A stretch of 64,000 bases of DNA from Tridacna crocea (taxonomy: Eukaryota > Mollusca > Bivalvia > Cardiida > Cardiidae): contig OX031059.1 in the NCBI GenBank assembly GCA_943736015.1, forward strand, positions 60,399,159-60,463,158, given 5' to 3'. Made by a program: the position numbers and the translations under genes. How positions within the stretch are numbered: position 1 is the first letter of the stretch; each line of letters starts with the position of its first letter. Shown here piece by piece: positions 1 to 64,000 of this stretch. The notes below the pieces were generated by a model that did no database searches, was not told where the DNA came from, and saw nothing but the letters and a program-made list of their open reading frames with translations.

Positions 1-2375
1 ATAGAACATGTTCACAAATCTCTCCAAAATAAAGTAAGGTGCGGATTTCTTCTTGGGGTAATTTAATGTTATAAAGTATTGCCCTTTCTCTAAAAAAAAA
101 AACTGTCAATAACTTTTACCTTTTTTACATGCAAATCCTAATAAGGTCCGTTTCAAAATGTATCACTCATTTTTCAAAAAGTGTCGATCATTTTCTGGAA
201 AGTGTTAGTCATTTTCTAAAAGGTGTCACTAATTTTTCAAAAAGTGTCACTCGTTTTCCTAAAAGTGTCACTAACTTTTACGTTTTTGTACTTTTACATG
301 TAAATTCTCATATGGTCTATTTCAAAAAGTGTCACTCATTTTTCAAAAAGTGTCACTCATTTTCTTAAAAGTGTCACTAATTTTTCAAAAAGTGTCATTC
401 ATTTTTCCAAAAGTGTCACCCGTTTTCTAAAAAGTGTCCCTAACGTTTACGTTTTTGTACTTTTACATGTAAATCCCTATATGGTCTATTTCAATAAGTG
501 TCACTCATTTTTCAAAAAGTGTCACTCATTTTCTTAAAAGTGTTACTAATTTCTAAAAATGTTCAATTCATTTTTCAAAAAGTGTCACTCATTTTGTTAA
601 AGGTGTTAATCAATTTTGCTAAAAATGTCACTCATTTTTCAAAAAGTGTCATTCATTTTCTAGAAAGAGTCACTACTGTTTTTTGTTTTTGTTCTTTTAC
701 ATATAAATTCCTACAGGGTCTATTTCATTAAGTGCCAGTCGTTTTTTTTTTTTCAAAATGCCACTCATTTTCTGAAAAGTGTTACCCATTTTTCAAAAAG
801 TGTAACTCATTTTTCAAAAAGTGTCACTTATTTTCTTAAAAGTGTTACTCTTTATCTGAAAAGTGTCGCTACCTTTTACGTTTTTTGTAATTTTACATAT
901 AAATTCCCATAGAGACTATTTCAAAAAACTGTCGCTTATTTTTCAAAATGTGTCAATCATTTTCTTAAAAATATAACTCATTTCCTTAAAAGTGTCACTT
1001 GTTTTCTTAAAAATGTGCTATTAATTTTCTCCCAAAAAATAGAAACGGCTGTATAAAATCACATTTAATAAATACGAGGAATACCACTGATAAGAAACCA
1101 ACCAATATGACACGGGCGGAGGAGGACTGTTCAAAATACATCTATACCTTTATAAAGTTTATACAAGAGGCAAACAGTCCCCTCCGCCCATGTCATATTG
1201 GTTGGTTTCTTATCAGTGGTATTCCTCGTATTTTTTAAATGTGATTTTATACAGCCGTTTCTATTTTTTGGGAGAAAATTAATAGCACATTTTTAAGAAA
1301 ACAAGTGACACTTTTAAGGAAATGAGTTATATTTTTAAGAAAATGATTGACACATTTTGAAAAATAAGCGACAGTTTTTTGAAATAGTCTCTATGGGAAT
1401 TTATATGTAAAATTACAAAAAACGTAAAAGGTAGCGACACTTTTCAGATAAAGAGTAACACTTTTAAGAAAATAAGTGACACTTTTTGAAAAATGAGTTA
1501 CACTTTTTGAAAAATGAGTAACACTTTTCAGAAAATGAGTGGCATTTTGAAAAAAAAAAAACGACTGGCACTTAATGAAATAGACCCTGTAGGAATTTAT
1601 ATGTAAAAGAACAAAAACAAAAAACAGTAGTGACTCTTTCTAGAAAATGAATGACCCCTGTAGGAATTTATATGTAAAAGAACAAAAACAAAAAACAGTA
1701 GTGACTCTTTCTAGAAAATGAATGACACTTTTTGAAAAATGAGTGACATTTTTAGCAAAATTGATTAACACCTTTAACAAAATGAGTGACACTTTTTGAA
1801 AAATGAATTGAACATTTTTAGAAATTAGTAACACTTTTAAGAAAATGAGTGACACTTTTTGAAAAATGAGTGACACTTATTGAAATAGACCATATAGGGA
1901 TTTACATGTAAAAGTACAAAAACGTAAACGTTAGGGACACTTTTTAGAAAACGGGTGACACTTTTGGAAAAATGAATGACACTTTTTGAAAAATTAGTGA
2001 CACTTTTAAGAAAATGAGTGACACTTTTTGAAAAATGAGTGACACTTTTTGAAATAGACCATATGAGAATTTACATGTAAAAGTACAAAAACGTAAAAGT
2101 TAGTGACACTTTTAGGAAAACGAGTGACACTTTTTGAAAAATTAGTGACACCTTTTAGAAAATGACTAACACTTTCCAGAAAATGATCGACACTTTTTAA
2201 AAAATGAGTGATACATTTTGAAACGGACCTTATTAGGATTTGCGTGTAAAAAAGGTAAAAGCTATTGACAGGTTTTTTTTTTTTAGAGAAAGGGCAATAC
2301 TTTATAACATTAAATTACCCCAAGAAGAAATCCGCACCTTACTTTATTTTGGAGAGATTTGTGAACATGTTCTAT
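1..2375. repeat. Giant near-perfect palindrome built of ~21-bp tandem repeats
   Basis: The left arm (1-1131) and right arm (1173-2375) are reverse complements around a 41-bp spacer. The match runs from the very first base, so the left arm may start outside the window; base 1 pairs with base 2375. Both arms are filled with variants of TTTTTCAAAAAGTGTCACTCA, roughly 21 bp apart. This motif is interrupted every ~170-230 bp by a segment containing TTTTTGTACTTTTACATGTAAAT. The right arm is 72 bp longer, which is explained by a ~71-bp tandem duplication at about 1585-1726. The arms otherwise differ only at scattered bases, so the inversion is young or kept similar by gene conversion. Short open frames in it are mirror copies of each other and are not coding. 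Confidence 0.93.
1585..1726. repeat. ~71-bp tandem duplication in the right palindrome arm
   Basis: The stretch beginning CCCTGTAGGAATTTATATG occurs twice in a row here but only once in the left arm (near 668-720). It is the one large difference between the arms. Confidence 0.85.
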
Positions 2376-2965
2376 TTTGATCTACTAGGTTCTTCCAACG
2401 TGTCATAGTTAAGCTTAAGTTTTTTGCCTTTTTTGGTGGGTTTTGTCGCGTTTTTATTCTCTGATATTGACTGTCAACTACCTTTTCTTTACATTGACAT
2501 GTACGTAGTGATTATTACCGAGACTGAGCTTGCATTTGGTGTTTGCAATGTTTTGAGATGGGAACGCTTTTGGCATACACACTCGTTACAATGTCTTTCT
2601 CTTTGGTCACTTCCTTTTTGTATCTGTTTGACAGTCCAATTTTAGATCCACTGCCTGATTGGTTGACAAGTCATTTTTGTTTTGATCTTAATATACAAAT
2701 GTGCCTAAACATGTTTGTCCGGTTATCAACTAGACAACCAGATATAAGCAGTTATAACAAAAGTGATATACTTTATCCTAGTGAACATATCATGATGTGG
2801 AGACTGAGATAAAAGACTATGTTTTGCCCTAACTTATCCCTTGTTCGGGGTTAAACATTTCAGAAGACTTTTTTTGTAAGTCCGTCTCGAAATCAGTTTC
2901 TTTAACACTCTACAAAAGTATTATTATAATGAAATATTATACAGATACTTTCATATCAATTTAAT
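2376..2965. other. No recognisable feature
   Basis: AT-rich sequence. The two short overlapping open frames in it (2424-2812) show no motif, splice context or repeat match that I can recognise. Confidence 0.5.
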
Positions 2966-3620
2966 ACAGGCACGTAATGTATCAAATCGGAGTGAAAAGT
3001 ATATGCTAAAGTCATTTTTCTAATCAGAAACGGAATTTTTTTTTTTTTATAAGTTTTAAACAAAATTCACATTTGAACTTGATCAACGATGATAAGGATG
3101 TCTAAATGACACTTTATCGTACAGGTGATATATTTCACCTTTCTTTCCCTCGTACGAATTTATTTCTTTACCTAAGATTGGAAACTAAAATCACAAGTGT
3201 GCACCACGATATATGAAAGCGGGGTAAAAGGTATGTGCTAAAGTCCTTTTTCTAACCAGAAATGGATTTTTTTTTTTTTTTAAGTTTTACACAAGACACA
3301 TATATAAATTTGATCAACGACGATAAAAAACTGTCTAAATGACACTTTATTGGACATTTGATCTCTATTACCTATTTTTCCTGGGTTCGATTTCATTCTT
3401 TATTAAACTAAACTACAAAATCACAATCATTGAATATTACATATGGAATCGGATACAAGATGTGTAATAAAGTCCTTTCTTTATTAAAGAATTATTATCA
3501 TCATTATAATTTTTTTACAAAAAATGATTTTTCTAGGTTTCAATCAAAATCCGTACTTAAATTTAATCAACGATAATAAGAACGACCTCATTGATTTTTC
3601 ATCAAATATTTGATCTCGAA
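2966..3620. repeat. Array of ~233-bp tandem units (three, diverged)
   Basis: Units share a core GCTAAAGTC-TTTTTCTAA, a poly-T run, then TTTGATCAACGA and CTAAATGACACTTTAT. The cores start near 2994, 3226 and 3459, a spacing of 232-233 bp. The middle unit is almost identical to the copy at 4711-5005, while the outer two are older. Confidence 0.8.
3211..3505. repeat. ~295-bp direct duplication, copy 1
   Basis: Nearly identical, in the same orientation, to 4711-5005, about 1.5 kb away. It spans one full 233-bp unit and the start of the next. Confidence 0.88.
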
Positions 3621-4100
3621 TATACAGGGCGGAGAATGGGGGGAAATGACGACCAGTGTTTATTCATGAAGATTTTATCAAACTCAATTGAAATTACCAA
3701 CAATAGATAAAGAATTAGTACAAATTATACATATGCACATTCTCACTCATCATTACCGAAAGAAAATTGCCACATCTTTGGTTGTCAAAATGACTGTGCC
3801 TTATGGCTTTTGCACAGGTATTTGTAACTGAGACCGCTAGCACTTTCTATTAAGAATTCCAATTCACAGTGTAAATCATTCAATGGTACATGCAAGTAAT
3901 AATTGTGGGTGACTTGTGTAAATGTGTCTTTATTTTAATTGCAAAAGGGAATATAACAGATAAGTGAAATAAAGTAAATTAGCAATACATTTGGGTTGTA
4001 TCATCGTAAATTATATTCACAGTAAGTTTTGCGTGTATACATGTATTTCGAAAATGTACATGTAAAATCAGAAAATCTCCATTCACAAGTACAGACAAAA
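3621..4100. other. No recognisable feature
   Basis: AT-rich spacer between two satellite blocks. I see nothing coding in it. Confidence 0.5.
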
Positions 4101-4640
4101 TCATTTTCAATAAGAGACCCTTCTGACAGAGAATTGGGGTCTCATACATTTTTAATGAGAGACAACAAAGCTAGATCAAGGTATCCTAGATATCGTCATG
4201 CTGTTGTCATTTGACTCGCGGCAATAGACTTTTTGAACGGATATTTGGATGTCTCGCACATTTTTAATGAGAGGCAACGAATTTGAATCGAGTTACCATA
4301 GATTCACGTCATAACATCTTCATTTAACTCGGGGCAATTGACTTTTTTGAAAGAGTATTGGAAGGTCTCATACATATTTAATAGAGGTTATTGCTATGTC
4401 TGTTTATGTTAATGTCTATTCTTTACACTCGGGCCAGACATAATGCATTTTTGATCAGCGGTAGGTGGCCTCTTTTGAAGGAGAATTGAACATTTTCATG
4501 CGTATTTAATGAGAGATCAATTCGATGTCTGTATGAGATTTTTCTTTTTGAGTAGACATTATACATTGTTTATCAGTGATAGAAGGTCTTCTATGAAAAT
4601 CTAAATTCCAAGTTGGCCATTACGCATGCACAAAGATCGT
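4101..4640. repeat. Diverged satellite with CATTTTTAATGAGAGG core
   Basis: At least four degenerate units carry CATTTTTAATGAGAG or CGTATTTAATGAGAG. The region also has a TGATCAGCGGTAGG/CCAGACATAATGCAT segment. The same motifs, in the same orientation, form the well-kept 128-bp array at 6713-7040 on the other side of the integrase cassette. Confidence 0.7.
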
Positions 4641-4710
4641 GATTAAACTTTCGGATCACAGTAACTATTTGCCTCCAGTAGTTTCAAAATCGCAATTCTG
4701 GAAAATGATT

Positions 4711-5005
4711 ATATGAAATTGGGGTTAAAGGTATGTGCTAAAGTCCTTTTTCTAACCAGAAATGGATTTTTTTTTTTTTAAGTTTTACACAAGACACATA
4801 TATAAATTTGATCAACGACGATAAAAAAACTGTCTAAATGACACTTTATTGGACATTTGATCTCTATTACCTATTTTTCCTGGGTTCGATTTCATTCTTT
4901 ATTAAACTAAACTACAAAATCACAATCATTGAATATTACATATGGAATCGGATACAAGATGTGTAATAAAGTCCTTTCTTTATTAAAGAATTATTATCAT
5001 TATTA
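4711..5005. repeat. ~295-bp direct duplication, copy 2
   Basis: Partner of 3211-3505. It stops about 10 bp short of the TAG stop codon of the TBP-like gene, so the junction lies directly behind that gene. Confidence 0.88.
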
Positions 5006-5009
5006 TTAT

Positions 5010-5015
5010 TTTATT
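5010..5015 (-). terminator. AATAAA polyadenylation signal behind TBP-like gene
   Basis: AATAAA directly follows the TAG stop on the minus strand. A second AATAAA lies at about 4979-4984. The region is AT-rich, so chance occurrence cannot be excluded. Confidence 0.4.
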
Positions 5016-5294
5016 CTATAGCAGTCTCGCATATTTCCGTATTCGTCCGTACCCCTCTCTTTTACTCGAAACTTTGCCGTTACAGTTGATAATTCCGTCA
5101 GGAAACACTAAACAGTTTCCTCCAGCTTTTCTGTGTTGCCATATCAGTCCGGGAAATCGTGCTGGATCATACCGTACATTCGTTATTTTGTAGCAGAGTT
5201 GTCTTAAGTCAATAGGACAGTTGAGTTGACCACTGTAGACTACGTTTGTGATGATCATGATCGTTTGACAGTCTAGACATAAATGATAGAACAT
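5016..5294 (-). CDS. Single-lobe TATA-binding-protein-like protein (92 aa)
   Basis: Residues ~14-92 look like one TBP repeat. They contain NVVYSGQLNCPIDLRQL (first strand and helix), then YDPARFPGLI, LVFPDGIINCNGK (strands of the DNA-binding saddle) and the closing RKYARLL. Spacing and order match the N-terminal lobe of eukaryotic TBP, although FPGLI is closer to the second lobe. Only one lobe is present, whereas cellular TBP has two. The TAG stop is followed at once by AATAAA (5010-5015), so the short form may be the real end. The gene lies 36 bp downstream of the integrase ORF on the same strand. The start at 5294 is the first ATG; Met13 (near 5258) would also keep the whole domain. Role is inferred: DNA binding or promoter recognition for the element. 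A captured and shortened host TBP is the alternative. Confidence 0.75.
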   Translation of the reverse strand: MFYHLCLDCQTIMIITNVVYSGQLNCPIDLRQLCYKITNVRYDPARFPGLIWQHRKAGGNCLVFPDGIINCNGKVSSKREGYGRIRKYARLL

Positions 5295-5310
5295 TGCTAG
5301 TTTTCAGCCT

Positions 5311-5319
5311 CTTTTTATA
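5311..5319 (-). promoter_or_regulatory. TATAAAAAG box between integrase and TBP-like gene
   Basis: A consensus TATA box lies in the 36-bp gap, 17-25 bp upstream of the first ATG. A start site ~30 bp downstream would fall just past that ATG, which would favour initiation at Met13. It could serve as a promoter, but this is inferred from sequence only. Confidence 0.35.
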
Positions 5320-5330
5320 TTCTCGGTTGT

Positions 5331-6443
5331 TTACGAGTATTGCGTAATATCAGTTTCCGGTATCCACCTGTCATACTTTTTTGGCCAGTGTAACCAGCGC
5401 ACCAGGACTTCCTGTTTCTTATTGCGTGTCCTTCTTTTCAAAATTTTTTCGATGCTAAAGTCGGTACCGTCGTCAACGTTTATGGCTTGTAATTCTTGTT
5501 CGTAAAATGTACCATCAATTTCATCGTTGTCCCAGTCTACTAACGTGTAAATTGGAAGTCCTTGTCTTTTGAAACGTGATCTGATTTTGAAAATCTCCCC
5601 TGTCCATTTTTGCGAGTATTCTCTGTCAAATACGGACCTGATGTGCGACAATCGTACAGTCTGACCGATTTTATATTTGAATTTTTTTATAACGGGCTTT
5701 TCTCCTTTGCTTCCTTTGGTTCTAATAAGATACTGTTGAAGACGACTTTCCCTTCATTTTCCACGGAAATTGCTGATGGGTTTTCTCCAAGACTCCTGTG
5801 GTGAGTGTGACTGTAACTATGTACAAAATCCTGTAAAATGTCAATGTATCTACTGGTTCTGTTTTTGAGCAGGTATCGAAAAATCTTGTGTTTTAGCGTT
5901 TTAATAACTCTTTCGGCGTAATTCGCTTTTGTTTCCGTATTAGATGCATACATATGATGTATACTTTGACTGTTTAAATATTTATTTACTTCTTTGCTTC
6001 TAAATTCCATTCCTCTGTCCGCACGAATTGTGTTCGGCTTTTTGGGGCCTGTCAGTATACGTTTTAAATGCCATGACCACATCAGCGCCTCGCTTACTCT
6101 TAACAGGTTGAGCATAAAGAAAACGAGAAAATACATCAATAACAATCAAAATGTATTTCACACCTTCGTTATGCTTCTGTAAATTGGCCATGTCCATAAG
6201 ATCCATGTTCCATTGACTGTCGATGCCATTTACAATCACCCTGGAACGTTTAAAGCGGCGTCTAGCACCCTTGCTTAGAGAATACGCTTCTTGATTCTGC
6301 AACCATCGGCGTATTCTGTGCCTGCCAATTTTGTATTTACCCTCGTCTTTAACATGTTGATAGAGTTTTTCAGGACCACCAAAGCTAGTGGGAGATTTAA
6401 AGTCAAAATACAAAGAAGACAAATATTGTTGCCAGTCAGACAT
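5331..6443 (-). pseudogene. Polinton/Maverick-type integrase with chromodomain, two frameshifts
   Basis: Three abutting open frames make up one integrase. Frame 1 (from ATG 6443) has the N-terminal helical region, then VIVNGIDSQWNMDLMDM with the first catalytic Asp (D81) and KYILIVIDVFSRFLYAQPVK. Frame 2 (to 5687) carries IRADRGMEF (second Asp) and NYAERVIKTLK (catalytic Glu, 34 residues later). Frame 3 (to 5331) has an SH3-like region (KIGQTVRLSHIR, WTGEIF) and a C-terminal chromodomain (FSIEKIL, VRWLHWPKKYDRWIPETDI). One surplus base in the A-run at about 6062-6065 and one missing base in the A-run at about 5698-5701 break the frame; the two shifts have opposite sign. Catalytic residues are kept, so decay is recent or these are homopolymer errors. 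No Polinton polymerase, ATPase, protease or capsid gene is visible nearby. Confidence 0.88.
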
Positions 6444-6477
6444 GTTTATTTATTACATAGACATGCATACATTCTTA

Positions 6478-6642
6478 CTACAGCAAATAGAAATAGTAAA
6501 TAGAGAGGTTTCTTTCGTTTTCTATGTACAAGTCAACAAGCCTTTCAACACCCTCCGCGGCGTCTCTTCGCAATTGTCTGTATCTTAACCACAATTCGAA
6601 GTCATTGATTGTTGTCACAAATATAAGAATGGGTCCGAACAT
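6478..6642 (-). CDS. Small ORF upstream of integrase (54 aa), unknown
   Basis: It runs from ATG 6642 to TAG 6478, 34 bp before the integrase ATG and on the same strand. The start MFGPILIFVTTINDFELW is hydrophobic. A charged, probably helical stretch follows (LWLRYRQLRRDAAEGVERL). Codon use looks protein-like, but I recognise no family. It could be a small element protein or the tail of a lost upstream gene. Confidence 0.35.
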   Translation of the reverse strand: MFGPILIFVTTINDFELWLRYRQLRRDAAEGVERLVDLYIENERNLSIYYFYLL

Positions 6643-6712
6643 GTTCACGTTGATCGGTTGTTATCAAAACGTGCCTGAACACGTTTTGAATTGGTAGTGA
6701 AAATGATTAGGC

Positions 6713-7040
6713 TATGTCTGAATTTTTGCAGAGGATATTATACAATCGCGCCAGACATCACGCATTTTAATCAGCGGAAAGCGACCTATTTTGTAAGAAT
6801 ATCGACATTTCCTCATGCATTTTTAATGAGAGGCGAATACTTTGTCTGAATTTTTGCAGACGATATTATACAATCGCGCCAGACATCACGCATTTTGATC
6901 AGCGGAAAGCGACCTATTTTGTAAGAATATCGACATTTTCTCATGCATTTTTAATGAGAGGCGAATGCTTTGTCTGAATTTTTGCAGACGATATTATACA
7001 ATCGCGCCAGACATCACGTGGAAGAGTGTCGACATTTCTC
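6713..7040. repeat. 128-bp satellite, about 2.5 units
   Basis: Units start with GTCTGAATTTTTGCAGA at about 6715, 6843 and 6971. They continue through ACAATCGCGCCAGACATCAC and CATTTTTAATGAGAGGCGAA. The third unit is cut after CAGACATCACG. Confidence 0.9.
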
Positions 7041-7195
7041 AAACATTAAATCATTTTGATATGCGACTCTGTCAGGAGAATATCGAAAGGTCTCATGAAT
7101 TATAAAAAAAATCAGCTAGTTGAATTTGTGAGAGAGAGGGAATGATCAAACTAACAGGGAATTTTATATTATGTCACCGCTATTTGGGGATCGCA

Positions 7196-7530
7196 GTAAG
7201 TAGAAGCGAGGACCTAAAAGCTGAGTTCTTAAATAGCTAGTGTGCAGGACTTGGGATGGGTCGTGGCTTCGATCCCTGGATAGGTCGAGGACTGAAAATT
7301 GTGAAACCATTTATTTCTCTACCACAGCTGACCATCATAATGGTTATGTGAGACAGCAGTCAGTGACTTGGAAAGAAAATGATGCCCTGGTAAAAGATAC
7401 TGCTGGAAAGCATGGACAGATGCACTGGCCGCAGCGACATAAGTGCAACAAAAATGTTGAAAACGGCGTTAAACACCATACGATTTTATTCATTAAAGTG
7501 AATACAAAACCTAGACTTTGAATGGTAAGG
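7196..7530 (+). repeat. tRNA-derived SINE-like element
   Basis: A box-B-like GGCTTCGATCCC lies near 7266-7277. The 3' end carries GAAAACGGCGTTAAACACCAT, also seen at 57960. The 93-codon open frame here is a by-product of the SINE. Confidence 0.6.
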
Positions 7531-7583
7531 GGGGTAAAAGCGTTTACAGACAAAAGCATTTTTAGTAGAGCAACCTCTTTGAG

Positions 7584-7700
7584 AGAAAGGTCTCATGCAT
7601 TTTTAATGGCGAATGCTTTGGCTGAATTTTTGCAGACGGTTCTATACAATCGGGCGCCGGTCTGATCGGTCAAAACGCGCCTAAACACGCTTGGAATTGT
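7584..7700. repeat. Stray 128-bp satellite unit
   Basis: Contains GGTCTCATGCATTTTTAATG, GCTGAATTTTTGCAGACGG and ACAATCGGGCG. It is followed by TCAAAACGCGCCTAAACACG, which resembles 6656-6680. Confidence 0.7.
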
Positions 7701-8408
7701 CATCTAGCCTCGGCAGGTGGGAGGCAACGAAAGCCAGACAAAGTTATACAAGATTACGTCATACTGCCACAGGCAGTCTGACCTCCAACAGACAAAGGCC
7801 TCTAACAATAGTCTGAACCGTCAAAGACAAAGGCATGGTCTCTATAGTGCCGCAGGCAATTTGACCGGCATAGTGCCATAAATACTACTCGTAGTTACCA
7901 TATTGCAAAGACAGATCTCCCCACTGTAAGTTTATAGATCTTTAGTAACTTTAGTTATTTCATGACTGTATCCAAAATAGAATATAATCTGACAGATTAG
8001 CACACTAAAAACATTACAAGAATTCTTCAGCCGCTGTTTGAATGTGATTATACTGAAACTGAATATATCTATCTTTTCAAAATTTCAAAATTACTTTCAA
8101 CTAACGTTACAATTCTATGCAAAATATTAAGGACGAAATTGATTGGCTGCGAGTGATCAAAGCACTCGAAGTATTGAAAGCCTGTGTATTGTTGTTAGGA
8201 GTTATATAATGCTAGTTCATTTCCATCTGGTTATAGTCTAGCCTAAACATATAATCCAGAATAGCTTTAGGGATTTTACTTAGTTATTGGCTGAGTATAC
8301 TTTTTCCATCGTAAAGTGCTTTTGTCTAAGCTTGAACACAATTGGCGAAAGGATGTCAAACCTGCTTATTTCAGTCCTGTTACCTATAACATTCTGATAC
8401 GCAGTAAC
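7701..8408. other. No gene; short repeated motifs only
   Basis: Contains loosely repeated ACTGCCACAGGCA and GACAAAGGC(C/A)T motifs (7745-7870) and otherwise nothing recognisable. Confidence 0.45.
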
Positions 8409-8600
8409 AGTATTCACAAGCCATTCTTTAGAATACTCTTAGTCTTATTCTTCAGAATCAAGTTCGTCAATGTGAAAGTAACAGAACTTTTGGTTGGCTA
8501 AATCATTTGGTTTAGCCAATTAGAAGTTCTGTTACTTTCACAGTTAGACATTCTTGAAGAAAAAGACAAAGAAAGTTTGTAAGAATGGTTGGGGAATACG
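8409..8600. mobile_element. Family D inverted-repeat element, copy 1
   Basis: The ends read GTATTCACNANCCATTCTT and its complement AAGAATGGTTGG-GAATAC. The centre is a palindrome around TGGCTAAA-TTTAGCCA. No coding capacity. Confidence 0.75.
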
Positions 8601-9144
8601 GACCCAGGACTAGTCTTCCGAACATGAAAGTTCGTAACAAATATGAACGAGCTTAATAATATTTTTGTGGACGAGTTTAATAAATTCTTACCACAAAAAA
8701 CCAACCAGTGTCAGATTTTTTTTTTTTTATCACATAACTGATTAACAAGAATTATAGTCCAAAATGTGTTAAACAAGAGGCATACATGTATCATGTGTAC
8801 TGAAATTTACATGAAGCCTGTGCACTTACCTTGACAGGTACATTACGAACGAAAAATAGTTCCGAAGAAACTTGCATATATTGATTTTGTTTTGAATCTA
8901 ATAGTGACTGAAATTAACAACTTTGTCATAATTAAGAATTTAACCATTAATTTCCCTCAGGAACCTAGGTCAGCAATGTTTTAAAAAGGAGTGTCGATCA
9001 AATACAGTACTATTTTCTTATCTCATACCTTTGTGCGACATGAAAATGCGTAATGGCTGTATTACATTGGAAACAAGGGGAGATTTGTGATAAGATGTAA
9101 TATTTCTAATAATGGTGACGATTATTCCTTTTTTTTAGTACGAC
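8601..9144. other. No recognisable feature
   Basis: AT-rich spacer. I see nothing in it. Confidence 0.45.
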
Positions 9145-9240
9145 GACAAACCTGGTAGCTGAGTTGGTAAAGTCCAGACAATAAAATTCTAGGATCGTTT
9201 ATTCGACACCTATGCTAGGTCAAACTCATTCTAAGAATTG
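9145..9240 (+). repeat. tRNA-related SINE head
   Basis: TAGCTGAGTTGGTAAAG matches a Pol III box A. A decayed box B (GTTTATTCGACACC) follows about 35 bp later. The expected SINE body is absent. Confidence 0.5.
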
Positions 9241-9302
9241 ACGATGCCAGGGGCGTAGCCAGCCCATCAAAAAGGTGTACGCTTAAGTATTCATTTACCA
9301 CA

Positions 9303-9465
9303 CATTCCCGATTGTGACAAGCTTCAAGGAAACAGACTTTTGAAAACATTGTGGGAAAATGAGAAAATGCCAGCATTACCAGCATTTTCTCCTTTTCTCA
9401 CAATGTTTTCTAAAGGCTTCTATCGTATGGTCGTCAAAAGTAGGGATCGTATGATAATGGTTTAA
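9303..9465. mobile_element. Family A hairpin element, copy A1 (diverged)
   Basis: Central hairpin GAGAAAATGCCAGC...CAGCATTTTCTC with the flanking AAAACATTGTGGG and complement. Ends are degenerate. Confidence 0.65.
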
Positions 9466-9482
9466 TCAACAATAACGAAGAC

Positions 9483-9711
9483 TTAACCCTTTCCCAAACG
9501 ACAAATTTTAGACTCTTCCAAACCCAAAGAGTTTGCTGACGACAATTTCAAATCTGATAAAAATGGCAGAAAGTTCTCCAAATGGGTAGATAACACTGTG
9601 GAAAAAGGAGAAATTGCTCGTTACGAGCAATTTCTCCTTTTCCCACAGTGTTTTCAAAACGCTTGTACTGCAGACACGTTAAAAACAAGGGCTTGTTTAG
9701 GAAAGGGTTAA
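9483..9711. mobile_element. Family A hairpin element, copy A2
   Basis: Family A elements are ~230 bp, start TTAACCCTTTACCAAACGAC, end in its complement (GTTTGGTAAAGGGTTAA) and carry a central ~28-bp-stem hairpin. This copy has intact ends and a variant hairpin loop region (GAAATTGCTCGTTACGAGCA). No ORF. The TTAA at each end suggests a piggyBac-type target. Confidence 0.8.
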
Positions 9712-9901
9712 ATGGTATACCTGAATGTATAGAGAGCTTACTTTTATTCCAAATAATACGAAAAATACTGATGTTTAGCTAAGCGATCTAATACTTTCGC
9801 TGGCTTACCTTTTTAATACACAAAAATTATTTGACATGTCCAAATTGAAAGTATTTGAAAACAACGTATTGAATCCGAGCTTATTCATAGTATATTTCTC
9901 G

Positions 9902-10033
9902 AAAGGGGTAAAAAAAGTTGTGGGAAATGGAGACAATACTTGTTACCAGAGTTTTCTCTTTTCCACGTAAAGTTTTTGAGGCCCGTCTTTCTCAGGGTCG
10001 TTAAAATCTGGGAATGTGTGTTGAATGGTTAAA
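9902..10033. mobile_element. Family A element, decayed copy A3
   Basis: Only the hairpin region and the half carrying TCTCAGGGTCGTTAAAA are visible. Confidence 0.5.
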
Positions 10034-10488
10034 CCCAAAAGTAACTGCCAAAACGTCTTAATCAGATATAGCTGTAATGCCTTTATTGTCAATTTTGACG
10101 ATCTTAGAGCTAAAATTAACCAATTAATACAAGCAAAATGATCTTTTATGAAGACAGATAGTAGTAATCTTCATTTACATCTCATCATTTTTTCCGTTTA
10201 TAAATTACATGAAAAATGCTTGTAAAAACATCATATAAATGTGGTGTTACCACACATATAGTTATAAAAGCTCATAGATAAAGTTTTGGCACCGTCATTT
10301 ACACGATTAATAACAATATATTTTGTTTTTATACAACCTTGTTTTGTGAGATAAGACCACAAAACAGTTAATTGAAAATAACTGCGGCACTTAAGGCGTC
10401 CATAAATAATAATAAAAAAAAACACGAAAAATAAAAATAAAAACGATAGTTAGACATTAAGTCTGTTTGACAATGTAGCCATTTCTAT
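10034..10488. other. No recognisable feature
   Basis: AT-rich. It lies downstream of the candidate exon at 10489-10691 and shows no clear AATAAA for that strand. Confidence 0.4.
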
Positions 10489-10691
10489 TCAGCGTCTTGA
10501 AATGTAGACATATTTTGGATTATCCAGCCTCACAAGACCGTCAACCTCGCAAACCGTCAGAAATGTTCCATGAAAAGCATCGTACTTTGCTTTCCCAAAA
10601 TCGGTGCCAGCAGTGTGATTGGGATTTGGACTTTGTTGTTTGAACCTGACCTTCTTGATCTGTGCTCTTGATAGATGAGCTAGTGTACTAT
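10489..10691 (-). CDS. Possible terminal exon of an unknown gene
   Basis: A pyrimidine-rich acceptor (CTGTCTGTCTACTTTAG) precedes a frame encoding about 67 residues that ends at a TGA codon (10489). It includes KKVRFKQQSPNPNHTAG, KYDAFHGTFLTVCEVDG and LDNPKYVYISRR. Composition is protein-like and no repeat family overlaps it. I do not recognise the family and see no neighbouring exon, so a chance frame or an exon relic is possible. Confidence 0.3.
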
Positions 10692-10859
10692 CTAAAGTAG
10701 ACAGACAGGGGTGCCAGGCGTATTGCAAGGACCAACGGAAAAGTTCTATGCCCGCAATATGACTGCATTTGACGCCTTTTGAGGCGGCTACATTATTGTT
10801 GGACGATACCGCTGGATTAGATTTATAATCTTCGTTCCCTTAACCAGAGCATAATGACT

Positions 10860-11195
10860 TATCTTAAAATCATAGTTTTCGGGTATAAACTTGATTTAAT
10901 TCGATGTATTTACATGGTTTCTCGCTCTACCCATCATGCATCCTGCCTTCAACGGCGGTTACTTCTCAATCCTCCTGAAAGATCAACAGGGAAACCACTA
11001 ATACACAAATAATGCAAAGTACTCTCCCGTTAATCAAAAAGATACACATTAATTTGCTTAGGAGGTTGATTTACAAGTTAATATTGGATTATTTTTTCTC
11101 TATTTTTTTTTAAATATCAATTCTATACAATGGCTTCCATTACAAACGCCGCATCAGCGTTTTGAACGCTTTGATTCTACATTCCTGTCGTTTAA
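10860..11195. repeat. Dispersed repeat M, copy 1
   Basis: About 330 bp similar to 17985-18312. Shared blocks include TTACATGGTTTCTCGCTCTA, CATCATGCAT and a final AACGCTTTGATT. Type unknown. Confidence 0.65.
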
Positions 11196-11494
11196 ACACA
11201 GTAATTTTCATGTTAACCAGTAACTCAATGAAAACAACTCTGCCTACCCCGCCTCAGTCCCCAAACAGACAGCCTTTGAGAGTATTCTCGGAAAAGGGAT
11301 GATTTTTATACACGTAACAAGTAGTCGTGTAATGTCTTGGTCTAACTATTTACTGTTACCAAAAATATGATGAAAACTGACCTGACCTGTATCGCTTCTA
11401 TCAAAGGGAAATAGTTCCGAGAAAAAGAGCAATTACTTACCAGCCCTTTCCCAAGTTTTTACGGTCCTGATAGCGTGAGCTTTTTTCAACCTAG
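11196..11494. other. No recognisable feature
   Basis: Unique-looking spacer, no coding signal. Confidence 0.4.
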
Positions 11495-11737
11495 TATGGA
11501 TCCTAAGTGGCTCGGTAGTAAAGTGTCACTCGTAACCTGTACGCCTCGGGTTCGAGCCACACTGGATCCACCGGGTCTTTCGTGGGGGTGTCCTTGGGCA
11601 AGACTCTTCGGAACCCAGATCTTGAGCTGGTAAAACCCAGGAAATTTATGAATATGTGATCTGACGCCGTGATATAACTGAAACAATGTTGAAAGCGGCG
11701 TAAAACAACATTTTTATCAATCAACGAATCAATTTTT
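11495..11737 (+). repeat. tRNA-derived SINE with V-domain-like centre
   Basis: Box A-like TAAGTGGCTCGGTAGT, box B GGGTTCGAGCC, a centre GTGTCCTTGGGCAAGACTCT like the V-SINE family core, and a 3' end with GGCGTAAAACAACA and a TCAATCAA tail. Reads as one complete SINE. Confidence 0.75.
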
Positions 11738-11809
11738 AAAACACAGTGGGTAAAGAAAAAATGCTGGTAACCAGTATTTTCTTCTTTGCCCACAATGTTT
11801 TCTACCCTG
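11738..11809. mobile_element. Family A hairpin only (A4)
   Basis: ACACAGTGGGTAAAGAAAAA to its complement near 11800; the outer parts are missing. Confidence 0.6.
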
Positions 11810-11879
11810 TGACAGACTGACTCCGTCATTTGAGCAATAATTATTTCATGCTCTCCTGGTAGGATATCGAGAAATAGCA

Positions 11880-12294
11880 GTGTAAATATTTTTCGATATA
11901 TCACGGGTACGACCAGTGAAAATACCGATCTTCATGATCTTGTTGCCTAGGTAAATTGCGCGTACCTCACAACCAGACGGGAAATATGACGTAATTTACG
12001 TTACATTTCTCACGCTTGACGTAATATTGTAATGTGTTGCTATGCGGAAGGGGTACGCCACGGGAAATAACGGAAAAGAACTGTACTGGATTTTGATAAA
12101 GCTCCACCCAGAAAGGGTTAAAAGCATGAAATAAATAGAATACATCCATTTGGTTTTTTTTCGGCGAAAGACCGAAAATTATTTTATCGCATGAACAGCA
12201 TCGGTAATATTTTCACGAATGGCTGCTGCGCCACTCGTGAAAATATTACCGATGATGTTCATGCGATATAATAATTTTCAAAAAAATAGCCTCT
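11880..12294. mobile_element. Foldback family E, one-arm copy E1
   Basis: One arm (ACGACCAGTGAAAATACCG..., GACGTAATTTACGTTACATT, AGAAAGGGTTAAAAGCATGA) followed by the palindrome 12170-12290 around CACTCGTGAAAATATTACCG. The full two-arm form is at 45172-46045. Confidence 0.75.
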
Positions 12295-12488
12295 ATCTAT
12301 TACGTAGTCTGCAAAGTAATTTTGCCATGGATCTGTCCTAATTTTGTTACCTAATAAAGAATGTAAAGAAAAAAAATCTCTATCTGGTTTTTTTTTTTGT
12401 TCAATTTATCAACTGTGTCACGCGTGGAACTTGTATGTTAATAAATTGAATCATAATTCTGTTAGTGTAAATAAATTTAGCCATGATA

Positions 12489-12600
12489 TGGCAAAAGGGG
12501 GTTTAGTGCATCTCCGTGATGTATTATATCAATCAAGTCTTCGCAGTACTTTAAATTCATAAGATCCATTTTGTCTAACGATCGGCTGAATAATGAGGTA
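12489..12600. mobile_element. Family J element, left part (J1)
   Basis: GGCAAAAGGGGGTTTAGTGCAT followed by GTGATGTATTATA and ATCCATTTTGTC, matching 44190-44290 and 54032-54125. The right end is missing. Confidence 0.6.
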
Positions 12601-13172
12601 GAATGTGTTACGTACATACGTACATGGAAGTTCGCAAAAAAAATGCATAGCTAAAGTATGAAACCGCATCTGGCGGGATTCGAAACCACGCTGACAAATC
12701 TCCTCGTTTTTCAAGGTTTAAAAGACCAATACCAGCTAAAGAGATATATCCCTAATTAACTCTTCACCAAACGACAGAATTTCAGACTGGTCCAAATTAA
12801 AAGCACTTGCAGACGACATAATAAACGTAGCTCAAAAATCGAAATTTGTTACTAGCAGGGTGGAAAATATTGTGGGAAAAGGAGAAAATGCTGGTCACCA
12901 GCATTTTCTCCTTTTCTCACAATGTTTTCAAAAGGTTTCTATCTCAGAGTAGAAACCAGGGAATGTTTGGTAAAGGGTTAGCGCAGTTGTTAGGTATTTA
13001 TTTAAATCGGGACAAAGCCATGCACGAAGAAGTGGTCTCCCATAACACACCCCCTCTTACAGTCAACATTTATTGATGACTCAAAAGCCGTATTAGGCAG
13101 ACAGTCCGTTTTGGACAACAAATTGGATTAATGGGTCAATGGCCAATCCTGGACGAGCCCCCATCTTACCTA
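12600..13172 (-). repeat. Composite SINE-like repeat I1, split by a Family A copy
   Basis: On the minus strand the repeat has a tRNA-like head with box A near GCTGGTATTGG and a box B close to GTTTCGAATCC. Its other half (AAATCGGGACAAAGCCATGC, GTGGTCTCC, GGCCAATCCTGGA) resumes at 12982, after the inserted copy A5. The uninterrupted relative is at 15985-16362. Confidence 0.7.
12756..12981. mobile_element. Family A element, copy A5 (inserted in I1)
   Basis: Has TTAACTCTTCACCAAACGAC, an intact hairpin and GGTAAAGGGTTA. The paralogous empty site at 13630-13645 reads CTTATTAACGCAG; here TTAA stands on the left and TTAG on the right of the insert. Confidence 0.88.
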
Positions 13173-13175
13173 CAT

Positions 13176-13490
13176 ATAAGTTCGCGACAAATGCACAGCT
13201 GTGAAATACAAACCGCATCTGGCGGGACTCGAACCGATGCGGACAAATATCGTAGTTTTTGGAGATTTAAAAGATCAATTCCATAACCACTAAGATAAGG
13301 AGATATACCTGACTATTTAACTCGGGACGAAGTCATGCACAAAGGAGTGGTCTCCAGTAACACACCCCTCTTAAAGTCACCATTTATTGATGGCTCAAAG
13401 CTTTGTTAGGCAGATACTAGTAGTCCATTTTTGGACAACAAATGGGATTACTGGCTCACTGGCCAATTCCGGAAGAACCCCCGTCCTACG
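13176..13490 (-). repeat. SINE-like repeat I2
   Basis: Minus-strand box B GGTTCGAGTCCCGCC and box A-like CTTAGTGGTTATGGAA, about 75 bp apart, followed by the shared GACGAAGTCATGCAC / TGGTCTCC / GGCTCAAAGC segment. Confidence 0.75.
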
Positions 13491-13660
13491 AACTCGAACG
13501 TTTGCAACAAATGCACAGCTGAAATACAAACTGCCTCTGGAGGGATTGGAACCCGCGCGGACAAAAATACCCTCATTTTTCGAGGTTTAAAAGACCAATA
13601 CCACAATCACTTCAGCTAAAGAGATATATCCCTTATTAACGCAGTTGTCAGGTAATGTAT
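13490..13660 (-). repeat. SINE-like repeat I3
   Basis: Head of the same family (CTGCCTCTGGAGGGATTGGA on plus). It carries an unoccupied TTAA (13636-13639) at the position where copy A5 sits in I1. Confidence 0.7.
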
Positions 13661-14295
13661 TTAAGGAGGCCTTTATACTCAGTTTTAAGCCAGTTGTAAC
13701 CTATTTTTGTTTTTATTTTATCAAAATATAGTCATTCTTATATATTATACCAAATATTGCGCCTGGCGGTTGCAAGGTTGCTTAGATTACGGTTGATAGA
13801 AAATGCATTTCGCTGAGTTGCGGCCTTTAATGTAAACAGGCTCATCGTTTCCGGTTCTTAAATTGAATATTTTCGATATCCGTTATGCACTCGGGTAGAT
13901 TCGTATGATGATCATGCGTTCTGTCACATGACTATATTTGACCTTCGCCCTGCGTACATACTGTACTGAGGAAAAAACAAAGGAATATGTAGGCTTTTCT
14001 ATTGATTTTTAGACAGAGGTCGGGGTCTATATGCAAGTTTCACCATTTCCGACTCTAGGCGAAAACCAACGATAAATTTCCGTGACGCACCGCCATTGTT
14101 TACAGCTTCGATCGTCAGCCAGTTTTCTTCTGGCCAATTTTCGGTTTCTTACACAAACCTCCGTGTTTCTTTTTCTTTTTTCAGTTACACCATATATGAC
14201 GGTAATTTATCATTGTGTACACAAAGGACGGATTTCTGTATCATTCTATTTTTTTTTTTAATTTATCACCGTTTCTGCTCACCGACTATGGACGG
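13661..14295. other. No gene seen; part resembles 62500-62620
   Basis: GGTTGC-AAGGTTGC-TAGATTACGG and TAGAAAATGCATTTC (13765-13815) are similar to 62515-62560, so a dispersed repeat is likely. A poly-G run lies downstream at 14479-14492. Confidence 0.4.
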
Positions 14296-14551
14296 GCATC
14301 TTTAAATCGGGACAAAGCCATGCATGAAGAAGTGGTCTCCCGTAACAAATGATATCCTTGAACGTGTAGAAAACTTACCAAAAGCAAAAAGTTTTGACCC
14401 GAGTCTTCACCCAGGTCAGTCTATGTGTGTGTGGGTGTGGGAGGTGCGTGGTTGTGTGGATGTGTGTAGGGGTGTGGAATGGGGGGGGGGGGCGCTGCCG
14501 AAGAAGGCTTTTCAGAAGTATCAGAAAATAAATACCTTTGCCTCAACAATG

Positions 14552-14742
14552 TTAACTCCTTACCAAACGACAAAAGTTTAGACTGGTCCAGATTGGAAGA
14601 ATTTGCAGACGACAAAAGTAATGCGACTCAAAAAATTAAGTTTTCTTGAGATGATACCAGTATTTTCTCCTTTTCCCCAATGTTTTTAAAGGGTTTCTCA
14701 TTCAGGGTCGTGAAAACCAGGTATTGTTTTGGAAAGGGTTAA
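14552..14742. mobile_element. Family A element, copy A6
   Basis: Starts TTAACTCCTTACCAAACGAC and ends GGAAAGGGTTAA. One hairpin arm is shortened. Confidence 0.75.
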
Positions 14743-14789
14743 GCTACCACTTGAAAGATAAACCCAATTATTTGGCCTGTATTTATCAA

Positions 14790-14851
14790 GTCGTCTGCAA
14801 GTGCTTTCAATCTGGACATGTCTAAAAGTTTGTTGTTTGGTAATAGGTTCA
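14790..14851. mobile_element. Half copy of Family A
   Basis: GTCGTCTGCAAGTGCTTTCA to GTTTGGTAATAGGTTCAA, the outer half only. Confidence 0.6.
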
Positions 14852-15984
14852 ACTAATCTGCAGAATAATGACTTGAATCTCAATTTTCAGACGGAACGTG
14901 AGCACCTGTAATTATCTACGGCAGAAGTAATTATTTTGTAACAATAACTTGTTCAACATGCTCCAGGCGCTGAAACATGATCATGAATTACACCCTGACC
15001 TTTCCTAAGAAGTGTTCTGGTGAAATCGTTCTGGGCAAATGTCGAAATTGTCCATGGAAATTACAGAAATAGTACATAATGAGCCATATAATTAATGTCA
15101 CAATATTCACTTGACCTTTTACGCCAGAGTTCATTATGTGTAAGATAATTATTTGTTATTTTCTTTAGCTAACTCCACGTGAAAACAGTTGAAAGTCTAA
15201 ATATGTGGAAAAGGAGCTAAGTTTCCAATCCCTGCTTTAATTTTTTCAACCTTTAACTGCAATCGGAAACAAAAAGCTAGATCAAGATCTGATTATTTCC
15301 TACACATTTTGGTCGTCAATAACTGCTTTAGCCCTACTATAATTATACTCTTTTTTTAATTAAGTACATAAAGACATTCTTGAGAAAGTTTAGTTGAGTT
15401 CATGAAGGTGAAGACAATTTATAACAATAAACTTTATACTATGTAATTAACATAAGCAATCCTATAGCATGTTCGTTTCAAAAGAAAATAATCGTCATTT
15501 CGGGTATAATTACAACAGAATTGTGACTCAGTTTGGTATGTCACTCTGACTGACAAAAACAAAATTTGTGTCAAATTTTAGATAGGTCGCTTCGAAATAG
15601 AGTAGATGAGGATACAGAAAACGGTATTCTTTCGAATAATAAGTCTATCTGGATTCAAGGAGCTTAAGATGTATAGCTAAAACGAACATGGTAAACGGCC
15701 TTATCTAATCCTGAACCACAAAGTCCAAAGAAAGCTACCTATTTAGAGGTGAAAGAACTACTTGAAAAGAATATAATTTTTTAAGCTTTTGCAAAGTACA
15801 AAGTTTTATTTACATGGTCATAATTTATCACCATTTCTTAAAGCGATGGTGAAGTTCTTACAAAAATAAGCTAGTTAAAATCGAAGCGCTGATACCTCTT
15901 GAGGACACTGTTTTGTCACAAAAAGCATTGTTTAAGAACTAATTTTCTCTCTGTCTTGATTTATCGTTCAATAAACCAGAGTTG
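14852..15984. other. No recognisable feature
   Basis: 1.1 kb of AT-rich sequence with neither coding signal nor repeat match that I can see. Confidence 0.45.
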
Positions 15985-16362
15985 TAATAATAATGAGGTA
16001 GAATGTGTTACGTACATACGTAAATGAAAGTTCGCAACAAATGCATAGCTGAAATGCGAAACCGCGTCTGGCGAGATTCGAAACCATGCTGACAAATAAC
16101 CTCGTTTCTCAAGGTTTAAAAGACCAATACAGCTAAAGAGATATCTCCCTAAGCAGTTGTTAGGTATTCTATTTAAATCGGGACGAAGCCATGCACGAAG
16201 GAGTGGTCTCCCGTAACACACCCCTCTTAAAGTCATCATTTATTGATGGCTCAAAGCCTTGTTAGGCAGATACTAGTAGTCCATTTTTGGACAACAAATG
16301 GGATAACTGGCTCACTGGCCAATTCCGGAAGAGCCCCCGTCCTACGAACTCGAATCCCGAGT
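15985..16362 (-). repeat. SINE-like repeat I4, uninterrupted
   Basis: Complete version of the composite: head with GGTTTCGAATCTCGCC on minus, then the CCCTAAGCAGTTGTTAGGT junction and the GACGAAGCCATGCACGAAGG, GGCCAATTCCGGAAGAGCCC segment. Confidence 0.75.
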
Positions 16363-16977
16363 GGTTTATTCATTGCGTCTCATAATTCACAACGTGGTTT
16401 ACTGAAAGATAAACAACGATAGAAAGACGATTATTTCGATTCTAACTTGACCAATTCCTTTTGAAAGGAAAACAAGATCATACTTAGTAAAAACGCGGAT
16501 GCAGATTATATTCCATTTAATAACTCACTTACTTTATACAGAATGACATCACTCAGTACTTATAGAAAAAACGTAGATTTTACCAGGCTTTCGTTGCACT
16601 GTGTTTATAGTGCCGAATTCACGTGTCACGTCAGAATCTTTTTTTTTTAACCAATATTTTGTTCATCTACTTTACCTACTACATATTCCGTGTATTGAGG
16701 AGTAAGTGCATTATTTCACTCTTGAAAGATGAACGGACTCTCTTCAAAGGACAGAATAAAAAACTATTTATATCGCACTTATCTAAACAAGTAACCATTC
16801 TTTTTATTTCTATGGCCAGAAGAGCTAAAACAGCAAAAAGATCATCTGGTATATTTAAATGACATAAAAAACAAGAAGGTCATGATCGCTTTCAAGTGGT
16901 TCCACAGAGACTAATTGACCAAGCATGACCTATTCCAGATCCCTTCGGAGATATCAAGACAATTATTCTCGAACGTG
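16363..16977. other. No recognisable feature
   Basis: AT-rich spacer. An open frame at 16623-16862 has no domain, and its composition follows the local AT bias. Confidence 0.4.
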
Positions 16978-17560
16978 AAGTTAGCTTCCAGTTGACAACT
17001 GACAATTCAATCATCAACTGGCAACTGTCAGCTAACTTCACACATGGCTGCCTATTCAAGTTTTTCATCCAGCTGCCAGTTCAATTATTGGAACGCCAAA
17101 GGAAAACCGTTAGCAAACTACAAAATTAAACTGCCAGTTCGTTTTTTAGTAAAATTTTGTATTTAAACAGAATCGTAAATTGTCAGCTGGCTGCCTATTC
17201 GAAATGAATATGCTAAAACAGCATATTGTCAACTGTCAACCGTCAGCCAACTTCACACTTCAGCTGTCGATTCATTTTTAATAAAAATATCGCGTTTTAA
17301 CCGAATTGTTAACTGTCAACTGTCAGCTGACTGTTAATTCGAATTCAAAATACTTAAACAGCGAACTGTCAACTGTCAAACCGTCAGCCACCTTCACACT
17401 TCAGCTGCCAATTCGTTTCTAATTAAAACTGTCTTTTAACCAAATCGTCAACTGTCAACTGTTGGCTGGCTGACAAATCGAATGAAATACGCTAAAACAG
17501 CGACTTGTTAACTGTCAATCGTCAGCCAATTGCACACTTCAGCTGCCGATTTGTTTTTGT
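16978..17560 (+). repeat. Motif array H, forward orientation
   Basis: About five spaced units of the type CAACTGTCAACCGTCAGCCA, CTTCACACTTCAGCTGCC and AATTCGTTTTTAATAAAA. Spacing is ~110-120 bp. Confidence 0.8.
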
Positions 17561-17984
17561 GGTACATGTATTTGTCGAAGACAACACCACTAAGAGTTCA
17601 ATATTGAATTTTGAAAAAAAAAAAAACAAGTATCGTATTTTGTGCGAAGCCGAAGGAAATAAACCACATTAAACTCAATTTTTCTCATGCAAATGAAATT
17701 TCGGTAGCACTGGGACATGTAATTGGAAATGGCATGTTAAATACCAAGGACTAAGCCATTTATGGTTGAAATACTAATTTTTTATTGAAATTGGCTTCGC
17801 TCGGTAATTCTCGTATAGTCTTCTATTTGCGCAGTGATACAAAATTTATCAACCGATTGCTTGTTCCTGGGCTTTTTCGTTTCAAAACCAGTTGGCCCAA
17901 TGCTTGTTCATCCAATGATTAAGCGCTACTCGATTTATTTTGGCATGAATATTCATAAATCGAGATAATCGGTCTTTATGTTGG
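17561..17984. other. No recognisable feature
   Basis: Spacer between array H and repeat M; no coding signal. Confidence 0.4.
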
Positions 17985-18312
17985 GAAATTAAAGTTAACG
18001 ACCAAAGATATTTCAAAATCAAAGTTTTCAGGAACATACTTAATTTTATTCGATATATTGACATGGTTTTTCTCTCTATCCATCATGCATTCTACTGTCA
18101 AGGGACGTTACTCATGACTCGTCCTAATGATCAAAGGGAAACCATCAATATATAGTACTCTCCGTTCAACCGAAAAGGTATTCATTTGCTTAGTAGAATG
18201 ACTTCCAACCCAATATTTGAATAATATTTCTGTTTTTATTTCAAATTATAAATTCCACACAACGACTTCCTTGACAAATACACCTTCAGTGCTCTAAACG
18301 CTTTGATTAAAA
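17985..18312. repeat. Dispersed repeat M, copy 2
   Basis: Same order of blocks as 10860-11195, ending CTCTAAACGCTTTGATT. Confidence 0.65.
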
Positions 18313-18317
18313 TGAGT

Positions 18318-18480
18318 ATCATGTTTATCGAATTGTCAACTGTCAGCTGGCTGCCATTTCGAATTTTAAATGCTAAAACAGCGAGTTGTCAACTGTCAAC
18401 CGTCAGCCAACTTCACACTTCAACTGTCAATTTGTTTTTAATAAAACCATTGTCAGTTGTAAGCTGGCTGCCAATTCAGA
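18318..18480 (+). repeat. Motif array H, forward, second block
   Basis: GTCAACTGTCAGCTGGCTGCC and CAACCGTCAGCCAACTTCAC, the same units as 16978-17560. Confidence 0.75.
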
Positions 18481-18527
18481 TTTAATAGGATTATATAAAC
18501 TATTGAACATTATTAAAAAGTATCATA

Positions 18528-19075
18528 TTATCGAATCGTCAGCTGTTCGCTATATAGTTGCCTATTCCACCATGTATTTCTCAGTTGACAAATACGCAGA
18601 TTTAGCATATCTAATTCGAATTAGCAGCTGGCTGACGGTTGCCATTTGAGGTTCTCAGAAACATATGATACTTTTTTAATGTTTTATAGTTTATATATCC
18701 TATTCAATATGAATTAGCAGCCAGCTGACAGCTGACGATTGGGTTAAAACATAAAATTTCTATAACAAACGCACCGGCGGCTGAAGTGTGAAGTTGGCTG
18801 ACGGTTGACGGTTGACAATTCGGTGTTTAAGTATTTCAACTCGGATTGACAGCTATCTGACAGTTGACAGTTGGCAATTCGATAAACATGGTAATTTTCT
18901 TTAAAGCGAATTAGCAGCAGAAGTGTGATGTTGGCTGAGAGTTGACAATTCGCTGGTATTTTATCTTAAATTCAAATTGGTAGCCAGCTAACAGTTGAAA
19001 GTTGAAATAAAATATGTTTGTTAAAAACGATGTGGCAGCTGAAGTGTGGAGTTGGCCAACAGTTAACAGTTGTTT
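18528..19075 (-). repeat. Motif array H, inverted orientation
   Basis: The same units read as complement (GGCAGCTGAAGTGTGGAGTT, GGCTGACGGTTGAC), so the array flips direction near 18500. Confidence 0.78.
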
Positions 19076-19246
19076 CAACATGGTTAGCCTGCACAATTCC
19101 TGCAATCTGACCGGATCGAGATGGTCCCTTTCATGTGACGGGTTGCATATCATGAAATGATACTACTAGACATTAATCAACCGAAATACCAACGCGGCAG
19201 ATTCGGGGAGGTCATATTGATGTTCATTTAACAAGGGGGGAAAAAG

Positions 19247-19328
19247 TTCGGAGGACAGAAATCCGTAATCGAGTTCCGAGGACATAAATCCATAATCGAG
19301 TTCCGAGGACATAAATCCATAATCGACT
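19247..19328. repeat. 27-bp tandem repeat, three units
   Basis: CGAGTTCCGAGGACATAAATC... repeated three times. It gives an apparent repeated peptide on the minus strand. Confidence 0.8.
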
Positions 19329-19455
19329 CCGATCAGCTTCATAGATAGGCCTACATCGACATTTTTATTAACCTTGCAAAAATTATGAAGGATCCCGGTA
19401 CCCATGCCAAGCCGGTGTTCGAATCAGCGACCCAGATGTTGACAAGTCACACATT

Positions 19456-19662
19456 TTAACCCATTACCACACGATTCCTGTTTTTGACACCTTTGAAAAA
19501 TATTATTTAGGAAAACATTGTTAGAAAAGGAGAAATATTTTTTTACAAACTATTTCTCTCACAATGTTGTCTACTCTATGTAACAGTTAGATTTCAATGC
19601 ACACTTTGAAATGTCGTCTTCAGTTTCTTTAAATTTGGACAGTCTTTTATTTTTTGTCATCG
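19456..19662. mobile_element. Family A element, diverged copy A7
   Basis: TTAACCCATTACCACACGAT at the left, a weak hairpin, and GTCGTCTTCAG...TTTGGACAGTC at the right. Confidence 0.6.
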
Positions 19663-19839
19663 TATCGGATAAAGATAGACATCAGACTTAAACAGTGTAC
19701 AATATACACTTATTCGGTGGAGGTTTAACCTTCACCGGGTCCAAATACGAAGGACTGGTGACACAGGAATTTTTACCCCTACACCGGCTCCAACATTATT
19801 CGGTGCTGATAAACAAGCATCCCGTGATAATCAGTCCTA

Positions 19840-20220
19840 ACTATAAAAGTGGAAGTTTTATGGCTAACTTCCACTTTTCAACTTTTCGACTTTTCAACTT
19901 TTCTACTTTTCAACTTTTCGACTTTGTCTTTTCTAGGTCGAAAAGTGGAAGTTTTATTGACAATTGTCTTGTGAAAAACTTCCACTTTTCTACTTTTCGA
20001 CCTAGCATTTTAAGGCGAAAAGTGGAAGTACATGTAAGTGCTTCCTAATTTCTACTTTTCTATACAAAGGTGGGATCGAAAGGTGGGAAAGTTTTATGAC
20101 AATTGTCAGGTCAAAAACTTCAACTTTTCGACTTTTCGAGGTAACTTTTTTGCTAGAAAAGTGGAAGTTAGTGCGCCTAATTTCTACTTTTCGAGTTCCT
20201 CGTAGGTCGAAAATTGGATG
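19840..20220. repeat. Cluster of alternating GAAAAGTGGAAGTT hairpins
   Basis: GAAAAGTGGAAGTTTTA and its complement alternate at least five times, separated by runs of CAACTTTTCGA. Each pair can fold, with TGACAATTGTC-like loops. Confidence 0.75.
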
Positions 20221-20221
20221 G

Positions 20222-20738
20222 CAGAAATAGGATTCCGTATAGAATAGTTTTACAAATTTACACATTACATGGTCTATTTCCCCAGGACTCTATATCTCTT
20301 CCAAATACAATTTAGTTATTATAGGCATACATCAAAACACAGAACGGTGAAGTAAAAACTGGGCTTTACTACTATATTCGTTATCATTAGGGAGGAACAA
20401 AATGTAAAAGAAAATATTAGCAAAGTTTACGAACTTTAACATCCAACTGCAATGCCGAGGCTTGATTTGAAAAAAAAAAGTATTTTAGTTCAAAACAGCA
20501 AGTTGTTTGCAGCCTGATATTTATCTACACTGTTCTCAAAAGCAACTAAGCATCTTTTGTGCAAGAAAGTTCTTGAAGTAAGTTATCCGTTTATTAATCG
20601 GTGCACTTTAAGTGCTTCTGGGGCAATCGTCTTTTTATGATTAGATATCAATACGCATAATTACGAAGTAGTTTCTGTTCTCCAGAGATTAAAAACAGAT
20701 TCATTTGCTAATGTAGACTATCACAGTTCAAAAATCTT
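20222..20738. other. No recognisable feature
   Basis: AT-rich spacer. Confidence 0.4.
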
Positions 20739-20739
20739 G

Positions 20740-20795
20740 AAGAGCAAGAATGGTCTTAAGAATGGTTGGTGAATACTAACTGGAGGCTTTGTTCT
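20740..20795. mobile_element. Family D element, right end only
   Basis: TTAAGAATGGTTGGTGAATAC, preceded by decayed sequence. Confidence 0.55.
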
Positions 20796-21177
20796 TCAGA
20801 CATACGAGATTATAAAATAGATTATAGATTATAAAGTTCTGACCTTTTCTTTATGTTCATTTTGGAAAGAGAAAAAATATTCTTTTGTGTGGTTTTTCTC
20901 TGTTTGCTTGCATACTGTTAGACCTTTTTTTTCTATAAGTTCATATATAACTACATATAAATCGGTCCGTATAAAAGTTAAAACAAACGAGGAAACAACA
21001 CTGAATATATTACATAATCCTAAAAGTAATTATGTATACAAGTAACCCAACTTTTGAAATTCTCGTGAATAGAATTGACCATTGAACCCAGCCAGCTCGC
21101 CAGTTCTGTCTCAACTTGGTTGGCTTGATTTTCCTTTAAGTTGAAAAAACGAGCACTTGAATGTAACAAGAAATGTG
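20796..21177. other. No recognisable feature
   Basis: Nothing beyond AT-rich spacer. Confidence 0.4.
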
Positions 21178-21204
21178 ACCTATCATGTAAAAAGGGACCT
21201 TCTG

Positions 21205-21277
21205 GGAACTGCGAAAAATGTCAACCTGGTAAGGCTGCGCGAATTGTGCAGGCTGACCAGGGTTGACACTTTTCGCT
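21205..21277. repeat. Imperfect palindrome
   Basis: GCGAAAAATGTCAACC-TGG and CCAGGGTTGACACTTTTCGC face each other around a GCTGCGCGAATTGTGCAGGC centre. Confidence 0.65.
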
Positions 21278-21514
21278 TTTATGATATTTTGGCTATGGAA
21301 AGTGGTCATTGTACCTTGTTAAACAATCATTTTTGAATTATCAACTTAAACTGACCTGCACTACCGTTGATCTGTTTTCATCTAATTGATGTTCAGAATT
21401 CCCAGATGGTTCCTTGTTGCCTGGTGGATCACAAATGTCCTTTGTCTTCAATTCGTATCTATTAATTATTCGTTTTCCTTAAAGAATGAATTAAGGTAAT
21501 ACTTATATTCTCTG

Positions 21515-22059
21515 TTAAAGGTGGCCCTTCAGATTTTGGGGCGAAAACTGTTATAAAAAAAGCAAACAAATCATCCTTATACTCCCAAAGCCTTTTGATT
21601 TTCATTCATAGAACCCCAATTGTCGAAAATCATCCGACAACACGAGAAATTAGGGATTTACTACGGCCCAGGTTCACAACAACGGGAGCGCGTTCTATTT
21701 ATAGGTGATCAATTCGCTCATTTACATACAGGAATACACAGACGAAGTTTCAAACAACGTCCGAAGAAGACATTTTGGAAAATAATTATAACATGTTTGT
21801 TATGTAATGGAATTTAAGCGTTATCAGTCACGTGTCAGTCACTGACATTCCCAAAATACTTTATTGATTTTAGCGCGAAATCGAAAAATAGCTTAAAAGG
21901 CTACGTAGCCTTTTAAGGGAATACCATCAAAAAACATTTTTTTTGTCATTTTATGATTCTTGATTATTGATGATTTGTATTATTTTTTCATATGAATTTC
22001 AGTGATATATATATTTTTTAATTTGGTGAGATGTAAAAATTCTAAATACCCATCTTTAA
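21515..22059. mobile_element. Family F DNA element, copy F1
   Basis: Family F is ~540 bp with 10-bp inverted ends TTAAAGGTGG/CCACCTTTAA and a conserved internal palindrome TTAAAAGGCTACGTAGCC. This copy reads TTAAAGGTGGCCCTTCAG at 21515 and ends CCATCTTTAA, nine bases before the LTR retrotransposon. No coding capacity. Confidence 0.8.
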
Positions 22060-22068
22060 GATAACACA

Positions 22069-22512
22069 TGTAACCCCCCTTTCTTCTTGGTGATAACAAT
22101 GTTTATGTTTTCAAATGGGGGTGCGTGGGTTCGTCTAGGTCAATGCTACACTTTATGTCATTTTGGGCCGTAAAATAAAACAGGAAGACAGTAACGTTAG
22201 TAGTAGATTCTATATTCTGTACTATCTTTCAATAGTTCTTTTTGTTTTACATCTAAACAATGTGAATAGATGTATTTCTCATCAACTAAGTTATTGTTCT
22301 CTCTCTCTCTACAATCTACATCTACCAATCAAACGTTCCGACTCTTTATTGTAGTAATATCAACAAAATATGTATTTTCAACTTCAATGGAAAACTTCCA
22401 TATCAACAAACAAAGACGCAAAAACAGTTGATTTCTCTTCAGGTCACGTGATCGGTTCGGCTTTTTAAAAATAGACTGGTGCGGACTAAAACCCCAAAAC
22501 CATCCAGTTACA
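22069..22512 (-). repeat. 3' LTR
   Basis: 444 bp. Carries AATAAA on the minus strand (22345-22350). A CT-rich run lies at 22300-22312. Confidence 0.95.
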
Positions 22513-22528
22513 TACTCCCCCTCCTTCC
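22513..22528 (-). promoter_or_regulatory. Polypurine tract
   Basis: Minus strand GGAAGGAGGGGGAGTA abuts the 3' LTR, where plus-strand DNA synthesis is primed. A second purine run, GGAAAGAGGAGGAGA, lies near 22685-22700, possibly a duplicate tract. Confidence 0.85.
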
Positions 22529-22850
22529 GAAATGACGACCCGTCATTTACAACGCAGCAAAAGGAAAAAAAATCACAACAAACTTTGCGTGAAAGCAATA
22601 CAAAATTATCCAATGAAACGGTCTCGTGCAAATACAAATTATAAAACTAAACACAAATAAGTTCACAATCTTCGTCTGTACAATTCTCTCCTCCTCTTTC
22701 CGAAATGCGTTTACGCATTTTAGACATGGATTTAATTACGTCAAACCCTTGTACTGTCTGAAAAGAAAAACTTTGTATTAATAAAACAGATCTGCATAGT
22801 AACATTAAACAGTGAAATATACTAAAAAAACGTGTAGGCCTACATAAAAA
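22529..22850 (-). other. 3' untranslated segment of the retrotransposon
   Basis: About 320 bp between the pol stop and the polypurine tract. No frame of note. Confidence 0.7.
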
Positions 22851-25800
22851 TCACTTTATAACAGCACTCAAGACGATATTCATTGCCTCCTGGTCTAAAT
22901 CACAGAACACTCCGGATTTGATCAAAGTATCTAGTTTTGTGACTCTGCTATCTACAGGTCGAACCATCTGGTAAGTAACGGCGTCTCCGTATCTGTCTGG
23001 AGGTCTTTTTTGTCTTGTCGATCGTCTTGGCACTGGTACCGGAGGATTATCAACATTCTCTCTGTCTTTGTCGTTGTCGTCTTTCCTTGTATTTTTGTCG
23101 GAAGTATCTGTTGTTCTACTTTGTCTCTCCTGTTCTTCAATATCATATCTTTCATCTTGACTATCTTTTACTCTCTTTTCAAACTGTCTTTCCTCTGAGC
23201 TTCTCGATTCCTGGGTTTCTTGCACTGTTATATTTCGCTCTCTTGCTTCATCTTTCCTTTTGTCGAGCTCTGACTCTGCTTCAGAGGTTCTTATCTCCCT
23301 ACTTCTCTGCTCTTTAATTTCTCTTCCACTAAAAACTGTATTGCTTCTTGGAGTTTTGTGTCTGCATTGTTCTATCAACACGATGTCAGATTCTTCCTCT
23401 GAATCATCTTCTTCTTCCTCTACCTGAACTTCTACTCCTTTTTCTCTTTTTGTTTCTTCTCCATCTGTGCTTGGATAAGCTGAAGGAAGATAGGCGTCCC
23501 CATCTCTCTCTGTATTTCTTACAAATCCAGTTCCTTCACTCATTCCAACATCTTTCTCCATGACGTCATGGTCTCTTACTTTCGATGCATCGATGTTTTG
23601 ATCATCTCTGTCCTCATCTAATTCTTCATCATTTTCTTCTTCAACTTTGAAAAGAAGGTTTCTGTGTAGGGTCTTCTCTTTTCCGCTTTCTGACTTCAAT
23701 TTAAACACAGGAATCTCTGGTCTAGGTTGTTCTATCACCTTATATGTTTCTTCTTCAAACTTGTCCGCTATTTTGTGCTTTCCATCAAAAGCAACTCTTT
23801 TCACTAACACTGTATCTCCTACAGATATCTGCACTGCTTTAGCTTTCCTATCATAGAACTTCTTAATTTTGTCTTTGGCCCTTCCTATATGTTTCTCAAC
23901 TATTTCTTTCGTCTTGTCCATTCTGTCTTTCAATTCGTTGAGATAATCTTTTGTGGTTGGATTTGACGGCTCTGTCACTGGTTCGTACTGTACATCTATT
24001 GGTAGTTTTGGTCTTCTGCCAAACATTAGTTCGTACGGTGATATTTTTGTTGTTTCGTGAGGCGTACTGTTGTAATAGAAAACCAATGAACTGATGTACT
24101 TTTTCCAGTCTTCCTTTTGTTCGTTTTCGAGTGTTCCCAACATATCTAGGAGCGTCCTATTAAATCTTTCAGGTCCAGCATTTCCCTGAGGATGGTATGG
24201 TGTTGTATGAGACTTTTTGATGTTGGTGATTTTACATAGTTCTTTTATAATTTCACTTTCGAAATTTGCTCCTTGATCGGAATGTAGTGTGGCTGGAATC
24301 CCATAATGAACTATGAAATTGTTGAAAAATGCCTCTGCTGTTGTTTTTGCCGTTTGGTTCCTGGTTGGTATGGCTAGAGCGTACTTCGTGAAATGGTCTG
24401 TGATGACTAAAATGTTCGTTATTCCTCCTTTGGATGGTTCTAGCGTGAGGTAATCAAAACAGACTAGTTCCAGCGGATAGGTGGTGTGTACGTTGACGAG
24501 CGGCGCTCTCTCGTTTGTCGAAGACTTTCTTCTGAGGCAACGATCACATTTATTCACCCATTTGTCTACATCAGCTGACATTCCAGGCCAGTAAAATCTT
24601 TCACGAAGTAGCTTGAATGTACGATCTTTTCCAGGATGGCCGACATCGTTGTGTAAACCTTGCAGTGTCTCTTTTCGGTACTTTGATGGTAGGACAAGTT
24701 GATCTATTTCTCTGTCTTCATCTTTGACCGTTCTAAAAAGTATTCCTCTTCTCATCTTAAAGTTGTTGTATTGCTTCTTCATTGTCAAATCTTCCTTTCC
24801 ATATACATTCGTTGGTACTCTTTTGTCAATCACTGCTATTCTCCATCTATCGATGAGTGCATCTTCTCTCTGCGCTCGTCTTATTTCTCTAACTTCTTTT
24901 TGAGCAAGTGATTGTCCTGGTGTTTCTGTCGCGTCTACAATGTTTATGTTAAAAGCCGGGAGGGTCTCTATAAATGGCGGAGGAGTAATGGAGGAACATA
25001 TCGTCTTTACTGTTTTGTCATCTATTTTGACGCATTCTTTGTCGTTATTTGTCTCACTCTTTTCTGATGGATACCTGCTCATGGAATCTGCATCTACATT
25101 TTTCAAACCTGGTCTGTAGTAGATGTCAAAAGTGAATTCTCCCAGAGCTGAGGCCCATCGATGTCCCGTTGCATCTAGTTTCGCTGATGTAAGAATGTAG
25201 GTTAACGGGTTGTTGTCTGTTAAGACTATAAAATGATTCAGAGTGAGGTAGTCTGCAAATTTCTCTGTGACTGCCCACTTTAGCGCAAGGAACTCCAGCT
25301 TAAATGCGCTATAATTCTTTTCCGTCTTTGTCAAAGATCGGCTGGCATAAGCTATCACTTTTTTCTGATTTTCTTGTGTCTGATACAGTACTGCTCCAAG
25401 ACCTTTTCTTGATGCGTCTGTATGAAGCTCGAATGGCAGACTGAAATCAGGATATGCCAGAATCGGTGGAGATGACAGTATCACTTTCAGTTTTTCAAAT
25501 ATCTCTTGTTCTCTGTCTGACCATGTCCACTGATGTGTCTTCTTGTTGTTTTTCTTTGTCATAGTCGGTGGTAAAAGATCTGCTAAAGGTCGAGTGATCT
25601 TACTGAAGTCCTTTATAAATCTTCTATAATATCCAGCAAATGCTAGGAAGGATCGCAGTTCATCGGCATTTGAAGGAGTTGGCCATTTATTTATTTTGTC
25701 GATTTTTTCGGGGTCTGTCTCTATTCCATCTGCGCTTACGACATGTCCCAAGAAGCCAACCTTTTCTTGAATAAAGGTACATTTTTCCGGCGACAACTTT

Positions 25801-27335
25801 AGATTGCACTGTTTCAGTCGTGTTAAGACAAGATCCAAACGATGGAGATGCTCTTCAAAGGTGTCCGCAAAAACAATTAAGTCGTCAAGGTAGATGACGC
25901 AAATTGTCATGTTATAATCACCGAGGCATTCTTCCATAAGTCGCTGGTACGTCGCTGGCGAATTTGACAGACCGAAAGGCATCCGGTTATACTCATAGAA
26001 TCCAAGTGGACCTACGGTAAACGCAGTTCTCTCTTTGTGTGACTCTTCTATTTCTACCTGGTGATATCCAGATTTCATATCGATCGTGCTGAAGTACTTG
26101 CTTCCTTTTAACACGTCGAATATTTCTTCGATTCTCGGAAGAGCATAGGAATCTTTCACTGTTCTGGAGTTTAAATTCCTGTAGTCTACACACATCCTAA
26201 GAGATCCATTCTTTTTCCGCACTAATACAACATTGCTCGCCCATGGAGACTTTGACTTTTTTATAATTCCAGCAGATAATAATTGTTCCAGATGGTTTCT
26301 GACTTCATCGATCATCATCGGTGGTATTCTGCGATGCTTCTCCTTGAATGGCGTTTCTTTTCCTTCCATGAGATCTATTCGATGTTTAATCATGTCACAA
26401 TGGCCTATATCGTCGTCACTTGTTGAGAATATGTCACTATGTTTCGTAAGAAGATCTTTCAATAACTCTTTCTGTTCTGTAGAAAGTAGATTATTTTCAT
26501 CTATTGTGAGAAGTTTCATGATGTCTGGTTCAGTAACATTTGTGATTTCGTCATCTTTTTCCTCGGCAATTGTGACCGGCTGCAGTTCGCATAAACAAGC
26601 CTTTGGTGAAATTGTCACTGTCATTGTTGTAAGGTTTGACAAAGTTACTACCAGTTCCTTTCTTTTTCCTTTCTCGAATTGTACTAGAGCAGGAGTTATA
26701 TCTACACATGAAGGTATGCCACTATCCTCAGTTTCGTGGGTTATTGCAAGTGTGCTGGGATGGTTAAGTTCTTTGTCCGTGTAACCCTTGATCTCTTTGC
26801 TTTCATTTGGCCTCAGTATAATCTTTTCCTTTTCTGCACTTCTTACTACCGCTATTCTATTATTCATCTTCTTCATCTCTTTTTCTCTAACTGTGATAGC
26901 TCTGAAGCTCAGATACCATGGCGTGTAAAGTTTGGCTTTCTGTAGAAATTGTTGTCCAAATTCTTGTTTACAGTCACTCATATATTCTTGTAAAATGTTG
27001 GTTCCAAGTATAATTGGTATTCGCTTCGAGTAAACTGTTTCTGGAACAACAAGTAGCAAACATCTCTTTTCGTGCGATCCAGGGACTCCATATGGTATCT
27101 TTATGTCGGCTTCAATATATCCTAGATATGGTAGTTGACTTCCATCAGCGCATTCAATGTTTAAAATTCTCTCTATCTTTTGAAGAGTCGCTTGAGGAAG
27201 GCTTTCTTTTACAAAAGATTCTGAAATAACGCTGACGCAGCTTCCAGTGTCCAACAATGCCTTTGTTTTTATGCCATTTATGTCTAATTCTGCCTCATTT
27301 GGTTCTCCAACTAATTTGGGATCTCTGGAATCCAT
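22851..27335 (-). CDS. pol: Ty3/gypsy Pol polyprotein (1494 aa from its first Met)
   Basis: The order is aspartic protease (LLDTGS, catalytic D29), reverse transcriptase with VDYRNLN, MPFGLSNSPATYQ and YLDDL (Y482, D484, D485), RNase H (HTDASRKGLGAVL, D640), integrase HHCC zinc finger (C930, C933) and the integrase core with D961, D1020 and E1056. The D1020-E1056 spacing of 35 residues is canonical. A GPY/F-like part follows (KFYDRKAKAV, GDTVLVKR). The last ~230 residues are a very acidic and basic tail rich in E, D, R and K that I cannot assign. The frame is open upstream of this Met into gag, in the -1 frame, so the true start is probably the frameshift at 27371. No internal stops. Confidence 0.96.
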   Translation of the reverse strand: MDSRDPKLVGEPNEAELDINGIKTKALLDTGSCVSVISESFVKESLPQATLQKIERILNIECADGSQLPYLGYIEADIKIPYGVPGSHEKRCLLLVVPETVYSKRIPIILGTNILQEYMSDCKQEFGQQFLQKAKLYTPWYLSFRAITVREKEMKKMNNRIAVVRSAEKEKIILRPNESKEIKGYTDKELNHPSTLAITHETEDSGIPSCVDITPALVQFEKGKRKELVVTLSNLTTMTVTISPKACLCELQPVTIAEEKDDEITNVTEPDIMKLLTIDENNLLSTEQKELLKDLLTKHSDIFSTSDDDIGHCDMIKHRIDLMEGKETPFKEKHRRIPPMMIDEVRNHLEQLLSAGIIKKSKSPWASNVVLVRKKNGSLRMCVDYRNLNSRTVKDSYALPRIEEIFDVLKGSKYFSTIDMKSGYHQVEIEESHKERTAFTVGPLGFYEYNRMPFGLSNSPATYQRLMEECLGDYNMTICVIYLDDLIVFADTFEEHLHRLDLVLTRLKQCNLKLSPEKCTFIQEKVGFLGHVVSADGIETDPEKIDKINKWPTPSNADELRSFLAFAGYYRRFIKDFSKITRPLADLLPPTMTKKNNKKTHQWTWSDREQEIFEKLKVILSSPPILAYPDFSLPFELHTDASRKGLGAVLYQTQENQKKVIAYASRSLTKTEKNYSAFKLEFLALKWAVTEKFADYLTLNHFIVLTDNNPLTYILTSAKLDATGHRWASALGEFTFDIYYRPGLKNVDADSMSRYPSEKSETNNDKECVKIDDKTVKTICSSITPPPFIETLPAFNINIVDATETPGQSLAQKEVREIRRAQREDALIDRWRIAVIDKRVPTNVYGKEDLTMKKQYNNFKMRRGILFRTVKDEDREIDQLVLPSKYRKETLQGLHNDVGHPGKDRTFKLLRERFYWPGMSADVDKWVNKCDRCLRRKSSTNERAPLVNVHTTYPLELVCFDYLTLEPSKGGITNILVITDHFTKYALAIPTRNQTAKTTAEAFFNNFIVHYGIPATLHSDQGANFESEIIKELCKITNIKKSHTTPYHPQGNAGPERFNRTLLDMLGTLENEQKEDWKKYISSLVFYYNSTPHETTKISPYELMFGRRPKLPIDVQYEPVTEPSNPTTKDYLNELKDRMDKTKEIVEKHIGRAKDKIKKFYDRKAKAVQISVGDTVLVKRVAFDGKHKIADKFEEETYKVIEQPRPEIPVFKLKSESGKEKTLHRNLLFKVEEENDEELDEDRDDQNIDASKVRDHDVMEKDVGMSEGTGFVRNTERDGDAYLPSAYPSTDGEETKREKGVEVQVEEEEDDSEEESDIVLIEQCRHKTPRSNTVFSGREIKEQRSREIRTSEAESELDKRKDEARERNITVQETQESRSSEERQFEKRVKDSQDERYDIEEQERQSRTTDTSDKNTRKDDNDKDRENVDNPPVPVPRRSTRQKRPPDRYGDAVTYQMVRPVDSRVTKLDTLIKSGVFCDLDQEAMNIVLSAVIK

Positions 27336-27367
27336 GCTTATGTTCGATCCCGCAGCATAAGCATTTA

Positions 27368-28471
27368 TTAGTTTGGGCAGTTTGCTTGTTTATGTCCCTG
27401 TTTATTGCATTTGTAGCAAATAATGTTGTTTTGTCTGTTCAGTGAGGGGCAATTCCTTTGTATATGTCCTTTATTGTTGCATAAATAGCATGTTGGCTGG
27501 AATGTTTGGTTGGCAAGAGGTCGTTGTTGTTGACTATAATTTCCTCTTCCTCTATATCCTTGACCTCTGCCTCTGTATCCTCTATATCCTCTACCTCTTC
27601 CTCTATAAAAGTTTTGCTGGGTTTGTTCCTTTTCTTTTTGACTATTCTCCAGCTTTTCAATCCTTTCGTTTAATTTTGTCAACAACTGTTTTATTTCAGT
27701 CATCTCAGATGAAGGAGTTGCTGCTTTGCAAACACTAGCTTCACTGTAATCTGAATCCTTCAAACTCGACTCCAGTTTCCTAAGTTCTTTCTTAAACTCA
27801 TCATAGTCTTTTATCTTTTCACAATGATAAATAGACAGATGTTTCAAGTCTCTATTCAGGCCAGCATGTAACACCTCTTTCAGAATGACAGTATCTGATC
27901 TCCGAATGGCTTTTAACACTACTGCCTGGTCAAATAACTCCTCCAGTCTAGATGCATATGAAGCAACACTCTCCTTAGGATTTTGTTGACAGCCATAAAA
28001 TTTCCTCATGATGCTTTCTCTGGATTCAACCGATCCATAGTCACTGTCGAACTTTTCTATGATATCTCTGACGCTAATGTGTGGTCCAAGGTGTCTGATC
28101 TTGTCACTAGCCTTGCCCTTGCAAGCCCTCCGAATTCCCAATAGTATTTGTTCCTCCTTAAATACTTTGTCACAAAGTAGAGCTTCTATTTCGTATCTAA
28201 ATGTTTCCCAAGTGATCTCTCCTTTCCCTTCTTCTCCATAAAATACTGATAATTTGGGATAATTATAAGCTCCATACTTTGTAGAGGGATCAAAATGTTC
28301 TCCATGCTCTTCATGTTTTTCACTGAAAGCGTGTAAAAGCTTTGTGATGTCCTCAACTGATCCTAATCTGGGCTTGATGCCTAATAGATGAAGAGCTTGT
28401 AATAATTTTTCTTCCTCCTCCGATATTCCTCCCGTAGCCATTTCTAATTTTTCTTCCTCCTTTCTATCCAT
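27368..28471 (-). CDS. gag: Ty3/gypsy Gag (367 aa)
   Basis: The capsid-like N-terminal part includes YPKLSVFYGEEGKGEITWETF and EILL-type helices. A coiled region (~255-290) is followed by an RG-rich basic stretch (RGRGRGYRGYRGRGQG). Two CCHC zinc knuckles close the protein: C328-C331-H336-C341 and C352-C355-H360-C365. The knuckles bind the RNA genome. The stop TAA directly follows the slippery site. The start is the first ATG of the frame, within MDRKEEEKLEM. Confidence 0.94.
   Translation of the reverse strand: MDRKEEEKLEMATGGISEEEEKLLQALHLLGIKPRLGSVEDITKLLHAFSEKHEEHGEHFDPSTKYGAYNYPKLSVFYGEEGKGEITWETFRYEIEALLCDKVFKEEQILLGIRRACKGKASDKIRHLGPHISVRDIIEKFDSDYGSVESRESIMRKFYGCQQNPKESVASYASRLEELFDQAVVLKAIRRSDTVILKEVLHAGLNRDLKHLSIYHCEKIKDYDEFKKELRKLESSLKDSDYSEASVCKAATPSSEMTEIKQLLTKLNERIEKLENSQKEKEQTQQNFYRGRGRGYRGYRGRGQGYRGRGNYSQQQRPLANQTFQPTCYLCNNKGHIQRNCPSLNRQNNIICYKCNKQGHKQANCPN
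27371..27377 (-). promoter_or_regulatory. -1 ribosomal frameshift heptamer CCCAAAC
   Basis: Read in the gag frame as C CCA AAC, it is immediately followed by TAA. A -1 slip gives CCC AAA and continues CTA ATA into the open pol frame. The pattern X XXY YYZ is canonical. I did not establish a downstream pseudoknot. Confidence 0.8.
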
Positions 28472-30894
28472 TGTCTTATTCTATTCTGTTGTAGTTTTGT
28501 TCTATTTCTCACACCTCGTTCGTGTCGTTTGTAAGTAAATGGCTGATGAATGTATCACTGTTTATCAGCTATGTCCTTGTAGTTTGATGTCACTCTTTAA
28601 TTAGTGTCTTTTTATAATAATCAGTACGGTGCAAAACTTTTGAGCACTGTCTGTATTAGAAATCAAACGCTGTGTATTATAGGTAAGTATCTGTCACAAC
28701 ACTTTTGATGCGTACTGTACACAAATCCTCAAACTTGATAGGTGTCTTCTATCCTTAGGTAATTGTGCAATACTTTTGAACACACACTGTAGTCAGTTCT
28801 TCACACTGTTTTACACTTTCATATAGTGTTGCACAAGTTAGCAATTCTGCTAAACACAGGCTGTAAATTTCAACTTTATAAGTTGCACGACACAAGTCTT
28901 TTGAAAACACCCTGTATATTCAAAACTGTTAGGTGTTGTTGGTACCAATCCTTCTCTATGAATAATTACAGCCGTTGTATTTGTTAACACTGTTAATCCT
29001 TTGTTGTCGAGAAGTGCTATCCATATTTACTCATAATATTATTCTCCTTCTTTCACAGTGTTTGAACGACGAAGAGAATTTGTGTTTCCCGATGTTCTGT
29101 ATTCTGCTGTTGAAGAATAGGCAATGACTGCTTTTTTCACTTAGATCACTTGTTTCAGCAGCGATGATGCTAACTAATATTCCGCTCTTAAATTAACATC
29201 CTCTTTCTTCAGTTTTAAGCACCAATCGCAATGTTTCAGTCTAAACTATTTCGACTTAAAAGCAGTCGATGCTTTTTTCACAAAATCTGCTCCTTGAGTT
29301 CTAGTCACTAACCGGTAAGTATGTTTCTAGAAATCCAGAAATCCTTCAAGAACAAAATCCAAGCTGTTTTTCAATCACTATTTGACAACAGCAGCACACG
29401 TAGTCAGATAAGTTTAACTTTTATTATAGGGGCTAAGATCGGAAGGGTATAAGTAGCTACTATAGTATAAACAAGTAATAGAGATTAATCTCTGGTACTG
29501 ATTTACACAAATTTGGATTTTTTTTTTTATGAAAAAAGGAGAAAATCTGCAATTTGGATTTTCAAATTTCAGATTCAAAAGCAAAAATTCAAATATGAAA
29601 TCAATTAATCAATTAATTAACTCATAAATAAGGGCATGGGAATGTAGGGTTACGGGTTAATGACAACGACAACACGGGCGGGGGGGATAGTAGAGTAAAT
29701 GAGTCAACACAGCATATAGAATGATTAAACACAATATAAGCAATAATATACTCTATGATAATCAATATACATTTAACTAAATCTATTTGAAAATTAAAAC
29801 ATGAAAACAAAATACACAATATGTGTTACAGTAGATAATTTGTCACTTTGTTACAATGTTTCTAGGTACGCTGTATGTAAATTACTTCTTCTTTAACCAG
29901 TCGTCTCGCTTGTTGTCTCTGATGTCATATGGAGGGAAATCTGTTATCCAATGAGCGCTGAGCTGGTCACTCGAGGGAATCCCGAAAAAAATCAAAGTAA
30001 CTGAAGTATGAACTGGGGATACCCTTAATTCAAAACAGGGGGAAAATTGAATAAACCAATCAAAAGACACCAAAGAACGAATATACGAGTATGATATAAA
30101 CAACTGACCAAATGACCAATGAAAAAATCAACAAACAAAATTGACCAATGAAAATTAAGAATCTAACAGTGTGATGTCACAAGATGGCTGTTAATCAAAT
30201 ATTCAGGGTTCAAAGGTCAAATTTTTCTGCAAGCGTAAACAAAGTACAGGACAGTCCTTTCTTTGCAAATTACGGAGCTGACAACTGATAATGTGGCAAA
30301 AGTAGATTTAAACTGTATAAATAGGCCCAGATATATAAGCAAAATTGGCAAATGCAATGACTTCTGCGACTTTTGATTTATGTACTCTTTCTAGGTAAAG
30401 GGACGAAAAGGGTTTGGTATGTCAAGAAGGATAACTCTGAGAGAAGAAAGTTACTGGTTAGTAAAGCAGAAAGATAGCAGACGAACAGCGTGATAAGCTT
30501 TCGCACAAAAATATCACTTTCTCTCAAAAATAATGGCCTTTCTCTCTCAGAAATAACACAAATCAAGGTATGAGGTCCTCAAAAAAAGTGAGGGTTGTTG
30601 AAAAAATGAATGATAAAATATGTACTTACAAATAATCCATACTAAATCCTAATGAAATACTTATCACTATAAAAACTAACACTTAACACTGTTTACTAAG
30701 TAGAGCACAGACACAACGAGATCCAACGATGAAAGTAACTGTTTGTGCACACTTTGGTAAAAAGGCCTTTCGGAGAAAGAAAAAAACTGTAAATCTAGTT
30801 GGTAATTCCGGGTCACAGGCTATGAGGTCCAACTGTAAAACGTGGAGTAGATCTATCACTGGTCCAAGATGACTGTGTAAAACTCGGTGGGCGC
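28472..30894 (-). other. Unusually long leader of the retrotransposon (~2.4 kb)
   Basis: No frame with recognisable domains lies between the primer-binding site and gag. It is AT-rich with several repeated GTGCAA-ACTTTTGA motifs (28620-28920). It could hold an intron or a packaging region, or an old insertion. Confidence 0.6.
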
Positions 30895-30896
30895 CA
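30880..30896 (-). promoter_or_regulatory. Primer-binding site
   Basis: Three bases inside the 5' LTR end, the minus strand reads TGGCGCCCACCGAG. The TGGCGCC start fits the 3' end of a lysine-type tRNA. The exact primer is uncertain. Confidence 0.75.
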
Positions 30897-30898
30897 TT

Positions 30899-31342
30899 TG
30901 TAACCCCCCTTTCTTCTTGGTGATAACAATGTTTATGTTTTCAAATGGGGGTGCGTGGGTTCGTCTAGGTCAATGCTACACTTTATGTCATTTTGGGCCG
31001 TAAAATAAAACAGGAAGACAGTAACGTTAGTAGTAGATTCTATATTCTGTACTATCTTTCAATAGTTCTTTTTGTTTTACATCTAAACAATGTGAATAGA
31101 TGTATTTCTCATCAACTAAGTTATTGTTCTCTCTCTCTCTACAATCTACATCTACCAATCAAACGTTCCGACTCTTTATTGTAGTAATATCAACAAAATA
31201 TGTATTTTCAACTTCAATGGAAAACTTCCATATCAACAAACAAAGACGCAAAAACAGTTGATTTCTCTTCAGGTCACGTGATCGGTTCGGCTTTTTAAAA
31301 ATAGACTGGTGCGGACTAAAACCCCAAAACCATCCAGTTACA
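30899..31342 (-). repeat. 5' LTR
   Basis: 444 bp, identical by eye to 22069-22512. AATAAA on minus at 31175-31180. Confidence 0.95.
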
Positions 31343-31346
31343 CACA

Positions 31347-31490
31347 CATAAAATAATTCATGATAAAATGCGTAATAAAGTGCATGATAAATGGAGCCCA
31401 TATCTTGCTAATTAACCAAGTAAAATTTTCAATTCAGTAGCAAGACCCCAAATATGTTTGAAATATTTTAAAATCTGGAATAAAAATATC
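31347..31490. other. Flank of the retrotransposon, nothing seen
   Basis: AT-rich. Not recognisably part of Family F, which ends left of the LTR element. Confidence 0.4.
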
Positions 31491-31600
31491 TCCTTATCGG
31501 AGAGTGTAGATCCAAGATCAGACTGCGCGTTCTGTGCAGTCTGATCTTGATCTACAGTGTCCGTAGAAGGTCAGCGAGTCGCGCTTACCAGCATACGGGG
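31491..31600. repeat. Family B palindrome, copy B1
   Basis: Family B has a core palindrome GATCAGACTGCACA...TGTGCAGTCTGATC inside GTGTAGAT/ATCTACAC arms, then CCG-AAAGGTCAGCGAGTCGCG. This copy has all parts (core 31501-31562). Confidence 0.8.
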
Positions 31601-34017
31601 TAGTATCGTTTATTCTGCATCACCCTTTGTTTTAAGGTAAGAATATTTACGATGTGTGTCGGAGAGAAAAATGTTTCTTGCGCTTAAAATGTTTTGCCAC
31701 TTTATTTTCCATTTATCTTTTGTAACGTGCGACTGTTTTCAAAGGATGGTATACTGCACTTCTTCTAAGTGTTTCACAATGTTATACTTAAAGTTTTTAA
31801 ATTTGCCCAACATACAGAAAAAGGGCAAAGTTTTGTCATTATCTGCCATTTGTGATTCTATTTTTTAGATATGACTGAGTGGGAAACCATGTTACAAGAA
31901 TTCAAAACATCTGAAATGAAATCATTTTATCATTATAACTATCAAAATCTCGTTATCACTGAAAGCATCTTTTCTTTTGCACTTCGGCTTTCGACTGAAA
32001 TCACTTGCACTTTATGGATTTCTATTAAACTATTCATCTTCTGATTGCATTTTAAAGTCTCAGTTAAGTCCAGATGTAAAATAAAAGTAAATTCAATTTT
32101 TACCAAGTAAAAATGTTGCGATTTTTAAAAGACTTCAACTATTAAGGTGCGGTCGTACAAGTTCAGGTCAATGGCAGAAAATAGCATTTTAAAACTAGGA
32201 CAGATCCTACCATGCCACATTATCTGTCAATCTCCGAGCAGAGTTGTCGTTCGTTACCTCACATACATCTCTGCGATGGGCTAAATGACAAGAATCTTGT
32301 CAAACCGAGGAAAAGATGTTTTGTTGCTGTTTAGCTGTTTCATATGTAAAACTGTAAGTTAGACAAAGGAAATATGATTCTGGATACATTATAGGTGCGT
32401 TCAAACTGATGAATTTACCTGTATAAAATAGAACTAATTTTTTCGAGCCTCTTCACTTTTAAGAATCTTACGCCGATTTTAACAAAAATGGCTGCGCCCA
32501 TGAATGATGACAACTGATTTGACACACCGCTAGATCTAAGTTTGTACGATTAAAAATCAAGTTATCGTCCTTGAAAGATATTTAGGCTTTTCAGAAAATC
32601 CCTCTTTTGTTCATTTCCTATCAATAAGTCAGATTGGTCCCATGCTGTTTGAACAGCATACGAAAAAATCGATATTGGTCTTTCTTTGACCGGCGTTTGT
32701 GTAGCCATTTTGAGTTATGGTCATGTGACAAAAATATGACGTAATGACGGGCTATTTTCTGAGCCCACTACAGAGGTAAATGTAATGATCCGGAGTGCAA
32801 GAGAGTGATTATCTGTTTGTTAGCATCGATGATCGCCGAGATTAGCCGACTTTTCGTCGCAAATCTCCGCAGTGACGTAGTAGTGACGTAAACACCACGC
32901 GATAATTAAATACGTCGAAACAAACCTTTCATTCACTTGTTAGTTTGTCCTCATTCTGGGCTTGAAAAACAAAGTTTATTGACAATTTAAACAGAAACGG
33001 TGATGCAGGCTAGGCCGATCTGCGCATATTTTGTTTACCATCATGACAGGAAGAGTTTACTACAGGCTCAGAGAGGAAACAGGCTCAGAATGAGCAACCC
33101 TACTCTCCGATGACATAATACTGGAAGTGTATATTCAGTAGTCCTGTGTACTACGTCATAGCGCTATTGACATGCAATGTTATTACATGACATTTTCGAT
33201 GACCTAGTTAGAATATACACAAACGATAACGAAGGTTGTCTCGATCAATGGAGTCCCTGAAATCGACGGGCTTCTCCAAGCATTTGCGCGCCCTTATATC
33301 ATGGCAACCAATGCAGTAACTGATACGTTGGGATTTTCTCCAATCTAAGATATGTGTATTGTGATTTGTAATCCGCTATATTTTCGAGTTACAAACGGTA
33401 AAGAATTACCTAGCTTTGGCATTACTAGGGCTTTAAGAATGTGTACCTCTTGTTATTTTTAAAATTTTTTCAGAGTAATGGCCCATACAAACTAAAGATT
33501 GCTGTTTTAAAGGACATCCCGGCAGACAGGCAGACCGACATGCTCTCAAACTATCGTTTTCAAGATTATCCCAGACAGTCGATTTTCTTTTTCTTGAAAA
33601 GAAGTCTTTCAGAAAGTAGAAGTTTGAGACGATAATCGATTTATCACAGAAATCTTTATCTTAGCAATGTAAACTATTATAAATCAGTGTTAACGATATT
33701 ACGAAATATCGTGTACGAACATCAACGTTTTGGTAACTTTAGGACTGCATGGATCAAGACCAGACTACACATACTGGAATCACCATGGCTCTCCGTCCGT
33801 AGACACAAATTTGTCCGGCGAAATACTCCGGCACTTTTAAAGGTACTGAACTCAAATTTACATGCAGTGTCGCTGTATATATGAAGTTGTGCATACGCAA
33901 TTTTCATGACCCTGCTGCGATTTGTTTCGGAGCTATCCATCAATAATCAATAAAAACTCTGGTTGTCGTGACAACAATTGTACCCTTGAAAATATTCACA
34001 TTGCTTAATCATTCAGT
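31601..34017. other. 2.4 kb without recognisable feature
   Basis: The longest repeat-poor stretch. Open frames at 31656-31868, 33441-33635 and 33687-33884 show no domains or splice context. GACGTAGTAGTGACGTAA (32872-32890) has two CRE-like TGACGTA cores, so a promoter is conceivable but unsupported. Confidence 0.4.
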
Positions 34018-34292
34018 GGCTCCGTCCGGGTGGCTCAGTGGTGAGTGTGTCGGACTTATGACCCGGTGGTTGTGAGTTCTACCCTTGGTTGAGGCGAACT
34101 TTCTTTCCGGCGTATTTTCGCCTCTCACCTCTGCAGAAGCATGTGAGAAAAGTAGTCGGTGGCTTTGGAAAGAAAGGTTGTGTTAGTACGGGTGTGAGAA
34201 AGTCAGAAAGCACATGTGCGTCATGGATCGCCATGATATGACCTTAGCTGTTAAAGGTGCGTTAAACTCCAATACAACCAACCAACCAACCA
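34018..34292 (+). repeat. tRNA-derived SINE, complete-looking
   Basis: Box A GTGGCTCAGTGGTGAGTG, box B-like GGTTGTGAGTTCTACC, body with GAGGCGAACTTTCTTTCCGG, 3' end GGTGCGTTAAACTCCAATAC and an ACCA-type tail. A minus-strand fragment of the same family is at 47325-47378. Confidence 0.82.
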
Positions 34293-34418
34293 TAATCATT
34301 CAGTGACGACCGATTACAGTGCTTACAGCACTTTGATTATGACATGAAGCTAGTGGAGCGGTATAACTATGTCTAGTGATAGCTCTAGTTTTATTTGGCG
34401 CTGAACCATTCCATAAGC

Positions 34419-34514
34419 TGCAAAGCGCGACTCACTGACCTTTCGAAGACAGTGTAGATCAAGATCAGACTGCACAGAACGTGCAGTCTGATCTTGGATC
34501 TGCACTGTCCGATA
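34419..34514. repeat. Family B palindrome, copy B2
   Basis: Perfect core AGACTGCACAGAACGTGCAGTCT with GCGCGACTCACTGACC on its left side. Confidence 0.85.
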
Positions 34515-35014
34515 AAGTTATTATTCCCCAAAACATATCTTGGAAATAGCAGTATTTGTGCATTACCATTCAAATAGAAATTTTATTTTAGTGATTTACC
34601 TAACCCTGGAAAAGGATAAATCTTCGAATATTTCTTGCAAAGGCAGATCTGTGTATAGTTTATATGATAAGCTATGTTCACATTCAGACCGCTCTGTCAG
34701 CAGTCAAGATGGTTTCCGGTACGGTCTGCTGGTCACGTGGATGGAATGTGTTTGATTTGTCAGGTGGGGAAGAAGTCTTTGGGGGAGATAAGATATTCTG
34801 TTGATTGAAAACAAATTTTCCAGTCATGTAATTTTCAAACACACGATCTTGCTCATTCTGTCATGAAAAGTCCCAGCAGTCAACTTTTATACATCCTGAA
34901 GACAACATTGTTGAGTTTTGACCCATTCTCTTCGCAGGGTGGCCTATTTCCACAGACGTATATTATGGATAGCTATTGTACGCTTGCTCCATTATATATC
35001 CAAAGTCCTTTTTC
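34515..35014. other. No recognisable feature
   Basis: Spacer; the short frame at 34540-34755 has no domain. Confidence 0.4.
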
Positions 35015-35243
35015 TTAACCCCTTCCCAAACGACAAACTTTTGGACTAGACCAAATTGAAAGCATTTGCAGACGACAGTTCAACTCTTGCTGAAAAGATT
35101 ATTTTTGTCTATGATAGGGTGGAAAACATCGTGGGAAAAGGAGAAAATGCTGGTTACCAGCATTTTCTCCTTTTCCCACAATGTTTTCAAAAGGCTACTA
35201 TTCCAGACCCGTAAAAATCAGGGATTGTTTGGGAAAGGGTTAA
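35015..35243. mobile_element. Family A element, copy A8
   Basis: Near-consensus: TTAACCCCTTCCCAAACGAC to GGGAAAGGGTTAA, with hairpin arms GTGGGAAAAGGAGAAAATGC and its complement. Confidence 0.9.
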
Positions 35244-35466
35244 CTCATCACCAAACAACAATATTTTAGGCTTGTCCAAATTGAACGCATTTGCAGACGA
35301 CAAAATAAAAGTGACTGAAATTTTGAAATTTGTTTTGTGAAGGGTAGAAAGCATTGTTGGAAAAGGACTAAATGCTGGTTTACTGCATTTAACCTTTTCC
35401 CACAATGTTTTCTAAAGGCTTCTTCCTCAGGGTCGTCAAAAGCTGGCATTGTCTGGTAATGGGTTA
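35240..35466. mobile_element. Family A element, copy A9
   Basis: Shares the single TTAA 35240-35243 with A8, so the two stand back to back. Hairpin arms contain mismatches (GGACTAAATGC/GCATTTAACC). Confidence 0.85.
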
Positions 35467-35494
35467 ACACACATAGTATTGAGCTAGCGGACCC

Positions 35495-35725
35495 TTAACC
35501 CTTTCCCAAACAATCCCTTATTTATGACCCTGAGATAGAAACCTTTTGAAAACATTGTAGGAAAAAGAGAAAATGCTAGTAACCAGCATTTTCTCGTTTT
35601 TCCACAATGTTTTCTACCCTGCTGGAGACAAATTTCAATTTTTGAGCTACGTTTATTTTGTCTTCTACAATTGCTATGAATTTTGGCCAGTCTAAAATTT
35701 TGTTTGTCGTTTGGTAAAAGGTTAA
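35495..35725. mobile_element. Family A element, copy A10, opposite orientation
   Basis: Begins TTAACCCTTTCCCAAACAAT and ends GTTTGGTAAAAGGTTAA. Third member of a cluster within 710 bp. Confidence 0.85.
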
Positions 35726-35789
35726 TAGAAAACAGCTACTTTCACTATGTTATTATCGTTTGAAATTTGCTATTATCAAACATGGGTAT

Positions 35790-36335
35790 TATAGTACTAC
35801 TTTAACCGAGCCACTTTTTCCCTTTTTTTTTCCGTCATAGAATTATCATTTATAAATCTAAAACCATTATGCTCTCATTACAAAGGGAGATAATAATTAC
35901 CTACCTTTTTGGAAACTAACATAAGTATCAACAAATATTTTCAAGATAAGCATCAAAATAATTTCTGGTCGCTTAGAAAAGTGCAAAAGTATCATAAATG
36001 GTGTGCAACATGCAAAAAGGGACATTCGGACATCTGCGTAAAGTGTCGTCTCGGATCAGCCTGCGCAATCCGCGCAGGCTAATCCGAGGCGGCACTTTAC
36101 GACTACAGTAGATTTTGTGATACAGTAGACATGCGCAAAACAGAAAATTGTATGAAAACGGAAAGTGTCGCCTCGGATTAGCCTGCGCGGACTGCGCAGG
36201 CTGATCCGAGACGACACTTTACGCAGATGTCCGAATGTCCCTTTTCGCGTGTTGCAGACCATATCTGTATAAATCCGTATTTATCAACTATCAAGAATTT
36301 TTATTCCATGCTGCACTAGAAGTGTTACGGATCTA
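35790..36335. repeat. Dispersed repeat N, interrupted copy
   Basis: 35790-35997 and 36263-36335 together match, in inverse order, the continuous sequence 61800-62070. Shared blocks include GTTACGG...AGTGCAGCATGGAATAA and GAGGTAATTATTATC. Family C copy C1 lies in the gap. Confidence 0.82.
35998..36262. mobile_element. Family C inverted-repeat element, copy C1
   Basis: Family C has ends ATGG-(N)TGCAACACGCGAAAAGGG, ~260 bp, with two internal palindromes around GCCTGCGC-GCGCAGGC. This copy has both. The matching empty site near 61880 defines its borders. Confidence 0.9.
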
Positions 36336-36400
36336 TAGGATAGTGATGCATCAAAACAAACAGGCCAGTCTTTCAAGACCATGACATGCGTAGACAATGG

Positions 36401-36670
36401 TTTTAACCCATCCTCGGATACCCCGGGGTCTCCCTATTTGCTACGCTACATCGACCCCTGGGACAATTGACTAATAAAACTTTGAATCAGCCGCCGAAAA
36501 TCGATACGAAACGTCATAGCGCACAGTCCACTCGACCATCACAAAATGATGATGCAACCAATGAAAAGCCAGCATTCGGCCAGCGGTAAAGCGAGGGAAA
36601 TTCAATTAATTGGCGCAGGGGTCGATGTAGCGTAGCAAATAGGGAGACCCCGGGGTATCCGAGGATGGTT
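36401..36670. mobile_element. Element K with ~50-bp perfect inverted ends
   Basis: CCTCGGATACCCCGGGGTCT... and its exact complement near 36616-36665 enclose ~165 bp. GGTTTTAACCC stands on both sides, an 11-bp direct repeat that may be the target duplication. The right border abuts Family A copy A11. Confidence 0.85.
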
Positions 36671-36879
36671 TTAACCCATTACCACACAATCCCTACTTTT
36701 GACGACCCTGAGAAAGAAGTCTTTAGAAAACATTGTGGTAACCAGCATTTTCTACTTTTCCCACAACGTTTTCTACTCTTCACAAAACAAATTTAAAATA
36801 TCAGTCCTTTTTATTTTGTCGTCTGTAAATGCTTTCAATTTGGACAAGGCTATAGTATTGTTGTTTGGTATTGGGTTAA
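36671..36879. mobile_element. Family A element, copy A11
   Basis: TTAACCCATTACCACACAAT to GTTTGGTATTGGGTTAA; the left hairpin arm is shortened. Confidence 0.78.
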
Positions 36880-36899
36880 AGAACATGAGAAAGACGGGT

Positions 36900-37073
36900 T
36901 TTAATAACATAATGGGGAAAAAATGCCGGTAACCAAAGTTTACACCTTTTGTAAGAATGTGTTTAGCCCACTCGATGACTAATTCCATTATTTGTGAGGG
37001 ACTTTGAATTTGTTTGTCTGAGAATGTTTTGAATTTCAAACAGTCCAAAATTTTGTCCTGTGGTGAGGTTTAA
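36900..37073. mobile_element. Family A element, decayed copy A12
   Basis: Weak hairpin ATGCCGGTAACC, right half with AATTTTGTCCTGTGGTGAGG. Confidence 0.45.
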
Positions 37074-37239
37074 TCTTAAGTACTTCTAACAAGTTGTCCC
37101 ACACCTGTTTCTTTTTTATCGTTCTTTTACAGGGTCGTTAAAACCCTAATTTGTAAAGATGAGGTAAGAGATGAGTATAAACTCAGGAAAAATTCAATAT
37201 CTACGTTAGTTCAATTTAGGGTTAGGAACGAGAAAATTT

Positions 37240-37640
37240 TGAAAGTTTTCATTACACAAGCCCATGTGATCCCCGGAGTGGGGCCAGGTTTGACCCTAGA
37301 GCTGTACAATTTGAAGAGTTTTGTCATAGATTCCCTTGATGAATTCGATATACCAAGTGGCAGCCTTTGGCCTAACTGTTTCAAACAAAAAGTTTTTAAG
37401 TTTCATTGTCGTGTAGTTTTGTTGCCATGGCAACCAGACGTTTCTCTGGAATCAAATTGTTTGAGAACATTTAAAGAGGGACAATGGCAGGAAGATTTCA
37501 ATAAGATTTCATTAAAGTCGAATAAGTAGTTTCAGAGAAGATGTATGATATAAAAGTTAACGCATGCACAGACGAACTAACACACGGACGTACGCACGAA
37601 AATTAAAGGGCACATGCCACAAGCTCCACGACCTTCGGCC
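37240..37640. repeat. Dispersed repeat of bivalve type
   Basis: Contains GTTGCCATGGCAAC and a tail ACGCATGCACAGACGAACTAA, then GGGCACATGCCACAAGCT. From general knowledge this resembles a frequent mollusc repeat. Its 96-codon open frame is probably not a gene. Confidence 0.45.
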
Positions 37641-37713
37641 AGTTAATCTAAAAACTGAGCTATTTCAATCATAGAATATTTCGCAAGCATATATAGTTCA
37701 CAAAATAACACAC

Positions 37714-37790
37714 TTTGTAGAACTAAGATCAGACTGTTTTCTGTGCAGTCTAATCTCCATCTACGGTGACCGCAAAAGGCAGTCCTACCT
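37714..37790. repeat. Family B palindrome, diverged copy B3
   Basis: AAGATCAGACTG...GTGCAGTCTAATCT. Confidence 0.65.
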
Positions 37791-38024
37791 GCAAACTAGC
37801 TTAAGCTGGGCTTCGCTTTCAGAAGATTAGACAAAAACAAATAAAATCCGGTAAAATAATTCTTTCGGCACATTCGATAACTTGTTTTTGTTTTTCATCT
37901 CCTGTTTTCTTTCTTCGGTCTCGATGAAGTTTTCGATGGAAAATAAATCATAGGAGTCATTTGGAAAGTATAACCTTTCACTTAATGTGTTAAAAAGACA
38001 CCAAGGTTTCAACTATAAGGCTGC

Positions 38025-38125
38025 TAAACGCGACTTGCTGACCTTTTGCGGACATTGTAGATCCAAGATCAGACTGCACAGAACGTGCAGTCTGATCTTG
38101 GATCTACACTGTCCGATAAGACGAT
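38025..38125. repeat. Family B palindrome, copy B4
   Basis: Perfect arms around AGACTGCACAGAACGTGCAGTCT, with GTAGATCCAAGATC and GATCTTGGATCTAC outside. Left flank CGCGACTTGCTGACC. Confidence 0.88.
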
Positions 38126-38339
38126 ATCTTCCCGCTACAAATAATTGCGGAAAAGCAACATTTTAGTTTTTACCACCGACTTGAAAGGTGTATGTTAGTT
38201 ATTTTGCAGATTGAGGGTTAAAATTTAACTTATTGCGCTGGGTGGTGATGAAGCTCCCGGGGCCATAGGCGAAACAGTCCTTCTTTATCTTCTTGTGCAG
38301 ACAGGATAAATCAAGAACGGAATGCACAATAATAGTCGT

Positions 38340-38790
38340 ACGGTGAGGTAGCAGGGGACTTGGAAACTTCTGAACCGAACGGAGCGACATGATTCACCAC
38401 AACGGTGAACAAGTTTCCAGGTCCCCTGCCACCTGACCGTGCAAGGAATTTATTATGCTATTTATTTTACTATTCCAACCTTAGTTAAGCAAATTTTACC
38501 TTATTTTTGGTTTTAAAAAATGAGTATGCTGACGAAGTACAATTTCCCTTCTGAGTGCCCCAAATTAGTAAAAACTGACGTCACTGAAACCTCGGTAATA
38601 CTTTCTAAAACGTGCATCTTTGCGCATTATCTTGATGTTAATCTTGATCGACCCCGCCATTTTGGATGTTGTGTTGATAGCGTAGTCATGTATACGGGGC
38701 TCCAAAAAGAGAATCTGCTTTTAAGTTGGTTGTGCCATGGTACATGATATATATGTTCGGAGCATATTATCCAATCAGATCACGAGAAAT
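38340..38790. repeat. Dispersed repeat P, copy 1
   Basis: 38340-38440 is an imperfect palindrome (CAGGGGACTTGGAAACTTC / GAACAAGTTTCCAGGTCCCC). 38630-38790 is the inverse of 59440-59615, with CCAAAATGGCGGGGTCGATC on the minus strand. Confidence 0.7.
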
Positions 38791-39050
38791 GTCTTTGCAG
38801 TATTATAAACAGTACTGTCTGATCCAAGCAGTGGCTCGGTATTAGCAACCTGTTTAAAAGACGTTTTCTGCGGAAATGCGTCTGTGATTAAAAAAAAATG
38901 AATCTTTAGGTACTAGTAGGTCCTTCTGAGAAACTCTTCTCCTGCACTTCCTGGTGTTTCCTTAACGATTTCTATGTACTATACCACTTGGCTACTTTTC
39001 CACAAAAACCTTGTTCAGCGTCGACAGAAGATTTAACCATGCAGCAATGA

Positions 39051-39277
39051 CTTGATCTTTTACCAAATGACAAAATTTTGACTGGACCAAATTCATAGCA
39101 TTTGCAAAGCACAAATTAAATGTGATAAACGACGATTTCTCTACCTGGTATTTTAGAAAACATTGTGGGAAAAGGAGAAAATGCTGGTTACCAGCATTTT
39201 CTCCTTTTCCCACAATGTTTTCAAAATCTTTCTCCGTTTTGGTCGTTAAAAGTCGGGATTATGTTGTAAAAGCTTAA
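39051..39277. mobile_element. Family A element, copy A13
   Basis: Perfect hairpin, 30 bp per arm, with AGCATTTGCAAAGCACAAAT on the left side. The outer ends are eroded. Confidence 0.8.
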
Positions 39278-39711
39278 AGCACTTCTTCGGTAAACCGTTG
39301 GCGATGTCAAGGTTCAAATTTAAACCCTAGAAATTGCTACCTGTGTGCGTCACCGTCTATAAGCTATACCAAAATTTAGCCTATGTATGAGGGAATGGGT
39401 AATTGTTTCTCTTCCCTGCCTTTCCCATCCAAACGGAATGCAAACAAATTGCAAAGATCACTAAATTACATGTGTTTAAGCTGTTGTTCATTGACATAAC
39501 TTGATCTGAAACATTTCTTACATATCTTTATAGGCCAACATCGCTTGGTCTTAAATTACTTACCATTTTCGTGTATCTCAAAGAGTGAAGCACGCTCTTA
39601 CCAAGTATCGAAATACAGCGATTGTGTTCCTTTTAAATTATGTTCTTTGTACATAAAGTTTTTGTTTTCTTTACACAATTTATAAACAAAGAAACAAGGG
39701 TCCATGAAGTT
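39278..39711. other. No recognisable feature
   Basis: Spacer. Confidence 0.4.
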
Positions 39712-39895
39712 GGCTCAACGCTCAGTAATCGACATTCAGCTCAACACCAGTCTTGCTGAGTCAGCTCGACGTTCCAGCTCAACGGCCAGCTCAACAGGAA
39801 AAATACATTAACATGTCAAAATCAAAAACCGTTGAGTCAGCACGACATTCCTGCTCAACGGCCAGCTCAACAGTAAAAATACTAGATCCATGTCC
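39712..39895. repeat. GCTCAAC satellite, forward
   Basis: Units of CAGCTCGACGTTCCAGCTCA and GGCCAGCTCAACAG-AAAAATAC, repeated about twice at ~95 bp. Confidence 0.78.
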
Positions 39896-39903
39896 GTTTA
39901 CGC

Positions 39904-41044
39904 TATGGTCACAGTGTGAAACTGCCGTCTGCCGATTTTTTGACATCGGTAGATTCTTAAAATTTGATGCCGCCGGTCGATTTTTTACAAATCGGTGCGA
40001 GTGGTCATAAATAACTGCCAGTTAAAGGCCGCCTGGCGGGTTCCGGGCGGCGGCAGGCAGTTTCTTAAGTTCGAGGGGTGTGGGGCGTCATCAGGGTGTC
40101 GGCCGGTGGCAGTTAGGTGACAGGCCGGCAGCCTTCAGATTTTACCTGCCACCGCCCGGCGACCTGGCGGACACTGACGATTTACACCTGACACCGGCCA
40201 GCGATCGGGCTTTCGAACTGCCACCGCCAGGCGCCCGTCCGATAATCTGGCGGCGGCAGGCTGGTTTACGGGGGATATATAAACGGCTAGATTGCTCTCG
40301 TATCACTACAAAGTGTTCATCATTACAGTCAACCACAAGATAAATAGATCTAATTCTTAAGAATCTTTTTTCCTTCCAACAAGTTGCCCCCTAAAGGCAA
40401 GGGGCAGGACAAAGCGCCAGCACCGAAGCGCAAAAGACCAGAGCCCAACCCAGCAATACGCAAGTCTCTGAGTCGCTATGGTGCTGTTAGAATCGCCATG
40501 ACGACAATTTTTTATTGTGAATAACCTCGGATTTATATCCAGGGCCCCAGGAGTCTGCACTCGGTAGATCGCCATCCTGCCACCTACCAACACCACCAGT
40601 CGCCTTCCATCTGCTTTTCAATCTCCGCCCTGCCACCGGAAGATATTTTGAAATCGCACGGTGGCCTATCGGTAGCATAAAGGTAGCAGGCCGGATGCTG
40701 GAGAGTGGCAGTTAGTTCCTACCGATCGCCGGCCGACGATTGAAGTCCCTCATACCCTGTGATGACCGAGTAAAAATCGCGCTGCAGCCCGTGTGCCGCT
40801 TGACAGCCAACGCGCGACTACGAAATGCGCCCGCCCGGCGCCCTGACGACAGGCACAATTGGAAAGAATCGGCCGGTGGCAGTCAGAATTTTAACTTTTT
40901 CTTAAAACTTCAGCGGCGTCCTGGCGGCGTCTAAAATGCCGCCTGCCGCTTGCCGATTGTGCCTGCCACCGAGCTGCCATCGAGCTGCCACCGGCCGAAT
41001 TTGAGTGAAAACTGGCAGGCGGCATTTACTGATTTGTGACCGTA
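39904..41044 (+). mobile_element. GC-rich element G, copy GA (1.14 kb)
   Basis: Imperfect inverted ends TATGGTCAC...GTGACCGTA. The interior is far more GC-rich than its surroundings and full of CCGCCAGGCGGC/GGCGGTGGCAGG variants. A 79-codon minus frame (40357-40596) recurs in the other copy but encodes nothing known. Transposon class unclear. Confidence 0.8.
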
Positions 41045-41356
41045 CTATAATTTGGCGCTTTAAGTTTTATTAACATCTGTGAACAGACTAGAAATTCTGA
41101 AATTGATGTTATAATTACGGGAACGTCGTGAATTGAGATCCTAAAGGAGCAATTCAACAATTATGTTCATCTTCCACGCTGCTTCCAGTAGTATTTCGGC
41201 CATAATCTAGACAAAAGCTCATTTACTCTAGGACTAGACTTGGGCTCTGCGCTACCCTAACCAAGGACGCATTACCCCAACGTGACATAATTATGTCAGC
41301 ATCCAGATGAAATCGAACACCTTTACCTTTTTAACCAATGGGGCCCAAAATTGATC
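41045..41356. other. No recognisable feature
   Basis: Spacer. Confidence 0.4.
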
Positions 41357-41500
41357 TTAACCCTTATCCTGCCAGGTAGAAAACATTGTCGGAATAGGAG
41401 AATATGCTGGTTACCATCATTTTCTCCTTTTGCCACAATATTTTCTAAAGACTTCTTTCTCTGGGTCATCAAAAGTAAGGATTGTGTGGTGATGGGTAAA
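41357..41500. mobile_element. Family A element, short copy A14
   Basis: TTAACCCTTATCC leads almost directly into the hairpin, so the left half is deleted. Confidence 0.7.
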
Positions 41501-41619
41501 CAAGTACATGCGAACCATACATTTTTTCCTTTTTGTCACATTCTTTCTAAAATAAATCTGCTGCAAGACCAAATTCTGCTATTTCAAAGGTATTTTTGGT
41601 GGAAATATGTCTTTAAAGG

Positions 41620-41704
41620 ACAGTGTAGATCAGTGTTTAGCCTGCACATTTTGTGCAGTCTGATCTTGACCTACACTGTTTGTAAAAGGTCAGTGAGTCG
41701 CGGC
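41620..41704. repeat. Family B palindrome, copy B5
   Basis: CAGTGTAGATCAGTGTTTAGC...TGTGCAGTCTGATCTTGACC, then GGTCAGTGAGTCGCG. Confidence 0.75.
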
Positions 41705-41803
41705 AAGCAACCGTAGGATTAATCAGAATTTTAGAAGTGAAGGGTTTTAGGGTTGAATACTTGATCTCTCTTTCAACGGTATTTCAACCGGTTGATATTT
41801 CAT

Positions 41804-42041
41804 TTAACTCTTTACGAAAAAAACAAAATTTTTGACTTGTTCAAATTGAAACCACTTGCAGACGAGAAAATAAACGGAACTCAATAATTGTGATTTTTTT
41901 TTTTTTTTCAAGCATGGTAGAAAACATTGTGGGAAAAGGGGAAAATGCTTGTTCCCAGCATTTTCTCCTTTACCCACAATGTTTTCATAGGGCTTATTTG
42001 TCAGGGTCGTAAAAACCAGGGATTGTTTGGTAAAGGGTTAA
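41804..42041. mobile_element. Family A element, copy A15
   Basis: TTAACTCTTTACGAAAAAAA to GTTTGGTAAAGGGTTAA; complete. Confidence 0.85.
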
Positions 42042-42312
42042 GTAAGTTTTGCTGCAATGCTATGATTATTGGACATACAGAAAGTATACCAAAAGTTAAT
42101 TTATTCAGCCTATGTTTGCCTGCGCCGACTGCGTAGCTGATCCTAGTCGATACCTTTTGTTGATGCATTTAACCATCTTTTCAGTGTGCATGGGCTCGAC
42201 AAATGAAAGTTTACGCGTTTATCCTCATAAACGTTACCGTGCAGTTCTTACCCAACGATAGTCCTACTTGACAAGTGTCGAATTCGGGGAGCAAACCACT
42301 ATATTTTTCTGT

Positions 42313-42548
42313 TTAGCTCTTCACAAAACAACACAGTTTTAGACTGGCCCAAACTGAAAGCATTTGCAGACGACAAAATTAATGTAACTCAAAAATTAGA
42401 ATTTATTCTGGGAACGGTGAAAAAACTTTGTGGGTTAAGGAGAAAAGAAAATGCTGGCTACCATCATTTTCTCCTTTTCCAACAAGGTTTTCAGAAGGCT
42501 TCTTTCTCAGAGTAGTGAAATCTCGTGGTTTTTTTGTAAAGATTTCAA
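42313..42548. mobile_element. Family A element, diverged copy A16
   Basis: Left half and a hairpin with CTGGCTACCATC are clear; the right end is lost. Confidence 0.65.
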
Positions 42549-42794
42549 AACACAACAGCCTACAGAAATACGTTCTTTGCTATAGGATCTCGATCAACAC
42601 AAAGCCATTGGAGCTTTATGTAAAGGATACAAGTAATTGGCAGCCCATTCCGCTAGTTTGGAAACTGGACTGCCATGTCGAAAGCTATTAATTGTAGTGC
42701 AATTCTCCCGTCAAGACAGCGAATCGCATCCAGTGAAAACGTTGTAGAAAGGGAGCGAAAATAGAATTCCCCATAAGAAAACCAACATTGTCGA

Positions 42795-43145
42795 CCAACC
42801 CTTATAGGTCAAGTGGTAGCGCGTAGGACTGCTAAATATCAAGTCTATGGCTACTTGAGATATTGGATGGATGAAACGTCATTTAATTCTTTACCAAACA
42901 TCACATTTTTGGACTGGACCAAATTCAAAGCATGTGCAATTCTTTCTAGTTTTCTTTCTCGGTCGGGATTGTGTGGTAAAGAGTTAAACCGATGTGCCAT
43001 GTGACGTTGTTATACACCGAGCACGTTAAAGAACGCTGCGTATAGCTTAGGATGGGTTTTGTCATGTACATTGCACTATTCCGCGTAACAAAACTGACAG
43101 TCTTTGGGACGCATCGCGCATATGGGGCAACCGATGGCGACGATA
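42795..43145 (+). repeat. SINE-like repeat split by a Family A remnant
   Basis: Box A-like GTCAAGTGGTAGCGCG at the left; right body with CACCGAGCACGTTAAAGAAC. A17 lies between. Confidence 0.5.
42893..42987. mobile_element. Family A deletion derivative A17 (95 bp)
   Basis: TTAATTCTTTACCAAACATC and GTGTGGTAAAGAGTTAA with the hairpin missing. This shows that the ends alone can persist. Confidence 0.75.
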
Positions 43146-43320
43146 AATAAATGTAAATTCAATCAAACCGATTGTGTTCCTTTTGTTGGTACCATTGAAG
43201 ATGAGCGACATGTTCTTCTTAACGTATGATACTAAAGGGATACATTAAAGAGGCTAATATAAGGTACTATTTTAAAAATGACACCCGACGATAATCTAGT
43301 TTTCATGATGATCAGGGTCC

Positions 43321-43506
43321 GTATTCACCAATCAGTTTAAAGAATATTCCTTGTCATATTCTACAAGATTTTTTACATTTGAAAGTAACACAACTTCTGA
43401 TTGGCTAAACCATTTAGTTTAGCCAATCAGAAGTCGTGTCACTTTCAAATGTAGCAAACTCTGGAGAATAAGACTGAGACTGTTCTTAGGAATGGTTGGT
43501 GAATAC
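43321..43506. mobile_element. Family D element, copy 2
   Basis: GTATTCACCAATCAG to GGTTGGTGAATAC. The central palindrome is TCTGATTGGCTAAACC-AGTTTAGCCAATCAGA. Confidence 0.82.
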
Positions 43507-43893
43507 AAACACAGTGCTATTTTAATTCGAGAATTGTTTGCCAAAACCTGTCACTATAATTATAATATATGAAGACGACGGATATTCTACTTGCAGAAAC
43601 GATTATAGCACCATTTTATTTCTTCAATGGTTAACCTCTGTGTATAATAAATAAACTTTTTGTTTATATAAATGTTTCTTATAACTCTACAGCCGAATGG
43701 TCAAAATAATACTTTCTGTTGGAATATATCAAAGTATGTTTTAAGGACGGTTTATATATGACTCAAAGTATGATCAAGGGTACGATAATGGTATGCAAAT
43801 GTGCATTCAGTCGCGCTTGGCAGTCTAATGGTTAAAGGAGAAAAAACTTGCAATACCCTTGAATCAGCTTTCAGGATCACAGTTGCATTTTCG
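43507..43893. other. No recognisable feature
   Basis: AT-rich spacer. Confidence 0.4.
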
Positions 43894-43960
43894 GCCAGCG
43901 TAGATCAAGATCAGACTGCACAAAATGTGCAGTCTGATCTATGATATACACTGTCCGCTT
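43894..43960. repeat. Family B palindrome, copy B6
   Basis: AGATCAGACTGCACAAAATG and its complement, then ACACTGTCCG. Confidence 0.78.
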
Positions 43961-44189
43961 TGGCGGAGTCATTCTAGACAAAACTGACCTTGATATCGTA
44001 TTTATTTGTGTCTTATTCCTAGATTTAAGATGTCTTTGCGGGTTCACTTGGACGTTCCAATGGTAAATAGTTATCTCTTTTCTTGCAAACCGAGGGCTAA
44101 TTCATAGGGCGTCTGTCGTCTGTTCTCTGAGGGAGGTATTTGAAAGTGATGAAATTATCTTCGCTCTGCATAAATTGTTTTCGGGCCAT

Positions 44190-44422
44190 GCTCTGACAAA
44201 AAGGGGTTTAATGCCTCCATGTGATACTAAGCAAGTCGTTGCTTAATTATCCATCCATAAAGTCCATTTGGTTCAATTGCCAACAAAATCATGAGGTAGA
44301 ATAGTCCTTGGAGATGCAGAAAATTAAATTGACCATTAGCAAAAACTTTAGACTGCACGAACTACGCGGGCTGATCTGGGTCGATACTTTTTGCAGATGC
44401 ATGAAGCCTCCTCATTTCACAG
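44190..44422. mobile_element. Family J element, copy J2
   Basis: Left CTGACAAAAAGGGGTTTAATGC, right GATGCATGAAGCCTCCTCATTTCACAG, with an inner CTACGCGGGCTGATCTGG. Confidence 0.65.
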
Positions 44423-44571
44423 TATAAGACTCATTTCTTTTGTAATGCATGAATGTTAACCTGCTACTGAAAAAAAGTTTACATACATAACATACCTTTT
44501 ACAATTTACGAAAAGAAGAAAAAAAAAGTGGGTTATAAAAGAAAAGTAAACGTCGATTTTTTTGTCAACAT

Positions 44572-44778
44572 AAAAGTAAAAAGCACTGTGGGAAAAGTAA
44601 TAACTGGATGCAGCATGCAATTTATTCTTCTCCCCCCCCTCCCCCCACCTTCCACCCCTCCCTGTCTTTCTAAAATTACCAACTATAGTAGCGCACAATC
44701 CCATTGTAGAAGCAATTTTCAGTTTGTCTTCAGTAAATGCTTGTAATCTGGACAAGTCCACAATCTTGTTTTGTGGAA
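44572..44778. mobile_element. Family A element, diverged copy A18
   Basis: AAGCACTGTGGGAAAAGTAA, then a C-rich insertion (44633-44650) in place of one hairpin arm. Confidence 0.5.
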
Positions 44779-45171
44779 TCGAATCAAATAAAGGTGCACC
44801 ATTTTTAGAACCACTTTTGTAATAAAAGGGATATTTGTAATAAAATTCTCAACTTTGCCATATTCCTTCAGTTTTCACCCATGTATTTCAAAATGGATAA
44901 ATATGGATGACTGAATTCCAAAATTTTACAGAAACATCATAAAAGGTGGACAAATCGCGTTTGAAAAGTTTATGACAAAAGTGTCTGGAACGGACAGAAC
45001 AGCATTAAATGTAACAAGCAAAACAAAATTTCATTACAAATTGTCGTTTTTAAAAAAAAGAAAGGTTCTTACACTCGATGAAATTGTTCACTCGATGAAA
45101 TATTTCGATCTTTTACCGAAAAAAAACAACAACAGCAATCCTCTATTTATTTAATGCTTTCCACTAAGTTA
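44779..45171. other. No recognisable feature
   Basis: AT-rich; the short frame at 44972-45154 has no domain. Confidence 0.4.
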
Positions 45172-46045
45172 TCCAGAAATATCGGTAAGATATTTTTCGA
45201 TATTTCATGGTTACGACCAGTGGGAAAAACAAAACGGTTTTTATATTCTAACTCTTCAATTGAAGGAGGAAACAATTGTTCACGCGCACTACATAGTAAC
45301 CTAAGTAAAACGCGCGTGCCTGACTGCCAGATGTAAATATGACGTAATTTACCCTACATTTCTCGTGCTTGTCGTAATAATTTAATGCGTCGCTTTGCGG
45401 AGGGGATGCTCCATGGGGAATAACCAAAAAGAGCTGTAATGAATTTTGATTGTACCCACCCCCGTCCACCCCCCAAAAAGGGTTAAAACATGAAAGAAAT
45501 AGAATCTTTGTTTTATACGTTAAAATTCGAGATTTATTTAATCTTGTGAACATTATCGGTTATATTTTTACGAGTGCCAGAGCCACTCGTGAAAATATTA
45601 CCGATAATGTTCACTCGATGAAATGAATAGAGGATATTTGTGGGGGGTTTTTTTATCTTTCACAGAAAAAAAATTTATTTCATGCTTTTAACCCTTTCTG
45701 AAACGACCTTTATCAAAATCCAGTGCAATTTTTTTCAGTTATTCCCCATGGCGTACCCCTTCTTAATAGCAACGCATTACAATATTACGTCAAACGCGAG
45801 AAAAGAAAGGTAAGTGACATCATATTTCTATCTGGTTTTTAGCCAAATACAATTTACCTAGGTACCTAGAGTAAAGAAAAATCTGTATTTTCACTGGTCG
45901 AACCCATGGAATATCGAAAAATATTTTTACTGCTATTTTGTGATATCCTTCCGGAACCCATAAAATAAATTTCGATCTTTCCCAGAGAAAAAAATATATT
46001 TTCCCTAAAAATAACTTTGGAATTGTAAACATTATAAGCTTTTAC
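45172..46045. mobile_element. Foldback element E2, two-arm copy
   Basis: Two ~420-bp arms face each other. Left: TTCGATATTTCATGG...ATGACGTAATTTACC...AGGGTTAAAACATGAAA. Right: complement of the same order from 45640. A palindrome CACTCGTGAAAATATTACCG sits near 45590. No coding capacity. Confidence 0.8.
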
Positions 46046-46276
46046 TTTCGGCTTAAAAGTTTCATTTTGTATACTTAAAAAGATAAGAGTTCAATATGTA
46101 TAACTATTAACCTGAATGAGCTGTAAAATGATTTCTACAGCTATTGCCAGTCTCAATGACTACGTCGTTAAACCTTGTTCTGCTAAATAACTAAAATGAA
46201 AGTTGCTCTTTGATAGTAAACACCCAGATATTACTATCTAAAAGTTATTTCTTAGGGATGAAAACATGTCCAAATC

Positions 46277-46375
46277 GGACAGTGTGGACACAAGATCAGA
46301 CTGCAACTTCTGTGCAGTCTGATCTTGATCTGCACTGTCCGCAAAAAGGACAACGAGTCGCGCTCAGCAGAGTTA
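46277..46375. repeat. Family B palindrome, copy B7
   Basis: ACAAGATCAGACTGCAACTT, TGTGCAGTCTGATCTTGATC, then ACGAGTCGCGCTCAGCAG. Confidence 0.82.
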
Positions 46376-46938
46376 AATAGCACTCTCGATGATTGCCTCG
46401 TTTTAAACATGTTCACCGCACATTGAACTTGTTCCACCTTTTCCGGAAAAGGAACCAGGAAAGCCTTTTTTGCCGTAGGAGCATAATTTGACGTGAATAT
46501 TTATGTACCTCTGTTCAAAACCTTTGATACAAGAACACGTGTAGAGATTATCTAATGGAAGCTAAAAACAGAGTTAAAGACCAGACATAGCCGAGAGAAA
46601 AAAAATAGTCGATTTTGCTCGAAACATGCAGAATTTATGACCTACCGCAAAGTTTACGAGCTCATTTAAAAGGTCTATTAATAGATCATTAAATGAAACA
46701 GGTAGCGTGCACTGCATCACGTGAAATAATTATGATATAAACATTACTTTTACTCTTTACCTAGCTTGAAAAGAATTTAGATTCGTCCAAAATGACAGCA
46801 TTTAAATACAGTAAATTGTATAGATTTGTCGGTGACAATATAGAAAATATTGACGGACAGGAGAAAATGGTTCATGCTAGTATTCATTCAGTATATATGT
46901 TCCGACAAAAAGCTTTCTTACTCATGCTGGGCTTGTAA
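46376..46938. other. No gene; trace of Family A
   Basis: 46755-46905 carries a very weak echo of Family A (TTTACCTAGCTTG, GACGGACAGGAGAAAATGG). Otherwise nothing. Confidence 0.35.
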
Positions 46939-47206
46939 ATGGCTTGCAACATGCGAAAAGGGACATTTGGACGTTTGCATAAAGTGTCGTCTCGGATCAG
47001 CCTGCGCAGTCCGCGCAGGCTAATCCGAGACGGCACTTTCCGTTTTCATTAGATTTTGTCCTTCAGTATAGACTTCTGCAGAACAGAAAAAATCATGTAA
47101 ACGGAAAGTGCCGTCTCGGATTAGCCTGCGCGGACTGCGCAGGCTGATCCGAGACGACACTTTACGCAAACGTCCAAATGTCCCTTTTCGCGTGTTGCAA
47201 GCCAAA
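46939..47206. mobile_element. Family C element, copy C2
   Basis: ATGGCTTGCAACATGCGAAA to TTCGCGTGTTGCAAGCCA, with both GCCTGCGC palindromes. Confidence 0.88.
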
Positions 47207-47324
47207 TAGTAACGCAATTGCCATTTAGGCATTATTTCATTTATTAGACTTCAAGAAGCGAAAGGCGTTGACATAAAGGGTAGAAATACGAATTTTTATC
47301 ATTTTGGAATAAGAATAGAAATGA

Positions 47325-47378
47325 AATATCGCCGGAAAGAAAGTTCGCCTCAACCGGGTATCGAACCCATAACCTCTA
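47325..47378 (-). repeat. SINE fragment
   Basis: On minus: GGTTATGGGTTCGATACCCG (intact box B) and GAGGCGAACTTTCTTTCCGG, as at 34070-34115. Cut off at the satellite. Confidence 0.7.
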
Positions 47379-47384
47379 GTATTT

Positions 47385-47592
47385 TTACTGTTGAACTGAC
47401 GGTTGAGCTGGAATGTCGAGCTGGCTCAACGGACTTTGATTTTGACATAATTATAATACTTATGATTTTTTGCTGTTGAGCTGGTGGTTGAGCTGGAATG
47501 TCGAGCTAGCTCAACGGACATTGATCGAAACATATGTATTAGTATTTTTACTGTTGAGCTGGCAGTTGAGCTGGAATGTCGAGCTGGCTAAA
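47385..47592. repeat. GCTCAAC satellite, inverted
   Basis: GTTGAGCTGGAATGTCGAGC repeated three times at ~80-95 bp, the complement of 39712-39895. Confidence 0.82.
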
Positions 47593-47594
47593 AG

Positions 47595-48736
47595 TACGGT
47601 CACAAATCAGTAAATGCGGCCTGCCGGCGTGGTAACTGCCAGTTTTCACTCAAATTCGGCCGGTGGCAGCTGGATGGCAGCTCGGTGGCAGGCAGGCGGC
47701 ATTTTAGACGCCGCCAGGACGCCGCTGAAGTTTTAAGAAAAAGTTAAAATTCTGACTGCCACCGGCCGATTCTTTCCAATTGTGCCTGTCGTCATGCAGG
47801 GCGCCGGGCGGGCGCATTTCGTAGTCGCGCGGTGGCTGTCAAGCGGCAGACGGGCTGCAGCGCGATTTTTACTCGGTCATCACGGGGTATGAGGGACTTC
47901 AATCTTCGGCCGGCGATCGGTAGGAACTAACTGCCACTCTCCAGCATCCGGCCTGCTACCTTTATGCTACCGATAGGCCACCGTGCGATTTCAAAATATC
48001 TGCCGGTGGCAGGGCGGAGATTGAAAAGCAGATGGAAGGCGACTGGTGGTGTTGGTAGGTGGCAGGATGGCGATCTACCGAGTGCAGACTCCTGGGCCCC
48101 TGGATATAAATCCGAGGCTATTCACAATAAAAAATTGTCGTCATGGCGATTCTAACAGCACCATAGCGACTCAGAGACTTGCGTATTGCTGGGTTGGGCT
48201 CTGGTCTCTTGCGCTTCGGTGCTGGCGCTTTGTCCTGCCCCTTTCCTTTAGGGGGCAATTTGTTGGAAGGAAAAAAGATTCTTAAGAATTAGATCTATTT
48301 ATCTTGTGGTTGACTATAATGATGAACACTTTGTAGTGATATGAGAGCAATCTAGCTTTATATATCCCCCGTAAACCAGCCTGCCGCCGCCAGATTATCG
48401 GACGGGCGCCTGGCGGTGGCAGTTCGAAAGCCCGATCGCCGGCCGGTGTCAGATGTAAATCGTCAGTGTCCGCCAGGTCGCCGGGCGGTGGCAGGTAAAA
48501 TCTGAAGGCTGCCGGCCTGTCGCCTAACTGCCACCGGCCGACACCCTGATGACGCCCCACACCCCTCGAACTTAAGAAACTGCCTGCCGCCGCCCGGAAC
48601 CCGCCAGGCGGCCTTTAACTGGCAGTTATTTATGACCACTCGCACTGATTTGTAAAAAATCGACCGGCGGCATCAAATTTTAAGAATCTACCGATGTCTA
48701 AAAATCGGCAGACAGCAGTTTCACATTGTGACCATA
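47595..48736 (-). mobile_element. GC-rich element G, copy GB, inverted
   Basis: Runs TACGGTCAC to GTGACCATA and is nearly the complement of 39904-41044. It also abuts the GCTCAAC satellite, but with its other end. Confidence 0.82.
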
Positions 48737-49244
48737 GTGTTAGTGATTCGAATGGTGTTTAACGAGTATACGCGGCTTTCAACATTATTTCAGTTGTATC
48801 ACTGACGTTTTCAGAAATAAGACCATAATTGAAAATTCAAATTTGCTTATGTCTAACGTGTTTGAGGAAAGGGTACAAAGTATATCCAAAATAAAACTGT
48901 GCGTTTTGTGCTGTCTAATCTTAATCTAAATCGGTTGCAAAAGGATATACATGTATAAAAGGCTCTTTATGAGTTTATGTCAACTTTTGAATATTGCTGC
49001 TAGTTTTATTTTGTTGTATTTTGCAATTGATTTTTTAAAATGCAAATAAGTTTATTTATAACATAAGTCGTTAAAAATATCGCAATGAAACTACACGTAG
49101 GACATTGAAAAACGCACACTTTGGTTTTAAATTAATGCGTCGGACAAAAAATGAATACAAGATAAAAAATCACTATGTGGTAAATGGTAATATTGTATCA
49201 TATTGGTGAATGGCTTCGCAGCCAAAATTGCATGCAAAAATGAA
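48737..49244. other. No gene; Family B trace
   Basis: 48895-48945 has a decayed Family B half (GTGCTGTCTAATCTTAATCT). Otherwise empty. Confidence 0.4.
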
Positions 49245-49660
49245 TAGAGGATTTTTTTATTTTTTTCGTCGAAAGATCGAAATCTATTTCATCGAGTGAA
49301 CATCCTCGATAGTCTCGCTCGTGGCTGCGCCACTCGTGAAAATATTACCGATGGTGTTCACGAGATGAAATAAATTTCGATCTTTCACAGAACAGAAAGA
49401 AAAATATTCTATTTATTTCATGCTTTTAATCCTTTCTGGGACACGCTTTATCAAAATCCAGTACAGTTTTTTTCCGTTATTTCCCTTGGCGTACGCCTCC
49501 CGCATAGCAACGCATTACAATATTACGTCAAGCGCAAGAAATGTAAGGTAAATGACGTCATATTTCCATCTGGTTGTGGCACGCGCAATTAACCTAGGTA
49601 ACAAGAACATGAAAATCGGTATTTTCACTGGTGGTACTAATGTAAGATCGAAAAATATTT
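49245..49660. mobile_element. Foldback family E, one-arm copy E3
   Basis: Palindrome GTCGAAAGATCGAAATC...TCGATCTTTCAC followed by the right arm (TGACGTCATATTTCCATCTGG). Confidence 0.75.
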
Positions 49661-49838
49661 CAAAAACATTTATAAATACTGTCAAAAATTGAAAATTACG
49701 CAGTCAATATCAAGTGTGACCACAGCGACCATCAGTTGAAAATTGACATCGGAGACGCAAAAACACCTGGGCTGGCATACACTTCTGTGGAATATCGTTC
49801 CAGTCTTGAATCAATACCTGACGAAGTTGTATCACATG

Positions 49839-50741
49839 TTAAAGGTGGGTATTTAGAATTTTCACATTCCACCAAATTAAAAGATATATAGAGAATAATC
49901 AACTGGTTGTTTTTGATATGAAAAATATCTCACAAGGATGCGTTGTTTGGCGTTGAAAAAACGAGTGCGCAGCACGAGTTTTTTAACGCCTTACGACGCA
50001 TCCGAGTGAGATATTTTTCATATAAAAAATAACCAGTTGATTATTCTATTTATCATATACCTTATTAACATCATTATTTGTAATTATGCGTTTGAAAGTC
50101 GAAAAAATATAGTCGAAAAAAAAGTAGTTCCCAAATTATGGCAGGAAGTGAAAGTGAAAGTTGATAACGTCACTAGCGATGATATCAAAATTTATTACAC
50201 TTTGAAATTCCAGGATTTCACTGCTAGGTATATAGTAAACATGTATATATCAGTGAAATTTATATGAAAAAACAAAACAAATCATCAATAAATAAAAATC
50301 ATAAAATTACAAAAAAAAAAATTTTTGGATGGTATTCCCTTAAAAGGCTACGTAGCCTCTTAAGCTATTTTTAGATTTCCCGCCAAAATCGAAAAAGCAT
50401 TGTGGGAATGCTTAGTGACCGGCATGTGACTTATGACGCTGAAATTACATAACATAACAAACATGTAATTCTTTTCCATAATGTCTTCTTCGGACGCTAT
50501 GTTTGAAGCCTCGTCTGTGTATTTCCCGTATGGAAATGAGCGAGTTACTCACCTAAAAATAGACTGTGTTTCCCGTCGGTGTCAACCTGGGCTGTACTAA
50601 ATGTCTAATTTCTCTTGTTGTCGGACGGTTTTCGACTACTGCGGTTTTATGAATGAAAATAACAAGGCTTTGGGAGTATTAGGATGATTCTTTTGTATTC
50701 ATGTAAAATGTTCATCCCGAAATCTGAAGGGCCACCTTTAA
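49839..50741. mobile_element. Family F element F2 with internal insertion
   Basis: TTAAAGGTGGGTATTTAG at the left and GGCCACCTTTAA at the right. About 350 bp (49889-50243) not found in F1 or F3 interrupt it. They open with a palindrome (AATCAACTGGTT...AACCAGTTGATT, 49893-50047). Confidence 0.78.
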
Positions 50742-51122
50742 GCTTGATTTTGTCAACCATAAACTCTTTGTTTCAGCTTTTCTAAATATGCACTATGAGC
50801 GACATGTTTGCAGATAGTGTTGGCCAGTCCAAGATAATTATAGTTATGCCATTTTGTTGCAGGAAGCTGCGTGTTACAATAGCTGTCTGCAGTCTTGCAC
50901 TATCGGGTTACAGAATATTGTTTCCTCTCTCTTCGCAAGGAAGCATTCTATTTGTTTATGGTCATTTTTTGAACCTTTTTTTTTATTTATTTCCTATTCT
51001 ATGGTAGACTTTCAACTTATACTTGGTCGATTTAATCAACATCAATCTGTTATCAGACGCATCAGGCACTTATTTAAGAGTGGAACAATATTCCACAGAA
51101 GTGTTATTAGTGGCCCAGGGTT

Positions 51123-51290
51123 CATATTCACTAACCATTCTTAAGAACATTCTTAGTCTTGTTCTTGTCAGTGTGAAAGTAACAGAACTTCTGATTGGCT
51201 AAACCAAATTGTTTAACCAATCAGAAGTTCTGTTACTTTCACAGTCAGGAAATATTGAAGAAAAAGATCAAAAACGTTCTTAAGAATGGT
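51123..51290. mobile_element. Family D element, copy 3
   Basis: ATATTCACTAACCATTCTTA and a central palindrome AACTTCTGATTGGCTAAACC; the right end stops at TTAAGAATGG. Confidence 0.78.
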
Positions 51291-51416
51291 TTGAAAAAAC
51301 GAGCCAAGGTGTTTGTGCGTCAGCGATGTCAATTTTTAACTGATGATCGCTGTGGTCACTCTCGATTTTAACTTCGTGATTTTCAATTTTTGACTACAGA
51401 AATTCAGACCTTTGAT

Positions 51417-51953
51417 TTAAAGGTGGGTATTTAGAATTTTCACATCACACCAAATTTAAAAAAAATATATTTCATTGAAATTTATATGAAAAAAACAGTA
51501 CAAATCATCAATAATTAAGAATCATATAATTACACAAAATTTTTTTTTGATGGTATTCCCTTAAAAGGCTACGTAGCCTCTTAAGCTATTTTAAGATTTC
51601 GCGCCAAAAATCAATAAAACATTGTGGGAATGCCAAATGACTGGCACGTGACTGTTATGCTTAAATTCCATTACATAACAAACATGTAATAATTATTTTC
51701 CATAATGGACGGATGTTTGAAACTTTGTCTGTGTTTTCCTGTATTTAAATGAGAGAATTGATAATCTAAAAATAGAACGTGTCTCCCGTTGGAGGCATAC
51801 TGGTCCGTAATAAATCTCTAATTTCTCGTGTTATCGGATGGTTTTCGACTACTGGAGTTTTATGAAGGCAAATTAAAAGGCTATGGGAGTATAAGGATTG
51901 TTTTTTGCATTTTTGTAAAATTTTCGACCTAAAATCTGAAGGGCCACCTTTAA
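51417..51953. mobile_element. Family F element F3, complete
   Basis: 537 bp with exact ends TTAAAGGTGG and CCACCTTTAA and the internal AAAAGGCTACGTAGCC. Confidence 0.85.
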
Positions 51954-52251
51954 GATAAAGTATCTTTTTGACTTTTACTACAATTCAGGCACTGGTCATT
52001 CAATATGATCTTCTGACATGGTGAATTTTCCTTGCCGTGCATTCATCTTTTGTCCGAGATATTAAATTAAAACCAATGTGTGCGTTTTTTGAATGTACTC
52101 AGTATACAAACTGCAATATTGAACAATTTCTCGAATTTGACCAGTTTTTCACACTCATTCATGTATTTAATCTAAATCTTATTACCTTTAACTAAACTTG
52201 CCAAGGAGGTTCATGTATTCAAACGTTTCTTAGAAGAGTGTGCTTCCAGAG
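51954..52251. other. No recognisable feature
   Basis: AT-rich spacer. Confidence 0.4.
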
Positions 52252-52490
52252 TTAACCCTTTCTTTCATGACAAATTTTGGACTTGTCCAAATAAAAATCA
52301 ATTATTGCTGACAAATTTATATTTGGTACAAACATGCTTGGGCTCTCTAAAAGTTTTTTTTTTTTTAAAAAAACATGGATTGTTGGAAAAGGAGAAAATT
52401 CTGGTGACCAGCATTTTCTCCTTTTCTTACAATCTTTTTCAAAAATGTTCCTCTTTAGAGTATTAAGAACTTGGAATCGCTTGATACATA
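52252..52490. mobile_element. Family A element, copy A19
   Basis: TTAACCCTTTCTTTCATGAC, hairpin GGAAAAGGAGAAAATTCTGG; eroded right end. Confidence 0.7.
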
Positions 52491-52622
52491 TTTAATGTAT
52501 AAGTTATTGAAAGGATGCAAGAAAATTAAAACAAGACAAATGATTTTTCTTTCTTACTTTTTTTATGAAACGTTTAAATAAATTTTACTCCACTGTTATT
52601 CAGACCAATTTTCTTTTGAAAT

Positions 52623-52889
52623 ATGGCCCGCAACACGCAAAAAACGGCATTCGGACATTTGAGTAAAATATTGTGGCGGACCAACCTGCGCAGTCTGCAT
52701 GGGCTAATCTGGAACGACACTGTCCGTTTTTATGTAATTTTCTATTTTGCACAAGTCTGCTGCGGCACAAAATGTAATTTAGTCGTAAAGTGCCGTCTCG
52801 GATCAACCTGCGCGGACTGCGCAGGCTGATCCGAGACGACACATTACGCAAATATCCGAATTTCCCCATTTTCGCGTGTTTCAGCCCAT
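52623..52889. mobile_element. Family C element, copy C3
   Basis: ATGGCCCGCAACACGC to GCGTGTTTCAGCCCAT. The left palindrome is mutated, the right one intact. Confidence 0.82.
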
Positions 52890-53020
52890 GTCGAAAACAA
52901 TAGGACAAACATGAGAAACTAAGAAAGTAAGCTTGGCACAATATTGGGAACTCACCCCGACCTGTGCCTGTTTTGAATGAACTCTTTTGTTACCATGGAG
53001 AATTTAAGAAGCTACTACGA

Positions 53021-53089
53021 ACGGTGTAGAACAAGATCAGACAGTACAGAGCTTGTAGTTTGATCTTTGATCTACACTATATCCGCACT
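53021..53089. repeat. Family B palindrome, diverged copy B8
   Basis: GTGTAGAACAAGATCAGACA...TTTGATCTTTGATCTACAC. Confidence 0.6.
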
Positions 53090-53410
53090 TTACACTGTTA
53101 TACTGAAAGATGACCAAATTAAGCTTCGTTGGCAGTGGAAACCCCCTTTTAGACCTGGGGAAAAGTGAAATCTCTGGATTTGGAAGTCAAGGAATAAAAT
53201 TGGATTGTAACCGAGTCATGCTCTCTAAAAAGGGGTTAAAATCTTATTCAGAAGCTTTTAGACCACGAAATCCGAAGCATTTGTACACAATAGGTTAAAT
53301 GCCAATAGAAAGTATGGGTTTCTTTGACAAAATAAATGAGATAAGAGAATCAGTTACAGATAAAGGCAGTTATTTTGATTTCAAAATTGATATATGAATT
53401 ATTCGCCACT
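53090..53410. other. No recognisable feature
   Basis: A 62-codon frame (53110-53298) has no domain. Confidence 0.4.
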
Positions 53411-53485
53411 AAACTCTATGTTGTGGGTACTCATTAGAATCGTCTCATCGAGACGATTCTAATGAGTACCCACAACATAGAGTTT
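53411..53485. repeat. Perfect 36-bp-stem hairpin with 3-nt loop
   Basis: Arms 53411-53446 and 53450-53485 are exact complements around ATC. I find no second copy in the window. Confidence 0.92.
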
Positions 53486-53538
53486 CGAAGGGAAACAATG
53501 ACTTGAGAATACCATCACCCCGTCCTATCTGGAGCTAT

Positions 53539-53658
53539 GGACATTGTTGGTAAACGAAAACTAGCAGGTTACCAGTATTTTTCTCCTTTTCCCACAATGT
53601 TTTCAAAAGGCTTCTATCCCAGGGTGGTAAATACCAGGATTTGTTTGGTAATTTTAAC
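53539..53658. mobile_element. Family A element, partial copy A20
   Basis: Right half with TTTTTCTCCTTTTCCCACAA and TTGTTTGGTAA. Confidence 0.65.
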
Positions 53659-54031
53659 AAAGTGGGTGTAAAGATGCGTTCGAACTTTAATCGTACCTTT
53701 ATGACGTATGGTCATTTTTGTGAATATTACAAACATTTACTGAACAAACAGTGTAAGTATAAGTTGCTGACAGAAAAAAAAGTGAATTTGAAAATCAGAC
53801 AAAAAAGCAAACGAAAATAGACGTCCTGACAAATTTTGACCTACTTTTAAACTTCATTTTTCAGCCAACAACGAACACTGAAATCGTCTTGGTCCGACTC
53901 ACTGTACAATAACAGATCATTACCTATAACAACTTACAAACTAATTACTTGTTGCACACTTGTGCCAGAATGTAACAGGTAAAACTTTTAGTTACATGTA
54001 CATGTAGTAGGCAATCGATAAATAAGCCTTG
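53659..54031. other. No recognisable feature
   Basis: AT-rich spacer. Confidence 0.4.
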
Positions 54032-54485
54032 CAGTGGCAAAAGGGGGCTTAATGCATTTCTGTGATGTATGATACCAAGCAAGTTATCACGTGATCAATG
54101 ATCCAGAAGGTCCATTTCGCCCAACAAGTGACTGGATCCTGAAGCCAACTGGGCACGTATACACTAACCATTCTTGAGAATATTCTTAGTGTTAATTCGC
54201 CAAGGATTTCTACATTTGTAAGTAACACAACCTCTGATTGGCTAAACCGAATGGTTTAGCCAATCAGATATTGTGTTACTTACAAATGTAGAAAATTCTG
54301 GATAATAAGACAAAGAACGTTCTTAAGAATTGTTGGTGAATACGGGCCAACTGGTCGATGGACAATCTGAAGAATGACCAACAGCAAAAAGTGTCGGCCA
54401 AGATCAGCATACGCTACATGCCGCATGCTGATCTGGGTCAATACATTTTTATGGAGATGAATTAAGCCCCCTTTTCACAGAGCTT
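54032..54485. mobile_element. Family J element J3, split by Family D
   Basis: Left GGCAAAAGGGGGCTTAATGC and right GAATTAAGCCCCCTTTTCAC are inverted ends. A Family D copy occupies 54157-54345. Confidence 0.75.
54157..54345. mobile_element. Family D element, copy 4 (inserted in J3)
   Basis: GTATACACTAACCATTCTTG to TTGTTGGTGAATAC; centre CTGATTGGCTAAACCG. Confidence 0.8.
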
Positions 54486-54620
54486 GGCTCAAAAATGTTA
54501 CTGCAGGGCTATTAATTGGGATTACACAACCATATCGCCTATGGTGTGATTTTTTTTTAAATGCATATCTTGACACGGTCAAAGTATATACAATTCAACA
54601 TTCATTATCAACAGCATGTT

Positions 54621-54815
54621 TTAACCTTTTACCACACAATCCTGAGTATAACAACTCTGACAAAAATACCTATTGAAATCAATGTGGAAAGAGAAGAAAA
54701 TGCTTGTGACCAGCATTTTTTCGTATTCCCACAATGTTTTCTACCAATTCAAAAACCGAATTTCAATTTCTTAGTCACAATTATGAATTGTTTGCAAATG
54801 GTTTTGGTTTGATAA
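54621..54815. mobile_element. Family A element, copy A21
   Basis: TTAACCTTTTACCACACAAT, hairpin GAAAATGCTTGTGACC; right end eroded. Confidence 0.65.
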
Positions 54816-54972
54816 TATCTATAGTTTCGAGGCGTGGTAAGGGATTTACCCTTGGGGTGGGGAATAAACTCACTAATTATCTTCAGTATCTGACTTTTTG
54901 GTCTTGCAGCAGATTTATTTTAGAAAGAATGTGACGAAAAAAGGAAAAATTATATGGCTCGCATATACTCGT

Positions 54973-55200
54973 TTACACATTACCACATGATCCCTACTTT
55001 TGACGACCCAGAGAAAGAAGCCTTTAGAAAACATTGTGGGAAAAGGAGAAAATGCTGGTAACCAGCATTTTCTCCTTTTCCCGCAATGTTTTCTACCCTT
55101 TACAAAACTAATTTCAAATTTTCAGTCATTTTTATTTTGTCGTCTGCAAATGCTTTGAATTTGGACAAACCTAAAATTTTGCCGTTTGGTAATGAGTTAA
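54973..55200. mobile_element. Family A element, copy A22
   Basis: Perfect hairpin, then GTCGTCTGCAAATGCTTTGA and GTTTGGTAATGAGTTAA. Confidence 0.82.
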
Positions 55201-55859
55201 TCAAATCCTAACTCTTCTCCATTTGAAAAATTATAGAAATGCCCATTTTGAAAGTATTTGCACTTGAATGTGACAGAAACGATGGAACAAAAGAGAACTT
55301 AGCACTGTTCGCCTACATTAAAAGGAAAAATCAAAGCACTGACAGCACTGATATTCCGATTTTGTCCAACAATTCAAAAACATTAAATTAATCCTTAGAC
55401 CTCTTTTTGCAGCTCAAGTTTGCTCATGCAGCATCGAAAATTATGGTCAGGTTGTACAAAATGTGCAGTCCAATGCTAAATCTACAGTTTCCGCTGTATA
55501 TCTAAATATATATCTAGTCGAAAAGCAGCCTTGAAAATGGCACGTTTGGTTCTTTTAATCTGGCAGAAATTTCCTATTTGATTGGCTATTTTTTGAAGAT
55601 TTATTAACGGCAAAAGTCAGTTCCCCTAAGAATTTCTAAATACAATTCCCTCTGGTTACAAACTCGAGTTAGCTATAACTACTGATTTCCATAATGGCAG
55701 TAGAAATGTACTATTAATGGTAGCTCTTGATACCGTTTTGGGATAAAGCACCCTGTGCTTCCGCTTGATTACCGTAACAATAGCAATCTGAAGACCTGCT
55801 AGAACATTACTGTCCAAAGGAATAAACAAACGAAAATGACTGTCAAAGAATGTCATTTT
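55201..55859. other. No gene; Family B trace
   Basis: 55440-55500 holds a decayed Family B half (AATGTGCAGTCCAATGCTAA). Otherwise empty. Confidence 0.4.
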
Positions 55860-56075
55860 GGAGGGGCATGATAATGGTGTCAAAGCATTTACAAAACAAC
55901 GTGTATTCAACGACTCTGGTAAGAAAGCTATTGAAATATTGTCGGAAGAGGAAAAAGTACTGTTCACCAGAACCTCCTCCTTTCCGATCATATTTTCAGT
56001 CCTATTTAGAACATGATCTGTTTGAGTCATATTTCATTTGTAGTCTGCAATGCTTTATATGTGATCAAGTCTATG
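55860..56075. mobile_element. Family A element, old copy A23
   Basis: AAATATTGTCGGAAGAGGAA...CCTCCTTTCCGATCATATTT with flanking remnants. Confidence 0.5.
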
Positions 56076-56230
56076 TTTGTCTAGCAAAGAGACAAAGCAT
56101 TGATTTAATATTGCCCTCCATAATGTCTTCTAAAATAGTTCTAATAGTGTATTGTGATCATGTTGCACATTCACTAACCTAAGTTGTTAATTTACAAAAT
56201 TAAATACATCTTTGTTTATTTGCTGTTCAG

Positions 56231-56476
56231 ACATTTTCTGGTCCATTTAAATGTGTCGTTCTTGTGATTGGTGCTGACATATGGCGTCGAACGTTAAATG
56301 GAAAATCTTTTATGCCTGTTGATGACGTGACACCGTTGCTTACACCCTGTGGATATTCATTTTGCAATAGTGGCGCTGGAGTCTGTGGTTCGGACGAGTT
56401 GGCGCATGTGCAGCAAAAGTCTGTTTTATTTACACTCTTGATAGTTGGTCTACTCCTGACAGTAACTCTACTGTGA
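56231..56476 (+). CDS. Possible terminal exon with hydrophobic tail
   Basis: Acceptor TTTATTTGCTGTTCAG precedes an 81-residue frame ending in TGA. It has a Cys cluster (CGYSFCNSGAGVCGSD) and ends in a 19-residue hydrophobic run (VLFTLLIVGLLLTVTLL). This would suit a GPI-anchor signal or a C-terminal membrane segment. Family not recognised; no neighbouring exon found. Confidence 0.3.
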   Translation, partial: TFSGPFKCVVLVIGADIWRRTLNGKSFMPVDDVTPLLTPCGYSFCNSGAGVCGSDELAHVQQKSVLFTLLIVGLLLTVTLL

Positions 56477-57075
56477 ACAAGGACGCGCTGACCTATGGTC
56501 TTATGCTATTGTATAAAGAAAAAAAGAAAAGATGTGAATACGACATGGTTGAAAAAAACAATAGAGTCCCCCTAAACGGACTCATTTGAGAATTAGTGAA
56601 TGATTTGCCAAAGATTTTCATTATAAAACATATCTGTCACAAATCTTGCATAAAATCGTCCCAACTTTTAATATTCATGTTGCCTGTTCGCGAAACACCG
56701 ATAATCTATATACCGATTAATGAATATAAAAATGTTTTGAAGTGTTATCGTCCTTCACTTAGACAACCTACCGGAAAGTTCGAAGTCGTATTTTTACTAA
56801 GATGGTTCTGGATGCTGCCGTGGTAAATTTGTTGCTAAAGAAATTATGAAAGCCAAGAATGATCAGCATACAAGGTAAAATAAAAAGCTATTACCAGAGA
56901 AAACAGCTTAATAAAACTCAAATGTCCGTCATAATAGAATTCTAAATACATATTAAAGAGCCTAAAAATGCTAACTCGAAAGTTCTCACATAAATGATAA
57001 CTAAGTTCTATCCATCGCGTTGACCCTTGTACAATAAGAAATAATAAGTTCCTATATATACATTTTTTTACTTAC
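56477..57075. other. No recognisable feature
   Basis: AT-rich. On the minus strand it should be intron of the PAP2 gene if that gene is intact. Confidence 0.45.
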
Positions 57076-57252
57076 TAAGATGACAGCAATAACGATTCCA
57101 AGTGAGAATCCAGCAATGACGTCGCTGGGATGATGTTTGTTATCTCGGATACGCCCAATACCACACAATATAGCTATAAATACTAGGCCTGTCGGTATCA
57201 ACAACTTTAGAATGTTCGAAAATCTAATTTGGAGGCGTTTGTGTACATAGAT
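57076..57252 (-). CDS. Phospholipid phosphatase (PAP2) exon
   Basis: The 177-bp exon is bounded by a strong acceptor (poly-T then CAG, 57253-57255) and donor GTAAG (57071-57075), phase 0 at both ends, 59 residues. It contains two hydrophobic segments around GRIRDNKHHPSDV, which matches PAP2 motif 3 (SR-x5-H-x3-D) with catalytic His and Asp kept. The motif's Ser is Gly here. PAP2 enzymes are multi-span membrane proteins that dephosphorylate lysophosphatidate and related lipids. Motifs 1 and 2 would lie upstream, at higher coordinates. I did not find them, so this may be one exon of a large gene or a relic. Confidence 0.85.
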
Positions 57253-57310
57253 CTGAAAAAAAAAAAAGAAATGTCTCTTTATAGTTATCATTTAACAACA
57301 AAATCTCGAG

Positions 57311-57492
57311 AAAGACAGCTTTTAAAAACACTGTGGGAAAATGCAGGTAACCGGCATTTTTACCTTTTCCCATCGTGCTTTCTACTCTTTCAATGACAAA
57401 CTCCGTTTAAAAAAAACTGTATTTAAATGTCGTCTAAAAATGCCTTCTATTTGAACAATTCTATCTTTTTTTTTCCGTCTGGTAAAGTGTAA
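57311..57492. mobile_element. Family A element, copy A24
   Basis: Short hairpin AAATGCAGGTAACCGGCATTT, right half with CCGTCTGGTAAAGTGTAA. Confidence 0.6.
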
Positions 57493-57529
57493 GCATTTGA
57501 ATTTCCTGTAAATGTCTCGCAGAATATAA

Positions 57530-57795
57530 TAAGCATGCAACATAGGAAAATGGCCATTCGGTCATTTGCGTAAAGCGTCGTTTCGAGTCAGCCTGCGCAG
57601 TCCGCACAGGCTAATCCGAAACGACACTTTCTGTTTTTATGTTGTTTTCTGCTTTGCGCAAGTCTACTGTAGCAAAAAAATCTACTGAAGTCGTAAAGTG
57701 CCGTCTCGGATTAGCCTGCGCGGACAGCGCAGGCTAATCCGAGACGACACTTTACGCAAATGTCTGAATGCCCCTTTTCGCGTGTTGTAAGCCAT
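57530..57795. mobile_element. Family C element, copy C4
   Basis: GCATGCAACATAGGAAAATGG to CGCGTGTTGTAAGCCAT, both GCCTGCGC palindromes present. Confidence 0.82.
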
Positions 57796-57844
57796 TAAGC
57801 ATACGTTAACATCGGAAATCATGATTATTGTGGCTTTGCTCCAT

Positions 57845-57995
57845 TATTTGATGCCTTTTGTAAATATTGTGGGAAAGAAAATTGAGCGGAGAACTGATAT
57901 AAGAGATTCTAGGAAAGCATGGACTGTTGCACGAGCGGCTGCGATACAACTGAAATAATGTTGAAAACGGCGTTAAACACCATACAACCAATCAA
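57845..57995 (+). repeat. SINE 3' part
   Basis: GGAAAGCATGGAC and AATGTTGAAAACGGCGTTAAACACC, as in 7400-7490. Confidence 0.6.
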
Positions 57996-58281
57996 TTGAC
58001 CACAGTGAATTCTACTCTTCTTATGGCAAGCTAAATCACGTGAGTCACATTATATTTGTCGTCTGTAAAAGATTGGCATATGGACGACTTCAACATTTTA
58101 TTGATTCAACGTCAGTAACGTTATTCTGAATTACCAATAGCATCTTGTAGAACATCTCCGCCTGGAGGCAGAAACATTTGAAAAGAAAAAAAAAACGTGC
58201 GATCGGCCATTTCTTGTAATCAGGCAATTTCTTTTTTTTTTGCTCAAATGTTTCACACATATTTATAGAGAAAAAACTTAT
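57996..58281. other. No recognisable feature
   Basis: AT-rich spacer. Confidence 0.4.
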
Positions 58282-58483
58282 TTAACCCTTCACCTAACAA
58301 TCCCTTATTTTTACGACCAAAAGAAAGAAGGCTCCAGAAGGTAACCAGCATTTTCTCGTTTTCCCACAATGTTTTATTCTCTTCTTAAGTAAAGTTTCAA
58401 ATTTTGAGCCACGTTTATTTTATCGTCTGAAATCGCTTTCAATTTGGAAAAATCTGAAATTTTGTCGTTTGGTAAAGAGTTAA
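58282..58483. mobile_element. Family A element, copy A25
   Basis: TTAACCCTTCACCTAACAAT to GTTTGGTAAAGAGTTAA. The left hairpin arm is deleted (AGAAGGTAACCAGCATTTTC). Confidence 0.75.
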
Positions 58484-58585
58484 CCCTTTGAGCGCCGAAT
58501 AAACCTAGCAGACAATTTCAGTGGTAAAGAAAAAATATATTGCTTGCAATTTCATGGGTGGTTTTGTCTATAAAGGTGTGGTAAA

Positions 58586-58661
58586 GCGGACAGTGTAAAT
58601 CGAAGATCAGACTGAACGTTTTGTGCAGTCTGATCTTAATCTACACTAGCCGCAAAGGCAA
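58586..58661. repeat. Family B palindrome, copy B9
   Basis: GAAGATCAGACTGAACGTTT, GTGCAGTCTGATCTTAATCT. Confidence 0.75.
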
Positions 58662-59072
58662 GTATAGTATTGAAAATCGGCTTAAGCACTGATGTTTGCT
58701 ATCTACAATATCTTGCAAGTTAATCTGAAACAAAGGACCTTCAAGGGAGGGTATGGGAAATATAACTGCATCGAAAGGAGTACCTTCAATTAATTATTTA
58801 TAAGAGGTTGTGCAATTCATATATCGTTATGACATTCTCACTGAAATTACTTGCATAAAGTCTGCCAGCGTAAAGAGAAATCGGAAATTAGATTTCACCG
58901 AGGCCTTTTATTTGACGCATAAGTTAATGCAGCTGCAGCGGGTTTGCAAGTGTTTCTTAGCTTTCCCCCTTAGAAATTTAATGAAAAGAAAAGCGTATTT
59001 CCATCAGCCAAATTAATCGAATTTCTATAAATAATTAAATGGCCTGAATATCTCACGAAATGATAAATCAAA

Positions 59073-59131
59073 GATTGGTCTACACAAAGAACAGTCTGAT
59101 CTTCAATATACACAGTCCGTTCAAAAACAGT
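59073..59131. repeat. Family B, half copy B10
   Basis: GAACAGTCTGATCTTCAATA then ACACAGTCCG. Confidence 0.55.
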
Positions 59132-59344
59132 TAAAGTAGTCCAAAGCGTTCTGGGGCTGAAAATAAATTATTGCGCACGTTTTCTGGTGAAAGGTCAATT
59201 AAAAAGGTCACGCTTTTTGAAGTATTGTCGGAAATATTGCGGTTATTCACGACACCAATACTCCTGTGCTTAAACGCTCCTCGTAATTGCTTATTCGAAC
59301 TAAATTGCCAATAGAGAATTAAGACGTTTCCTTTCTTCCTGGCC

Positions 59345-59620
59345 TTCAGCTCGGGGCGATTTGATTCACCACAGCCGGGAACAAGTTTCCAAATCCCCTA
59401 CCAACTGACCATACAACTAATATTACTATACCCCAAAGAAAGTTCTCGTGATCTGACTGGATAATATGCCCATCATGTATACTGGCAAAACCAAGATAAC
59501 AGCAGTTGCCATTTCAGGGGCCCTGTATACATGACTACATCAACACAACATCCAAAATGGCGACGTCGATCAAGATTAACATCAAGATTATGCGCCAAGC
59601 TGCACGTTTTAGCACGTTTA
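59345..59620. repeat. Dispersed repeat P, copy 2
   Basis: TGATTCACCACAGCCGGGAA and CCAAAATGGCGACGTCGATC, partner of 38340-38790. The shared ATGGCG start opens short frames in both copies, without a known product. Confidence 0.65.
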
Positions 59621-60787
59621 ACCAAGTACTTAATAGCGCCCAAGTTCGAGACCCAGGGGCGGGCGTCAACTTTAGGAATTTTCATTGACCCACACATTCG
59701 GCGCCAGTACTGGCGTAGTTTCCAGGAAGTAGAATCAAGAGAGATCAGTGCAAGTTGGCTTCTTTACCAAACAGGCCAGGAGAGCCAATGATTTCAAATA
59801 GTTTATTTGCTTTTAATTTCAATATATTTTGGTACATGTAAACAAACAAGTAAAAAAGCCGCCGCGTAGAAGCCTCAGCTGCTACACATGACGGTCATTT
59901 AACCCTCTGCCGCGTATTCAAGCCGCATAATCTTGTCCAGCGGTCTTCTCTTTTTTTTTTACGAAATTCTTCTTATTGGTTTTTTCTGCATAGATTTATT
60001 TGCGTAATGGAAATTACAATTATTTTTGAGAGGTCATTTGCAAACATGGAAAATTTGAAATTAGTCATATAAAAATAAACCACGTCTATTTCCTGATTCA
60101 GTTTTTTTATTTTGCTTTATTTACATAACCATGACGAAACAGGCTGTGAATCAGAACAATTTCTCAAGAAAAACGGATTGAGACAGAAAAGTCTGTGGCA
60201 GTCTGCCTTGTAAACTTACAAGTGTTGGAAAGGTCTAATGACCTCACCAATAAGGTTTACGAACTAGTTTCTCAATCGATGTAAAATAATGTTTAAAATG
60301 AATTAAGCTAAGTGGATATTGTATGTAGAAAAAATACTACATTTTTACATGAAAATATCTATGTGCATTGTTTAATTATTTCGATCTGAGTAATCCATAT
60401 TTCGCAACAGCTGGACCCTTTAAAGGGATAGAAAATATAAATAAACTCCCCGTTTGTTCTCTAGACTTTTGATCGATGCATAAGTGTAGAAAACCCTTAC
60501 AATGCGAAAAGACTGCAGTTTGATCAAGAATGTTCTGGTACACTGTCCTTATTCTTGTTCTGTTATTGTGGCAAGTATGAGTTTATATCTCTTTTCATCG
60601 GGTTGGAAATATTTTTAATCATTGAAAATACTATTTATTTCAGATCAAGATAGTTAGTACAACATGGTTAGATCTATTTCTTGACATATATAGTAGTGAC
60701 AAGTTTAACTCTGTCCTGCTAAAATGAATGAAATGATTCAAATCGATCGTAACCCCATCCCCCAACCCCAGATTTTGCTATTTCTTC
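59621..60787. other. No recognisable feature
   Basis: 1.2 kb, AT-rich, no domain-bearing frame. Confidence 0.4.
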
Positions 60788-61200
60788 ACAATGTCCACAA
60801 TTGATAAATCACCATCTCTAGTTTTGTACCATCAGCTAAAGGAAACTTGTAACTACAAGAAATATCTTGATGTTTCACCCTACCACTTAAGAATATAAGT
60901 ATGTCTGCAGAGTCAGGACATTTACGCATTCGTTGCGAATTCAGACTGATCGATACAGCTGAGATAGAATTCCAAGAAATGAGAGGGTTTGCATAGTGTG
61001 TAACACAGGAGATATAGAGGATGAATATCACTTCATTGTAAAATGTCCGCACTTATGGCTTTATTCGTGAAAAGCATGTAAAAAATTTATTACTCCCAAC
61101 CAGGAGGATCAAATTGGTCGAACTATTGAAATCTAATAAAAATGTGCGTTATACTTTTAATGCTTGTATTAATATAGAGAACATGTTTTTTTTCACATAG
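60788..61200 (+). pseudogene. Decayed LINE reverse-transcriptase C-terminus (zf-RVT region)
   Basis: In the plus strand one frame gives LVLYHQLKETCNYKKYLD and PYHLRI. Another gives ISMSAESGHLRIRCE. A third gives VCNTGDIEDEYHFIVKCPH, which is the CxxC...HxxxxC zinc-binding block found behind non-LTR retrotransposon RTs. Stops and frameshifts separate the pieces, so it is a relic. The reverse-transcriptase core itself is not present upstream. Confidence 0.75.
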
Positions 61201-61272
61201 AGAATGCAGTTGATCGTTACTTTATCGACACTTCTACAAAACTAAAATTCTCCTTTTATTGAAATAACGGCC

Positions 61273-61274
<2 letters not shown>

Positions 61275-61304
<30 letters not shown>

Positions 61305-61314
61305 CTTCTTCTTC
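61275..61314. repeat. (CTT)n microsatellite
   Basis: About thirteen CTT units. Confidence 0.95.
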
Positions 61315-61500
61315 ATTCCCCTTTCAAGATTTCACGATTTCCAGAAACTATTATTTTTTTAGTTATGTACTTCTCAGATACATTCATATTTCATGCTTAA
61401 AATGAAGGACCTTGATGTTCTCTTAAAGGTATATTTTTGTGACACTGGAGACTGTTCATTGTACTTGTCAATAAACAGTCTATGTATTTCAAAGGTAATT

Positions 61501-61560
61501 TTGGACAGTGTGCACGATCTGTGTCCGCCAGTGAGTCACGCTTAGTAGCCTGTGGGTTAA
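61501..61560. repeat. Family B remnant
   Basis: GGACAGTGTGCACGATCTGT then GTCCGCCAGTGAGTCACGC; the core palindrome is gone. Another trace lies at 61763-61800. Confidence 0.45.
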
Positions 61561-61563
61561 TAA

Positions 61564-61664
61564 TGAGATATCGTCGGTTTACTTCCAAAACCTCGTAACA
61601 ACAGCTTGTAACAAGCTGTAATTACGAGTTTTTTGAAGTAAAACCGTCGATATTCAACTCTTTT
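61564..61664. repeat. Imperfect palindrome
   Basis: GATATCGTCGGTTTACTTCC and GAAGTAAAACCGTCGATATTC around AGCTTGTAACAAGCT. Confidence 0.78.
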
Positions 61665-61799
61665 GCGCCGGCTATATTCACTCGATCTCTTTTCGATGGC
61701 AAGAAACACAGTTCACAAACATTCTTGTCTAAAAGACAATACTAAATCAGCATGCGGTAGAGATGTGCGGTCAAACTGCACGTTCTGTACAGTCTTAAG

Positions 61800-62070
61800 G
61801 TAATAGAACCGTAACACTGCTAGTGCAGCATGGAATAAAATTTCTTGACAGTTGATAAATACGGATTTATACAGATATAATACTTTTGCACATATTTAAC
61901 CGACCAGAAATTTCTTTGATGTCTCTCTTGAAATTATTTGATGATACTTTCCTTAGTTTCCAGAAAAGGGAGGTAATTATTATCTTCCTTTGCAATGAGA
62001 GTATAGCAGGTTTAGATTAATGAGTGTTAATTCTTAGAAGGAAAAAAAGTGGTTCGGTTAAAGTAGTAAC
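61800..62070. repeat. Dispersed repeat N, uninterrupted copy
   Basis: Complement of 35790-36335 minus the Family C insertion. The unoccupied site is ATACAGATATAATACTTTTG near 61872-61891. Confidence 0.82.
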
Positions 62071-62624
62071 AATAATCAATAATCATTTTTAATCATAGCA
62101 ACTTTTGTAGGATGACATTGTAGTGGAAATAGCTGTTTTATATTATGGGCACACTACCTTAAATCTATACCGTCCAAAAATTCCCTCGCTTTCAACTACA
62201 GCTCTGAATGGGTTAAATTTTCTTATTTCCCTTTGATTTCAGATGAAAACAAAATCGTTACTTCTTGTTCTTCTAATGCTATCCAACTCTAGGCATGCCA
62301 GGGAAAACATAAGGAGCTTTTGATGACCCTGTATATTGAGATAAGAACACACGAAGTTTGCAGTATGATCATTGTGTACTTTTCAGTAGTGTTATTTTTG
62401 CCATATTGAAGGCTAAAAGATTTATCGTTTGCAGACGATTTGTAACCAGTTTTATCTATATTTTATAAAACTATAATCGTTCTTGTAAGCTCATGCAAAA
62501 TGTTGCCCCTGACATTTGCAAAGTTGCATAGATTACGACCGATAGAAAATCTATTTCATTTTCTGGAGATCATCAAAGAAGTCAGTGTTGTGATACTTCC
62601 GGTTTTTAACCGAAGACTTCCTAT
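62071..62624. other. No gene; resembles 13765-13815 in part
   Basis: GTTGCATAGATTACGACCGA and TAGAAAATCTATTTC match the 13.7-kb segment loosely. Confidence 0.4.
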
Positions 62625-62893
62625 ATGGCCTGCAACACGCGAAAAGGGGCATACGGACATTTGCGTAAGGCGTTGTTTCGATTCAGCCTGTGCAGTCTGC
62701 ACAGGCTTATCCGAAACGATACTTTCCGTCTTTCTTTTTTTAATTTTCTGATTTTCACAAGTCTACTTTAGCACAAAATCTAGGGTTGTCCTAAAGTGCC
62801 GTCTCGGATTAACCTGGGCGGACTGCGCAGGCTGATCTGAGACGACACTTTACGTAAATATCCATATCACCTTTCATGCGTATTACACGCCAT
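62625..62893. mobile_element. Family C element, copy C5
   Basis: ATGGCCTGCAACACGCGAAA to GCGTATTACACGCCAT, flanked by TAT/ATAT. Confidence 0.85.
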
Positions 62894-63088
62894 ATATGTA
62901 TATGTCCCTTACACCATATGTATCGATAAGTTATCTATGATAAAACAGCTGACTGAATTCTGAACCATTCTACAGTCTATCAAATTTTCACAGCGTTTCT
63001 ATTGTCTGCTGTGAGGATGTATCTTTAGAAATGCTTACGCCTTGTCTCTTTGTCTCCTGACAAAATTATATTACATCTTTATGATTAA

Positions 63089-63421
63089 TATCTTTGTTTA
63101 ATTAAGCGGTGTGAGCGTTAACTAAGTGTTATTATCATATCTTTGTTTAATTAAGCGGTGTGAGCGTTATTAAGCGGTGTGGGCGTTAACTAAGTGTTAT
63201 TATCATATCTTTGTTTAATTAAGCGGTGTGAGCGTTAACTAAGTGTTATTATCATATCTTTGTTTAATTAAGCGGTGTGTGCGTTAACTAAGTGTTATTA
63301 TCATATCTTTGTTTAATTAAGCGGTGTGAGCGTTATTAAGCGGTGTGAGCGTTAACTAAGTGTTTTTATCATATCTTTGTTTAATTAAGCGGTGTGAGCG
63401 TTAACTAAGTGTTATTATCAT
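63089..63421. repeat. 49-bp tandem array, six units
   Basis: Unit ATCTTTGTTTAATTAAGCGG... with TGTGAGCGTTAACTAAGTGT. Units at 63138 and 63303 hold an extra 18-19 bp internal repeat of TTAAGCGGTGTGNGCGT. Confidence 0.93.
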
Positions 63422-63589
63422 CCTGATATCTTTAAAGTTTTTTTCGATATTCTTTATAAAATGAAATTTTATCACAAGTGTAACCTCAAAAAAAACATAT
63501 GCTTTTTGTCATTACTCTTTTCTAGACAACAGTATAAATATATTTATATACGACAACTCCCATTGTGGCTCCCACGATGGTATTTATAT

Positions 63590-63734
63590 TTCCAGGAAAG
63601 GGAAAAGGAAAACGTCGTTGGGAAAGGAGAAAGTGCTGGTTAGCAGCATTTTTTTTTTTTACTTTTCCTGCGAGGTTTTCAAAAGTCTTTTCAACAGCGT
63701 CATAAAATCATAGGATCGTTTTGTTAAGGGTTAA
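63590..63734. mobile_element. Family A element, shortened copy A26
   Basis: Hairpin with GGTTAGCAGCATTTTTTTTT; ends TTGTTAAGGGTTAA. Confidence 0.7.
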
Positions 63735-63951
63735 CCCTTTCCCAAACGACAAAAGTTAAGACGGGTTCAAGTTGAAAGAACTTGCAGGCAACAAAATAAA
63801 CGCAACTAAAGAATTGAATTTTGTGACCAGAAAACATTGTGGGGAAAGGGGACAATGCTGGTTATCAGCATTGTCTCCTTTTCCCACAAGTTTTTCAAAA
63901 GGCTTTTATCTCAGGGTCGTAAAAACCAGGGATTGTTACGTAAAGGGTTAA
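63731..63951. mobile_element. Family A element, copy A27
   Basis: TTAACCCTTTCCCAAACGAC to ACGTAAAGGGTTAA. Shares TTAA 63731-63734 with A26. Confidence 0.85.
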
Positions 63952-64000
63952 AAAAAAGACAAGAAACAAATGTTAAGCGATCATGCAGAATATAACCTTT

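Follow-up and report, generated by a model that had tools for sequence, protein, structure and literature searches.

Polinton-type elements of Tridacna crocea carry two-lobed TBP and tandem PC4 genes, a probable promoter-recognition kit

The window analysed here, a 64,000-nucleotide stretch of the 1.05-Gb Tridacna crocea genome (C4:60399159-60463158), opens with the right arm and most of the centre of a palindromic Polinton derivative (Table 1), whose opposite arm lies to the left of the window (L048) and aligns, inverted, with window 2796-7867 at 97.7% across 5,082 columns. Each arm is a Polinton left end carrying an integrase and a TBP gene, the latter cut at the identical place, and relative to an L001-type element the arm is missing about 1 kb upstream of the integrase, PC4 included. 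A sister palindrome on C10 is 15,412 bp long, with arms 99.1% identical over 6,517 columns, and both derivatives have AG...CT terminal inverted repeats flanked by 6-bp target-site duplications (CGTAGT here, ATCATC on C10); ends were mapped in these two derivatives and at one end of an L001-type copy. The original prediction had placed a TBP-like ORF 36 bp from a co-oriented Polinton-type integrase. The strand is the same and the spacing holds when counted from the first ATG, but the integrase is broken into three ORFs, its homologue in the full-length copy L003 being a single ORF of 370 aa.

Table 1. Features located in the window (window coordinates)
Feature	Position	Strand	Detail
Palindromic Polinton derivative, right arm and most of centre	1..7889		15,070 bp, C4:60391978-60407047
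Inverted arrays of ~21-bp units at palindrome middle	87..2287		Arms 87-718 and 1656-2287, 99% complementary
Repeat copy abutting cut TBP end	4686..5015		94.9% identical to 3187-3516 over 332 columns
Truncated TBP gene, lobe 1 only	5016..5294	(-)	Pfam TBP E 5e-14; likely start codon 5258
TATAAAA box	5313..5319	(-)	61 nt ahead of likely TBP start codon; also in L001
Decayed Polinton integrase, 3 ORFs	5331..6443	(-)	rve core and chromodomain, Pfam
Integrase piece with chromodomain	5331-5651	(-)	Chromo E 2.9e-9
Integrase piece	5687-6145	(-)	rve E 0.01
Integrase piece	6000-6443	(-)	rve E 3e-4
128-bp minisatellite of Polinton left end	6711..7018		Common to L001-type element (L055)
Element terminus ACTACT (other strand AGTAGT)	7884..7889		Ends located
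6-bp target-site duplication CGTAGT	7890..7895		Second copy precedes element's left end (L063)
pol ORF	22851-27335	(-)	RT, RNase H, H2C2, rve
gag ORF	27368-28471	(-)	Zinc knuckle, PNMA-like gag

The ORF is TBP-like, as had been proposed: the Pfam TBP profile matches it in one stretch (residues 15-90; 52.3 bits), a sequence search against PDB TBPs returns a best E of 1.7e-13, and it shares 90% identity with the first 94 residues of the two-lobed homologue P0067 (187 aa). Nearly all homologues begin with MxITNVV, which stands at the 13th residue of the ORF, and the likely start codon is for this reason 5258 rather than 5294; three homologues (P0067, P0050, P0012) have extra residues ahead of that point. 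Homology to the full-length gene, with L001 as the comparison, ends at window 5013, where the ORF also stops and a repeat begins, and the "one TBP repeat" noted originally, although correct for an ORF that holds lobe 1 only, is therefore a truncation and not an architecture, the full-length relatives being two-lobed. A further stop lies at the cut, and judged by its sequence the window copy is non-functional. At least four TBP copies in the genome are cut at residue 94. The lobe-1-only copies L048, L049 and L050 differ by zero synonymous and two to four nonsynonymous changes in each of the three pairs, and because these are mostly replacement changes the lobe-1 fragments are, by this pattern of substitution, passengers in a defective palindromic derivative.

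Such derivatives appear to have arisen or spread on repeated occasions, since neighbouring PC4 pairs no more than 4 kb apart are convergent in 17 cases, divergent in none and on the same strand in three (122 merged PC4 places); one convergent pair, at C14:36032900-36036400 (L064), is a 3.5-kb palindrome at 98.9%. Snap-back defective genomes are expected of protein-primed replicons, as in adenovirus, and by analogy the recurrent left-end palindromes would be as expected of such genomes. At the locus studied here, the TBP gene would have been cut after lobe 1, before or during formation of the left-end palindrome, and the defective palindrome would then have inserted at two places, each time with a 6-bp target-site duplication.

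Full-length relatives of the fragment are abundant. A search of the genome with P0067 gave at least 65 matches, which include, as lower bounds on copy number, at least 21 full-length, stop-free TBP copies of a first lineage (L001-L021, 88-95% identical) along with decayed or partial relatives (e.g. L022-L030); in a second lineage, at about 40% identity, 13 of the 17 copies examined are stop-free. The Pfam TBP profile matches the full-length protein of L003 in two stretches (E 3.3e-29), and the predicted structure of P0067 is a two-lobed saddle. Selection appears to have maintained the protein: comparison of the L001 gene with that of L003 gives a dN/dS of 0.22, within the young first-lineage set the value is 0.43 on very few changes, and in the second lineage it is 0.33, with a stop in two of 12 copies.

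The intercalating phenylalanines and the base-reading Asn/Thr sites are those of human TBP, aligned to the element proteins. Across 86 aligned members, phenylalanine occupies the first three DNA-intercalating positions in 84, 86 and 78, and the fourth position is His in 43, Phe in 37 and Tyr in four. The central base-reading positions are N17 (80/86), N72 (74/86), T108 (85/86) and T160 (83/86), and the same set was found in all 10 second-lineage copies tested of the 17. The element proteins thus have N,N,T,T in place of the canonical N,T,N,T; by these aligned residues the element TBP is a variant and not a canonical TBP, and because of this altered central set its specificity may differ from the TATA box. 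The YEPELFP stirrup, presumably the TFIIB contact as in cellular TBP, is largely retained (Y132 in 77, P134 in 83, E135 in 80 and F137 in 78 of the 86).

TBP is preceded by a co-oriented gene whose product has two PC4 units (Pfam PC4 E 2e-25, in two stretches, and 1.8e-23). This partner, which the original prediction missed along with the palindrome, accompanies all 21 first-lineage copies at a gap of 1.7-2.1 kb (the PC4 next to L001 is broken) and all 17 second-lineage copies, where two are split between frames. Its structural model (pLDDT 85.6) consists of two beta-beta-beta-beta-alpha units, with human PC4 as the top Foldseek match in the PDB (E 7e-4) and a score of 35.8 bits against a PDB PC4 sequence. 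A C-x5-H-x8-C-x2-C tail, possibly zinc-binding, follows the tandem units in 104 of 120 homologues listed (L052:6778-7266, L031:1597-2082) and is modelled at a pLDDT of about 46-69. In the copies examined no gene was found closer to the left end than PC4, which also occurs without a nearby TBP, with 150 PC4 matches scored in the genome against 65 for TBP. Neither TFIIB, TFIIA nor a polymerase subunit was seen in the element stretches examined.

The surrounding genes are those of a Polinton. In the first lineage TBP follows integrase pieces that share its strand in 21 of 21 copies, and L003 carries on one strand, in order, the integrase ORF (370 aa; rve E 3.5e-15, Chromo E 2.3e-9), TBP (175 aa), three small ORFs and a capsid-like ORF, beyond which an A32-type ATPase and PolB follow on the opposite strand. 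The small ORFs that follow TBP (L003:377-1532, minus strand) form a chain up to the capsid-like gene, in which a stop codon either overlaps the next start or lies a short gap away from it, and the chain looks polycistronic. PolB is represented by a 1,598-aa ORF in L051 (DNA_pol_B_2 E 1.7e-46, a family-B polymerase of viral/organellar type) and a piece in L054 (E 1.1e-20), and the ATPase by a 217-aa ORF in L051 that exceeds the Pox_A32 cut-off (E 7e-7) and an ORF in L054 that scores 15.5 bits, under the 22.8-bit cut-off. In the second lineage, whose link between TBP and integrase was followed in one copy (L054), the integrase (rve E 1.7e-14) is 61% identical to that of the first. The 169-aa second-lineage TBP is convergent to a protease-like ORF in all 17 stretches, some of them partial; the 138-aa protease-like ORF of L031 matches Peptidase_C5 at E 0.0064, its 16.6 bits falling short of the 21.3-bit cut-off. 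A 418-aa capsid-like ORF is present in 13 of the 17 stretches and, in L031, has a first-lineage counterpart about 41% identical; it had no Pfam match and no PDB sequence match below E 0.45, and PHROGs gave no match for the TBP, the capsid-like or protease-like ORFs or two small ORFs. The proposal that TBP is a gene of the Polinton-type element is supported, because the integrase is followed by TBP in every one of the 21 full-length copies of one lineage and TBP is present in a second Polinton lineage as well.

In a maximum-likelihood tree, the element TBPs fall on one side of a branch (100/97) that separates them from human, yeast, Arabidopsis and Pyrococcus TBP, human TBPL1 and P0121; long branches were flagged in this tree, the second lineage among them. 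Two element-family TBPs, P0101 (21.8-kb contig) and P0113 (6.7-kb contig), branch deeply. The host's own TBP gene is split into four stretches at C3:73055766-73060443, which are 90, 65, 82 and 78% identical to human TBP with the human protein as query, whereas the element copies are unsplit and 28-35% identical to the same query. Outside the element copies, C4:21248186-21248326 matches residues 67-113 of human TBP at 47% and may be an exon of a TBP-related factor of the host.

Beyond this genome, named TBP homologues come from Pinctada imbricata and Mercenaria mercenaria and named PC4 homologues from Ruditapes, Mactra and Mercenaria; one TBP homologue in a Candidatus Thiodiazotropha MAG is presumably host contamination. 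With 120 of 233 PC4 homologue clusters listed, at least four pairs of TBP and PC4 clusters have a longest contig of equal size (9,321, 2,093,959, 2,449,102 and 3,208,066 bases), in all likelihood the same contigs, and only the 9.3-kb case amounts to close TBP-PC4 linkage. No TBP relative was recovered from IMG/VR viral contigs with the window ORF as query, none of the 53 pattern matches to alignment A2 or the five to the integrase piece there was confirmed as one, none of 69 pattern matches to alignment A2 in GTDB contigs was confirmed, and phage records gave no match, so the evidence from other species consists of protein clusters only.

Canonical promoter motifs precede several element genes. 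Of 20 gene starts, 6 have a TATAWAW no more than 110 nt upstream, compared with a shuffled mean of 2.0 and a count as high in 22 of 2000 shuffles; its owners are one small ORF, the PC4 genes of both lineages, the first-lineage TBP (L003 and L001) and the second-lineage ATPase, and none was found before the second-lineage TBP. A different motif, TATAAGAG, was picked post hoc and lies within 100 nt of three of eight second-lineage minus-strand genes, being absent before the other five; random stretches scored as high in 6 of 5000 draws, and none was found in the first-lineage stretches scanned. A two-step programme, in which host TBP would act at the TATAAAA boxes of PC4 and TBP and element TBP, with its rearranged central set and frequent His at the fourth phenylalanine position, would then read TATAAGAG as a variant box ahead of late (capsid, ATPase-module) genes, is improbable as matters stand and is offered as a lead only.

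Taken together, homology, fold prediction, residue conservation, genomic association and purifying selection, all of them computed, make it probable that these Polintons carry a two-lobed TBP and a tandem PC4 as their own promoter kit, of which the window copy is a dead fragment. From these data we infer DNA binding, TFIIB recruitment and promoter choice by the element TBP. Host RNA polymerase II would make the element PC4 and TBP from a TATA-containing promoter; the element TBP would bind and bend element promoters through its retained minor-groove phenylalanines and recruit host TFIIB through the retained stirrup, and PC4 would support initiation there, such that element genes could be transcribed without competing for host TFIID.

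Other roles for the full-length protein deserve consideration. The element TBP could be a competitor or decoy that sequesters TFIIB or occupies host promoters, damping host or antiviral transcription, and a TFIIB-facing stirrup predicted to be kept while DNA-reading residues have changed would fit such a role. Three of the four intercalating phenylalanines are nonetheless kept, and the pairing with PC4 is hard to explain on these terms, which leaves the decoy unlikely. Slightly less probable still is a role in replication, with PC4 as a single-strand DNA-binding protein and TBP bending an origin at the terminal repeats. Polintons encode a family-B polymerase, PC4 is the gene found closest to the left end of the copies examined, and the fold matches include, at rank 24 (E 0.089), a homologue of PC4 from a phage whose entry is titled for recombination-dependent DNA replication (4bg7). 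Promoter biology is instead indicated by the canonical TATA boxes that precede PC4 and TBP, and we know of no precedent for a full TBP saddle in replication.

The two readings originally put forward for the short ORF itself fare worse. A working homodimer that mimics the two-lobed saddle might be read from the fact that three of four derivative copies have an open frame of 106 aa, which covers lobe 1 and about 12 residues more, but the full-length relatives and the P0067 model are two-lobed, the cut sits on a repeat junction, the truncated copies of the defective palindrome show mostly replacement changes and the window copy has an extra stop at the cut; we reject it as highly improbable. Capture of an exon of the host's own TBP gene, which homology alone could suggest, has the least chance of all and is likewise rejected: the four host pieces on C3 are 65-90% identical to human TBP and the window copy 31%, the element genes are unsplit, and the element TBPs form their separate branch. 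The element TBP may instead descend from an ancient acquisition from some eukaryote. The original interpretation is thus partly supported, and a Polinton-encoded TBP and PC4 acting at element promoters is the reading we prefer.

Polintons are widely placed near the origin of many eukaryotic dsDNA viruses and are generally taken to rely on the transcription machinery of the host. Our results suggest that the Polinton elements of this genome bring their own promoter-recognition kit; if so, TBP and tandem PC4 would equip an animal mobile element with a minimal initiation kit that depends on the host polymerase, and would provide a small, testable system for viral redirection of RNA polymerase II. 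The element protein would also offer a TBP with a rearranged base-reading centre as a comparison point for giant-virus and mirusvirus TBPs, and from the palindromic left-end derivatives one could read, in host DNA, what becomes of defective genomes of the protein-primed type.

The element TBP differs from cellular TBP (PF00352; human core, Arabidopsis) in its about 25-35% identity, its N,N,T,T set, the frequent His at the fourth phenylalanine position, the lack of an extended N-terminal region, its encoding in mobile elements and its separate tree branch. The partner resembles human PC4/p15 (PF02229) in its PC4 domain and fold, but has two units per chain and the cysteine-histidine tail. Giant viruses and mirusviruses, which are far larger than Polintons and in some cases have their own RNA polymerase, likewise encode a TBP fold; the TBP of Heterosigma akashiwo virus 01 is among the nearest BFVD models by fold (E 7e-12), and identity of the element family to the top five models is 14-22%. 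TBP was reported in 59% of mirusvirus genomes (PMC10132985). The elements share with Polintons/Mavericks (animal adintovirus-like elements) the PolB, an integrase with rve core and chromodomain, an A32-like ATPase, capsid-like and protease-like ORFs and, here, 6-bp target-site duplications; AGTAGT/ACTACT ends also occur in vertebrate Mavericks (PMC8097293). Where the elements differ is in carrying TBP and tandem PC4. Within the Polinton, PLV, virophage and animal-virus literature, neither term appears in the available portions of PMC11071296, PMC10120064, PMC12220804, PMC4028283, PMC11071308 and PMC9952930, and those of PMC8097293, where TBP was sought as TATA, mention neither TATA nor PC4. 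The papers covered, a part of this literature, gave nothing that pairs Polintons with PC4 and no Polinton TBP; an earlier mention may exist, for instance in the main adintovirus paper.

Finally, the window also contains a Ty3/gypsy-type retrotransposon at 22851-28471 on the minus strand, with its gag and pol ORFs listed in Table 1.
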